Source: Rhipicephalus microplus (Eukaryota > Arthropoda > Arachnida > Ixodida > Ixodidae). Taken from it: a stretch of DNA of 64,000 bases. The DNA is taken from the NCBI RefSeq assembly GCF_043290135.1, contig NC_134701.1, positions 99,130,202 through 99,194,201 of the forward strand, in the 5' to 3' direction. This document shows positions 1-64,000 of the stretch, one piece after another. The position numbers and the translations under genes are program-made. The notes beneath the pieces are model-generated. The model was not told where the DNA came from, ran no database searches, and saw only the letters and a list, made by a program, of their open reading frames with translations. How positions within the stretch are numbered: position 1 is the first letter of the stretch; every line of letters starts with the position of its first letter.

Positions 1-1169
1 GACCAACCATTACTCCCACCAGTTGCTCTTCTAAGAGCAACAGTTACTCTTTACCGTTCCTCCCACGTGTTCGCAGTTACTCTCTGAAAACCAACTGCAC
101 CTGCTTCCAGTTACTCTTTTGGGAAATGACTATTTATCTCGAGTATGCTTGTCACATGCTTAACACATGGCGAGAGCTCCTTGGAAGAGCACTGCTTGGG
201 TGCTTCTAACACAAAAAGTGGACAATATTGAAAGGAAAATAAATGCTTTATTGTTCTTTTTATGAGGCGACGTGGGAGCACACGTAAAAGTAGACTTTGC
301 CACACCACAGCCAGCACTAAACAAGCACCATAATACATCAAAGGTTTTCTGCGTCATCCGTGGAAAAATAATCTTGAATTTCTAGCATAGGGCAGTCTGT
401 GTCATTATTGGTGAGAGAAGGGCAACTTCTCCAATGCTGAAGGACTCAAATTTCACAGCTGGCGTTTCCATCAGGCTAGCGCAAAGGAATGTCACCACAG
501 GCAGACGTGAAGCATCTCATTGCTGCAAGAAAAAAAATAGAAGTGTGAGGTTAAACATGCCAGAATCAATACATAACAATGAGTCACACACACTGCAGCA
601 GCGCTTACATTCTTGGATGGCTACTGCAAAACGAAATGTGAAAAAAAGGAAGGTTCGGCCAAACGTTACTTGGCAAGCCATATAAATGCTGATATGGTGA
701 CGCTTTTAACATGATGTCTCAGACAGCAATATTCTGGAAGAAAATGTGCAGCACCTCAACAAGGCATATTTGTAGCAGTTAAAGATACCCTTAGGTTAAG
801 TTAACTTGTTTCCTATACACAGCTGAGTAACATTTCTATGAGCCCATTCACCAATGGGCATTCTAAGGGAGATCATGTGTGTGGCAAATAACACGTACGG
901 TCCGCTCATGTTAAAATACTTATTTACCTCGTGCACATAGTTGCTCTCCATTCTACTGTTCTATCATACGCTGCTGCGTCTTGAATTGTGCAATACCTGT
1001 AGGCACAAGCCAAGCATGCAAAGCCTGCTTGAAAGCAACCATTTGCAGAGGCTACATGATAATCTTCAGTATATTTCTTTGTACCTGACGCAAACAGCTG
1101 GACAAAACTATAGACAAATAAATGTAGACCGTGCTACCTTCAAACAATGCTTTATATTTAGTAAGCTAG
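1..1169. other. Unassigned DNA left of LINE-A
   Basis: No domain, RNA gene or mobile element is recognisable here. Bases 22-41 form a perfect 9-bp hairpin (GTTGCTCTT, two-base loop, AAGAGCAAC). The first 120 bases repeat the words AGTTACTC and GTTGCTC, which also recur at 11.53-11.76 kb. A short plus-strand reading frame (434-685) is basic and matches nothing I know; I do not call it a gene. Confidence 0.5.
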
Positions 1170-1523
1170 GGTGCATTTGTTTATTTATTTTATTTTATTT
1201 ATACAATACTGCAGGCCTAGGGCGGCCCAAGCAGGAGTGGTTTGTTTGTATATCAATGGTTAAAACCAGTTTTAAACAAAAAAAATAAATACAAATTGAG
1301 AGCAAGAAGAAATAAGCAATGAACAATCGAAGAAAACACCAGAGAACAGGAGAGGACTAATCAGTGCATATTTCAGACATATGGCACATAAGAAGGTGGA
1401 AACCAAAACAGAAAAAAAGAAAAAAACGAAGCAAGGCAGCAATGATCATAACAGTAGCGTAGCACAGATTTTACACAACTAGATATGGGAAACCAATCAC
1501 AGGATAAAGGCACCATTACAAAT
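1170..1523 (-). other. LINE-A 3' UTR and simple-repeat tail
   Basis: This sequence follows the RT reading frame downstream on the minus strand. It is A-rich in the sense strand and ends in repeated TTTAT units on the plus strand at about 1173-1201. CR1/L2-type elements typically end in short simple repeats rather than long poly(A), so the terminus is placed here. The exact end base is uncertain by about 20 bp. Confidence 0.6.
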
Positions 1524-3086
1524 TTATTCTGCGAGCTGGTTAAACAACAGAAGAACATTATTTGATAAGAAGGTTTCAGATGGTAAGGCATTCCAATCAC
1601 TTATGGTGCGCGGGAAAAAGGAATGTTTGAATTTGTTTGTGCGTGCAAAAATCGAGTTAAATTTAAAAGGGTGAAAGTTCCTGGTGGGTCTATGGGGCAA
1701 AAGGTTTAGATAAGGAGCGGGGTCGAGTGCAAGTTTACGGTTCCAAAGCTGATAAAGAAATTTTAGTCTTGTTATTTTACGGCGGCTCTGTAAGGTCATG
1801 ATGTTGTTTGTTTGCTATAAAGAGGTAGGCGAGTCATGTCGGCGGTAACGATTATATATGAACCGTACAGCCAGCGTCTGAATTTGTTCAAGTTTGTTAA
1901 TGTCTTTTTTAGTGAACGGGTCCCAAACGATACACGCGTATTCAAGACGAGGCCTGATTAGCGTGTTATATCCAAGAAGTTTAACATGGGAAGGGGATTT
2001 TTTTAGTTTGTGACGTAAGAGGCCGAGCTTACGCCGTGTTGATGCACAGATTTTGTCGATATGCATTGACCAGGTTAGAATATTTGTAAATGTTAAGCCG
2101 AGATATTTAAAGCTATTGGTTTGAGAAATTTCGACTCCCTTTACAGAGTAATTGAACATAAGAGGACCTTTTTTATTAGTTATGCGCATGTACACCGTTT
2201 TAGTTTGGTTAAGCTTCATTCCCCAAATGTCGCACCAATTAGATAGTAAGTTCAGGCTGTCGTTGAGGGTAATTTGGTCATTAGTTGATTCAACAGCTCT
2301 GTACAGAAGACAGTCGTCCGCAAATAAACGAATAGCAACGCTTTCGTGCACACAAGAGGTTATGTCGTTTATATATACCAGAAATAATAAAGGCCCCAGG
2401 ACACTTCCCTGAGGCACTCCGGAGTTAACTGATCCAAGATCTGAAACGTGACTACCAACATCAACAAATTGTTTTCTATGTTCAAGGTATGAGGCAATCC
2501 ACTTTATTAGAAGATGCGGGACATTAAGTGTATTAAGTTTATACAGAAAACCTGAATGCGAAATCCAGTCTAATGCTTTGCTTAGATCTAGGAATACTGC
2601 GTCAACTTGGCCGGACTTGTCGAGAACTGAAGAAAAGGTATGCACAATAGAAACGAGTTGAGTGGTAGTAGATAGGCCCTTACGGAAACCATGCTGGAAG
2701 GGTGTTAAAATATTGCGGGAATTTAAAAAGTCGACCAGATAGTTGGAAATAATATGCTCCATGAGTTTGCTGCATGAATTGAGAAGCGAAATAGGGCGAT
2801 GGTTAGTAACGATGGCTCGATCGCCAGTTTTAAAAACAGGAACTGTACGAGCAATATGCCACTTGGCGGGGACAACACCTTCAGAAAAGGAAAGACGGAA
2901 TATAACAACTAGAAATTTAGCTATGGATTCGGCATACCGATAGAGAAACATGTTTGGAATCTTATCAGGGCCTGAAGAGGATTTCAATTTAAGATTAAGT
3001 AACATTGCAACTATTCCTTCACAACTGATAAAGTCAGAGTTTAGTGCGGTTGCATTACGTACCTCTCCAATATCATTACAAGGCAC
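1524..3086 (-). pseudogene. LINE-A reverse transcriptase (ORF2 C-terminal half), interrupted
   Basis: Non-LTR reverse transcriptase that would copy the element RNA by target-primed reverse transcription. Visible motifs in order are SSGPDKIP, HRPISLLN, a degraded motif A (LDLSKALDW), motif B (SGVPQGSVLGPLL), motif C (FADDCLLY) and the thumb signature LIRPRLEYACIVWDPF. The frame is open from 3086 to 1818, meets an in-frame TAG at 1815-1817, then continues in the same frame to 1524 with the usual C-terminal block (RTNKFKHSFFPRTISDWNALP). Upstream it should join the endonuclease, but the 3086-3170 linker is frameshifted. It is a recognisable RT with one nonsense codon and an aspartate-context change in motif A (KALDW rather than the usual KAFDxV). 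Confidence 0.9.
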
Positions 3087-3169
3087 TGAATCAGAATAAA
3101 CGGATTCAAAGAAACATTTAAATTCATTCGAAATCAGCTGTTTATCGGTTATAGATTGATTTCCTATTA

Positions 3170-4240
3170 TTATGCTATTAATGTCGTCAACCCTCTCGCA
3201 TTTAGGTGACGCCAGAATTTTGAAGGATTAGTTTTAATAAAATTAGGCAAGGTGGTGGAATAGAAAAATTGCTTACTCGCACGAATTTTATCCACTAGTG
3301 TTTGGCGCAGGGTTCTGGATAACGAATTGTTTACCTTACGTTTTTTCAACCTTTTGATCTTGCGTACTAAATGAATGATATCGCGATTGATCCACGGGTT
3401 TGCGCGGCGCACCTTCTTCGTTTTCACGGGAATAAAGTTATCGATGCAGAAATGGCAAATTGTTTGGAACTTGTCCCATAGTAAGTTAACATCGTTATCG
3501 GCGAAGTTGTCGAGTTCAAAATCTAAATAATCAAGAACACTTTCGTCGTTAGACCTACTGAAGTATTTTACAGTTTTTTTGTCGGAATCATGCCCTAATC
3601 GTCCACCCGGTTGACACGTAAAAATTACAATTTTATGATCAGACAAACCGTCTACCACTGCAACATCTGTTTCAGACAAGGTGGCACTGTAAAACACAAG
3701 GTCAAGAATTCAAGAAGAATTTCCTTGTACTCGCGTAGGGATGTTTACGGCTTGGTTAGGATTGTATGCAAGCATAATGTCGAAAACCAAGTGGTCATCG
3801 GAAGAGGGGGAAAATAAAGAGGGCCAGATAATATTTGGAAGGTTGAAATCTCCGGCAATAATAATGTTACTTTTAGAGAATCTGATTATATGATCATATA
3901 GTTTAGTCTAGAAGAAGGAATCAGCACAAGGCGCCATGTAAACCGCAATTAAAATAAATGACTTGCCATTACAGCTTATACGCAGGCATAAACTTTCATG
4001 GCCGTCAATCTGATCTAACGGATCAGCACTTACGTTACACCTAAGAACAACAGCAACACCTCCGCCGTGCGAAGGCCTGTCCCGCCTATGAATGTGGTGG
4101 GAAGGGTGAACAATATCAGAATCAGGTATTCCATCATGAAGCGAAGTCTCCGATATTACGGTCACGTCAGGATCATGGGTTAGCAAGACAGATTCGAGTT
4201 CAATAGCTTTATTTACAATGCTTCTTGCATTGATGTTCAA
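3170..4240 (-). pseudogene. LINE-A APE-type endonuclease (ORF2 N-terminal half), broken
   Basis: Apurinic-type endonuclease domain that nicks target DNA for insertion. The N-terminal block has NARSIVNK, the catalytic glutamate (VISETSL) and the GGGVAVVLR strand. After a stop near 3908 the frame resumes with AGDFNLPN (the D/N pair) around 3830. A TGA near 3712 then precedes ILDLVFYS and the SDHKIV catalytic histidine motif near 3630. The rest (3170-3590) is the basic linker between EN and RT. At least two stops interrupt the domain, but all canonical APE motifs survive, so inactivation looks like point decay rather than deletion. Confidence 0.85.
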
Positions 4241-4276
4241 AAGACAAAAATTATTCGGGGAGATGGCAGTAGATTC

Positions 4277-5182
4277 TCATGTACTGACTTCGGGGCGAAC
4301 AGTGGAATAAATTTTGACACGCGCGTTTTTCACATCATCCCAAATGTACACGTCAATGTCAATGTGAAGCTTATCGTTGAGAAGGTACACGTTTTTGCCG
4401 CTGTCTTTATCTGGTTTGGCACTTTCCCGCAGCAACTTCCTTTTTCGGAGCGTTTGCCGAGAGTAGTCGTTTTCTATGAATATCTTGGTGCCTTTCAATT
4501 TCTTTGCGTTTTTGAGGTTTTGAGGATATTCATTTTTTTGTTAAATTCTTGCAAGTACAAAATTACGGGACGACTTACACCCTCTGGACGATTTACACTT
4601 TTTTTCCAAGTCTGTGAATTCTGCCAGTTGAGGTACATTTCACACCCAACTTTTTATCAAATACTTCGCTGATTACTTGAGTATGAAGATCAGCGTCGGA
4701 TTCAATCTCTACTTCAGATATGCCAAACACCACAAGGTTGAACGCCGACTGCGATCTTCAAGATCAACAAGCTTTTCAGAGTGTTGGGTAACAGATGAAC
4801 GTATAAGCGTTAGCGTGTCATCCAAGGCAACATTGTTTGAGGGTATAGACTTCATGCTCTGAAGAGACTTGGCTACTTCGGCGACTTGAGAGTTAAGTGC
4901 GGCTATATCTTCGTTTGATGCAAGCAACTGTGCATTCAATTCAGATATCGAGTTAAAGAATTTTTCTTGTCCTTCTTGAATGAGCTTTAAAGTATCAGCA
5001 TGCGGGCCAGGGTTAGTCTCAATATCTCCACAGAGCAAGAGTTTACAAACCAGAAGGCAGTCATACACCATAGTCATACATGTCCGTGGGCACGGCAGGA
5101 TAACAAGGAACCTGTTGTTAGATCGTACCGAGCAGTAGGAACTACCAACCTGGGCAATAAACGGGACGGGCTTGGTGAGCAT
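4277..5182 (-). pseudogene. LINE-A ORF1: 2A-bearing leader, coiled coil and L1-like C-terminus, frameshifted
   Basis: The likely ORF1 start is the Met at 5182, inside the last partial monomer (MLTKPVPFIAQV). It is followed by a hydrophobic leader of about 60 residues ending in GDIETNPGP. After the 2A site comes a heptad-rich stretch of about 80 residues (isoleucine/leucine/valine spaced as in a coiled coil, about 5000-4760), then LEDRSRR, which in CR1/L2/L1-type ORF1 proteins precedes the RNA-binding core. The frame breaks at 4709. The C-terminal block reappears in another frame at 4590-4277 with RPVILYLQEF, KGTKIFIEND and basic residues, matching the end of L1-like ORF1 proteins. ORF1 proteins of this type bind element RNA as coiled-coil oligomers. 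The same frame is open upstream through all monomers to 8479, so the true start is uncertain. Confidence 0.75.
5003..5029 (-). other. 2A-like ribosome-skipping (CHYSEL) motif in LINE-A ORF1
   Basis: Minus-strand codons from 5029 to 5003 read GDIETNPGP, matching the 2A consensus D-(V/I)-E-x-N-P-G-P. It is preceded by a leucine/cysteine-rich hydrophobic stretch (LLVCKLLLC), as in known 2A peptides. In such motifs the ribosome fails to form the final Gly-Pro bond and releases the upstream peptide. 2A-like motifs are known near the N-terminus of ORF1 in APE-type non-LTR elements of several animal groups. The skip would fall between the codons at 5006-5008 and 5003-5005. It releases a leader of about 59 residues if translation starts at 5182, or a fusion of more than 1,100 residues if it starts in the first monomer. 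Confidence 0.9.
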
Positions 5183-8100
5183 AGTTGATTTCACATCGCC
5201 ATGCCCACTGAAGTAGAAGCGTTGGAGACAATGCTTTATAGCTGCTGTCGTTGGTGACGTAGTCGATCGAAGCCTCACGTATTTTTCACACGGTTGATAG
5301 GCCAGGTGATCAAACGTTGCTTCGATTCGGGGGGAGGATGAAGCAGGCATGCGCGAAGCGGGTAGCCAGAAGAAGGCTGAGCCAGGGAACGGAGGCGATG
5401 GGGGCTGTCCAGCGGAGCCAGAAAACACGCCACCGAACAGCAGCACCTGGGCAATAAACGGGACGGGCTTGGTGAGCATAGTTGATTTCACATCGCCATG
5501 CCCACTGAAGTAGAAGCGTTGGAGACAATGCTTTATAGCTGCTGTCGTTGGTGACGTAGTTGACCGAAGCGTCACGTAGTTTTCACACGGTTGATAGGCC
5601 AGGTGATCAAACGTTGCTTCGATTCGGGGGGAAGATGAAGCAGGCATGCGCGAAGCGGGTAGCCAGAAGAAGGCTGAGCCAGGGAACGGAGGCGATGGGG
5701 GCTGTCCAGCGGAGCCAGACAACACGCCACCGAACAGCAGCACCTGGGCAATAAACGGGATGGGCTTGGTGAGCATAGTTGATTTCACATCGCCATGCCC
5801 ACTGAAGTAGAAGCGTTGGAGACCCAGCTTTATAGCTGCTGTCGTTGGTGACGTAGTCGACCGAAGCGTCACGTAGTTTTCACACGGTTGATAGGCCAGG
5901 TGATCAAAAGTTGCTTCGATTCGGGGGGAGGATGAAGCAGGCATGCGCGAAGCGGGTAGCCAGAAGAAGGCTGAGCCAGGGAATGGAGGCGATGGGGGTT
6001 GTTCAGCGGAGCCAGACAACACGCCACCGAACAGCAGCACCTGGGCAATAAACGGAACGGGCTTGGTGAGCATAGTTGATTTCACATCGCCATGCCCACT
6101 GAAGTAGAAGCGTTGGAGACCAAGCTTTATAGCTGCTGTCGTTGGTGACGTAGTCGACCGAAGCGTCACGTAGTTTTCACACGGTTGATAGGCCAGGTGA
6201 TCAAACGTTGCTTCGATTCGGGGGGAGGATGAAGCAGGCATGCGCGAAGCGGGTAGCCAGAAGAAGGCTGAGCCAGGGAACGGAGGCGATGGGGGCTGTA
6301 CTGCGGAGCCAGACAACACGCCACCGAACAGCAGCACCTGGGCAATAAACGGGACGGGCTTGGTGAGCATAGTTGATTTCACATCGCCATGCCCACTGAA
6401 GTAGAAGCGTTGGAGACAATGCTTTATAGCTGCTGTCGTTGGTGACGTAGTCGATCGAAGCCTCACGTAGTTTTCACACGGTTGATAGGCCAGGTGATCA
6501 AACGTTGCTTCGATTCGGGGGGAGGATGAAGCAGGCATGCGCGAAGCGGGTAGCCAGAAGAAGGCTGAGCCAGGGAACGGAGGCGATGGGGGCTGTCCAG
6601 CGGAGCCAGAAAACACGCCACCGAACAGCAGCACCTGGGCAATAAACGGGACGGGCTTGGTGAGCATAGTTGATTTCACATCGCCATGCCCACTGAAGTA
6701 GAAGCGTTGGAGACCAAGCTTTATAGCTGCTGTCGTTGGTGACGTAGTCGACCGAAGCGTCACGTAGTTTTCACACGGTTGATAGGCCAGGTGATCAAAA
6801 GTTGCTTCGATTCGGGGGGAGGATGAAGCAGGCATGCGCGAAGCGGGTAGCCAGAAGAAGGCTGAGCCAGGGAATGGAGGCGATGGGGGTTGTTCAGCGG
6901 AGCCAGACAACACGCCACCGAACAGCAGCACCTGGGCAATAAACGGGACGGGCTTGGTGAGCATAGTTGATTTCACATCGTGATGCCCACTGAAGTAGAA
7001 GCGTTGGAGACCAAGCTTTATAGCTGCTGTCGTTGGTGACGTAGTCCACCGAAGCGTCACGTAGTTTTCACACGGTTGATAGGCCAGGTGATCAAACGTT
7101 GCTTCGATTCGGGGGGAGGATGAAGCAGGCATGCGCGAAGCGGGTAGCCAGAAGAAGGCTGAGCCAGGGAACGGAGGCGATGGGGGCTGTACTGCGGAGC
7201 CAGACAACACGCCACCGAACAGCAGCACCTGGGCAATAAACGGGACGGGCTTGGTGAGCATAGTTGATTTCACATCGCCATGCCCACTGAAGTAGAAGCG
7301 TCGGAGACCAAGCTTTATAGCTGCTGTCGTTGGTGACGTAGTCGACCGAAGCGTCACGTAGTTTTCACACGGTTGATAGGCCAGGTGATCAAAAGTTGCG
7401 TCGATTCGGGGGGAGGATGAAGCAGGCATGCGCGAAGCGGGTAGCCAGAAGAAGGCTGAGCCAGGGAACGGAGGCGATGGGGGCTGTCCAGCGGAGCCAG
7501 ACAACACGCCACCGAACAGCAGCACCTGGGCAATAAACGGGACGGGCTTGGTGAGCATAGTTGATTTCACATCGCCATGCCCACTGAAGTAGAAGCGTTG
7601 GAGACCAAGCTTTATAGCTGCTGTCGTTGGTGACGTAGTCGACCGAAGCGTCACGTAGTTTTCACACGGTTGATAGGCCAGGTGATCAAACGTTGCTTCG
7701 ATTCGGGGGGAGGATGAAGCAGGCATGCGCGAAGCGGGTAGCCAGAAGAAGGCTGAGCCAGGGAACGGAGGCGATGGGGGCTGTACTGCGGAGCCAGACA
7801 ACACGGCACCGAACAGCAGCACCTGGGCAATAAACGGGATGGGCTTGGTGAGCATAGTTGATTTCACATCGCCATGCCCACTGAAGTAGAAGCGTTGGAG
7901 ACCCAGCTTTATAGCTGCTGTCGTTGGTGACGTAGTCGACCGAAGCGTCACGTAGTTTTCACACGGTTGATAGGCCAGGTGATCAAAAGTTGCGTCGATT
8001 CGGGGGGAGGATGAAGCAGGCATGCGCGAAGCTGGTAGCCAGAAGAAGGCTGAGCCAGGGAACGGAGGCGATGGGGGTTGTCCAGCGGAGCCAGACAGCA

Positions 8101-8476
8101 CGCCACCGAACAGCAGCACCTGGGCAATGAACGGGACGGGCTTGGTGAGCATAGTTGATTTCACATCGCCATGCCCACTGAAGTAGAAGCGTTGGAGACC
8201 ATGCTTTATAGCTGCGGTCGTTGGTGACGTAGTCGACCGAAGCGTCACGTAGTTTTCAACCGGTTGATAGGCCAGGTGATCAAAAGTTGCTTCGATTCGG
8301 GGGGAGGATGAAGCAGGCTTTCGCGAAGCGGGTAGCCAGAAGAAGGCTGAGCCAGGGAACGGAGGCGATGGGGGCTGTCCAGCGGAGCCAGACAACACAC
8401 CACCGATCAGCAGCACCTGGGCAATAAACGGGACGGGCTTGGTGAGCATAGTTGATTTCACATCGCCATGCCCACT
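5148..8476 (-). repeat. Array of about 11.2 tandem 297-bp monomers at the LINE-A 5' end
   Basis: The word CAGCACCTGGGCAATAAACG recurs at 5441, 5738, 6035, 6332, 6629, 6926, 7223, 7520, 7817, 8114 and 8411 (one base differs in the 8114 copy). The spacing is exactly 297 bp, with a further partial copy at 5148. Because 297 is 99 codons, one minus-strand frame stays open across the whole array. Each unit encodes a Met followed by a hydrophobic signal-peptide-like stretch (KPVPFIAQVLLFGGVLSGSA), then a proline/serine-rich segment (QPPSPPFPGSAFFWLPASR). Units are nearly identical. Tandem 5' monomers with promoter activity are known in mouse L1, and that analogy is my inference here. Other open frames inside the array are by-products of the same periodicity. 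Confidence 0.95.
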
Positions 8477-9084
8477 CACTCGGTTGACGAGTCACAGCCA
8501 CGAGATATGTTAACGAAGCAATATATCCTAAGGCATGCACAGATATTCTTTGCATGCCTTTGTTTGACAGTGTCACAGATAGCTTGTCAATACATATATA
8601 TCTGAGAGCAACAAGATGTGAAGCTTTTATTAGTTCAATGTCTTGTTGGTTCACAGCCAAACAGGTTACTGCTCTGTTAGACTAATTGGAATAAGCGCAC
8701 CGTGGTTTCCAAAAAAAGCATTATTAGAAGTTGCTTCCCGGTGTGAATATCTGCCTATTTATTTTGTAGTGCCTTCTACATGTACCACAAAGACATTTGT
8801 TGAGGACGTGCTACCAGTCTAGCCAAGATCGCATACTTGGTCAATGTGATGGAAATACAAACATTAGAAACACTGTCACCTCTAGTAAGAGCATAACACT
8901 TCAGGATCTTAGAACAGCAAGGAGGTGCACAAGAAAGTTAAGCCCACTCTTGCAGAACTTTGAACGCGAATTTTTCAGAGTGGGGGAGGTCAACATGCTG
9001 TGGCACTTTTAAACCCATGAAACATCTGCAGAAAACAGGGTAAAGGCAAGTCAACAAACGCTGTTATGAAGGTCTGTGCATGGA
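8477..9084. other. DNA flanking LINE-A; possible 3' UTR of a minus-strand gene
   Basis: No coding domain is visible. On the minus strand an AATAAA-type signal lies at about 8757-8764 (plus-strand TTTATTTT). That would fit the 3' UTR of the tentative gene whose last exon starts at 9351. The plus-strand reading frame 8797-9012 shows no recognisable domain. Confidence 0.3.
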
Positions 9085-9352
9085 CAGCTTTGTTAATCTA
9101 GGCCCAAGTGTTATGCTTTGTGCAAGCCAAAATGTATGTAAATAGGGTAAGCGTACTTTTAGGAGCACCAGCGTAAACAAATCTTGGCAGTTGGCTTTGT
9201 AGTACAAACAGCAATCCCCAGCTTTGTTAATCTAGGCCCAAGTGTTATGCTTTGTGCAAGCCAAAATCCATGTAAATAGGGAAAGCGTACTGTTAGGAGC
9301 ACCAGCGTAAACAAATCTTGGCAGTTGGCTTTGTAGTACAAACAGCAATGCC
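9085..9352. repeat. 134-bp tandem duplication (two copies)
   Basis: Copy 1 (9085-9218) and copy 2 (9219-9352) share the run from CAGCTTTGTTAATCTAGG to GTACAAACAGCAAT with only a handful of differences (for example ATGTATG versus ATCCATG, and TTTTAGG versus TGTTAGG). The duplication ends at the plus-strand base next to a good minus-strand splice acceptor (TTTTCATTGCAG read on the minus strand at 9352-9363). Because 134 is not a multiple of three, the same DNA is read in two different frames if a transcript crosses both copies. Confidence 0.85.
9159..9351 (-). CDS. Tentative terminal exon of an unidentified spliced gene
   Basis: On the minus strand, TTTTCATTGCAG is a convincing acceptor with the exon starting at 9351. 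Depending on phase, the reading frame ends at 9293 (peptide GIAVCTTKPTAKICLRWCS) or continues through the duplicated unit to a stop at 9159. No domain is recognised. It would be joined to 9545-9623 upstream and would have a 3' UTR with an AATAAA-type signal near 8760. All of this is inference from splice-site shape; there is no homology support, and it may be chance. Confidence 0.25.
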
Positions 9353-9544
9353 TGCAATGAAAACATAAACATTTTATCTTAACGGTAACAGTGTGAGCAC
9401 ACACACGGGCCAGCGGAGCCATGTCAAATTGTCAGTGCTGGTGTAACCATGTGGCATGATAAACTATTCTCTGGCCAACACATGCACAGTTTGCCCCTAA
9501 AAAGCGATGCTTTCATATACGTAGTACAAAAAGTCTGCACTTAC

Positions 9545-9623
9545 CAAAATTCACTTGCTTTCTGTACTTTAGCATCGTTGGGAGCATCTTTATCTGCAGT
9601 ATAACGAAATTTGTCTCATATCC
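9545..9623 (-). CDS. Tentative internal exon with strong splice sites
   Basis: Read on the minus strand, a pyrimidine tract CTTTTTTTCAG ends just before 9623, and a strong donor (TTTTG then GTAAGTGC) follows 9545. With the acceptor at 9623 only one frame is open (starting GYETNFVILQIK). With the alternative AG at 9615 a second frame opens (KFRYTADKDAPNDAKVQKAS), and this one is in phase with the upstream candidate exon 10605-10728. The second peptide is hydrophilic and looks more like a real protein segment, but I recognise no family. Confidence 0.3.
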
Positions 9624-10604
9624 CTGAAAAAAAGTAGTAAAAGACATGCATCAAATATTGTTTCATTTGGGAGCAGTGAAGTCAGGTTAAGAACAGCCAA
9701 TTGGGAATCAGCTTAATTATGTGCCTACAGCAAATCTCAAACGGCGTTATTGAGGTTGTCGAAATTTTCGTCGATTGGTATTAACGTCGATATGTGACTT
9801 CAACGGCATGCCAAGTTTTCACAGCGCATAAAGATTTCATGATGAAGAATAATGACAACGCTAACGAGAGCATACAGCATTTATGATTGTCTTTTACAAT
9901 ATTCAGTTTTGCGAAGGTTTTGCATGACGAAAGAAATCTGAAAGATTTGGGTCTTTCCTCCTCCAATTGTTCTGTCCATATGTAAATTGCTCGCTTGATG
10001 GTGTGCTTTTAAAATAGTACGTTCAGAGGAGAGGTGAAGCAAGTGACGCAGTGATGTGGGCTGACTTTTTTTTTTTGAGGCGTGCGGGAAGGGGGGGGGG
10101 GGTCCGCTTATCTGAATTGGAGGCCGGGCAAGCGAATATGGTCGTCAATATGGGCTCCCTACGCCCGGCCTAAAAAATTCTGTGCGCAACCGCCTGGCTA
10201 TGCCAGTGAAGTGATGCGACAATGATTTGTTCACTTACTGATTTACATACACTTTACAGCTCTAAAAAATGCGGCCCAAGCCCCCAACACTCAGCCGTTA
10301 ACGTTACATAAAGCCAATGGTAGAAAACTGCCAGTATGAGGGCAACTAACACCCCGCCCCCAATGTTTTTTCAAGCGATGTAGTGTTGCGGAAATGAACT
10401 TTCAACTGCAAAAGTACACTGGCACTGCAGCGGTGACAGGGGAAGCAAGAGGGTATGCAGGCGGTAATAATAGAGGTAATTTAGTCCGATACGGCTAGCA
10501 ATGGATACGGTAAATAAGAAAGAGCAAATCATTTCTCTTTAATTAGCGCAACCACTCAACAATGTATTTTAAGAGCATTAAATGTTGCTGGAAATGCCAC
10601 TCAC
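9624..10604. other. Unassigned DNA with short homopolymers
   Basis: Between the two candidate exons I see no further convincing exon. A run of eleven T at 10066-10076 and twelve G at 10091-10102 are simple homopolymers. Nothing else in this stretch is supported. Confidence 0.4.
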
Positions 10605-10728
10605 CTGCACGCTGATGCATGCACAGTCCTTTGTCCGACGAGCGAACAGGCTTGCAGATAGCTGAAGACGTGTTTACGATGTGTTTGTTCCACCCAGCAG
10701 CAAAATCCAAAACAACTTCACGCTCCAT
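10605..10728 (-). CDS. Tentative first coding exon
   Basis: A Met codon at 10728 opens a minus-strand frame of 41 codons (beginning MEREVVLDFAAGWNKHI). The frame runs into a consensus donor, GCAG then GTGAGT, at 10605/10604, in phase 1. An in-frame TAG lies seven codons upstream of the Met, so the start is well defined. The phase is compatible with the 9614 acceptor of the next candidate exon. CpG-richer DNA upstream (10.75-11.4 kb) could hold a promoter. No protein family is recognised. Confidence 0.3.
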
Positions 10729-11882
10729 AAAGATAAATATACACTAACCTTCATCACGAATAAGTAGAAACGCAAATCTGCGACACACACACACGATCAA
10801 AACATAGCTCACAAGCTCGCATGTCCATGTGCTCGCCGACCACAGACCATATGAATATGAGTAGTGCGAACGCGAACCTAGTTGCGCCGAAAAAAAAAAA
10901 ACGTCGAGCAGTGGCAGCACAGGCGTCAGCGCAATGCTTTCAGTGTGTTTTCCTAATACACTTATAAAAAAACTGAGGTACACTAAAACTCATAACTAAA
11001 TATAAAAAATGGAGTGTAATTTTTCTTAGGTGCTAGTAAACATAAACACTGAATAAAAATTACTTTGTAAATTACATCGCTTACTACACTAGCGCCACAC
11101 TTGTCGGGCGGGCGCAGATGGCGCAGCTTTGTGTACGGCTGATGAAAAGCGCGTCTGGGTCCGCTTTTTTTTTCTTCTTCTCCGAAATATCTAGGAGCGG
11201 GGGGGGGGGCTCTTTATGCACGTGTTTCGGTGCTTGATCGACTTTAACGCCCTTCTTTCGTGGACGAACGGTGTGTCTAGGCTTTTTTTTATCGTTGTTT
11301 TGCACGTGTTTCGGCGTTTGGTCCGCTTTGACGTGCCAACTCTCCATTCTGCTGCTGCGTGTGTTAGGTACTTGCCGTAGCACTATTCTCAGGCCTTCTG
11401 TGTTCAGCCAGCGCTGCTATCTTATTATCTGCGGATGCGAAAATAAATCACTGTTTTGGTTTGGTGAAGTTTGGCACACAGAACAAACAATAATCTGGCC
11501 CAGGAATATCAATGTGGGCGGCATGCATATTTGTGTGCGGTGTCCTGCCGGAGAGTAACCGTTGCGTGACGAGAGCATTTACAGCGGTTCCTTCTTCCGT
11601 TGCTCCCTTACAAACTTAGATGAATATAGTTGCTCCCCCATTCTCGAACAAGTCGGCCATCTTGTTCCGCTTAGTCTTTTCGGAGAGTAACAGTCGGTCT
11701 GAAGGAGTAAAAACAGCCGTTGTTCCCATTTCGGCCGTTTTTGGCTTAGAGTGCTCACTCAACAACGCTTTGATGGCATCAGAAAAAAAACGCGGCCGCA
11801 GTCGATTAGTAACTCCCGAGGTGCTCCATGCCGTAAAACCCGGTTGTAAAACATGCAACGTCTTTTGCGGTAGCAGAAGGTA
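10729..11882. other. Unassigned DNA; GTTACTC/GTTGCTC motif cluster at 11.53-11.76 kb
   Basis: Locally GC-richer than its surroundings, with several homopolymers (A12 near 10890, T9 near 11167, G10 near 11201). The words GAGTAAC, GTTGCTCC and GTTACTC-like variants recur between 11534 and 11760 in both orientations, as they do at the left edge of the window. That suggests a dispersed repeat that I cannot name. Short lysine/proline-rich frames here (for example minus 11084-11383) look like composition artefacts. The right end abuts the broken end of Gypsy-1. Confidence 0.35.
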
Positions 11883-12330
11883 ACGCAGCTGTTTAAGCGT
11901 ACCGCGTTATGTGGTTGATAGCGACAATCACCCAGCGGTTGCTACTCGAAGTATAGGGAAGCGGACCGTAAACGTCGATTCCGACACGATCGAAAGCTCG
12001 TGCTGGACATGGCAATGGCTGCAAGGAACCTGCGGCATGTTTAGTGGGCATTTTGCGTCACTGACACGTAAGTGAAGACCTTACGTAACTGCGAACGAAA
12101 CGGTACATAGCGCGCCAGTAGTACTGCAGCCGCAAGCGAGTGTATGTTTTTTACACACCAGCGTGGCCACATTGCGGATCATCGTGGAACGTGGCACAGA
12201 TGTCAGAGTGCAGGTGTCGGGGAATGGCGAGCAACCACCTACGGCCGATCAAGCTGTAGTTTCTGCGGTAAAGCAGGTTATCCCGAATAGTGAAGTGTCC
12301 TGCTTGACGGCGAAGCGTCCTGAAAACTGG
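11883..12330 (-). pseudogene. Gypsy-1 integrase N-terminus, truncated
   Basis: Following RNase H, the minus strand shows the end of the HHCC zinc-binding region (RSYVRSSLTCQ) and then the start of the catalytic core (FDRVGIDVYGP, containing the first catalytic aspartate, then NRWVIVAINHITRYA). The sequence loses integrase identity at about 11883, so the second aspartate, the glutamate and the C-terminal domain are missing. The adjoining sequence is not retroviral-like, so this is a deletion or recombination breakpoint. Confidence 0.8.
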
Positions 12331-13690
12331 AGCGGGCGTCCGGTTTGAGAGAAAGTCGAAAAGAGAAGAAATTCAAGCATCTTTGCGTTGCTCGGAAGGC
12401 ATGTCCGAAATACTGATGAACAAGGAAGCACTGGTGGAAATAGGCGAGCCGACAGACTCTGAAGCCCATGGCGAACGTGACAAGGTATCGGCGTCGGAAT
12501 GCTTCCAGCCAGAACGGTAGATAACACGGATATCGAACTTCTGTAACCGCAATGCCCAACGAGCGAGCCGACCATTAGGATCTTTTAGTGAAGATAACCA
12601 GCAAAGCGCATGGTGGTCTGTTACAATATCAAACGGACGTTCATATAAATAAGGCCGAAATGTTCCGATTGACCAAATAATGGCGAGGCACTCGTTTTCA
12701 GTTACACTGCAATTCTTCTCGACTTTACTGAGAGTGCGGCTGGCATATGCAACGACGTACTCGTCAAAGCCATCCTTCCGTTGGGCCAGGATGGCCTCTA
12801 GCCCGACACCACTAGCGTCCGTATGAAGCTCCGTTGGAGCAGACGGATCGAAATTTCAGAGTATTGGAGGCGTGGTGAGGAGCCGTCGGAGTTCTTGAAA
12901 TGCATCATCAAACGCCTGCGACCACGCTGAGCAATCAGAACTCCCGGCAAGAAGATTAGTCAAGGGGGCGATACTGGAGGGGAAATTGCTGAAGTAGCGC
13001 CGCAAATACGAACAAAGGCCGATGAAGCTTCGAAGCTCTTTGATGGTGGTTGGCTTTGGGAACGCCGCGACTACATTAAGTTTTGTAGGGTCCGGAAGAA
13101 TGCCGTCCTTAGAAACCACATGGCCAAGAATTGCAAGCTTGCGAGCGCCGAAGTGGCATTTCTCCAAGTCAAGTTGAAGTCCCACCGTGGCAAGGCACAT
13201 AAGAACTTGCTCGACGCGGCTGAGGTGGGTCGCAAAATCACTTGAAAGTACCACAAGCAGTCCAAAGCATCATCGAGGCGCGACGGAGGGTATGCGTCTT
13301 TGCGCGTTATCTTGTTGAGTCGGCGGTAGTCAATGCAGAACCGGATGGATCCGTCTTTTTTCTTGACGAGACCAACCAGTGAATCCCAGGGACTGTTGGA
13401 GGGCTCAATGATGCCACGTTTCAACATGTCGTCCACTTGTTCGTCGATGACACGGCGTTCATCAGATGACACATGGTACTGACGCTGTCTTAGCGGGGCT
13501 TGTTGACCGGTGTCAATAGGGTGAACGACCGCAGAGGTTCGATTTAAGCCTGACTGGTTACAATCGAATGACGAGCGAAAGCGGAGCAGAAGATTTATAA
13601 TATCTCCACGCTGAGTTGGTGCGAGCTCAGAGTCGATGGCATCCGAGATGTCCAGAACATCATTAGCCGCGTTGGTAGAAGTGACAGCAC
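12331..13690 (-). pseudogene. Gypsy-1 reverse transcriptase and RNase H with internal deletion
   Basis: The RT begins with IIEPSNSPWDS and FCIDYRRLNKITRKDAYP and reaches DDALDCL, then jumps within a codon or two to the segment normally found just after YLDD ([16 protein letters not shown]). Thus the palm with motifs A to C is missing at about 13256. The connection domain ([15 protein letters not shown]) and RNase H ([55 protein letters not shown]) follow. The enzyme cannot be active. Confidence 0.85.
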
Positions 13691-13989
13691 AAATTGGGTG
13701 CGAAACCGTAGAATCGGGTATAGTAGCCGGCAGAATGCACCCGTAAGGTTCGTAGCTTCCCAGGCATCCTTCACGTAGTAGGAATGACAAGCTGTTCGAG
13801 GGAGTGCACACATAAATGGCAGCGTGACCGTTGCAAAAAACGACGACGGCAAACGTAAGCATGATATTTCGACGGCACGCAGGTGTGGCCGTTGGCATAA
13901 ACAACACAGGCGATTTCGGAAGGGAGGCACACGGACACCGAGACAACAACAGCTGAGAAAGGCGCAATGTCCACGTCAGAAGCAGCAAA

Positions 13990-14528
13990 CACTCTACACG
14001 AAGCGCCATCGTCGGGGTCATATCATGGCACAGATAACGCGAGTTCGCAACGAGCACATTCGACCAAAGCAGAACTTGACGATGGAAGGTCCCACCCAAG
14101 GATAACATCTTACGAAGAACGGAATAAAACTACAAATGCGACGACGTACATCGCACCTTGAATGACAACTCGTGCAGTGCACAAAGCGGAAGGCTGAATA
14201 TGATGGAACGTAGCTATCTGCAAAAATAGGTCGATAAGTTGCGTGGTCACTTTCTTTAAGTTTCGGCACAGTTCTCGCTAATTACAGATACGGCAGCTCC
14301 AGTGTCAACAAGTCCGTGCACCTTAATGCCATCAATATAGAGCTCGATTTCGTTCGGGAGACAGCAGATAGGTCTTGAAATTTTTGCGGCCAACACAGTT
14401 GTTACCTCCGGAACTGTGCCTGTCAGTTTTCTCCTCGCGGTGGGCTGTTGCGATGTAACATAGGAGAAATTGATCGACGACGAGGAGAAGGTGAACGGCT
14501 TGAGCCGGATGGTTGGCGACCGAGACAT
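13990..14528 (-). pseudogene. Gypsy-1 aspartic protease (retropepsin), frameshifted
   Basis: The active-site motif LVDTGAAVSVIS is visible around 14270-14310 on the minus strand, preceded by the flap-side start IDGIKVHG. The second signature DVILGWD lies in another frame near 14100. This is the gag-pol polyprotein-cleaving protease of a gypsy element. At least one frameshift separates the two halves. Confidence 0.8.
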
Positions 14529-14559
14529 ACGCCTAGAGGTGGATCAGCAGGAACGGGAT

Positions 14560-15739
14560 ATCGCGGCTGAGTGGGCATGGTGGGCATGTAATGTGAGGCC
14601 CCTGCAATGTTATGAGAAGGGAAACTGCGACGACGGCAGTGACGAGCTACGTGGTCTGGGATGCCACATAAAAAACATGTCGGCCGATTATGCGGAGTGC
14701 GCCATTGGCTGACGGTAGGGGCACTGTTCGCTGAATAAGGTACCGTAAATGGTCGTACAGGCGGGGGCGGCATATAAACGTTCTGACCTGTTTCGTATAC
14801 AGCCGGAGACGGGACGGTCAGTGAGCGGAAGGTGGCGTCGACGAATAAACGTGGCGAGTAGCTGCGTAGATGGCCGGAGACGCTGGCACACGTCGCCGAG
14901 CAACTGCTGCTGCACACGTTAGTGGTGCGGTAACAGTTGGTGGAGCCTGTGCTGGCGGCAATGCTTTAACAACTTGGGATCGAATGACCTGGCGAAGCGA
15001 AGGTAAGAAGGGTGCCATCGGCTCGGTAGTTCTTGTGATTATAGATAGCTGCCGGGTGACCTCCTCGCGTATGAATAGCTTTATGAGTGGCATCAACGCA
15101 GAGTGGTTGGCGGTGTCATGGTGATAGTCGAGAGATGAGATGTCCGCGGGGTCTTGAGCAGCCCAACATGTATAAGCGCTCTGCCCACGCAGCTCATCAT
15201 AGCTTCGGAGAGCTGAATCACCTCGGCGACCATCTGGGGACTCTTCGCAGCAAGCGTTTGGAATGCACCGTCGTCGATTCCTTTCATGATGTTCTTGATC
15301 TTGCCTACCTTGTCCAGAGTCGAATCGAAGAGCTTGCAAAGAAAGAGCACATCTTCGATATAGCTCGTGAATATTTCATCTGCTCTCTGTACTCCGCCCC
15401 ACAAGCGCTGTTCAGCACGAAGGTGGCGGACAGCAGGACGCCCAAAGACTTCTGAGAGGGTTTTTGCCAATTCCAACCAGGTACTGTAATCACTTTGATG
15501 ATTCCTGTACTATAGCTTTGCCACGCCCGTCAGGTAAAAACTCACATTTGTGAGCTTATTGGCTGCGTCCCACTTATTTTATGCGCTCACCAGTTCATAC
15601 TAGGCAATCCAGCTGTCCACATCTTGGTCCTCTGTGCCACCAAATATGGGGGGTCACGCTGCCGGAGAGCGCCAGCGCATAAGACAGGCACAGGTGCGAA
15701 ATCTGGAGTAGCGGCCTGAGAGGGCCCCGGATCAGTCAT
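14560..15739 (-). pseudogene. Gypsy-1 gag with CCHC knuckle, broken
   Basis: A Met at 15739 begins MTDPGPSQAATPDF, followed in shifting frames by gag matrix/capsid-like sequence (AKTLSEVFGRPAVRHLRAEQ, then FTSYIEDVLFLCKLFD and KIKNIMKGIDDGAFQTL). A CCHC zinc knuckle, CFLCGIPDHVARHC, sits at 14677-14636. The capsid block is clearly homologous to the Gypsy-2 gag (YVTYIQDVLALCRKAD), so the two elements belong to related families. Several stops lie between 15450 and 15700. Confidence 0.75.
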
Positions 15740-16019
15740 TGTAGACGGTCCTTGGAATGGGCGGCTGCGAAGTTCCAGGGTGAGGACCAGATCTATCGCA
15801 GCACATCCACCACTTGAAATGGATTTTTGAACAAGCAGGAGTTGACTCGGTGAACGAGAGCTTTATTTCAGAACGAGATCTATGCACCTACGACCTTCAG
15901 CTCTCTTGGGCGTTTGGATAATGAGATAGTGGGATAATGGATAACTGTATGACGAGCATAAGTGACTAGTCATAACATGAAAATTATGACATGCATCGAG
16001 AACGTTGCAAATAAAAAAA

Positions 16020-16140
16020 CAAGCGATGAAAAAATTCTGGAGCACAATGGGGACCGAACCAGGGTTGTTTGGGTCCAAGAGGGGATTGAAGTCGGGTCGG
16101 TTGCGTGGCCAGTGAATGTTCTATCACATGACCACGCCTC
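16020..16140 (-). mobile_element. tRNA-derived SINE relic
   Basis: On the minus strand an A-box-like block (TCATGTGATAGAACATTCAC, about 16134-16115) and a B-box-like block (GGTTCGGTCCC, about 16059-16049) lie at tRNA-like spacing, followed by an A/T-rich tail. RNA polymerase III box order and spacing support a tRNA-derived SINE. The intervening sequence does not fold into an obvious tRNA and there is no CCA end, so I do not call a tRNA gene. Confidence 0.45.
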
Positions 16141-16499
16141 TGCTTGTGAAAACAGGGAAGGGAACTTCTTGTGCCTGGAAATGCAGTGCAAGTTGCTTTC
16201 ATGGTTCACGAACACACGCGTCCTCTATGCATGCTTCATAGTGCAACATGAAATGTTGCAGTTATATTGCCTTGTATATCCGTTCATTGCGAACGGGCGT
16301 CAGGATATGCGATTATCATACTGGCTCCATAGTTGAAAGCCGGTACCCCACTACAAAAGGCACACACACTACTGCACCTATTGCTCTAAAGCCACGTTTC
16401 GGGTGCATGGCGAATTCCAAATGGTTTTATGCACTAAGCGTTTGAAATACGCACGTCACTACCACGTTAACTCCTCATAGCGAAGCTTTAGGGTCGCCT

Positions 16500-16850
<351 letters not shown>

Positions 16851-17149
16851 GAGCAGAAGCCTCAGGAACACCATAGTTCTATTTCCCACCAATCTGATTT
16901 CGAAAGATGGGTGTGTGCGCACTGGTAGTCGTATGTCAAATAACTACGTATTAGGGCGAGAGCAAGTCCCTAATGCTATATTCATCCAACTTTAATAGCA
17001 TTATCTAAACGCAGTGGGATTGTAGTTTCCAGAGCATTGAAGGGAGAATGTCAGCACCTGTACGTTCGTTTACCGTGATGTGGTGATGGAAAAACGTTCA
17101 TTCTGAAAAGCAGTGAGAGTTCCACTACAAAGGCACTTTGGTCGTCTTC

Positions 17150-17690
17150 TTATTCCAGAAGTTCTGTGGAGGTCATCTCTACGTCGGCGCTGGACAACAA
17201 GGAGCGCTGAGCATCCCAGTGGAGTAGCCGAGGAGGAACTCCTTCCAGGCCTCTAGTTTGAGTAGGAGAAAGAGGGATGGCAAGGCATACTACCATCATG
17301 GGGCAATTGTCGACCAGCACCCTACAATGCACACGGCAGCCATAGTATATACCCGGCACGAAACGCAGGGTTCCTGTAGGACACAGGGAAGTGTTCGTCT
17401 GAAAGCGGCTCAGAAGTTGCTCATCCGCTTAAGAGGAACCCCTTGCAGACACTGGATAAAGACTGAGCAAGGTTTCATAGTATTCGAGGATTTCGCCGTT
17501 TTGCGTAGAGGGTGAGGTTCCTGGGAGAGACGTTTGGTCAAAAATGGTAACGACCCGGGAAAGAGAAACGAGGGCAGCGGCATGAGCCGCTTTGTCACTG
17601 GGGATACCCGCCTGGCCAGAAGACCAGACTATGCAGCTGTAGTGAGGTTCAAAGTGCTATGAGGGCGCCTGAAGAAGGTTTGCGGCCAGA
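17150..17690 (-). pseudogene. LINE remnant: RNase H end and C-terminal region
   Basis: Minus-strand frames give SSGQAGIPSDKAAHAAALVS, resembling the last RNase H block of I-group LINEs (consensus W-x-P-G-H-x-G-I-x-x-N-x-x-A-D). This is followed by RADEQLL, a Cys/His-containing stretch with a CRVHC pair, and a C-terminal block ending RSLLSSADVEMTSTELLE. The order matches the C-terminus of RNase H-bearing LINEs. Several frameshifts are present and the key His and Asp are altered, so the assignment is moderate only. Confidence 0.4.
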
Positions 17691-17738
17691 GGAGCCATGG
17701 TACCATGCAGGTATTAGGAACATGCAAAGCGCAAGTCC

Positions 17739-17990
<252 letters not shown>

Positions 17991-18195
17991 ACGGTGGCTT
18001 GGAGGACTTGGCCTGGCCCATCGGCAAACGAGAGATGACATATATATTCAAAAGCTTTTCGTGTAAACACTGACAGTAAAAATACATGTAACTCATTTAC
18101 GCTACCTATTAACACAATAACAATCGAGAATCAAACTAGCGGAAGCAATACTACCTATAATAATATTATTAAAGTTATAATTTTTATAATAAAAT

Positions 18196-18369
18196 TGTCA
18201 CGGGTATAGAAAGGCACCTCAGGCACGGGTGCAGAAACGACGCAGACAGAATGAAGGCGACAATGTTGTTGTGGGGCTGCGTCTGAACTGCCCTCTTGTC
18301 TTGCACCCTTGCTTAATGTGTGCAGTGCCAGCCCACCCGGTGTTTACTTATTAAATACTCCCCGTTACA
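18196..18369 (+). repeat. Gypsy-2 5' LTR
   Basis: Begins TGTCACGGGTATAG and ends CTCCCCGTTACA. TG...CA termini and the AAAT duplication define it. ATTAAATAC near the end may be a degraded polyadenylation signal; the 3' LTR has AATAAATAC at the same place. The primer-binding site immediately downstream (TATTTCGGGTTGAAGTG) does not match a tRNA end that I can name. Confidence 0.95.
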
Positions 18370-18443
18370 TATTTCGGGTTGAAGTGCTGGGTAACATTCC
18401 GACTTTGGATCTCCGTAGTGGAGGTCAGCTTCGTCCAGCCTCG

Positions 18444-19690
18444 ATGCCTGAAGGCAGTGCGCTGTCCGTTCAGTCTACGCCTGCTCCGTCACCTGTGATC
18501 CCTTCCCATCTTCTCAATCCAGGTACATTTTGTGGCACCAACACAACTAATGTTGACGAGTGGCTCACCTTATACGAGCGCGTCAGTGAGCAATACCGGT
18601 GGGATGAGACACTTATGCTGTTCAACATCATCTTTTACCTGTGAGGGACTGCACGCGCCTGGTACGAGACGCACGAGGAAGGCCTGACGAGTTGGGACGC
18701 GTGCAAGCAGAAGCTCCGTGACTTGTTCGGCCGGTCTGTTGCTCGACAAATGAGAGCCAGGCATCAACTCGCGTCACGAGTTCAATCTTAAATTAAGTCG
18801 TACGTCACCTATATCCAAGACGTGCTTGCCTTGTGTCGGAAGGCCGACAAAGACATGACTGAACCAGACAAGGTCAGCAATGTGTTGAAAGGCATAGCCG
18901 ACGATGCCTTCGACATTCTGATATGCAAGAACTGTACCACCATTGACTCAATTGTCAGTGAATGTCGGTGGTTCGAACAAGCCAAACGCAGGAGAATCAC
19001 GCAACGTTTTTCCCGACTTCCGAACACCGCTGCGACTTCTTCCTGCTAGGATCTTGTGGTGCCACGTCCATTCGTGAATCCTCCAAACATCACAACAATT
19101 GTCCGCCAGGAGCTGGAAGCCATGGTTGCTTCCACCTATCAACCCCCTGTGCCTGATAACTCGGCCTCAATATCTCTTATTCAGGCTGTTGTGTGACAAG
19201 AGTTTGCCAAAATGGGCGTCTTAGTGCCAATAAACTCCAGCCACACACCACAGCCCATAAATCCTAACTCTCATTACCACGCCGCCCCACTAATTGCTGC
19301 TACTGCGCCGGTCCCGTGGTTCTCATCACGCTACCAAAATCCATCTGAGTAGCGCACACAAAATGATCGACCGATATGCTTTCCTTGCAGTCGCGTCGGC
19401 CATATTTCCCGCCACTGCCGCAACAGATGGCCTCTCCAGCAACATTTTCTAGACAACCACCGACCGAATCGTGGGCAGTATTCACCACCTCGTTTTTCTG
19501 ATGACCACCTTCACGAGCTGCCACCTAGCCATTCTACGCAACGCTCCGAACAATCTTACGCCGATGTCGTCACCGAGGGAACGCAGTCCAGCCGCTCGCC
19601 GTCGCCTCAGGGTCGGAAGCCCCGCTCCTATCAAAGCCGTCGCTCCCCGTCACGGGCGTATTCTGGGCAGTTCTCGGGAAACTAATAGAT
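18444..19690 (+). pseudogene. Gypsy-2 gag with CCHC knuckle
   Basis: The Met at 18444 starts MPEGSALSVQSTPAPS. Capsid-like sequence follows (NVDEWLTLYERVSEQYRWDE, then a stop, then ARAWYETHEEGLTSWDACKQ). Further on come YVTYIQDVLALCRKAD and NVLKGIADDAFDIL after another stop. The zinc knuckle CFPCSRVGHISRHC is at 19377-19418, and the Ser/Arg/Pro-rich tail ends in paired stops near 19685. Gag would package element RNA into virus-like particles. It is inactivated by at least three stops or frameshifts. Confidence 0.85.
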
Positions 19691-19714
19691 GCAGCTTCTG
19701 GAGGTGGCGCTGCA

Positions 19715-20254
19715 TTGACAACTCATATCGAAAAACATCTACTGACCACTCATTCTAAACGAAATTTGCTTGGTGTTATTATCGATGGCCTGAACGTTAC
19801 AGCTCTAATCGACACTGGTGCCCACATAACCCTTATGAGTTCACGTCTTCAATCCCGCCTGAAAAATGTTCTTACCCCTGCCATGTCTTCGACTGTGCGA
19901 GTAGCCGACGGCAGCAAAACATCAGTTCTTGGTATGTGTCCTGCCCACGTCACTGTAGCCGGCCTTCACACTTCAGTCCTCTTCGCTGTTTTAGACACTT
20001 GCCAACACGACGTGATTCTCGGCATTGACCTCTTGACCGCGCATTCAGCCCTCATTGATTGTTCAACCGGCACACTGACATCTCACCTGCAGCTCGCACA
20101 CGGCCACGGTCCGTGGAGTGTCTACGATTACCGCCTCAGGCCACTGTGTACTTTTCTATGTCGCCGTTCCCACCTGTTCCTGATGGCGACTACTTGGCAG
20201 CCCCACTCATTGACCTGGCCCTTTTCAGGAACATCATGCTTCTTCATACTATAG
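19715..20254 (+). pseudogene. Gypsy-2 aspartic protease
   Basis: The active site ALIDTGAHITLMS and the second signature HDVILGIDLLTAHSALIDC are in one continuous frame (about 19770-20070), with VRVADGSKTSVLG between them. The domain itself is nearly intact. After about 20110 the correct frame shifts (PFPPVPDGDYLAAPLIDLAL) into the linker toward RT. It is a retropepsin that would process Gag-Pol. Confidence 0.9.
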
Positions 20255-20486
20255 TGAAAATTAGTGACAACAAGATGCTGCGTCCTGTCCTCAACTTCTA
20301 CCGGTCGACCCAGGTCATTCCTCAAGGTATTGATCTAGCGGAACTCGCCACTCAGGAGAAATGTAAAATTTCATCTCTCACTCCTGACATGAAGACTAAA
20401 GGTGAAGCTGTCGCAGCCACAAAGAATAGAGCTTTCCTAGACAAAATGATATCAAATGACCTGTTACCGTTCCAAGTTGAAGCGCT

Positions 20487-21240
20487 ATGTGGTCTTCTAT
20501 ATACCTCGACATTTTTGATATCGATGACCGTTCCTTGGGCCGCACGAGCGTCGTAGCCCTCCGTATTCACACTGGCGACGCCAGTCCCCTTCATAAGCGT
20601 CCTTACCGTGTGTCTCATTCAGAGCGCCAAATAATCCAAAAGGAGGTTGAGAAAATGCTCGACAAAGACGTCATAGAGCCTTCAACCAGTCCTTGGGCTT
20701 CACCTATTGTGCCTGTTGAAAACAAGGACAACACCTGGCGGTTCTGCCTCGACTATCGCCATCTCAATCGAATAACCAAAAAGGATGTCTACCTTATACC
20801 TCGAACTGATGATGCGCTTGACTGCCTTCATAATGCCAAGTACTTCTTTTCCCTGGACCTACAATCTGAATATTGGCAAATTTCAGCCGATGACCGCGAG
20901 CGCGAGAAGACGGCATTCATAACACCCGACAGGCTTTATCAATTTAAAGTCATGTCTTTTGGGTTTCGCAATGCGCCAGCAACTTTAAAATAATGATAGA
21001 CTCCCTTCTTCGCGGTTTTAAATGGTTGACGTGCCTGTGGTATCTAGACGATGTCATCGTTTTCTCGCCAATCTTGGAAAGCCATCTTTCACGTCTGTTG
21101 GCCATCATTGACGTTTTTCCTTTAGCTGTGCTGACCTCCAGCTTAACGCGTCTAAGTGCATCTTTGGGCACCGTCAGATAAAGCTACTTGGCCACATTGT
21201 TGACGCTGCTGGTGTACGACCCGACCCTGATAAAGTCCGC
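20487..21240 (+). pseudogene. Gypsy-2 reverse transcriptase
   Basis: Motifs in order are VIEPSTSPWASPIVPVE, WRFCLDYRHLNRITKKD, FFSLDLQSEYWQI (motif A), and FKVMSFGFRNAPATLK (motif B) ending at a stop at about 20991. YLDDVIVFS follows at 21041 in another frame (motif C), then HIVDAAGVRPDPDKV. All catalytic aspartates are still present, but the frame is broken between motifs B and C. Confidence 0.92.
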
Positions 21241-21762
21241 GTGGTGCGCGAGTTTCCAGTCCCACGTTCCACGCAAGACGTCCGCAGCTTTTTGGGACTC
21301 TGTTCGTATTTCCGCCGCTTTGTTAGCAACTTCACGGGAATTTCTCGGCCCCTCACGGATATCCTAAAAAAGAACGTGGCTTTTTCCTGGCGTGAAGACC
21401 AAGAACATTTCTTCGCGTCGTCGATTTCTGCGCTCACATCTCCGCCTGTGTTGGCTCATTTTGACCCAGCCACTCGAACGGAGCTACGAACCGACGTAAG
21501 TGGCCATGGCATAGGGGCAATACACGCACAAATGCAGACCGGCACAAACCGTGTCATAGCGTGCGCCAGCTGCCTACATTCTCAGTCGGAAAAGAACTAT
21601 TCAATTACTGAGCGAGAGTGCCTGGCTCTCATCTGGACTATCGCAAAATATCGTCCGTTCCTATATGGGCGCACGTTCGCAGTCATCACAGACCACCATG
21701 TGCTCTGCTGGCTGTCAAACCTTAAGGATCCCAGAGGAAGACTCGGGCGATGGGTATTGTGA
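21241..21762 (+). pseudogene. Gypsy-2 RT connection and RNase H
   Basis: The open segment begins in the connection domain (FLGLCSYFRRFVSNF) and continues into RNase H: TELRTDVSGHGIGAIHAQ with the first Asp, ECLALIWTIAKYRPFLYG with the Glu, and VITDHHVLCWLSNLKDP with the next Asp. It ends at a stop at 21760, just before the foreign insert. The terminal RNase H motif KLHSDADCLIRHP reappears at about 21955-22000. Confidence 0.9.
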
Positions 21763-21769
21763 TTGCAGG

Positions 21770-21930
21770 GGTGACAAATTCAAGGCAAGTGATGGTAGAA
21801 AACAATTCACAGTTTCTATTTAGCACATACGGACCATTCTAGAGTGTCTGCCCTAATCATGTCACGTGAATTACTGTTCTGGCGTCATGAAGGGCGCCAA
21901 AAGAACGAGAATAGCCTAGAAAAAATAACA
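21770..21930. other. Foreign insert of about 160 bp inside Gypsy-2
   Basis: Between RWVL-stop-LQ (near 21755-21775) and SGKLHSDADCL (from about 21950), gypsy pol normally has only about ten residues. Here there are about 170 bases with no pol similarity and no termini or tail that I can assign. Exact borders and any target duplication are uncertain. Confidence 0.55.
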
Positions 21931-22103
21931 CGCTTTACTGTGTAGTGTAAATCTGGCAAGCTTCACAGCGATGCCGACTGCTTAATTCGACACCCTGTTG
22001 ATCCACCTGACTTCTCTGAAATAGAAGCCGATGCAACATCCTCGTGATTAAAGATTTTCTGCAAATAGACAACGAACAACGCTGAAATCAATCACTGCTA
22101 TCG

Positions 22104-23313
22104 ATGATTGACCGTCTTCAATCCGGCCATAAAGACCCTTCACTGAGCTTATTTTTTCTTCAAGACAACGTTTTGTACTGCCGCAACTTACAGCCCGATG
22201 GCGCAGAACTTTTGCTCGTCGTCCCACGTCATCTGCGCAAGGTCATCTTGAAAGAACTTCATAACGCCCCAGCGCCCCAACTGCCGAACATTTAGGAGTC
22301 TCCAGAACCTATGATCGCGTCCGCCGACGGGTATTCTGGAAGGGCCTTTATCGTTTTGTTCACCGCTCCGTTGCAGCGTGTGACCTGGGCCACCATCGGA
22401 AGAAGCCTACGTCTCTCCCTACCGGTCACCTTCAACCTATTGAAGTCTCAACCGAGCCGTTTCATTGTGTGGGTTTGGATTTGTTAGGTCCCTTCCCAAC
22501 ATGGGCAACGGGAAAGAAATGGATAGCAGTAGCTACGGATTATGCCACTCGGTGTGCAATTACTCGAGCCCTACCGACCAGCTGCGCAACGGACGTCGCA
22601 AATTTCCTACTCTGTGACATAATCCTTCAGCATGGCGCTCCTTCTCACCTACTCACGGACCGTGGCCGCTGCTTCCTGTCTCGTGTTGGTGACGACCTCC
22701 TTAGATCCTGTGCTACGCAGCGCAAATTTACGACTTCTTACCGTCCTCAGACAAACAGACTTCCTGAGCTCCTCAACCACAGACTGATGGACATGCTTGC
22801 TATGTATGTTTCTTACTACCACACCGATTGGGATACTGCCCTTCCGTTCGTAACCTTCGCCTACAACTTGTCCCGTCATGAAACTGTCGGCTACTTAACA
22901 TTTTATCTTCTCTTTGGCTGTGATCGCTTCCTACCTTTCGATACCCTGCTTGTGCATGACCTTCCGTCCACCATTTCGTACGCACAAGATGCCATCTCCC
23001 GTGCTCTGATAGCACGTACAGTAGCCCGCGCCAGATCCTCATCATCCCAGAGAGCACAGAAGTCACTCTATGACAGCTGACATAGAGATGTCGATTTTCC
23101 TCCGCGGTCTCGCGTGCTACTGTGGCTGCCATCCCGTCGTGTCAGCCTGTGCGAGAAATGTTTATCGCAATACGTTGGGCCTTACTGAGTTCTGCGCCAA
23201 GTCACACCTGTCACCTATGAAATTTCTCCTACTACGAATCCCACTGTTACACCCAGAAGTGATATTGTGCATGTGGCTCGCCTGAAGCCCTATCACAGTG
23301 ACCCGTCCGTCTA
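22104..23313 (+). pseudogene. Gypsy-2 integrase with GPY/F module
   Basis: The HHCC zinc-binding start is degraded (the second Cys of the expected CDLC pair is CDLGH). The catalytic core shows GLDLLGPFP (first Asp), LLTDRGRCFLS (second Asp) and PQTNRLPELLNHRLMD (Glu), so D,D,E residues are retained. The 22469-23080 stretch is one open frame. After a stop at 23080 another frame carries the GPY/F-type C-terminal module (VGPYRVLRQVTPVTYEI near 23180) and ends HVARLKPYHSDPSV just before the 3' LTR. Integrase would insert the cDNA; it is inactive through frame breaks. Confidence 0.92.
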
Positions 23314-23355
23314 ATTACAGCAGGCACCGGTACGGTGCTCTGCCGCCCGGGGTAA

Positions 23356-23529
23356 TGTCACGAGTATAGAAAGGTACCTCAGGCGCGGTTGCAGAAACGA
23401 CGCAGCCGAAATGAAGACGACAATCTTGTCGTGGGGCTGCGTCTGAACTGCCCTCTTGTCCTGCATCCTTGTATACCGTGTGCAGTGTTAGCCCACCCGG
23501 CGTTCACTTAATAAATACTCCCCGTTACA
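23356..23529 (+). repeat. Gypsy-2 3' LTR
   Basis: Begins TGTCACGAGTATAG and ends CTCCCCGTTACA, the same length as the 5' LTR. It is preceded by a G-rich stretch (GCCCGGGGTAA) in the polypurine-tract position. It is followed by AAAT, the duplicated target. Confidence 0.95.
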
Positions 23530-23539
23530 AAATTATAAT

Positions 23540-23755
23540 TGCCATTTACCATTCTAAAAACATGATATGATTATGAAAGAATTCATAGTAGACGACTCTT
23601 GACATATTGATGAGAACGTGTTCTTTAACGTAAGTCTAAGTAAGCACACGGGTATGCATTTACACCTCAATTGATAATGTGGCTGCCACAGCTGCATTTA
23701 CAATCCGTCGACCTTGTCCTTGCACTAGCAGCATAACTACTGCACTACCAACGTG
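23540..23755 (-). mobile_element. Ruka-like tRNA-derived SINE, old copy
   Basis: The minus-strand layout follows the better copy at 62263: a degraded tRNA-like head (plus-strand GTCGACCTTGTCCTTGCACT and ACTGCACTACC near 23708-23750), then the body (GTGTTCTTTAACGTAAG; AGCACACGGG) and the 3' end (ATGATATGATTATGA near 23560). Many substitutions mark it as old. It begins about 10 bp beyond the Gypsy-2 3' LTR. Confidence 0.6.
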
Positions 23756-24514
23756 CGTCGTCAGTTTTTCAATACCTATGAATATGTTGATGTATATCTG
23801 ACAAATCATTACAGTTGAGGCAGCGAAAAATGGTGCGCGTGGCTGTTTCTCAAATTGGCACGCCGCAGTAGAAGTTGTTGACCACTGATATATTCCGGCT
23901 GTTTTGGATCGCAGTAGATAAAAAAGGCAAACCGATATTATTCTCCTCTCTCTGGTTAAAAATATTTTTAAATTACTGCCATGTCAGCGTGCCCAACTTG
24001 TTCCGTGAAATAAAGACTGCATTGTAGCCGTAGCTGCTGCGATTTAATGAAACAGCCTCACAAGGAGCGCATTTTCGAAGAATAAAATGTGTAAAGCAAG
24101 AACTATTCACACGGTGAAGAGCTAGCAACGATGTTGACTGGGACGACGGGTACGAGCTACAAGCTCGTGTTCTCCAGGCCTCGTTGTTAACAAGAGCACC
24201 GGATGAGCTTCTCTCTAACGACCCTCAAACGAGGTATCTGCTGCGAAGAGCGCCACTGTAATAGGTAGCCGAGTGAAACAAGTTAAAAAAATAGGGTAGG
24301 AGATTAGCGTATCAAAGGACGCTCTTCTCTGCACCTAAAGAGACCTGCTCATTTGAACAGGCCATGCTGTTACTATTTGGGGCGTTGTATATATGAAAGC
24401 CCTCTAAGGTTAATTTTCTTTCTCTGTACCCACAAAATAAACAGAGGTAGTGTATGTCGCTTTTCGGAAAAGTTTACTACTAATAATAAATATATGCGTT
24501 GTTTACGTGCGAAT

Positions 24515-24680
24515 ACCGCGAATCGATTATGAGGCACACCGTAGTGCAGGGCTGTGGAAGTTTGGACTAGCTGGTATTCTTTCGTAAACACCGACACCCC
24601 ATAGTATTGAGGACAATAGCACTTCGCCTTCATTGATGTGCTACCGTCGCGGCCTTCATCGTACCCCTTCTCTTCGGGCC
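24515..24680 (-). mobile_element. Ruka-like SINE fragment
   Basis: Plus-strand words GATTATGAGGCACACCGTAG, GGTATTCTTTCG and TGCTACCGTCGCGGCC match, in order and spacing, the reverse of the Ruka-like body. Both ends are missing or too degraded to place. Confidence 0.5.
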
Positions 24681-24889
24681 AGCATACAAGCACCGTAACG
24701 ACGTTTTCATGGAGGCGAATAGTTTTTAATCGCTTCAGGTAATGGCTGTACGCGTCGCAGGCCAGATGAAACGCAGGCGTTTACACTGCTCTTGAATTCT
24801 ACCACATTAAATGAACACTTCTAGGCGTGTGATGAACCGGTGCAAATGAATCACGACATTTATCCCTTCATCGTTCTTTCTTGAAATTG

Positions 24890-25080
24890 TTGATTGATTG
24901 ATTGATTGATTGATTTGTGGGGTTTAACGTCCCAAAACCACCATATGATTATGAGAGACGCCGTAGTGAAGGGCTCCGGAAATTTTGACCACCTGGGGTT
25001 CTTTAACGTGCATTCAAATCTGAGTACACGGGCTTACAACGTTTCCGCCTCCATCGGAAATGCAGCCGCCGCAGCCGTCT
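24890..25080 (-). mobile_element. Ruka-like SINE, 5'-truncated with (ATCA)n tail
   Basis: Plus strand begins with (TGAT)n at 24890-24915, then GGGGTTTAACGTCCCAAAAC, CATATGATTATGAGAGACGC, GGTTCTTTAACGTGCA and GAAATGCAGCCGCCGCAG. It corresponds to the reverse of the 62263 copy but stops before the tRNA-like head at about 25080. This is the least diverged of the three clustered copies. Confidence 0.8.
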
Positions 25081-25639
25081 TGTAAATTGTTCCCCTCGTG
25101 TCTTCCCCCAGCGCAGGGCAGGAAGTTGACGCGCATTTCGATGACCCCGTGCCATTATTTATACTTACCTCTTCCTTCTTTTGCTCTTCTACAGGTATTA
25201 CCATTTTTTACAATGAAATTTAAATTTCAATGGCACAATAACAAAAGAGGACAGAAAATGATGCGTTACAATGTCGGAGTTATGATACCTTGGCGCATAA
25301 TATAGCTGTAACTTCCGGCGAGTGAGAATGCTCAGTCCCATCTAAGGAATCCTCAAAAATTGTCAAATATTTTGCTCTAGGGTGTTCAGCTTATTGTGAA
25401 CGTGCATAGCGCTTCTGAAAATACAGTACTATATCATGCATTTATAGTGCACCAGAACCGTCAAAACAACCACACGATTCAAGTATGGTTATGGCTACCT
25501 GTGAGTTGCAGTGGTGTTTTTATTTATTCTTCTAAATGACATATTGAGGTCTTTGACAACTGTCACTAAAATTGGGGATTTCTCGAAGAAGTGTAGCACG
25601 TTTTTTCTAGTTTCGTGTTGACTGATCGCGAGTCTCTGT

Positions 25640-26057
25640 TTGCCTATTGATGATTCCGCATGACATATCTTCGTCATGCATTCACATACTGTAATACCAA
25701 ATTTCGTATATGTGACGCTAGTGAAACGGCCGCTAGTGCATGATGAGTGTGGCACGAAGTCATGTTGTTACATGACACGCAAGTCATGATTGTTATGTTA
25801 GGTTATGTCGCTTGAGTTCGTCATGCAATCATGTCATAGCATACCGGCTTTTCAAAATGTCATGCGAACAAAACTACCGCAAGGGCAGCAGGACCATGAA
25901 ATGTAGATCATGATATTCATGACATATATGTCAAGATTTCCATGTTCTGGCTAGTCTAATATGGCCATCCTACAGTCATGGTATGTTATACCAAGTTTGG
26001 TATCGATACCGTAATCGAAATGGCTAGGAGAGCTAAAAGTCGTAGGCGGCTAGGTAA

Positions 26058-26134
<77 letters not shown>

Positions 26135-26135
26135 C

Positions 26136-26220
<85 letters not shown>

Positions 26221-26266
26221 CGCTCAAAGTCACTGAAGTTCGCTAAGAAATGCTTCGCATTTAAAA
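25640..26266. repeat. Microsatellite-bearing repeat family, fullest copy (GATA)
   Basis: A region rich in CATGA/TCATG words (25660-25985) leads to ATACCAAGTTTGGTATCGAT and GTCGTAGGCGGCTAG, then (GATA)n at 26056-26220 with one GACA. It then continues as CGCTCAAAGTCACTG and the small palindrome AAATGCTTCGCATTT at about 26249-26263. The same flanks recur at 16.66, 55.48 and 56.79 kb. No coding capacity is seen, so it is likely a non-autonomous element, but its ends and class are unknown. Confidence 0.65.
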
Positions 26267-28934
26267 TGCCGGGAAGTTGCTAGACTCACTTGCGGTGGTA
26301 CGCTTGCAGGTATTCTGTAAATACTACAGCGCCAGAGTTAGCACTACACTGAACGCGGGTGCTACAGAAACTAGAAGAATGGAATGTCGCACCACCATGG
26401 TGTTTGACTGTGGTCAGAAAAGCACTTGCATATGAAAGCGCATTATCACGGGTGCGTAATACTGCCGGACTATTTTTGCCTTTTTTGTGAGCACATGTAA
26501 ATAGGCAACTGATTGAAACTGCTATAGAGCTTAGCCAGCCATTGCAAAGCAGAAAAAAGAAACAGAAAAAAACCAAGGGCGAGTGGAAAAGAACTAGACA
26601 GCATGTATGAGGAACTGCCAAAGATGCGTCGAACAAACTAAGCATACGTTGTAAGAGACGTAAAAGATACGTTGATATGAGAGAGACTGCAAATTTTTAG
26701 TTAGAGCAGGGCTCAATAAGGAACAATCAATAAATGGAATGAGAAACAGTATGTCGCAATATATTGGACACCACCTTTAGAAGGATAGTAAACGCAACGA
26801 AATTAAGATCTAGACATACGTCAGTATCTCTATCAGTGGCCACGTGGTGACAAGCCCAGCTCGAGGAACATCAATCAGTTTTTTTCTCGCCATTTTTTGT
26901 TCAGTGATCCACTGAGAGACACTTCACATTAAAAGAAGAAATGTTAGATTCTCGTCCTAGTTTCAAATACGTGACATACGGTGGTCTCTATGTGATGAAT
27001 GCTGAAGATTCACCGCTTTGCATTGTTGTGTTTAGTTCAATGCATCGATTGTTATTCTTAGCGTAAGGCCCAGTAATTGCCATTGAAAGAAATTGTAATA
27101 TGTTGAAATTATAATTTGCGACGAGATATGACAAAGACTTCTTCCATTCGCGTTGCTATAAAATTTCTTCGAATGTCCCAAATACCTCAAAAAAATCAAA
27201 AATACCTCAAACCCAACTCAAAACAATGTTGTGAAGTCGTAAATAATTGCCAAAGATTTGTCGCTGCACACATGATGTCCGCGTATACAACCATTGCTTG
27301 CTAAAATAATGCTAGTGGGATGTCTATGTGGTGGGTTAGGTAAAACTTCTGAAAGTGAGAAGGTGAAGTACGACATCTGATCATATTTTACAGCAGATAG
27401 AATACAAAAGCTACTGCACCTATTTAAGCTGACAGATCTGTAGTTTGAGGCCCATGTACGGACGCCACTCTTCAGCTTTCAATTACATCTCACATGACTA
27501 AACAGAAGTGCAAGTAGCAACATCGACAAAAGGGGTTATTAAGGTTAAAGATGCATATGTCTGATGCAAGGTGAAAATGAACTTCCGTTCCTCGTCAGCG
27601 TCTCCTGTTCATGGCGTCCGCACAAATTATGTAAATACTTATAATAACGTGTTGATGTCACCACAAGACGTCATCAAGGCGTCACAGATTACCAAAATCT
27701 GTGACATTCGTAAAGTGACATGCATAAACATGACTTTCTTATAGTGTTTAATTTTAACAGTAAATGTCTGAAAATGCTAACAACGAGCTTTTACGCTATC
27801 GGTTTAAAACGTGGCATCTGGTTCCATGTTGTGAAAAGTAATCTTTATGAGACCTGAAGACAGAAGAAATGGATGATCAGTAGGCGTGATGGCAGGATCA
27901 AATCTTTAGGTCAAAACCAATTGTCGAGGTAAGCCTGATAAATATCACTTCGCCAAGTTTAGTTAAAGTTCATAAAATATAATTGCCACTAGGGTAGTAC
28001 TTTTACCAGTGATTATACGTGACCGAAAAACTAGGACGATGAGTAGGCAATAGGTTGTCGACCACCGGACGCATATTGCGCCGTATTTTTTTTTTAGGTT
28101 GAACACTTAAACATCAGAATAAAGAATACATCAGCGAAGAAAAAATAGCTGAGCTTTCCAACAGACTAGAAGCTGCTGAAGCGTGCCTTCGGAACTCCAG
28201 AATCCACACCTCTGCTTAAGTGACTAGGAATAGCTATTTGTGATCCTCTACTATTTAAAGGTCTCAGTCACCGAAAATCAAAATGTCGAGATGGTCGCGT
28301 TGTACCAATTTCTTGTATAAGTGGGCTCTTGTAAATGGTGTTGAATTATGTCTTTAGGCTAATATATTTCGTTTTTAGAGTAAACATGAGCGCTCTTATA
28401 TGTTGGTAGCATCTCGCGAAATCACCGCTGCTTCGACATAGACGAAGGTCTCGTGTGACGTCTTACAAGGAAAGGGAATATTGCCAGTGTCGCAGAAGAT
28501 TCGCGAGTGCACGTAATTACACCACGACTAGTACGTGATGAGGAATTTTGTTCCTCCCCCCCCCCCTTGTTTTGCTGTTTAGTTTGTCTCGAGGTCATTT
28601 CGGCTGCTTCCGGAACGCTTTTCTTCTTCCGAAGTACTCAGATGATGCCCCTCTTAACGACCCGTGGGGCCTTGAGTTGAGCGCACTTTCAATGTCATAA
28701 ATAAATTAGGCGTCCGTAGTATTACACGTTCCCCTGGTGTAGGTCGTTAGACTCTTATGATTTCAGGCACGCAGTTTCAAGTGCTGCTAGAATTGGTCAT
28801 AATTACTTGCCGCAGCGTAAATTATATGAAGTATGATAATATTTAACAATGGAAAGGAAGACAACCATCTATTTGTAGCACAAAGCCACAGCAAAATCGT
28901 TAGAGATTTTACAGAAAACATGCTTCACATTTAC
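26267..28934. other. AT-rich DNA without recognisable features
   Basis: No domain, RNA gene or mobile element is recognised. One perfect 10-bp hairpin lies at 27681-27705 (GTCACAGATT, five-base loop, AATCTGTGAC). A C-rich run lies at about 28555-28566. Confidence 0.5.
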
Positions 28935-29025
28935 GGAAAAAAAATTCTTCGTCACGGTTCGGTCCCGGGACCAACGCCTTTCCACGGTGGTCGGTCAACC
29001 TTTTGAGCTAATAAGGAAACTAGCT
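28935..29025 (-). mobile_element. tRNA-derived SINE relic of a second type
   Basis: Read on the minus strand: an A-box-like TTAGCTCAAAAGGTTGACC (about 29011-28993), GGAAAGGCGTTGGTCCCGGG, a degenerate B-box (GACCGAACCGTG), then GACGAAGAATTTTT. This differs from the Ruka-like head and resembles the arthropod SINE pattern in which the B box is followed by a T-rich tail. No anticodon stem is identifiable. Confidence 0.45.
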
Positions 29026-31831
29026 ATTGATAGCGCAAAGGGCAAATATTTGGAACACTCGAAGCACAAATACTCGAAGCAAATGGCTTCAAGCTACAAG
29101 TGGGTAGTTGTCTTTTTTTCTTTATCCTAACCCTTCCACCACCTTGCAGGTTTCCACAGAGCTGTTTGCGATGCTAATATTTATAGCTTTATTTGATTAT
29201 TATCCAATAAAATGCTACAAACTACACTGAAAACTCCCAAACAAAAACCTTCATATTAACTTGTAACAAACCCAGTTCAATTTTTTTTGAAGTAGGCAGG
29301 AGCCAGCTCAAAGAACGCAAGTTGTGAACACTACGTATTCTAACACAATTTTGAAGGTGCTCCACACCTTCAAGGAGGCACATTTCCCGTTGTTTTGGGT
29401 GAGCCTTTTCAGCGACGTTTTTGTTGAAGGCAACTACTTTAAGAGCCGGGACCTCAGACTTTATTCCGAAACTTGGACCTTTGTAGTGTGCGTTGCTGTG
29501 TGTCTATTTTTTATTTTCCAGCCACACCATGGTTATTAAAAATATAGCTGGTACACTGTATTAATTTTGCAGGAAATGTATTGAATCAATGACGGCTTCT
29601 CTATCTTTGTTCCCACAAGGCAGGTATCTGCACTGAGGAGTAAGCGGCACCTAGTTATGCAGTCGTATATGTACTTTTTACGTTCAACAAATGTGGCTTG
29701 GCCTTCCCATTATGACATAGAAGCGGCACGTGGTCTTCTTCCACTGAAATTAGAAGTTGACTTCATCAGGATCTCAATAAAGTTTAGTACATACCTACGT
29801 ACCTACAAAGATGCATTTACTTCTACGAAAAGACGTTGCAGTTTCTATCTATGAACAGTTAGGGCGAGACAAAAATCAGTCAACCTTTTCAGAGCATATA
29901 TATCAGGCACACGACCAAGTGTTCAACGCCCTTCTAGTGCGTAAGTGAACGAGTGGTTTGCACTGGTAATGATAAATGACAGCTACCGTATATCGGAGCG
30001 CACGTACAATGCTAGCACACTATAGCGCTGGAGCTGCTGCTGAATGGCTCCCAATAAAGTGTCGTGTTTTCGACCATTCTTGTTTCTGTAAGTGTACTGT
30101 CGCTGAGCTATCATTCGCTCAATCTCTCCAAAGAGCAGTTGGTGGAATTCAGCACCACAGTGCGATGCTGATGCCCTATCAGTATGTTATGAACAGTCGC
30201 CATTGAAGCTGACTAAATTGAATAAAATGCCATATATAGTAACCCAACACTAAATGTGGAAACGAACAAGATGGTATAAAGGCATCAGTACCAACGCGTT
30301 ATTTCACAATGTACGTCAGACTTCCGATTTCTTAGAACCGATAAAAGAATTTCGATCAGAGTACTGAATCTTGTATAGAAGATCCAACAAGACAAAATTC
30401 ACTTCTTTTGAAATCTTGTAAACATACAATGTCTGTGTGTTTCGAATTGTCGAAAAATTCAACTTAGCGTTGCGATGTACTGCTTTTTATGTACTGATGG
30501 GCTAGTTGCCTAGCCATGGTCTTTTGATAAATGACCGCACAAGAAGATACGAAAACACACAGATATGTATGCTACCGTTATGTGTGGGCGTACTTGTATT
30601 CTTTTGTGCGCAGCTTCATCAAGATATATAGTGTGCCCCTCTACAGCTTCAAGTGAGTGACCCGGCATGGCATTGGTTTAGACCTGTGACTACAATACAA
30701 CTTTCCTGTTAGCTGAGGGTTGCGCACGAGTTATAGTTTGCACTTTCCACCAGAAAAAAGGTAGATTGCAAAATTGTTTTCAATCAATTTTCCTGGACCT
30801 GGCAGGGTTTTAAAAAAATGATCGCCCATTAAGGTACGCGAAACACATTAACTCAAGCGCTTTTGATGCCATTATTACTTTTTTTTTCATTTTCTACTGT
30901 TGTGCTTATGGAATTATATTTCCTTTATGGCTTGCAGAGTACGAGCCACAACTTGAGATGACAGCGGAGTTTAGTTGTCGAGGTTAGTCATTTGCAAAAT
31001 AACGAATATTATCATGGCCTGTATGGATAATAAAGCACAGTGCAGGAAAGAAACGAAGCACGAAGATCTTTATAAGTAAAATACCCGCATAATAAAAACT
31101 CAGGTAGCACCAAGACATGCAAAGCAAAATACAGCGACAACAACCGAGAAAGTGTTATTTACAGTACAGGCACTTGAAGTTCCATTACGCGATGGGGGTT
31201 CCGGTGACACGTGGTTAAGGCTCATCGCGTGTGTAAAGTCTGTCCTGCCGCTGGTGCGTGGCCGTCAGCTGTAACATTGTGTCCCTGCAGCGACCGGTCC
31301 TCAAAGCGCTAGTTCTTCACAGCGGTTGTCCCAGTAGGCCTTTTGATGTGCAGTCCAGGGCGCGAATCTGCAGGCCATTTTGCGCGTCCTCACAAGGATG
31401 ACGTCGCTGGACCATGCTAGACTACTGGGCGCGCCCCATATTCACAAGGCGTTGTTCAGATGGCTCGGGCACCCAGCAGTTCTGCTGGTGGACTTCTGAA
31501 GAACGCCATGCCGCTACCATCGTTCATCCGAGCATCTTGTCGTTCCAAGCACTTTGACCTCCTCTCTCTGCTTCCTCTCAGGTTCTCACTACGTCAATGC
31601 TTAAAGGAAGTGGCATATTTCGTGCGTTTCATTCTTTTTATTTCTTTATCGTATCTGTCTTTTTGACCCCTTTACCTTTATCATTTTTGTACTCTGCCCC
31701 AGAGAATACTTATATATATATATATAAACCCAAGAACTTCCCCTACACTTTCCTTGAAATTACAGTCTGTTAAATCTCATGAATATTGTGTAAAACACGA
31801 AATACAAGCCTTTAGGTATACACTTGTTTCC

Positions 31832-31895
<64 letters not shown>

Positions 31896-34800
31896 TATAA
31901 GAGTGCAGAAACCTAATTTTTTGTGTGAAAGATGTTGAAATGTGTCAACCGTAACTGCGAATAGGCGCCTACAGGCAAACTTATCATGATTAAAAAACCT
32001 TTAGCGAGGCACTGCTCCATTGGATTGACAACATAGGGTAGGTTTGCGTAATATTGCGCTCATATCTGCGAGTGTCATAAACTGTAAGTAGATTAAAAGC
32101 ATCGTGAACAACGGCACGCATGCAAAGGCAACGAGATGTCAGGCAGCGAACAAGCTCGAGGTCATGGCAACAAGCTAGGTGTAGGTGACTGTGTTCATAA
32201 TTACAAACTAAAATAAAGGCAATCAGTAAGAATTGTTTGGCCATCTCAATGACTCATTTTCAGGCTGCTATTTCTGCAGCAGCCCATGATGTCCATGAGT
32301 GTTAAACCGGGGTGGCCTCAGCGCAACTTCCATCGATGAGAGTACCTGTTCCATTCTTTGCGCTCGTGCTCCCCACCTCGCTATCACGTATTTGGTGTCC
32401 TCAGAGGGACATTAACGCGCTTGTTTCTCACAAACACGGAACGGGCTGGGCACTATGCTTGCGTGTGAAAACGTATTGGAGAGAACGTCGGGTCTCTAAA
32501 TTAGTGGAGGAGGTCTCTCCCGCTCCACCAGCTAGGGTGTTCCAAAGCACCAGGTAGCGTAGCGCATTCCTCACAATGTTCTCTGAACAGCTATGCAATA
32601 CTCCAGCCCGATACAGCTTCTCCGCTGCGCTGACGGCGGGGTGTTTTATTGGTGCGCTTAGGTGCTGCCACATCGGGCTGTTGCATTTGTTTTTTTGTGC
32701 CTGCATTACTTAACGAAGAGACTTCATGCTGAATAATATTCATGAATACGACGTGGACGGCGCATTTGACATTTTGTGACCTAGTATATTCGACATGATG
32801 TATTCAAAAACCGATGAGATGTGAGATGTTTGAAGCCATATATTTAACATAAATATAAGTAAATCCAAGTCATGGCCTGCTAGGCCTGGCAACATTCTTC
32901 ATCAAAATATATTTTATACTTTGGCAACCAATGTGTTTGCAGGGAAGATGCATTGTGAATTAAATCGTGTCATAGAAAGATTGCAATATATTCTCTACAC
33001 TTTCAGACATTATACCTTGTTTTCAAGTACATTAACGTGACTAATCTAGGGGGCATATTGGTGGCGTACAAAAGCTAACACGCTAATACGCCTTGAAAAA
33101 CATTGATAGGGCTATTACCAACAATAACAACAACAAGAACAATAATAATAATAGTTGTTACGATGAAATAATATTATTTTCTTCAGTGGAACTTTAACAC
33201 TTGGACTACACGTTCACACGAGATGCATTCGTTTGCTATAGTGATAACAAATACGTTATGTCGACTGGAAGCTTTTTATCATTCTCCTCAACAATCACTT
33301 ATGGTAATGCTGAGGAAGATACGAAGCCATTCTTGACCAGGCGGCAGGTCGAAAAGAAAAGTTTTGTACCCGTGACAATCAATCACAACTATCATTTTTC
33401 TGCGGGGCTCTCATTGGGGCTACAACAAGGCTGCATTGAACTCGATAAAAAATCTTCCAACTTCTTCCTGATGCCTTGGATTCAGTAAAGTCGGAATAGT
33501 CCTTCACTTGATAGTGTCCTTGCCATCCAATAGATTCTCACATAAAGTCCGAAAAAAGTAATGTAAGCTCGCTTTCCAGGTTATTTTACAACGTGGGAAT
33601 CGCGTTGGAATCTATCTATTGATAACAAAGGTTTTTCATTGCGGAATTTTCATAAGTGGATAACGATCGTATCAGTATGCTTATTTTTACCAGTTCTAGC
33701 CTCAATACTCGATAGTCAGATTCTCTAAGTATTTACCTCAGTGGTTAAAGCCCACGCCATCAGCACTTTTGTTGAAAAATCAGTGCAACAAAGATAATTT
33801 GTTTTCTTTTCCGCATTCAATACTTGATTTTAATAATCGGCTTAGGTGACAGTGGCACCTAAGACTGGTCAGTATTCTTTAGGAGTCATCGGCAAATTAC
33901 ATATCCTTTCAAAATTGACTGACATCAAGGCACCTTGCTCGGACAATCAAGACAGTGTTGCTTTGAGTAGGTTTGCATGACTTGTAAGCAGCTATCATGT
34001 TCATTAAAATTACGTTGATCTACTTCCCGTGAAGTGACACAGTCGGAGACAGTGATATCACAATGCGGCTCCATGACTGTTTATGTGTACGGGTGTGGTA
34101 CTTTATGTCCTTTGTGTTTGTAGTATTCTTAAACCAAAAAAACTGTCTAAATTATAAGTATGGTAAGAAAGGTATTCTTCCTTATTGGCAACGGATAAGT
34201 CTCGGTATTGCTGAATATTTCTTCCTTTGAACCATACTTGGCTCCACAAGTTTTGTAGTGCGCATGAACGCATGTGCAAACTGACAACTAAACAAGTCAC
34301 GCTTTCGCGACATATTTATCAAAAACAGTTTTGAGAGCACGTTTCGTTGATGGTAGCACATTAACAACTTCGATAAATACGCATCACAGAATTAGTGATC
34401 CACTATGTATTATGGCGGCAAACAATTTGTTGCTATGGCCGCTACGTTTGAACATTATAACTGAATATCTCATGCTGATTTCTGCATAAACATTGAAACA
34501 AACATTTCAAGACCCTTCAGCAGCTATTTTTTTTAATTTTCTAGTGTAGCCTCCATGCTCTAAATGGTCGTTGCCCTCTTTTCTACTTTTAAAGCAACGC
34601 TATTCATCAGTTATTTTTATAAGTTGTTAATAAAAAAAGGACACATTAACCTGCCTAATAACGCAATAATATCATAAGCCAAGCGTGCATACAATTCATA
34701 TATGGAGAAAGTTATATTTGTAGCTAGTATACGAAATTGAGCAATTGTAAAGCTTTATTTGAGCTACACAGGCGCACACAGGAAGCTTAGTGACGTGGTT

Positions 34801-36114
34801 TTACAGATTTGTAGGGGAACTTTATTCTAAAAGCTCAGTATAGAGAATATTAAAGCCATGAACATCTAAGTACGAAGACGATGCACATTGACCGTACAGT
34901 TTGTGAAATTGTTGCGATATATTATAAAAGTTTGGCCTACTCCAGGAAAGCAGATATATACTTCGAAATGGCGCACTGGTGCCACGTTAAGACCAAATTA
35001 TAACATTATTATAACAAAATACGACGGTCTGTTCAGACCGAAATTGAAATTTCCATTGAGATTTCAAGTTCCATGGAAGATTTCTGTGTTTTTTTTTTCA
35101 TTTCTGGTTTAAAGGGACACCGAAAAGAAAAGAGCATTCGGTAAACTACGTATCTACACTACTGAAAACACCACTTTTACAGCGAGAGGACGCTTGCTTA
35201 GCAAGAAAGCGTGAGGACAAAAAATGTTGATGGTGACGCATCATAAAATGTCTGCTCCAAACACCTTGATGTAATAGATGGCAATAGCTGCTACAAAGTC
35301 CTAAGGAGCGTGCAAAAGAAGTGCAGTGGGCTCTGAAGGGACCATATATTCTACATAACAGGTTTGAGGAAAATTTTTTTGCCTGTGTGTACAAAACATG
35401 ATTGAAATCGGAGATGTCAAGTGCACAGATTTGGGCGCAAAACTTAAATATGAATCTTTGAATTTCATTTTCAGCTGTATAAATATACGTATGGTTGTGA
35501 AATTATAGTTATTAGAGTTGCGGGAGTACAATTCATCATTCAGAATCAATTCACTATTACAGTTGAGTATTCTTTTAAATGTCTTTATTCAACTGAAAGG
35601 GAACCGCTACCTATTCAATAAGAAAAATCAGTAAAAATTAAGTGATATATTTTGCTCACAGCAGTACCAAATTAACTCCTAATTCGGAAAAAAAGGTATT
35701 GTGATTTGTCCCCTGTATACGCAGAATTTATAACGTGTTCAAGTGATCCATAAATCTAAGACATTCATGTTTACATAAGGTTCAAACTAAAACGAAGACA
35801 CCACGAAGTATCACGATTCTCTTTTTTATCGCTTCCTGACGGTAAATTTTATGAGAGAGGGAGAGAAGAAGTAAGAGACAGAAAAGAAGAGCAAAAGCCA
35901 AACCTCATAATAGTATCCTGTTCCCTGCCCAGGAGGGGGAACAGGAGTCAAATATAGGCCATAGAAAAAGATAAAAATGAAAAACAGAATGCCTACATTA
36001 ATGCACACATTATATTATACACACAAAAACGAGCCATGATGAGTAGACAGTAGAATCGTTCTGCGGAGACGTACAATAAGCAAATATTAGGGTAAAAACA
36101 CAGTGCACTGTACC
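29026..36114. other. AT-rich DNA, (TA)n tracts and one GC-richer island
   Basis: No coding region is supported. (TA)n tracts lie at about 31710-31727 and 31838-31889. Bases 31000-31740 are GC-richer than the surroundings and may be a dispersed repeat or an LTR, but no partner copy lies in this window. AAC/AAT-rich sequence is at 33119-33150. Short frames here look random. Confidence 0.45.
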
Positions 36115-37178
36115 GATGGGTGACTTTATTGCAAAGGGGGACAAAAACCAAGGTGGAGATCATGCAGTAGGGAAATGTTTCGTCAGGTCCAGAAATGCCA
36201 GACGGGAGTTACTAGCATAGTTCGCGGAACGCCAAGATATACAGATCTTGTGCGTAGGTGAACCGTAAGTGGACGTGAAGGGCAGAATCTTAATAAAGAG
36301 GGTTGTAAGGCACCTAGACTCCATCTCCTCGGCACTATTCAGCGCTTGTTTAAAGTAGGTTTTCAAGGCCTTCGAGAAGGAAGACTGAGGTATAAAAGTT
36401 AATGCAGAGTAACTCGGCAACTTTCAATTTTCTGATGACATTGCTTCAATGAGTAACTCAGACGATGAATTACAATTACTGATTTCGGCATAGAAAAAAG
36501 AACAGGTCTAAAAATAATGTGCGTATAGCTAAATTATATGGCAACAGTCTAAGCAGGGAACATCGCATCGCGATACGTTGCGAGGCAATAGAAGGTATGG
36601 AGGATTACGTCTACTTCGGACAGATAACAAAGGTGGTGTCGAATCATGATATAAAGTAAGGAGAAGATAGGGATGGGGTAAAGCATATTCGGCAAGCGTT
36701 CTCAAACGAAGATTGGAAGTTAGCCACATTATCCCGAGATAGTGGTATATACAGCTGCATTTTATTGGTTCTTAACTATGAAGCGAATACCTAAATGCTT
36801 CAAAAAAGGGTTCATCTTAAAATTGGAGAAACACATCCAGCGACAAAAAGTAAACTTATGGGTGTAGCTTTAACACGCACGAAGAGAGCAGAGTGTCTCG
36901 GGGAACAAACAAGTTGTCATAGTTGATATCAAAAAGACATAAACATAAACTGGGCACGTAGCGCGTAAGCAAGATAACTGCTGTTCATTAGGGTAACTGA
37001 CTGGAGTCCGAAAAAAGACACATGTAGAAGGTGGATACAGAAAGATAGGTGGGTCGATGACATTAGGCAGTTTGCAGGAACAACGAGGCAGGAGCTAGCA
37101 CATGACCGGAATGATTGGCGGAGCATGGAAGAGGCCTTTGCCATGCATTGGGGATAGAGCCCACGATGACGATGATGA
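36115..37178 (+). pseudogene. RTE-type LINE remnant (RT C-terminal half)
   Basis: Plus-strand frames, interrupted by several stops, show a degraded RGVRQGD-type block near 36297, then SISSALFSACLK and FQFSDDIASMSNSDDELQLL (the catalytic FADD box changed to FSDD). YVYFGQITKVVSNHDIK follows near 36600, GHVARKQDN near 36955, and the characteristic RTE C-terminus RWVDDIRQFAGTTRQELAHD then WRSMEEAFAMHWG near 37150. A GATGAC/GATGAT tail ends it at about 37178. It is 5'-truncated and dead. RTE elements share this C-terminal W-x-x-M-x-E-A block. Confidence 0.75.
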
Positions 37179-38039
37179 TGAATATACAGGCAGGTCATTA
37201 GGTTTCGCACAAGTCTCTGAGCACCTAGACTCGTAATCAATGTGCAAGTTTGTAACACAATCATAAGTTGCAAAAAGTTATAAAGTGAGCAAATAATACT
37301 TATGAGAAGAAAGACACGCAATCAAAGGTCGCTTAATGTGACAGAACTAGTTAACACATAGGTCCAAGCGAACTTGTCACAAAAATCGCATTTCACCAGA
37401 TGCAACACCCACAACAAAAGTTCAGGAACACTAGGCAACGTGGTCACGTATAACTCAGGTCCGACGAGTACGTGACCCAAAAAAGCCGAACGAGAAGTGA
37501 AGGCGACACATAAAAAACATATCCATGTGGGCATGCCATCCAACCACCTATACAGTGAACACCACTAAAAATTCACCCGAAAAATACTCCAGAAACTTCA
37601 TCTGGTTTCGTTCATTTGTTGGGATTTGGATGACGATGAGAAGTATTTTTTGAGAAACTTGTCTCCTTTCCAACATCCGCCAACGCTTTCATACTCGCCA
37701 ACCTGGTGTCACGTCGTGCGTCTCTAGTTCTGGAGCTTTGCGCCTTGTTGCCACTTCCTGACACACACGTACGCTGAAAAAATAACTCGCGCGAGCACAC
37801 CGAAAAAACGAAGGAAAAGCATTTTGACCCCGCAACATTTCCAGGGATTACTTAACTTCTGGCACCACTTGATCTTTTTTAGCAACCTAAATTGCAAGTT
37901 TCCTTATCATGAAATCAGAAACTTTATAATTGGCTTTGGCTATTTTAGTGCTGTTGCCTCGGCATGTTAAAAAAAAACACCCACACACAGACCAATGAAT
38001 GCAAGTAACTTCTCCTTTTCAACGCATACACAAAATGGA
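37179..38039. other. Unassigned DNA between the RTE remnant and the LINE nest
   Basis: I see no recognisable features. A minus-strand frame at 37612-37800 is rich in Arg/Ala/Asp but matches nothing I can name. Confidence 0.4.
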
Positions 38040-38494
38040 GTAGCAGTGAATCTCTATCCTTGCGGCAGCTTCTAATGCTTTGAAACCTGCACAGGAATTT
38101 TCATATTATTGCTTGGTAACGGGGCCGTAACATCGTGCTTGAATTTTTCTTGGTGCGTTCCACGGCCCAAGAGCGCCTCGAAAAAATGCCAGATAACCGA
38201 ATCGACGAGTACAGTACCCCGCCGCCTCTTAAAAGAAAAGCTCAGGCGTCTAATGACAAAACTACGGCGCGAACCTCGAATATTGATCAAACATTGTCCG
38301 AAATACAGAAATCAGTTAAGGAACAGGCAGAGGCAACCAACAATCTCTCGCTTGCAATATCCATGATCATTAATAGACTAGATAAATTCGAAGCTAACGC
38401 AGCCATTCTCAACCCTAGGACACCTCTGGTACTTCCAGCTACCAACCTTCCGTTGAGCACTGAAGGCAATTCACACTTGTCTCAGGGCACCACA
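38040..38494 (+). pseudogene. LINE-C 5' part: small ORF1, cut by the LINE-B insertion
   Basis: The reading frame from 38135 (probable Met at 38186, MPDNRIDEYSTPPPLKRKAQ) continues through a predicted helical stretch (SEIQKSVKEQAEATNN). It meets the LINE-B target-site duplication at 38482-38494. Skipping LINE-B, the same frame continues at 45442 (TAATLTNLLRPASFHAST) up to the LINE-C endonuclease, which supports a split ORF1. It has no zinc knuckle, unlike the ORF1 of LINE-B. Its clade is uncertain. Confidence 0.6.
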
Positions 38495-38986
38495 TCCCCG
38501 CAGGGGCGCCTGATAAAGCAGGCGTTTGGTGTGTAGCGACACCACGGACCCGAGCTAACGGGGGAGTTTCTACTCCCTCCCACGCCTAGTCGTGCGTGGC
38601 TTTGCCGTGTCCGGGGAAAAGGGAATCCTGGGGGTTGAGCTGACGCTGGGTGATTGGACCTTTAAGGCCCCCCGGCAGAGGCAACACACCCCTTTGGCCC
38701 CGGCTTCACGTAGACGGCACCCCTGGGCTGACCCACCCAGGGGAAATCGGCAGTCGCCTTTTCCTATCTCTCTCTCCCTACATCTTCGTCTTTCTTACTT
38801 TTTTAGCTTTCCTGTCTACTTCTCTCTTCTGCTTACTTCCAATTTTCTCGGCGGCAAGGGTTAACCCTGTGCAAATAGCCTACCTTGGCCTATGCGCATT
38901 GGGTTATAGCAGGGTTGTACGGCTGACGTCTGCAAGCTTTTAGCATTCGCAAACTTGCAGCGTCCCCTCGTTGGGCTCCGTGGTGG
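38495..38986 (+). promoter_or_regulatory. LINE-B 5' UTR, probable internal promoter region
   Basis: About 490 bp of GC-rich sequence between the target duplication and the ORF1 Met, with a pyrimidine-rich stretch at 38760-38850. LINEs usually carry their promoter here. No specific core element was identified, so regulatory function is an inference from position. Confidence 0.5.
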
Positions 38987-40177
38987 GTGGCCGCCAACGC
39001 TGCCGAACAACATACAATTAGCATGCAGAAAGCATTTCCTTCACTTAGTGATCGTGCCTCCTCAAAGCGGGTACGCACCGAAGACATCAATTTTTTCACC
39101 CGGCCAAGACAATTGTTTCCTCGTTTCCACGTTATACACTGTGAAAAAATTAACAAGCAAGCCAGAACTGTATCCGCCTTCATAGTGGCTAGATGCTTAA
39201 CCGAAACTCTCGGTGCTGGGTACAAGGTTACCAAAATGGCCAGCGGAGATCTACTTCTTGAGATAGGTGACAAAGACCAATTCGATAAACTGAACACCCT
39301 CACAACGTTTGGAGACACACCCCTCAGTATTACGCCACACAGGTCCATGAACTCATCTCGCGGGGTCGTATCGGACGCAGATTTGCTTGACCTGACCGAA
39401 GCTGAACTTCTGGAAGGATGGAAGAGCCAGAACGTGACAAACGTACAGCGGATTAAGATAAGAAGAGATTCAAAAGAAATACCAACCAAACACTTAGTAC
39501 TGACCTTTGCTTCGAGCGATTTGCCGGAAACCATTCAGACTGGGTATACAAAGACATCCGTGAGGCCATATATTCTCAACCCCCGCCGTTGCTTCCAATG
39601 TCAGAGATATGGCCACGGCTCGCAAAGCTGTCGTGGCCGGAAAACTTGTGCTCTATGTGGAGTCGTGGGCCATGCCTCCGACAACTGCGAAGCACCTGCA
39701 CACTGCGTGAACTGTGGTGGTAATCATGCCGCGTACTCGCGTTCCTGTTCTTTTTGGAAAAAAGAAAAAGAGATCATCACTCTAAAGATAAAAGAAAACA
39801 TTACATTTATAGAAGCAAGAAAAAGAGTCTCGCCATTTTATGGCCCCACATATGCTGATGCGGTGCGTCAGGGGGCAACGCCGCACCAGCCCTCGCCACC
39901 CCTTCGGCCTGCGCAGAGCGAGCCGTCGGCTGTGGCTCCTGCCCCCAAGGCGGCTGTAGCCCAGGCTACACCGCCCACTCCCAAACAGAGACCGGAGACT
40001 CCAGAGTCTTCGGGTCTCAAGGCCTCCCCCCACCAGGCGAGGCCCAAAATCCAAACTAACAGCCCGCACATGCGGCATCCAGTGCCTCCGAGGAGGCAAT
40101 GGATACGTCGGCACCCTTGGTGCCGAAAGAGCGGCGTGGCTCCTTGGAGCGCGCCAAGAAAACAAAAAAGCAAATAA
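38987..40177 (+). CDS. LINE-B ORF1, Gag-like protein with three CCHC zinc knuckles, intact
   Basis: A 396-residue open frame starts at Met 38987; Met 39023 (MQKAFPSLSDRASSKRV) is an alternative start. An N-terminal domain with an RRM-like block (about residues 48-190, ending IQTGYTKTSVRPYILNPRR) precedes three knuckles. These are CFQCQRYGHGSQSC (202-215), CALCGVVGHASDNC (221-234) and the variant CVNCGGNHAAYSRSC (240-254). A proline/alanine-rich, basic tail follows. Proteins of this I/Jockey type bind element RNA and help target-primed reverse transcription. It is the only mobile-element ORF in the window without an obvious break, although the last ~50 residues look frameshifted into an Arg/Pro-rich tail. 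Confidence 0.88.
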   Translation: MAANAAEQHTISMQKAFPSLSDRASSKRVRTEDINFFTRPRQLFPRFHVIHCEKINKQARTVSAFIVARCLTETLGAGYKVTKMASGDLLLEIGDKDQFDKLNTLTTFGDTPLSITPHRSMNSSRGVVSDADLLDLTEAELLEGWKSQNVTNVQRIKIRRDSKEIPTKHLVLTFASSDLPETIQTGYTKTSVRPYILNPRRCFQCQRYGHGSQSCRGRKTCALCGVVGHASDNCEAPAHCVNCGGNHAAYSRSCSFWKKEKEIITLKIKENITFIEARKRVSPFYGPTYADAVRQGATPHQPSPPLRPAQSEPSAVAPAPKAAVAQATPPTPKQRPETPESSGLKASPHQARPKIQTNSPHMRHPVPPRRQWIRRHPWCRKSGVAPWSAPRKQKSK

Positions 40178-40270
40178 CAGGGCCTGGTGACGGCCCTGTT
40201 AAGTGAACTCAAACTCCCCGTCTAAACAGCCACTCGCTTTTCGTACACACAGCATTATTTTACATTCACC

Positions 40271-41566
40271 ATGAACACTCAAATTATACAATGGAACGTC
40301 AGGGGCCTTCTCAGAAACCTTGACGACATCCAAGAACTCCTACACGAACACTCACCAAAAGTGCTGTGTGTACAAGAAACACACCTTAATTCAAAACACA
40401 CAAATTTTCTTCGCAAATACGTTATTTTTCGAAAGGACCGTGATGATGCCATGACATCATCCGGAGGTGTTGCCATCATAGTGAATCAAGGAATTGCATG
40501 CACACACTTACAACTCCAAACACCCCTTGAGGCAGTGGCTGTTCGAGCGGTTCTTTTTGATAAACTGATCACAATCTGCACTATTTACATTCCTCCTAGC
40601 TATCAGCTGCAAAAACGCGATTTACACTCTCTAATTGATGAACTTCCGGAGCCTTATGTTCTCCTTGGAGACTTTAATGCGCATAGCAGGCTATGGGGTG
40701 ATTCTCGGTATGACGCGCGAGGTCGACTGATCGAACAGTTCCTTATCTCGTCGAGCGCATGTCTCCTAAATCGAAAAGAACCAACCTATTATAACCTCGC
40801 TAATAACACCTACTCCTCCATAGACCTGAGCATAGTATCTCCATCTCTTGTGCCTCTACTCCAGTGGAAAGTCGTCAGTAATCTGTACGAAAGTGACCAC
40901 TTCCCCGTAGCTTTGAGCACAACGACAGTAACTGAGTGTCCACCACGTGTTCCCAAGTGGCTCATAAACAGAGCCGACTGGGAACAGTTTCATACTATCG
41001 CTTGTCTAGGTTGGAATGACATCTGTACTCTAAACATTGATGGCGCTGTGAACTACTTCACAGCGTTTTTGATTGATGCTGCAACAAAATGCATCCCACA
41101 AACAAATGGACACCCTGGAAAACGAAGTGTGCCATGGTGGAACTCTGAATGCCGAAGCGCGCGCAAACAGCAAAACAGAGCTTGGAGGCTGCTTCGGAAC
41201 TCACCGACAGCCGAAAATCTTGAAACCTTCAAGAAAATAAAGTCTCAAGGCAGGAGAACGCGTCGGCAAGCCAGAAGAGAAAGCTGGCAGAAGTTTTTAT
41301 CAGGGGTTAATTCATACACACAGGAGGCTAAAGTCTGGAGCATGGTCGGTAGAATAGCAGGGAAACAAGTACACACACTTCCACTCGTAAACACTCAGGG
41401 TGATACCTTGGAAGATCAGGCAAACTTCCTCGGTGCACACTTCGAACAGGTATCCAGCTCATCCCACTATACTGACACCTTCAAAAATACAGAACAAGAA
41501 TTGAAAAGCAGAAACTCGAACACAAATCCACCAGATACGAGGCATATAACCAAGCTTTCAGTCTAG
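40271..41566 (+). pseudogene. LINE-B ORF2 N-terminus: APE endonuclease, frameshifted at the end
   Basis: Starts at Met 40271 (MNTQIIQWNVRGLLRN), 94 bp after ORF1. The endonuclease is complete: WNVRG, VQETHLN with the catalytic Glu, IYIPPSY, VLLGDFNAHSRLWGD and YESDHFPV. The linker has the usual VPWWNSEC and an Arg-rich segment (RRTRRQARRESWQKFL). A frameshift around 41490 moves the correct sequence (HKSTRYEAYNQAFSLAEL) out of this frame, which then stops at 41566. Without that shift it would run into RT. Confidence 0.92.
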
Positions 41567-42590
41567 CTGAGCTCCGAACATCTCTAAACTCCTGCAGTAC
41601 TTCTGCCCCAGGTTCTGACCATGTGATGTATGAAATGTTAAAAAACCTACCAAACGAAACCCGAAAAACCTTACTTTGTTTGTACAATGCTATTTGGTCT
41701 TCTGGCACAATTCCTACCTCCTGGAAAGAGGCTATTGTTATTCCCATTTTGAAAGAGGGCAAGGACCCTTCTTTACCCTCGAGTTATAGGCCTATAGCAC
41801 TTACAAGCTGCTTGTGCAAAGTCTTCGAAAAAATGATAAACTGCCGACTTGTACATTTTCTTGAAACAAATAATTTGCTCGACCCATTTCAGTGCGGGTT
41901 TCGAGAAAGTAGATCCACCACAGACCACCTTGTTCGTATCGAGGCACAGATCAGAGACGCAATCGTCCATAAACAATATTTTCTCTCTGTGTTCCTCGAT
42001 ATCGAAAAGGCTTATGATACAACATGGCGTTTCGGAATTCTAAGAGACCTGTCCCACCTTGGTGTGCGCGGAAGAATGTTTCATATAATCGAAAGTTACC
42101 TGTCAAACCGGACATTCCGTGTCCGTCTGGGCAGTGTGCTCTCCCAAACATTTGTCCAGGAAACAGGCGTGCCACAAGGTGGTGTGCTTAGTTGCACACT
42201 TTTTATTATTAAAATGAATTCTTTGCACTTGTCCATTCCCTGCAATATGTTCTATTGTACATATGTTGACGACGTCGAGCTTGGCTTCAAGTCATGCAAC
42301 TTGGCCATGTGTGAGCGGCAGGTGCAGCTGGGTTTAAATAAGGTCTCCAAATGGGCAGATGAAAACGGATTTCGAATTAACCCACAAAAAAGCACGTGTG
42401 TCTTGTTCTCTCGAAAGAGAGGCATGCACTCGGAGCCCGACATTCAACTGAACGGGCAACAACTGTCCGTCAAAGCTGAGCATAAATTCTTAGGCTTAAT
42501 CTTGGACAACAAGTTGACCTTCGTACCCCACATAAAGTCTTTAAAAACAAAATGTTTAAAAGCCATGAATGTTATAAAAGTGTTGTCACG
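41567..42590 (+). pseudogene. LINE-B ORF2 reverse transcriptase, cut by the CR1 insert
   Basis: RT motifs in order: SAPGSDHVMYEML, SSYRPIALTSCLCKVFEKM, FLDIEKAYDTTW (motif A), GVPQGGVLSC (motif B), CTYVDDVELGF (motif C) and FLGLILDNKLTFVPHIKSL. The frame is open to about 42590 (NVIKVLS), where minus-strand CR1 sequence begins. The thumb continues after the insert at about 43687 (WGSDRKCLMNLYRSLIRTRL). Confidence 0.93.
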
Positions 42591-43685
42591 TACTATTTAT
42601 TTATTTATTTATTTAATATACCTCAAAGGCCACCCAACAGGGGGCTTTACATGAGGGTGTGGGCAAACAATATAGGGTTAATAAAACAATGATTCTATGG
42701 CATTTTTAAATCTATCCGTGTTGCTATGATGGATGACACTTGGGGGAAGATCGTTCCAGTCCCTGGCTGCTTGAGCGAAGAAGGAGTGATGGTGGGCTGT
42801 GGTACATGCAGGAGGTGGGTACACGGCCTTGTGGTGGCTTGTGCGGGCTGAAGTACGATGAGCTGATTGAATGGGACAGTTGTAATGAAACGTATGATAC
42901 ATTTTGTGATACAAGGATAGTCTGGAAACCTTACGGCGTAGGTCAAGGTTAGGTAGATCTGCTATTCTTTTAAGGGTGGTAACACTGGTATGATACGAGT
43001 AATCTGAGTAGATGAATCTAACTGCTCGGTTTTGAATTAGTTCGATGGACTTACTTAGGTTAATTTGGAATGGGTCCCAAATGGCGGATGCGTACTCTAG
43101 TTTTGGGCGAATTAGTGTTTTGTAGGCTAGTAATTTGACTGATGGAGGGGCAAGATGCAAGTTACGACGAAGGTAACCGAGAGCTCTGTTAGCATTGTTA
43201 ACTATTTTACTTACGTGAAAAGACCAGTTTAGATTCTGTGAAATGTTAACACCGAGATATTTAATGGAACTTAGGGAAGATACTATGGAGCCATTAATAT
43301 TATAGTTAGTGGTGGGTAAGATTTGGCGTCTGTGAAATGAAATAAGTGCAGTTTTATTAGTATTTAATACCATGAGCCATTTGCGACACCACTCGTCCAG
43401 CTTTAGTAGGTCCTGCTGGAGAGTAATTGTATCTGACACGTTAGTAATAGGTCGGTAGATTACACAGTCGTCGGCAAAGAGGCGGATGTTAGATGAAATG
43501 TTATCGGGTAAATCATTGATGTAAACTAAGAAGAGGAGGGGTCCTAGAACTGTACCTTGTGGCACACCGGAGATTACGTTGGAAAGGGAAGAGGGCGTAT
43601 CGTTAGCTTCAACAAATTGCTGACGGTTAGTGAGGAAGTCCTGAATCCAATTGTAGACAAGTTGGTTAAGGCTTAATTGGGAGAG
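42590..43685 (-). mobile_element. CR1-group LINE, 5'-truncated, inserted in the LINE-B RT
   Basis: On the minus strand the insert runs from LSLNQLVYNWIQDFL (near 43680) through SGVPQGTVLGPLL, LFADDCVIYRP, KYLGVNISQNLNWSFHVSKI and TLIRPKLEYASAIWDPFQ to FFAQAARDWNDLPPSV, and ends in (TTTA)n at about 42597-42620. The frame 42678-43565 is open, so it is much younger than LINE-A. Only the last ~350 codons and the 3' UTR inserted, a typical 5' truncation. LINE-B RT sequence resumes directly on the other side. No target duplication is obvious, as is common for CR1. Confidence 0.93.
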
Positions 43686-43686
43686 T

Positions 43687-45079
43687 TTTGGGGTAGTGAC
43701 AGGAAATGCCTCATGAACCTGTATAGAAGCCTTATTCGCACCCGCTTAGATTATGGGGCCATTATTTATCAGTCAGCGACTCAAAGTGCTTTGAAGATGC
43801 TGGATCCCGTGCACCATTCGGGCATCCGCCTTTCTACGGGTGCTTTTCGCACCAGCCCCGTAGAAAGCCTTTACGTTGAGTCAAATGAGTGGTCGCTTCA
43901 TCTGCAAAGAACCTACATGTCCTTTGTATATTTCCTTAAGGTGAAAGCAGACAAGAGGCACCCCTCATACTCTACTATTAATGACTTGTCGAGCTCCATT
44001 CTTTTTCAAAACAGGCCTTCAATGAGGCAGCCCTTCTCAGTTCGCCTGAAGGGTCTAGCTGAGGACACTGGAGTGTCACTCGAACACAGTTTAATGGCTC
44101 CTGTAGCATACCCGCCACCGTGGCAGTGGCAGACTATAGAATGCGATGTGTCTTTTTTAGAAGTTACTAAACATGCGCCTATTGCCCATATTCGAACATA
44201 CTTCTTGGAACTTCAACACAAATACACACGTCCTGAGTTTTTTACAGATGCCTCTAAGTCTAACTCCTCTGTGTCCTACGCTGCTGTTGGCCCTTCCTTT
44301 TCGGATGCTGGCCCTCTACATCCAGGCACAAGTATCTTCACAGCGGAAGCTTACGCGATACTTGTGGCAGCAAACACATCAAACAATCACAAATACAAAA
44401 AGCAGTAATTTATACAGACTCCCTCAGTGTGGTAACGGCTCTGCACAGTCTTAAAAAAACAAAAAAACCCTGTCCTAGTTTCACTTTACTCCATTTTATG
44501 CACCCTCCACTCACTCAACAGACATGTTGTTGTGTGCTGGGTGCCAGGGCACCGTGAGATTCAAGGCAACGCTATGGCGGATCAGCTTGCTGCATCCGCC
44601 CACGAAAGCACGCCATTACACCGACATTAATCCCGGCCCTTGATCCTAAGCCGTCTCTCAAACGAAACCTCAGGGACTACTGGCAGAGCAAGTGGGATAC
44701 ACACACACAAAACAAACTACACGTTATCAAGCCACACCTTGGCCATTGGCCACCAGTATCAAAATCACGTCTAACAGAGGTAACACTAACAAGACTCAGG
44801 ATAGGACACACATACACGACACACACACATCTTTTATCCGGTGGTGATCCACCATTGTGTGATAAATGTGGTGATACATTAACAGTTCTTCACGTTTTAA
44901 TTCAATGTAAACATTTAGACACTCTAAGAAGACAACACTTCCCACTATCCTACCGACAACATATACCTTTACACCCTGCAATGTTCGTCGGTAGGGAACC
45001 GCTTTTTAGTCACAAATCATTATTAGCGTTTTTAAAGGAAATTCATAATTTTCATATCATATACTCAGGCATACCGTAG
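43687..45079 (+). pseudogene. LINE-B ORF2 C-terminus: RT thumb, RNase H and CCHC-like finger
   Basis: After the CR1 insert the frame reads RLDYGAIIYQSATQSALKML (thumb). RNase H follows with FFTDASKS (first Asp), IFTAEAYAILVA (Glu), VIYTDSLSVVTAL in another frame after about 44400 (second Asp), and WVPGHREIQGNAMADQLAAS. The C-terminal region KSRLTEVTLTRLRIGHTYT leads to a finger, CDKCGDTLTVLHVLIQCKH, near 44855, then a stop at 45077. At least two frameshifts are present (near 44400 and 44620). Confidence 0.88.
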
Positions 45080-45430
45080 CACGACCTCTCTAGAGAGGTT
45101 TTTGCTGCGGTGGCTACACAGGAAAGCACTTGCCTCACAGCCCTTGCACGCAAGGGTACTAACGTGTGAGGTACTTGTGCTAAAGCCATACATGTTCACC
45201 ATCATTTTTCATTATCACGAACTTTTGTCACCTATTCAAACCATGCACACCTTTCACGGCATAGTCATGATTTTATTACTTGTATGTTTTTACCCGCTTT
45301 ACTGCGAGGAATTTTATGGCCCTTATACAGCCGCTAATCACAACCATTGTCCACGTTGCTGTCTCATGAACTGGCGCTCTTTGGCCATCAAATGGCCCTT
45401 GCGCCAAAAACACCATATATCATCATCATC
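45080..45430 (+). other. LINE-B 3' UTR with (ATC)n tail
   Basis: Non-coding sequence between the ORF2 stop and the tail. It ends CCATATATCATCATCATC at about 45413-45430, immediately before the right-hand target-duplication copy. I-group LINEs usually end in short simple repeats of this kind. Confidence 0.8.
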
Positions 45431-45526
45431 AGGGCACCACAACAGCGGCTACATTAACTAATTTATTGAGGCCTGCCTCCTTTCACGCTTCTACCTCTTC
45501 TATAGCCAACTCAAAATAGGGAAGCC

Positions 45527-46390
45527 CAGAAAACGGGACTTAATTATTTGGCAGTAGAATTGCAGGAGCTATGAGGGGAAGAGAGCAGTCCTGCAACATT
45601 ACCTTAGGGACAGAACCAAACCAGGTGTTCTACTTTTGCAGGAAATCCATGGTGTAGCTAAGCTACCGGGACATCAGGCGATCGGTCCCCCAACAGGGGA
45701 TATTAGAACACTAACCACTCTAGTAAGGAAGGGACTCGTAGCAATCTGCCACGACACCCGCATCACAGAAATTGAGCATATACTTGTACAACTTCCCCCT
45801 ACTAGAAAAAAATCTCCGTGCATATTTATTCTGAATTTGTACAGCAATCCCACGCGCATACGACAATGCTTCCTTCTTCTCTTTGAGAAGGCCGTAGATA
45901 TACCGGGACCCAATCCACTCGTCATAGGTGGAGACTTTAACGCTCCACACAGTGCTTGGGGATACGGATACACAAGAGCCAAAGGAAAAACGCTATGACA
46001 GGATTTTCAAAAAACAGGCTTAACTCTCATCACTGACCCCGACTCCCGTACGCGTATGGGAACTGGGCTTGCAAGAGACACCACTCCAGACTTAACGTTA
46101 GTTCGTAACGCGGGGACCGCTAAATGAAAAAACAAATTCGATGATGTGGGAAATGATCAATGAATATTAGCAATCAGAAAGAAACCATGGCTGCCGCAGA
46201 AATTCAGACAGATTAGATGGACTGAGTGGGATAAGTTTCGGAAAGTCAGAAACGCGAAAAAACAAGACCCTATCAGCAATATTGAAGATTGGATCAAAGA
46301 TGTCAATAACGACGTCAGCGAGGCAACGCAAAGTATCACTTCAAGTCCACCCCAAGAGCAGATTGATAGCCATCTCGCACACATGTAAGA
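45527..46390 (+). pseudogene. LINE-C endonuclease
   Basis: The N-terminal block LIIWQ-stop-NCRSYEGKRAV shows a TAG in place of the usual Trp of WQWNCRS. It is followed by LLLQEIHGVAKLPGHQA (catalytic Glu), ILNLYSNP, VIGGDFNAPHSAWGYGYTR (Asp/Asn pair) and, after a stop at 45998, TTPDLTLVRN. The final SDH block is degraded (around 46140, reading FDDVGNDQ rather than LGSDH). It is inactive. Confidence 0.85.
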
Positions 46391-46442
46391 GGCCTAGCAA
46401 TCACTGCAGAATAGATGGTGGAGGCAGAGGCACAGCAGGCCC

Positions 46443-48300
46443 TTGCGCAAGCGCATAGCCAAGCTGAACAAACAGATCGAAGAACATTGTAAGCAGCTAA
46501 GCAAACAGCAATGGGACCAAGTTTGTAAAAGTCTCAATGGCCAAATGAATGCTGTTCAGACATGGCGCATGCTCAAACACCTGCTAGACACAGATAACAC
46601 CAAATCAGCACACAAGCAAACCTTGCGTAAACTGGTGCACCGGTATAACGGCAGTGAGGAGGACTTTATCGCTGTGGCTAGCAACACGTACATTCCCGCC
46701 ATGCCTGTCATAGAGCACGGACCATATTCTGGAGGCCCGAACGAGCTCTTAGATGAGGAGCTTACTGTGGCTGAAATCAGGGCTGCGCTACAGAAGCTAA
46801 ACACCAAATCTGCACTGGGACCAGACGGGATCACTAAGAGAAAACTACGGAACCTTGACGACCAAGCCATAGAGAACATCACGCAATATATTAACGAGTG
46901 CTGCACCGAGGGCACTACACCAAAACAGTGGAAAAAAGCTAAAGTAATTCTCATCACCAAGCTCGGGAAACCCCCCGATATATCGAATTTACGCCACAAA
47001 TCACTAACTTCTTGTGCTGGGAAGCTGATGGAACACGCTTTTCTAGACAGAATCAACACTTATCTTGAGACGAACGAAATCTACCCAGATTCCATGTTGG
47101 GGTTCTGCACACGGCTATCAACGCAAGACGTCATGCTGCAAATTAGGCAGCAGATTCTCGACAACAAAACAAGAGCTACTCGGGCGATCTTAGGATTAGA
47201 CCTTGAAAAAGCCTTCGACAAAGCATCGCCTATGGCAATATTGCATCAGATCTGCCAATTGAGCTTAGGATCTAGAGCGTATAACTATGTCAAGGAATTC
47301 CTAACAGACAGAACAGCATCCATTGTAATGGGAGAACTGAGATCTGAGGAAAGGCTTATGGGGAGTGCTGGTACCCCGCAGGGTTTGGTCATATTGCCAA
47401 TGCTATTTAATCTCATATAGATAGGACTCCCAGCACGACTGAACTCAATATACGGAATACATCATTCTATATATGCAGATGATATCACCATCTGGGTGTG
47501 TGAAGGTAGTGACGGAGAGATATAGCAGACACTACGGGAGCGTGTCACCACTATTGAGGAGTATCTTGAAGGTACTGGCCTCGAGTGCTCGCCAGATAAA
47601 TCCGAACTCCTCCTCTATCGCCCCACGCCTAAAGGCAGACAACTCAAGGGATACAACCAGGACCGTGCTTACGAAGAGATCCAAATTCACACCAAAAACG
47701 GCAGGACTATATCTATAGTGCAACAAATCAGAGTCCTTGGACTCATCATCGAGTCTAAGGGTACAAATGGTGAAACCGTCAAGAGGTTAGTAACCAAAGT
47801 CGCCAATGCAATACGGCTAATCAAGAGAGTCACAAACAAACACAAGGGCATGAAAGAGGCTAACGCCATCAGGCTTATTTATTCTTTCGCCATAAGTCAT
47901 ATTATATACGTAGCGGCATATCTAAACTGGTATACAGCCGAAAAACTCAAAATCAACGCACTCATACGAAAAGTGTACAAACAAGCTTTAGGCCTTCCAG
48001 ATAGCACCAGCATCAAAAAACAGTTTCAACTGGGCTTACATAACACTTTAGAGAAGCTGATAGAAGCGCAACAGATTGCCCAGTTGGAGAGACTAGCCAG
48101 CACGCGCACAGGACGGTGTATCCTTGACAAGTTGGGGATAAATTACCATAGTCAACAAGGAAGTAAAGTGTCGGTTCTCAAGGTGATCAGCGAAAAGATC
48201 CAGGTCCCCAATCTGCACAAAAACATGCATCCCGAACATAATCAGGGCAGAAGAGAAAGCAGCGCCAGAACTATACTTAAGGCCTACGGCAGAGACAAGG
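46443..48300 (+). pseudogene. LINE-C reverse transcriptase
   Basis: The open stretch 46443-47420 contains the linker (Lys/Gln-rich), TVAEIRAALQKLNTKSALGP with DGITKRKL, TPKQWKKAKVILITKLGKPP, LTSCAGKLMEHAFLDRI, motif A (LGLDLEKAFDKAS) and motif B (SAGTPQGLVILPMLFNLI). A stop at 47420 follows. Motif C (IYADDITIWV) is at about 47470. Later blocks include IRVLGLIIESKGTNGETVKR and the thumb in the open frame 47718-48359. Frameshifts and stops fall between 47420 and 47720. Confidence 0.92.
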
Positions 48301-49140
48301 AGGCGTTGTTCGTAGACGCAGCGGAGTATTCTAGTCACAATCCTACGATGCGGCAGTAATAAACGCCGACTCAAATGCGTAAACGCGTGCTCCATAAGCT
48401 CGGATAATTCAGAAATCGTGGAAGAGGTGGCTATTGCACAGGCCATAATTTCCCCAAAGTGTAGGTACGTCATCAGCGACTCGTGGTTGGCAATCCTGAA
48501 CTATGCACGAGGAAGAATATCTCTCGAGGCAGCCAACATACTCTTCCGCAAGCCAAATCTCATATCTTTCGAGAAATTCGAAGAAAGGTATATTTATACG
48601 GTTCCCAGCCCACACCCCGTGTGCGTCCCTCATCGCCAACCTCATCGAGGAGGCTCACCGCGTAGCGCGAGGTCTGACTTACCGCACTCGCGATGGAGCT
48701 TCACATGAGGTACTGGGAGGAGATGAGTGGTGGGAGAGGGACAGAATGTTTAGGTTCTGCGACATTATCCAATTCTACAAAAAGTCGAGGAGCAGATTTT
48801 CACCACCTAGCTCCACATTAGACAGATCTCAGGAGGTTGATTGGAGGCGTCTTCAAGCTAGAACATTTCCCAACCCGAAGCACCTAAATCGCATCTACCC
48901 CAAACTATACCCATATGACTCGTGTAAGCTATGTAGCATGAGATGCGCCACCCTAGAGCATATGTTATGGTAATGCACACAGATACAGGACGCCAATGCA
49001 GTCTCTCCAGAACAGCTTCAGGCACAGTGGAGAGCCGCACTGATTAGCTCAGATCGGACAGATCTATTATGGGCCATCCAGCGAGCACCGGAGGCGGCTG
49101 AGAGACAGGGTCTCTCCACCACCCCTGGCGCGGCTTAGGC
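48300..49140 (+). pseudogene. LINE-C RNase H and C-terminal finger
   Basis: The RNase H start ALFVDAAEYSSHNP (first Asp) is at about 48306. After stops it continues as VEEVAIAQAI (Glu) and YVISDSWLAILNYARGRIS (Asp), then ASLIANLIEEAHRVARGLTY near 48620-48690. The C-terminal part has FPNPKHLNRIYPKLYPYDSC and a degraded finger CKLCSMRCATLEHMLW with a stop where the last Cys block begins (48971). It ends near LSTTPGAA at 49137. Confidence 0.8.
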
Positions 49141-49246
49141 CCACGCATCAATCCGCTGGTTAAATAAAATTTGCTCACTCACTCACTTATGATCAAAACA
49201 GACAGCAATTCTAAATGTCATTGCAAAGAATACATTCATGTGTGAA

Positions 49247-49437
49247 GAGAAAGCGGGAGTATAGGCTGCATTTCAGAGGCATTGACTTGATCATTCTCAG
49301 TACGTCTCTTGGATTACGTTCCCATATTTGAAGCAGAGATTTTAAAAAGAGAAAACAGGAGTATAGGCTGCATTTCAGAGGTATTGACGTGGTCAGTGTC
49401 AGTACGTCTCTTGCATTACGCTCCTATATTTGAAGCA
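49247..49437. repeat. 102-bp-period tandem duplication
   Basis: Copy 1 (49247-49335) and copy 2 (49349-49437) share AGTATAGGCTGCATTTCAGA, CAGTACGTCTCTT and ATATTTGAAGCA with about ten differences over 89 bp. It lies just beyond the LINE-C tail and has no coding content. Confidence 0.8.
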
Positions 49438-50170
49438 CTCCTATATTTGATACACTATAAAAGGCCAATATTGACACAAACCAGAATTCGTTAAATAGTT
49501 GTACGAGCGGGGACCAACAAAAATAATAGGGGTGCAGTATATTTTATAAGGATCAACGTATTGCTCTGATTTAGTGTGTGCTGGCCCCCTAGAGCAGTGG
49601 CTATAAACCAGTCGTGTTCGACAGACACCTTGTTGACTAGCAAAAGTGACTAGAGACCCTTTGCAGTGATGGAAAAATCTAGGAAGAGGGGTCATACATT
49701 AAACAAAACATGCACCGTGAAACAGAAGGCTTGTGTTTCTGGCTTTGCACTGTTGCCCATTAATAGGCTCGCTGAGGTAAGACAAGGCTTGAGCTTAAAA
49801 CACCGTGCGAAAATGAGTCGCAGACGTGCCAACCATGGAGACATTCAGTTGAACAAGCCTTTGCAAAGCTTAATAATAATGGAGGAATGAGAGAGTCAAA
49901 TAACTTGCTCAGACAATTCTATTTTAACAGCTTGTCAACAGGTTCTATAGTCTGCAGCTAGTTTCTAGCTATTCTCTCTTTGTATATATGCAAGTCTGAA
50001 AAAACTGTTGGGCCGGTATCTGAAAAAAACTGCTGGAATAGCTTTACAGGGAACTTGTGAAGAAGGGAGAACACAAGACACCTCCACCACGTTATGGCTA
50101 CACATACCAGAAATCAGAAGAGGCCACTTTCTAGTAAGACGGTAAGTCGGGCCAGTTGGTTAGGATCCAT
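49438..50170. other. AT-rich DNA without recognisable features
   Basis: No domain or mobile element is seen. The plus-strand frame 49666-49890 is basic, has no recognised motif, and is not called. Confidence 0.4.
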
Positions 50171-50236
50171 CGTGAACTTTCTTACTCCTTCCCTGTCCTG
50201 TATTTTTTCTGGTGTTGCGCTGTAAGAAAGTTCACG
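50171..50236. repeat. Perfect 15-bp inverted repeat with 36-nt loop
   Basis: CGTGAACTTTCTTAC (50171-50185) is exactly reversed as GTAAGAAAGTTCACG (50222-50236). The outer flanks also share AGGCCACTTT as a direct repeat (about 50130 and 50237). It could be a small foldback or MITE end, or a transcribed hairpin. Confidence 0.8.
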
Positions 50237-50463
50237 AGGCCACTTTCGCAGGACGGGCTTCGAATGTTTCACAGACTCCGAACATGGCATCATGGATCAT
50301 TTAAAATCATTGCTCAGGCCACCAAGAATCAATGTTCCACATTATGTTAGCTGTAAATCGGGGCCAACATGTTCGGTGGTCTCTCCATCTCTATAGAGCC
50401 ATTGTATGTATATGAGTTGAAATAGTGTGAACACATAGCAGACTACCCAAGTATATTTTTGCT

Positions 50464-51135
50464 CCGCAACCACTGTGCTCAACGGTCTGCAGTCAGTATA
50501 TTCCCAAGTATATTCCCTTTGGCTTTGACTGTATTGTGCAATGCTTCATTACTGAATATTGGGCACAATATTTAAACGCAATAATCAAGTTTTCATTAAA
50601 CGTTACTCGTTGAGAAAATATTGAGCACCAATATATAGCTTAATGGACTTCTTGTTAAACATAGCTCTAAGTGTATGCACTCATTGTTGAATGTTTTATC
50701 TATTTGATGCCCGCACTGATAGCATAAAGGCTCAGCCCTAAATAACTGTGTGAGAACAAGTTGCAGAAGCGCTAATTATGGTTTAACTAGTTTAGGCAAA
50801 ACTTCACAGTACTTCATTGTTGGCTTGTGCACTTTTGTAACTTGCTTTATAAGGGTGCCTGCTATTGAAATAAGTATTGCACAAAAAGGCAAAACAAATC
50901 CTGAAAGCCTTACTCAAAATAAATACATTGTACAGAAGAAGATAGCAATAAATGAGAGTACACTGTACTTATTGTGCAAAAAATATATTCAAGAAAAATG
51001 CTGACAACTCAAGTGACGTTTTTCTTGTTGTAGACGCTGTGTCCTATACTGAACTCACACATGCGTTGTTTGGCACAGTTCCAGTTTTATAACTTTTTAG
51101 CCTGCACCGCAACCACTGTGCTCAACGGTCTGCAG
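50464..51135. repeat. 29-bp exact direct repeat, 643 bp apart
   Basis: The word from CCGCAACCACTGTGCTCAAC to GGTCTGCAG is identical at 50464-50492 and 51107-51135. The flanks diverge quickly, although both copies follow a T-rich stretch. Nothing coding lies between them. Confidence 0.75.
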
Positions 51136-51329
51136 GCAGGTAAATCAGAAAAACGTAATAAAATTATGCTTACTAGATTTAGTACCATGATAGCTTTAAA
51201 GAGCTAGTTTTGCGAAAATTCTGGCTTTGGCGTGAACGTATTTGTTTTAAGCAAGGTATAATCATCGTGTACATGATTCGAAAATTGAGATAGCTTAAAA
51301 TAGGAGAAATATAGAAAACTTTCGGGTAC
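51136..51329. other. Unassigned AT-rich DNA
   Basis: Nothing is recognised in this short stretch. Confidence 0.4.
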
Positions 51330-51395
51330 AAACGAGGATCGAATTCAAGACACTTTAGAGCAAGAAGGTTGGTGTTCTACCACAGTTGCGATACA
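51330..51395 (-). mobile_element. tRNA-like SINE head relic
   Basis: On the minus strand: CGCAACTGTGGTAGAACACC (A-box-like, near 51391-51372), then about 25 bases, then GAATTCGATCCTCG (B-box-like, near 51360-51347). The spacing fits a tRNA-derived promoter. No tail or body can be assigned. Confidence 0.4.
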
Positions 51396-52020
51396 TTTCT
51401 TTATTATCTTAATATATTTCTTATCACTAATTTGTAAAACAACGCTATATCAGAGTCATTTAGTAAAAATAGTTTGATTAACACACCATATATCACGTGG
51501 AAGAAGCGTCCACGCACGCCAGGCATGGAAAGATATCAATTGAGTGAATTGTGGCTGTTTTAAATTTGCGCTAAATATAAAGTGCTGGCACATACGTTAT
51601 CTTCACCACAAGCAAACTATAAAACAAGTAAACAGCCGTGTATGTGCGCGTGTAGCCCTATTGATACATAGTGTGCGTTTTGCTGTTGCGGAAAATGAAT
51701 AGATATAGCATAGTATGCCCAAAACCGCTTTGGTTGCAATAGGCATTCAATGACGATTTCAAATGGCCAGTGTTGCGCAAATAGTCGTTGTTTTCTTCAT
51801 GGCCCTGTTGAGGGGTCTACTGATAGACTAGACGTTCAGGAGATTACACTATCACGATCTAATCTTTTTGGTGAAGGGCTAGTGTCCTCCAATTTTCATG
51901 TGACATTGAATGCAAAAGTTTGCAGAACCAAGTAAATGTAGCAAATGAGCTAACTCTGCTTTTTATATTGGCATGTTTTTCTAGTAGACGCGTAGGAAGG
52001 GTGAAGGCCTTTATGCACAA

Positions 52021-52626
52021 TTGCTTCACATGAACCTAAAAACCAAAAAAATGCACACAAGAGAAGCACCTCCTCTTAGAAATATCTTGCAAATGCAAGA
52101 AGCCTCCATGTACCCCACTTTCATTTCGCGCACCAGCGTCGCGCTCTCCAGTCACTGCGGAGCGGAGAAAATTAGACGGCATTCCACACAAGCCCGCTAC
52201 GAGTATTGTCACCCTCCTGATCAATGCATGCTATGTTTACTCCACTCAAACTTCATAGTTTCAGCGGAATTTATTCAAATACCCAAGTTACTGAAGTCGT
52301 GTGAAGCATACCGCGTATGTGAAGCTTTGGGCATCGGGAATTTAATCTTCATGCTAAGCACAAAAAAACATTTACTTTCAAATTCTCTAATTTTACTTCA
52401 GCACATAACTATGAATGTGTTATGCTGCTGTACTGAAAAATCTGGAAAGCTTCAATTCAAAGCACCTCTCAATATCACAATGAATGGCTTACCTTTCTGT
52501 CCCATTTTGAAATTTCTTCTACACTCCTTTAATTACCGTCACAGTAACTCAGTTGAAAAAAAACCCTTGACGTTCAAGTCTTTTGCATGCCTGCAATACG
52601 TTACAGTGAATGTGTCTGAGTCGTAG
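52021..52626 (+). CDS. Unidentified 201-residue open reading frame
   Basis: This is the longest frame in the right half of the window that I cannot tie to a mobile element. It has no recognised domain, no signal peptide and no transmembrane pattern, and its composition (Leu/Ser/Cys-rich, many Met) is what random AT-rich DNA gives. Parts around 52120-52210 are GC-richer and could be a repeat. I list it only because of its length; it is probably not a gene. Confidence 0.12.
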   Translation: MLHMNLKTKKMHTREAPPLRNILQMQEASMYPTFISRTSVALSSHCGAEKIRRHSTQARYEYCHPPDQCMLCLLHSNFIVSAEFIQIPKLLKSCEAYRVCEALGIGNLIFMLSTKKHLLSNSLILLQHITMNVLCCCTEKSGKLQFKAPLNITMNGLPFCPILKFLLHSFNYRHSNSVEKKPLTFKSFACLQYVTVNVSES

Positions 52627-55440
52627 CAGTGAAAACGTCCAGTGCTGTTGAAGTGCCGCCCTACACAGGTATAGATAGCTCTGCGTCAAGGAATCGCGTG
52701 TTCAGAGAGTCTGCTGGTCCGTATTTGTTCATGATGATTTTTTTTATTCATGCTGCCCATGAAGCCGCTGTAATCGCCACCAACGGTGGCTTTTAGAGTA
52801 GCAACAAAAGATAATGGATTTACGGGAACAATGTCAGTGATTGGTACATTCCCCGTAGTTCTTCGCCTTGCTTAAAATCTTGCGTATTACATTGCTTTCT
52901 TACGCTATGTGAGCAGAAACAATGACAAAAAATCTACCGCCTTGTTGCTTCCTCCTGCCCGCTCTGCTTGAGTCATCAGCTGGCAGTTCTTTGTAACGTA
53001 CTAAAGCTGCAGACGTACTTTGCTCTCGCCTAGTCGTTGTCCAATTACATCACGGATCTGTACAGTGCTCATGCCATGAATAGGCATGTCACCCAAGTTT
53101 TAGGCACATATGCATACCTGCTTTTAGGGGCAATTCATTTCAAGGAGACTAGCTGAGAGAAGTAAGGGATTACTATTTTTTTTACAATCACTCTATTGAA
53201 CAGCTCAAGTATGTTTCAATTGAAATTGCTCACGTGACCAGCAAATATGCAAAGTGTCAATACATTGAAGTTGGGTTCACAGTTAAGCAGTTCGGTGGAC
53301 GAGCTTACAGTTAGTATAGCTCAGCCAACAGAAAATAAAAGCGTTCTGTATAGATTTGAAATAAAATTTCTCTATCATTGTCATATTTATCAGCCTGATT
53401 ATACCCACTGCAAGGCAAAAGACTGTTCTGTCTTCAGCCAATAAAACCAGTACTGCCCTTTCTGCTGCCACGTTATACCTGCAAACTTCATAACCTAATT
53501 TTTGTTCAATTCGAATTGGGGAACTCTAAAATCAACAAAATTAAGGTAACCCGTGAGAAAGGACGAATGGAGCCAGTCAGGTAATTAAGCGAGAGCCTTC
53601 AGATTATGCACACGTGCCTAATGTAAGGTGATTAAGTTTTACTTCTACGTATTGCTTACCTGCGTAACACAACTCCCTTGTCTGGCGGCTTCAGCCAATC
53701 TCTGCGTTTTGCCTCCGTCGGTATCATTTTGATTGTTTACACCTACCGCCGATTATCTGCCCTGCGCCTAGGTTAATTGATTATGTCCAATTTCTGTTCG
53801 AGGACCCCTAAACAAATTTCAAAATGGGAAAAAAACAAGTTATCCTTTCGAGGCATTTTTTATCTAAATCGCATCTTTCATCTTGCAAGAAGTGTGATTT
53901 ATGTGACGTCATTATGGTTGACACGCTCGACTGGTCGATGTGCGTAAAATATCAGAAGTCATTTTTTTCTTACACTAATTTGCCATGAAGCCGCACACAA
54001 TGCGTTGTTTGTCTCGAGTGATTATCGAGTACGATCAACTGATTTCACTCAAATTTGTGCGTTTCCAAGTGAGCAATGGATGATTACAGCGTGTAGCCGA
54101 GAAGTGCAACATCGTGATAAGCTCGAGCACTCAGTGCTGACACTGTACGCGTTCTTACAAGAAGTTAGCGGCGAGCTGATGATAACGCTTGTAAGAAAAA
54201 GAGAAGCGACTCTCTCGTCTGATGTAGTTAGGGACTATTTATAGCCAACAGATTTTCAAAAGATAAGAGTGTTTATTTCATTTCGCTCTCTTTTTGATTT
54301 GAAACATAGCAGCTATTTTTTTCTTTAATTGCACTTATGTGTGCCTCTTTACTTTTCGACGTTATCGTTATTTGATGATCAATAGATTTGCGCTCCTCGC
54401 GCTGGAGCTCGTATATTAAAGGAATAGTGTTAAATTGGCATTCCTTATCTTGACGTATATTATTAGCGTATTAGTATCTAATAAAATACCTTTTTTGTCA
54501 ATTTACTGTAATATTAATTTGCCCTAGGTATGTGAAAACTCAGATCCTAGGGGCTGCTCGCTACACCTGACTTGTAATTTTGCCTATATCTTGAGCGCTA
54601 TGAATTACAATTACATTCAATTAGGCCCTAATCTGGTATTTTCACTCTTTTAGTGACCAGATAATTTTCGCGTTGTGTCACGACCATTACTTAAAATTAT
54701 CATATTAACTGTAGAACGCAGAGTTTGTAGGAGTATATTACGTTAATCTTTATTCCTATCATTGGCAAAAATCTTTTGACATGCATTTCTTGAACATCTT
54801 GCAACACCTTCATATAGAAGGAGTATTTATTTTGGGCACTGCAATTGGTCCATTTGCAGCAATAGATGAAGTGCACCAAAGATACTGTTGTTGCTCAGTT
54901 TCAAAAGTTTCAAACAACTAAACCAACTCGAAAGAAACTTTCATTCTACAATGAGTCGGTCTTCTAAATTGCCATTTATTTCGCCTTTCTTTCAAGCCTG
55001 AAGACATTAATAGACAGCGGGAAAATGTCGTGCTTTTAAAACATAGTTTTATTCCTTTTTTTCTAGGACCTACTACAAAAAATTATTCTGCAGAGTGAGA
55101 GTGCGTGCAACCGCATTTCACGAGCGATGACACATTTATCCTTGGTGTAGCTTCTGAACAGAAAAAAATTATGTGCGTAGAAAATTCTTTCGTTTGCGTT
55201 TCACGCGGCTCCATTCATCATAGCGGAACGTTTCTGTGAGTTTCACTGTGAGAGGCAGCTAAGTGAACATCAAACTGCGAGAGAAAACTGTCGGGCAGTG
55301 CACGAGGCTATTCAGAAAAAAGTTTCAAGCTGCAGGGAGGCTTTGCCATGTGTATAGAAATTTTGAACAGCCACAGAAATACCAAGAAAGACGAGGACAT
55401 TCCAGACACCAATCTGGCATTTTTGCGCTGAACCTTCTTA
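52627..55440. other. AT-rich DNA without recognisable features
   Basis: Short frames (for example plus 54005-54244) show no known motif. No RNA gene or element was found. Confidence 0.4.
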
Positions 55441-55770
<330 letters not shown>

Positions 55771-56769
55771 ACCTAAGTTATCTCATCTATCTTGTAACAA
55801 TATTAACAACATGAAAGTAATCTCCTGTACTTGGTCGGAATTCTTGCTTTTACACAGTTTAGTTGCATACACGTACACCACTGGTCACGGTATGCGGGTA
55901 TGTGCCATAGGGGACTGACAGTTTACATCTACCGCGGGAGGCTGGGCAGGTATTAGTCGCTTGGATGTCCCAGGTAAGGAAAGTGTACATCGGTACCGTA
56001 CACTCAAAGAATGCGAAGGCGAAAAATTCGAGAGATCCCAAGTATTTTGGACATAGGTAATATGCGAAGCATGGTGATGAAATGGGGCTGTGTTGTAAGT
56101 TTTTTCTAAATGCCTATAAATATATGTAAAAACGCGTTCACAGACATACAATAAATGTTAGGATATGTTTGATATAAATAGTTGCGTAAGAATGCCTACA
56201 AACACATGGATATTGGGAACTTCACAACGGGTATGCTGATTAGAAGCACAGATGCTCGCAAGTATGGTAGCCCTTGACACTGCTGTATAACTCAACTTCA
56301 GTGGATTTGATAACCAAAACTTGATAGCTAGCACTACAATGAAAGAGGCGTTTCAAGAACATTAGCTTCTATCTCAAAAGTCGTTCCATGGCCTCGCATT
56401 GTGCTGAGGTAGAACATTTCAATGCCTCGCAGAATGCTGGGCTTTGATTCTTGCTGGGACCCTGATAATTAGTCTTTACACTTGTCGGGTCAACGCTTCT
56501 GATGTCCGTTTTTTCGCGCAATGAAAGAACCAATGTCTGGTATTGCCGTTCCTGAGTAGATATGAACTGCTGATCGCATGAGGCACATCGCATGAGCACC
56601 TGTGGCACATACGCGCCCTCGGATGTGTGCCACAAATCTGTCGGTAAGAGTTTGATGACGGAGGTGAGAACACTGTGACATTTTTCATACCAGGACCAGT
56701 GAAGGATATTCGTCAAATTGACATAGCCTCGTAAAAAAAAATTTTCTTACTGGAACTTATGGGAATGAT

Positions 56770-56806
56770 CGCAAGAACACGCTGACGTAGGCAGCTGGTT
56801 AGATAA

Positions 56807-56844
<38 letters not shown>

Positions 56845-56860
56845 CTGAGAATCGTATGGG
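56770..56860. repeat. Microsatellite-bearing repeat family, copy 4 (GATA)
   Basis: The flank GACGTAGGCAGCTGGTTAGA leads into a short (GATA)n tract at 56801-56844. The left flank matches the family; the right flank (TCTGAGAATCGTATGG) does not obviously. It is probably a truncated copy. Confidence 0.55.
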
Positions 56861-57354
56861 TGAGTAACAAAACTTTGCCCGAGTGTGACCTCATATATTA
56901 TATATCGAGTGACATAAACTGACATACAGAGTCGACGACAAAATAAGTTCCTAACGTTCATAATGTCAACGTTGAGGTCGCTGACTCCTACAGGATTTGG
57001 TACTTCTTCGTGTTTTATTTGTTCTTTCACAATCGTGATTGTTCTTCATGTACGGTTATTCTTTCTTTGATTCTATACACAGTTATGTTTAGTTTGTAGC
57101 AACAGTTTTCTATTTATCATGACTGCAAACATTGAGAATAAACCGCGCTAGTTCCTTAGCTTGAGACTGTGTACGTTGAGGTTGCAGATCAATATGAAGG
57201 TTTTGTGCTTCTAGGTGTTTTATATAGATCCATCAGATTTATGATTAATATTAGCGTATTCTTAGACCTTTGTTTGTGTCTCGCATCTTCGCATCTCTCC
57301 GTACCAAACACCGTGGACGTGAACTGAAAAACATCGGCCTATAGTTGCTTCACC

Positions 57355-57435
57355 ACCAAAAATGAAAATCTAAGCAGGAATCGAAGCCAAGGATTCTGCG
57401 TCGCAATAAGGTATTTCACCAGAGAGGCATGCCTG
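57355..57435 (-). mobile_element. tRNA-like SINE head relic
   Basis: On the minus strand CTGGTGAAATACCTTATTGC (A-box-like) is followed by GGCTTCGATTCCTGC (B-box-like) at tRNA spacing. It resembles the heads at 51.3 and 16.0 kb. Body and tail are not identified. Confidence 0.4.
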
Positions 57436-60400
57436 GTCTTGCAACTGCTTTGGAATAAAAGAACATTCCAGCCTACCACAGCTGCTGCTCTGTAGCGAGT
57501 ACGTTAGTGATGGCGTCGTTATGCAATTAAGAACAAGTTTGGGGAGGTTCGATGATGTTCCTGAAAAGAAAAAAAAAGCAGAACAACATTTGCTGTCACT
57601 CTTCACTAGGCTTTCTCGAGTGTTTGACCATAACTTGAACAATCAATAGATCCAACGTACTCTGCATGTTGGCGCAATCTTTCATGAAATAAAAAACACA
57701 TCTCAATGAGCATTCAAAATTTGTAATGAGACTACAATAGCCGCTTTTGCTTTATACACACGCATAAAGGAAAACAGGAACGCAAAGTTGTACATTATTT
57801 GTTCCTTTCAAATGCTGAAAAACTGCAAAAATTCATTCTCATGGCATAGCACTTGGGGTAATGTCACCGAGCACCTTTGCTTAATATTCGCCTACAAGGA
57901 CCATGTGTTTTTTTTTCAAGAGCACCTGTTGTTCAGCAACTACAGGAAAAATTGCTGCTGCCTCTGTAGTTTACTGAGCCTATTATCAAATACGCTTCAA
58001 ATGAAGTGGTTAGTTACAAAGCATGTTACATAGAAGAAATTAAAGTCAGAAGTGCACGTCCGCGAGTAATGTTCTGTGAGATGAACTATTGATTTATTTG
58101 TTTTCCAAAATGTTAATCGTTGAAAATGCTTCTCTCAGCGGGTTGAAAATTTCACTCTTTGAACGCTCTGTAAACATTCTGTGATTACGTTTTGAGCGCC
58201 AGTGCACCTACTTTGTAGCGTTGGCGTGAAAACAATGTGGCGAAAAATTTGAGTTATATTACAGGGGAGTTAGCTATGAAATAGGGCGTAAACAGTTGTG
58301 GCACAAAATAGGTTTTGACGTGGTGCTTTTGTTTGCAATTGCAATCTGTTATTTTTTACATGCTGTTGTATTGTACATGACGACAGACTACGAACAGGGC
58401 AGGATACGGAGATAGATGCCACATAGTTAAAGCGAGCCTAAAATTATTTGACCATTTTGTATAAATACATTGACCCATAAGCCCTTAGCATGATTTGCTT
58501 AAAGACTTACGTGCATTGCGCCATCTGTACAAAAAGTGGGTGGTTCAAGTTTTGTGTTATACACAACCTTACTAACAAAGTCTCCTCGTTACGTCGGTTC
58601 GTTCTGGTTATGTTGTGTTATTTGCACAATTAAATACAGGATCTCCCACACGCGAAACACCATGGATCGCAGCAAATCAGCTGAACAATCAATAAATTTC
58701 CTGCATCTTTCGAAGCATTGATCTATATTACAAGACTCCAGTTAAAGATCTCCTTGTATATGTTCAGTGTCCGTCAATGATCTTGTGGTGGGCAGCAAGC
58801 GTCGTCGGCCTCGGTAAAAGCGCGATCCACGTTTATGTGAAGTACGTGACTTTCTGTGCCACAAGATTTCTTTGCTTGGACACTGTGAACTGCTTAAGCT
58901 GTGTGGTGGGTGGCAAATGTAGCAGCTGGTGACTTGTGAGGCTGCCACCTCGTATAAGGCACTTATAAGGCATCTGGCGAATGGAGTCACTCGTCTCAGC
59001 AATGGGCACCTTGCTTTCAATATTTGATCAGCAGAAGAATCTATGCGTCTGCTTCTGTAATGTCACTCCTGTAAATACAACTATATTGCCGCGTTAACCC
59101 TTTTCGATGATCGTTCCCAAATATTTTTGTTTGCCCGCATGCTTTTGCGGAGTTTTGCCGTACAGTAGCGTGATATTTTGACCTTGTGTCAGAGAGCAGA
59201 AAAAAACTATCTTTTTTTAGGAGAATATTGCACACTGCACCATCACTTCTCAAACTGAATGCATACAAAACACCAATTAGACCATCCTTAAAATACGCCG
59301 ATCTCATACGGAGTTGACATCAAAAGCACCTCATTAGTGAAATAGTGCGAATACAAAATTTTTGTACATTCATAATTCTTGAGGCAGTCTATTTTTACAA
59401 GCTTGCCCACAAGGGTAAACTTTGGACCTCTTTCGCAACAAAGAATTCTCTAGTGACTAAAATTTCTTTCCCAGTTATACCATAGTCACTTCCACACAAA
59501 TATTTATTCATTTATTTATTATTTATAGATTTATTTATATAACTATTCTCAATGTCAAGTGCAGCATTACAGAGAGGAGTGGTGTTAAAAGTCAGATAAG
59601 TAGTCTTGAATGACGCATGATCCAGTTCGCTGGCCATGGAGGCAGAAACGTGGTTCACTTCAGGTGAAGTCTTGGGCACGTAGGAGTGTAAGTACAAGGT
59701 GGTATGGCTGAATAGCACATGAACCTATGTTGTGGTCGATGCGAGATGAAACGTAAAATGGTTGCAAGAGCAATGTGCATTTCCGTTCAAGATTGAAACT
59801 GCCTTCCCGAAATTCACTTTGTTCAGCACTCAGAATTCATGAAAAAATTTTGTGGAAGATGTATCACATTAGCAATAACTATGACACCCGTCCAAGCACT
59901 CATTGCGATTGAACCATTCGAAAAGAATTCATTGAATTATTCATAAATTTAATACAATGTGTCGAGTTTGACTTACGAGTTGCTGACAATGTATGCATTT
60001 TCTTTTCGTTTTTCCTGTATATGTTTTCTAGTCCACACTCCTTAAGGGACCTGAAAGGCCTGCGTTTTATGTAAAATATATAAATATGATTAGCTCGCAC
60101 GGTGGCGACACCTATGTGCAGCATGTGACATCTATTCTGAGCACTTTGTCTTTGGTCGTCAACGGTATGCGTTCCCGTGCACACTCCACGGGCCTCATTT
60201 TGTCGTATACGCTGCCGTAGCCAGAAACTGTGGCGTATTGGATGAGTTGAAGGCCCACAGAAGTATACTAGATGCAATATATAGGTACAACTTCCCGAAG
60301 CTTTGTTAATAGCCGGTGAATCACTTAATTTGTGGTGCGAATATTTTGATTTTGCAGTCAAAACACCTACGAAATTTCAAACACTGTTTTGGCTGGGGCG

Positions 60401-61150
60401 CATCCGACAGCCAGGTCCACCTCGTTTTGGTTTTGTAATGGTAGCCAAGCCTGAACGACACAGGCGTGACTCACAACCGTTCTGGTCCCACTCTGCCACT
60501 GAGCTACTTAAAGGCTATCTTCTATAGAATAGTCTTGAGCTTTCGTTTTGTATGTCATCATAACGGTTTTACCGCATCCAGTCAACTTTCAATTAGCTGC
60601 TTCAAAATCAGGGAATTTATGACACTTTATTTGTGTATTAAAAGCGTTTGTGTTATTTGTTAAACACACTGCTTTGTCTTTTTAGGTGGCTCAGCCACTA
60701 AAAGCTAAAACAAAGCAGAAAATAAACTGCATCAGTATGCCCTTAGAGTCCGGAGAGCCATCTTGCTAGTGATGACAAAAAGATGCTGAAGCCCACGAGT
60801 TCTGAATACCAGCTATAAAAAAGTGTGCCTCAAAGTTTTCACCGTGAGTGTATTTAGCAACCTGTTCTTTTAAGCCAAGTCATCTTTATTCACGTGTTCG
60901 GATAGTCATGGTCGTAGATTCGACTCCCAGAGGGTATTTTGTTTTGTTCCTTTAGTCTATACTTGTCTTATGTTTATGATAAATCTGTATAAAGATGCTT
61001 GTAATCTGCTAAAACTTATTTTTTAGAGTGTACTAGAAGGTTATTGCGCTTAGCTGGCTGATAGTGAAACCCCTAGATTTTTCTATTTTGGAAAGAACAC
61101 AGAATAATTTAGGGATTTAGGGACTTTACTAGAGAGGAGGTCATCTAGCC
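57436..61150. other. AT-rich DNA without recognisable features
   Basis: TTTA-rich sequence at 59505-59540 resembles a CR1-type 3' tail on the minus strand, but the adjoining frame (59512-59718) does not match an RT C-terminus. Possible isolated tRNA box motifs occur near 60475-60515 and 60925-60940 without partners. Nothing firmer is supported. Confidence 0.35.
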
Positions 61151-61156
61151 ATCTTT

Positions 61157-61344
61157 TTTTTTACACAAATATTTCATGACGGGACCACCGTGGCTCCACT
61201 GACGTATTTCCCTCACAAAATCGACGCTGTAAAATTTGCACTAGCACATCATCTGTTAGTGCATATTTTACGATGCCGTTTTCGTGACGAAAATACGTCA
61301 GTGGAGCCGTGGTGCACTCAGTCATGAAAGATTTGTGTAAAAAA
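61157..61344. repeat. Foldback (long inverted repeat) element of about 188 bp
   Basis: The left arm (TTTTTTACACAAAT...GGCTCCACTGACGTATTT...TGCACTA) and the right arm (TAGTGCA...AAATACGTCAGTGGAGCC...ATTTGTGTAAAAAA) are imperfect reverse complements over about 88 bp each. The loop of roughly 12 bases is centred at 61251. There is no coding capacity. It fits a MITE-like foldback element or a long-hairpin transcript. No clear target duplication was found. Confidence 0.85.
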
Positions 61345-62262
61345 GTTGGTGGCGTTATTATAGAACCAATTGGGACTGGGCCATGTTTATCTTAGTGTCC
61401 TCCTTACATAACATTTCTCACTGATCAACAAGTACGCAACTGTTTAAAATGCCCCAGCATGCGAACTTGCTACGAAATACTTTAGAGCAAATTCATAGCT
61501 AGACGTTAAAAATCCACCTCTCGCTTTCATCGAAAATGCTCATCACTTCGATAACCACCTTTCAGAGATACCTTATTAACAATGCCTGTAGTTTTAAAAG
61601 GGACATGATTGCGCATGTTTCTAAAGCAAATAAAATTATCAGAAAATGCCGAAACAGCATTCTTCTATATAAAGTGTAGCTGCTGCACGTTGTTGTGATT
61701 TAATAGTAAACAAGTCACCCAAATACTTCCTATTACGGCGTACAAGATGTGTCTGCATCAGTGCTCGGGGCGCTGATTTGAGAAGAATATGCGCAGAGGG
61801 CCAAACTTCGCGAAGTGTTTGTGCAAACGAAAGCTGCTCCCTTAACGCTAGAGGGGTTTGTGAAAAAAATTAAGCCCCTGTTGGAGTTTCAGCACTCCGC
61901 GAAATTCGGTCTTCATGTATGAAGTGAAAAGCCGGTTGTTAACGACGTCTCTGTCGACGTGCGAGGTTGAATCGTAGAATTACTTTATGCCAATGCCGAG
62001 AAATGGGCAGACTGCATCTCAGAAGAGGAGCCGGAAAGTGGAAGGTTTTGAAAAGCGCGAAAGCCGTGGTCTATGCACTGACAATGCTTGGTATTTGGTG
62101 CGGTGTTTTAACATCATAGCACCTCAAAGAAATTGAAGAATTGTTAGAGTCCTAATGCCTGATATACTTGCGTGTCGAAAGTGTGTATGTATGTTTTGTA
62201 GATAGAAACTCGCCATTGATTTTCAAGAAACAATTTCAATCTGGCTCGGTTCCTGTCAGCTA
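61345..62262. other. Unassigned DNA
   Basis: No gene or repeat is recognised between the foldback element and the SINE. Confidence 0.4.
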
Positions 62263-62497
62263 CCCCATGGTGGTCTAGTGGCTAAGGTACTCAGCTGCTG
62301 GCCCGCAGTTCACGGATCAAATCCCGGCTGCGGCGGCCGCATTTTAGATGGAGACTAAATTGTTGTAGGCCCGTGTGCTCAGATTTGGATGCACGTCAAA
62401 AAACCTTAGGTGGTCAAATTTTCGGGGCCCTTCACTGCGGCATCTCTAATAGTCATATGGTGGTTTTGGGACATTACACCACACATATATATCTATC
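62263..62497 (+). mobile_element. Ruka-like tRNA-derived SINE, full-length
   Basis: The head has an A box (TGGTCTAGTGGCTAAGGTAC) and a B box (GGATCAAATCCCGG) at tRNA spacing (62271-62328). Then come the body (GGCCCGTGTGCTCAGATTTG; GCACGTCAAAAAACC; GGGCCCTTCACTGCGGCATC) and the 3' end (ATATGGTGGTTTTGGGAC), followed by ACACATATATATCTATCA. SINEs of this type (Ruka) were described from ticks. They are transcribed by RNA polymerase III and mobilised by a partner LINE. Confidence 0.85.
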
Positions 62498-62919
62498 AGC
62501 ACTTGTCACACATAGACTTGTTTCTGTTTGAATGCTATACCTAAATAACACCCTATTTTGATGAATTTGGGTAAGCTTTTCTGTTTCTGATCTATTGAAA
62601 CTCTTTCCAATTTGGTGATCGCGCAGCTGCTCACCACTTTGCTGTCGCATACACTCTGACATTGGCCCGTACGTTTACTTAAAATACCCAATGATCTACT
62701 ATAACAAATTTGTGTTGCTGGCTATCGCAACCCGAAAAATAACTTCTACAATGAGTCACGCAGTGTTGCGATTCTGTCTTGAGTTTTTTCTCTCGCATGC
62801 TTCCTAACTCAGATGGGGGAAGCGCCTCCCCAAGAATTTCGGACTGAGGCGGCTCGTGCCTTATCTGTAACGTGAGCCGGCGCCCCGGTGGCGCAGACGA
62901 AGCTTTGAACACAGGGAAC

Positions 62920-63056
62920 CATGCCTGGCGAACTGCCCGAAAAGTTCTTTCCGTGGGTAAGCAGCAAATGCTCACCATCTGCAGTTGCAGTTTCCAGAGA
63001 CAAAGACAACAGAGAAAGGACTAAGAAGTGGCAGGACACGGACATGTTAGCCCACA
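62920..63056 (+). CDS. Tentative coding exon with consensus donor
   Basis: Met 62920 (context GAACCATGC) begins MPGELPEKFFPWVSSKCSPS and the frame stays open to DTDMLAHRL. There CTG then GTAAGT at 63062/63063 forms a strong donor; read unspliced, the frame stops four codons later. A second GTAAG at 62956 could also be a donor. The peptide is hydrophilic and natural-looking but belongs to no family I recognise. It may be part of a host gene extending beyond the window, or chance. Confidence 0.22.
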
Positions 63057-63063
63057 GGCTGGT

Positions 63064-63579
63064 AAGTGCTCGTTAAGAGTAAAGTTCTCACTTTTATTCA
63101 CTTTGTCGGTAATTAACTTCTCGTAATAGCAATATTACGACCGTGCACGTGACGCCCGATAAAAAAAAATATTGATGGCTTTCTCCGCGAACGTGGCTCG
63201 TCAGCGAAGCAGTATCAAACGCCATACACACTGATGGATGGTATTTTTTTCTTACTTAGGAGTAATGGTAATGATAAATGATGTGTTCTTGCTGTAGTGG
63301 GTGTTCCCATAAGGTAAAAATACAGGCAGTTTTAGAACCAGCTGTGAATAAATGTCAACTTACCGACGTTTTGAGCTTGGTAATCCACATTTACAGAAGA
63401 GTGTGTGCGGAAGTGGCCTTAAATTTGTTTACGCGTCATTATTTCAGTGCCATTTATGTTCAAAATGCGTACGCAATGTATAACGTAAAAACATACTCTA
63501 TTGAGCGATATGAGTTCGAACACGCGAGCACATGCTGAATAGCCTCGCAAGCTACATTGGCGGATTTGCAGCGGCCGTT
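63064..63579. other. Unassigned DNA
   Basis: The plus-strand frame 63278-63538 has no recognised motif. Nothing else is supported. Confidence 0.35.
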
Positions 63580-63999
63580 CTCAGAAGCATAGTGGAAAAT
63601 GGGAAAGAAGCATAGTGGAGCTACTGACAATAGTCCTAGAATTGCGTAAAGTACGCCAAGATCTATCAGCGGTGATTGTTCTAACAGACTGTCTCTCTGT
63701 TTGTACTACCTCAAGCTCACAAACTTTAAGCATACCTTAGAAACCTTTAACTCGCTCCTATCTAGACATGTGCAACTCGTCCGATTAGTTTGGGTTCCAG
63801 GCCATACAGGTTTAGCTCTGAGCATGCGGATGCACTAGCTGTATCTTTCCTTTTGGTATCTGTTGACAATCCCGCATCGCTATTGTTGCTGCAAAACGGC
63901 GACTCATAGTGCATTAATGGCTACCAGCGGTGATGTGAACTCATATGACGCGCACAGCCACACCCAGTGACCCAATAGGCTATGTAGGTGCGGGGATAT
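63580..63999 (+). pseudogene. RNase H region of another LINE, running off the window
   Basis: Frames on the plus strand give VELLTIVLELRKVRQDLSAV (Glu block), VIVLTDCLSVC (Asp block), and LVRLVWVPGHTGLALSEHAD followed by ALAVSFL (the final His/Asp block, near 63775-63850). The order and spacing match the RNase H domain of I-group LINEs. Frameshifts are present (near 63700), and both ends are incomplete because of decay and the window edge. Confidence 0.75.
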
Positions 64000-64000
64000 T

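What the first reader, a model, noticed from the sequence alone, without database searches (positions are those of the whole stretch)
5003..5182. A 2A ribosome-skipping motif ends the ORF1 leader of a CR1/L2-group LINE
Seen directly: codons for GDIETNPGP preceded by a Leu/Cys-rich hydrophobic stretch, upstream of a coiled-coil ORF1. Known: 2A-like sequences have been reported in ORF1 of APE-type LINEs, and some 2A leaders double as secretory signals, so that skipping decides where each product goes. Inference: this element would make a short hydrophobic leader peptide and a separate ORF1 protein from one start. A signal-like leader joined to 2A suggests dual targeting.
Basis: partly seen in the sequence, partly recalled or inferred. 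Interest (0 to 1): 0.9.

Follow-up and report, generated by a model that had tools for sequence, protein, structure and literature searches.

The report
2A site after in-frame promoter repeats
In a jumping element of the cattle tick, a 2A "skip" site sits where a stack of repeated promoters, all readable as protein in one frame, meets the first gene, so the cell could make that gene's protein with the same beginning however many promoter repeats are transcribed.

Summary
The motif is real, on the minus strand: window 5182-5003 encodes a 60-aa leader ending GDIETNPGP, before a coiled-coil ORF1. The core is conserved in tick LINEs (128 of 185 retrieved proteins perfect, x free), and LLLCG-D fits an L-rich StopGo class tested in vitro. 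By itself: a new member of a known kind.

Array 5' ends lie within two bases of the Inr in 24 of 29 arrays. In five further families of the same genome, found by DNA similarity at the 2A region, 20 of 20 monomers are multiples of three and 19 stop-free, though their middles are unrelated. Monomer ORFs begin hydrophobic, signal-like.

Best reading: 2A severs a variable-length, promoter-encoded N-terminal extension, giving ORF1p one N-terminus. Promoter use, skipping and targeting are inferred. Against: in the window's own family only 7 of 13 arrays read into the 2A from the last upstream monomer, 4 from the first; short upstream AUGs precede the start; within-family substitution data show no selection.

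The parts
5003..5029 (-). 2A/StopGo core with preceding Gly: GDIETNPG|P
   Evidence: core perfect in 128 of 185 retrieved proteins
5003..5182 (-). leader: 60 aa from the last ATG to the 2A Pro; L-rich StopGo context YDCLLVCKLLLCG
   Evidence: leader about as conserved as ORF1 in protein pairs
5148..8476 (-). array of 297-bp promoter/coding monomers (11.2 copies by TRF); array 5' end at 8476 = Inr +1
4709..8491 (-). continuous 1260-aa open frame through all monomers, leader, 2A and ORF1 start
5182..8449 (-). twelve ATGs, one per unit (A of ATG at 8449, 8152, 7855, 7558, 7261, 6964, 6667, 6370, 6073, 5776, 5479, 5182), each at +28 from the inferred start site
5205..5240 (-). core promoter of the last monomer: TATAAA from 5240 (-31), Inr TTC|AGTGGGC with A(+1) at 5209; same layout at the 10 other internal units
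4710..5002 (-). start of ORF1 (coiled coil) after the 2A; frameshifted in this copy near LEDRSRRS
   Evidence: fold of the homologue P0003 matches human L1 ORF1p
3908..4276 (-). ORF2 endonuclease-like fragment
   Evidence: PF03372, below curated cut-off
1815..3227 (-). ORF2 reverse transcriptase fragment
   Evidence: PF00078
1178..1205 (-). A-rich run, probable 3' end of the element; no target-site duplication found

Best explanation
This is the 5' half of a decayed tick LINE in which promoter and coding sequence are the same DNA. Each tandem monomer carries a TATA/Inr promoter whose start site lies at +1 of the next unit, and an ATG at +28 whose frame runs through the later monomers into a short leader and a 2A site. 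Transcripts can start at any unit, so the mRNA carries 0 to n monomers, and the first AUG with a long frame leads into ORF1. Translation makes an N-terminal extension of variable length; at NPG|P the ribosome skips, releases the extension with the leader, and makes ORF1p with a constant N-terminal Pro. The extension begins with a hydrophobic, signal-like stretch, so it may be sent to the ER, leaving ORF1p in the cytosol. Shown from sequence: array, promoter elements, open frame, conserved 2A, array 5' ends on the Inr. Inferred: promoter use, AUG use, skipping, fate of the extension.
For: (1) 2A: 128 of 185 proteins perfect, with 11 different residues at x and G before the core in 126 of 128; L-rich context of a class tested in vitro for viral sites. 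(2) Promoter: TATAAA at -31, Inr, ATG at +28 at all 11 internal units of the window; TATA-like box at -31/-30 and Inr-like start in internal units of families B-F (TATGAA in one L041 unit, TTTGAA in L047), ATG at +28 in A-E. (3) Start site: 24 of 29 arrays end 5' within two bases of the Inr A, with unrelated flanks and 1 to 12 units. (4) Frame: of 17 distant loci found by DNA similarity at the leader/2A region, 12 hold upstream units (three too degenerate to anchor, two without units); 20 of 20 units are 3n long (294, 267, 255, 270, 255 bp by family), 19 of 20 stop-free. Middles of A-F: 14 of 15 pairs within the range of 20 shuffles; joint chance of the open frames 6e-10 if independent, about 3e-8 without family A. 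(5) Across ticks: of 58 records (57 proteins, window) with the start-site tag (GHG or variant), 55 have Ile exactly 10 codons before it, the shadow of T-ATA-AA. (6) 51 of 75 database tick proteins with a perfect core carry the tagged in-frame extension. (7) Hydrophobic start in 37 of 37 monomers.
Against: In family A only 7 of 13 arrays with an upstream unit read into the 2A from the last upstream monomer, and 4 of 13 (window, L025, L027, L032) from the first (read from ORF lengths; the script's own frame flag was misplaced). 26 of 42 units are intact; 8 of the 16 broken ones carry a 1-nt indel in one C6 run, seen in 5 insertions. These copies may be dead, but frame keeping is not strict in the genome. 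In family A two short upstream AUGs (+8, +14, the first a 3-codon ORF) precede the +28 ATG (sequence). In other tick proteins the distance from tag to Met varies, so +28 is not universal. Synonymous excess inside family A is alike in private (33 of 89) and shared (8 of 20) changes, so it is no proof of selection. Monomer protein evolves faster than ORF1 in most close pairs, e.g. 0.70 vs 0.84. Protein-based counts favour open frames by design. No expression, start-site or translation data.
Confidence: 0.65

Rival explanations
1. Plain leader-2A-ORF1 LINE: translation starts only at the last ATG, the monomers are non-coding promoter repeats, and their open frame is accidental or inherited by recent duplication.
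For: Inside one array copies are near-identical, so one open unit makes all open. Many family-A arrays are out of frame upstream. Mouse L1 has tandem promoter monomers in its 5' untranslated region (PMC10620060 passages).
Against: Six families with unrelated monomer middles are all 3n long and open in the copies examined; in the B-E units printed the first AUG of a transcript is the +28 ATG, except the last unit of L044 which has CATGG.
Confidence: 0.2
2. The extension is itself the point: a secreted or membrane-directed polypeptide, with 2A partitioning products between ER and cytosol as in sea-urchin NLR leaders (dual targeting). Compatible with the best explanation.
For: Monomer ORFs start with the most hydrophobic stretch of the unit in 37 of 37 cases, also in the subfamily whose start moved to MQV. 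Precedent PMC4981915 (introductory section and passages).
Against: Outside start and promoter the monomer protein is poorly conserved; no signal-peptide predictor was available; no localisation data. By frame, frame 0 is clearly most hydrophobic in B and C only; in A, D and E another frame comes close.
Confidence: 0.3
3. The 2A is inactive in ticks and ORF1p is made as a fusion.
For: No activity was measured here; one copy with full-length ORF1 has NHGP (L032).
Against: Core nearly invariant while x varies; tested class of upstream context. Recalled: active 2As in CR1/L2 LINEs (Odon 2013, not held).
Confidence: 0.07

Closest known systems
2A/StopGo sites of APE-type LINEs (Odon et al. 2013, seen only as a citation in PMC4981915 and PMC12846837; text not held)
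   Same: D(V/I)ExNPGP in a LINE with AP-type endonuclease
   Different: Here the 2A closes a frame that runs back through tandem promoter monomers; I saw no report of that, but could not read this paper
Mouse L1 monomer promoters (PMC10620060, passages read)
   Same: variable number of tandem monomers, each adding promoter activity; daughters carried fewer monomers than donors
   Different: mouse monomers are ~200 bp of 5' UTR with YY1 sites; here monomers are 3n, open, in frame with ORF1, with TATA/Inr, and lead to a 2A
Sea-urchin NLR 2A signal sequences (PMC4981915)
   Same: N-terminal hydrophobic leader joined to 2A; dual targeting tested in cells
   Different: cellular genes, single leader; here a LINE with a repeated promoter-encoded extension
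T. cruzi L1Tc with Pr77 promoter and 2A (PMC4748587, passages)
   Same: internal 5' promoter and an active 2A in one LINE
   Different: single 77-nt promoter that also forms an HDV-like structure; Rfam finds none here; no tandem units mentioned in the passages seen
Human L1 ORF1p (PDB 2yko)
   Same: coiled coil, RRM, CTD: Foldseek E 2.9e-8, TM 0.70 by target, 0.50 by query
   Different: 17% identity; L1 ORF1p has no 2A (recalled)

Membership tests
2A/StopGo recoding site | core (D/G/C/N)(V/I)ExNPGP | tested here: met
   DIETNPGP, 5026-5003 minus
2A/StopGo recoding site | recognised upstream context | tested here: met
   KLLLCG-D fits L-rich motifs 2/6 ending (A/S/C)G with p12=D as described in PMC12846837; judged by eye, not by FIMO
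2A/StopGo recoding site | conservation of the core in functional relatives | tested here: met
   128 of 185 proteins; 7 of 8 own-genome copies with intact ORF1
2A/StopGo recoding site | skipping activity | not testable with these tools
   needs a translation assay
non-LTR retrotransposon (APE-type LINE) | AP-type endonuclease plus RT | tested here: met
   PF00078 E 4e-31; PF03372 E 2e-4, below curated cut-off
CR1/L2 clade | position in an RT tree | not tested
   no reference RT set was used; recent activity of CR1, I and L2 clades is reported for Ixodes scapularis (PMC4748124 passage)
L1-type ORF1p | coiled coil + RRM + CTD fold | tested here: met
   AlphaFold2 model of homologue P0003, mean pLDDT 85.5; all 10 PDB matches with E up to 0.001 are human L1 ORF1p
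tandem-monomer LINE promoter | tandem units each with core promoter elements | tested here: met
   (consensus elements only)
tandem-monomer LINE promoter | transcription from the monomers | tested here: inconclusive
   24 of 29 array 5' ends lie within two bases of the Inr; no RNA data
2A dual-targeting leader | signal-sequence function when not skipped | not testable with these tools
   only hydrophobicity

The most novel reading that the evidence does not exclude
Tick LINEs have fused promoter and polyprotein: every promoter monomer is also a coding module that starts with an ER signal, the array is kept in frame by selection, and the 2A makes ORF1p independent of how many modules are transcribed. 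More generally, one role of 2A in LINEs may be to cut off peptide encoded by an internal promoter.
Probability: 0.45. Interest if true: 0.85.

Novelty: new variant of a known kind. Interest (0 to 1): 0.72.

Why it matters
LINEs need an internal promoter that is itself transcribed, and repeated promoters bring repeated upstream AUGs that should block ORF1. An in-frame array closed by a 2A would solve both problems at once and could explain why 2A sites sit at the N-terminus of ORF1 in some LINEs. It also gives a clean test: in 2A-bearing LINEs, promoter monomers should be 3n long and stop-free; in LINEs without 2A they need not be. Many tick 'uncharacterized proteins' in databases are these LINE frames.

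Tried and rejected
Coincidence of the motif: rejected. Ribozyme or other known RNA in window 1000-9000: two weak Rfam matches far below gathering scores, neither a ribozyme. Target-site duplication: none found, best shared word 8 nt at unfitting offsets. Selection inside family A from synonymous excess: first looked positive for the window's 11 monomers (15 of 33 synonymous vs 27% expected, p 0.018), but private and shared changes behave alike in 42 monomers, so I do not use it. Reading the conserved SGHG as a protein motif: set aside in favour of the transcribed start of the Inr, because the DNA shows (A/T)GTGGGC at a fixed distance from TATA while the residues between vary. Monomer protein as a conserved domain: not supported. 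Monomer DNA pattern in prokaryote contigs: none. More copies of this LINE elsewhere in the window: one 44-bp match and three other RTs only. Odds changed on rechecking: best explanation 0.68 to 0.65 and plain-leader rival 0.18 to 0.20, because of the upstream AUGs of family A and the count of arrays open from their first unit.

Full report
WHAT IS THERE. The finding's coordinates are exact but the strand is minus. Minus 5182-5003 codes for a 60-aa leader ending GDIETNPGP, then a coiled-coil ORF1 start. It is the only DxExNPGP in six frames of the 64 kb. ORF2 pieces lie downstream: endonuclease-like at 4276-3908, RT at 3227-1815, and an A-rich run at 1205-1178 that may be the 3' end. ORF1 and ORF2 of this copy are broken by frameshifts, so this copy is dead. 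The window lies in a 3.26-Gb assembly. One of its contigs has the same length (513,293,480) as the contig listed for a Rhipicephalus microplus protein (P0073), so I take the species to be R. microplus; a protein listed under R. microplus (P0071) is 91% identical to the monomers.

IS THE 2A REAL. Three protein searches (the last listed 120 of its 135 hits) gave 185 distinct records; every one that bears an organism name is from a tick. 128 of 185 have a perfect (D/G/C/N)(V/I)ExNPGP. Of the other 57, nine print an altered motif, two (P0031, P0057) a partial one, and one (P0023) has lost the region, by my reading of the listing; the rest do not show it. In the first two searches alone 38 of 45 true regions are perfect; six further rows of that script are false matches (P0023, 29, 33, 47, 50, 59). 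The free position x takes 11 residues; the two residues before the core are CG, SG, GG or AG in 126 of 128. PMC12846837 (sections 10 and 14 read; passages) defines, from viral sites, L-rich upstream motifs that end (A/S/C)G before D, and reports that a motif-6 example works in reticulocyte lysate. KLLLCG-D fits. In the own genome, 15 regions were fetched with long flanks: 13 leader ORFs reach the motif, 9 read GDIETNPGP, L023 keeps the core after R instead of G, L032, L033 and L035 are altered; 7 of the 8 copies with an intact 298-299 aa ORF1 keep the core.

WHAT WAS MISSED. Upstream lies an array at 5148-8476 of 11.2 copies of a 297-bp unit. The minus frame is open through all of it into the leader, 1,260 aa. 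Each unit has an ATG in that frame. Each of the 11 internal units has TATAAA at -31, the initiator TTC|AGTGGGC, and the ATG at +28. The array's outer end, 8476, is exactly that A(+1), with no TATA before it. In 29 arrays (15 of family A, the window's family; 14 of families B-F) the outer end lies within two bases of +1 in 24; exceptions are L023 (13 nt further out), L033 (degenerate), L050 and L051 (cut inside a monomer) and L048 (unresolved). In L039, L043 and L049, counted among the 24, a second short copy of the transcript start precedes it. Arrays with 1 to 12 units share this end. The simplest reading is that the RNA starts at the initiator of whichever unit fired.

IS THE OPEN FRAME MORE THAN ACCIDENT. 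Protein searches favour open frames, so I used DNA. One search listed 17 distant hits (72-76% identity) at the leader/2A region; all 17 were fetched. L036 and L046 have no readable core, and L037 has no Q-V anchor: these three were dropped from unit counting. L048 and L049 have no upstream unit. The other 12 hold 20 units in five families (my labels): B 294 bp (L038, 43, 44, 45), C 267 (L039, 47), D 255 (L040, 50, 51, 52), E 270 (L041), F 255 (L042). Units were found by ungapped matching of a 66-nt piece, without regard to frame. All 20 are multiples of three; 19 are stop-free, L043 has one stop. Outside promoter and start, 14 of 15 pairs of A-F are alike no more than 20 shuffles; C-F slightly exceeds them. 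Chance of an open frame under dinucleotide shuffling is 0.05-0.13 each; joint with the one-in-three length rule 6e-10 if the families are independent, about 3e-8 if family A, which drew my attention, is left out. TATA-like boxes (TATAAA, TTTAAA; one unit each with TATGAA and TTTGAA) and the start site sit at the same place in A-F; the ATG is at +28 in A-E and lost in F. No other AUG precedes it in the printed B-E units except the last unit of L044; in A, two do (+8 and +14, the first a 3-codon ORF).

ACROSS TICKS. 58 records (57 proteins and the window) carry a start-site tag (GHG or a variant) 55-95 aa before the core; 55 of 58 have Ile exactly ten codons before the residue that starts the tag, 52 with K, N, R or S next: the protein shadow of TATAAA about thirty nucleotides before the start. 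The distance from tag to Met varies between proteins. Seven proteins with long extensions lack the tag. Of 75 database (NCBI, UniRef, nr; my hand list of 80, five without perfect core) tick proteins, 51 have the tagged in-frame extension, 44 of them 70 aa or more before the tag; 13 start near the leader start, 7 inside the leader, 4 otherwise. Thirteen proteins and the window show two or more tags 86-107 aa apart. In 19 of 19 and 18 of 18 hand-chosen monomers the first part is the most hydrophobic; in one subfamily the Met has moved to 'MQ(V/D)' yet a hydrophobic start follows. ORF1p itself is predicted to fold like L1 ORF1p.

RESULTS AGAINST. Family A is leaky: 7 of 13 arrays with an upstream unit read into the 2A from the last upstream monomer, 4 of 13 from the first (from ORF lengths). 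26 of 42 units are intact; 8 of the 16 broken ones carry an indel in one C6 run, which may be slippage or assembly error. No stop is shared between insertions, but the C-run deletion occurs in five. Synonymous excess is alike in private and shared changes, so it shows no selection. Protein identity is lower in monomers than in ORF1 in most close pairs. No RNA or protein data were available.

HOW IT LIKELY WORKS. Shown from sequence: the parts and their spacing. Inferred: RNA polymerase II starts at the initiator of any unit; the AUG at +28 is used; the ribosome reads the remaining monomers and leader; at NPG|P it releases the extension and continues with ORF1p. The 2A then removes a length-variable tail that the promoter array forces on ORF1. 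The signal-like starts suggest that the extension goes to the ER.

WHAT IS KNOWN. 2A in APE-type LINEs is known (Odon 2013; recalled, and cited in PMC4981915 and PMC12846837; not held). Dual-targeting 2A leaders are known in sea-urchin NLRs (PMC4981915). Tandem promoter monomers, with fewer in daughters than in donors, are known in mouse L1 (PMC10620060, passages). Ten literature searches showed no title or abstract start on in-frame promoter monomers closed by a 2A in the parts listed (for example 20 of 169 and 15 of 562 papers); most subscription papers are not in that library. Hence: new variant of a known kind.

Noticed in passing
P0065 and P0073: ORF1 with monomer from Haemaphysalis longicornis and R. 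microplus are 89% identical, monomer as similar as ORF1: possible horizontal transfer between tick genera, or contamination.
   Followed up: no
window 5149-5147 minus; A1 column V210: Leaders begin with Val right after the shared Gln (Val 13 of 13, Gln 12 of 13 rows; P0087 has Glu instead of Val); in the window this is CAG|GTT, a splice-donor-like word exactly where monomer and leader diverge. Unexplained.
   Followed up: no
L039, L043, L049 5' ends: The first ~15-33 nt of the transcript appear twice in a row at the outer end of the array, as if reverse transcriptase jumped at the RNA 5' end; a possible way arrays grow.
   Followed up: no
P0115, P0120, P0123, P0125, P0127, P0135, P0136, P0140: A subfamily in which the first Met is at MQV or MQD, after the usual start, and the signal-like stretch follows it.
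   Followed up: partly
family A monomers, C6 run (position 145 of the unit): One-nucleotide indels in 8 of 42 monomers from five insertions: slippage or assembly error.
   Followed up: partly
L040 516-1870 (oriented): This copy lies inside an ORF with zinc-knuckle-like motifs, probably of another retroelement, and the frames happen to join (by eye).
   Followed up: no
window 12373-14129 minus: RT and RNase H-like pieces that look like a Ty3/gypsy element (by eye).
   Followed up: no
window 41602-42543 +, 43688-42972 -, 46656-47603 +: Three more LINE-type RT stretches, 24-46% identical to this element's RT.
   Followed up: no
window 9085-9349: 134-bp direct duplication.
   Followed up: no
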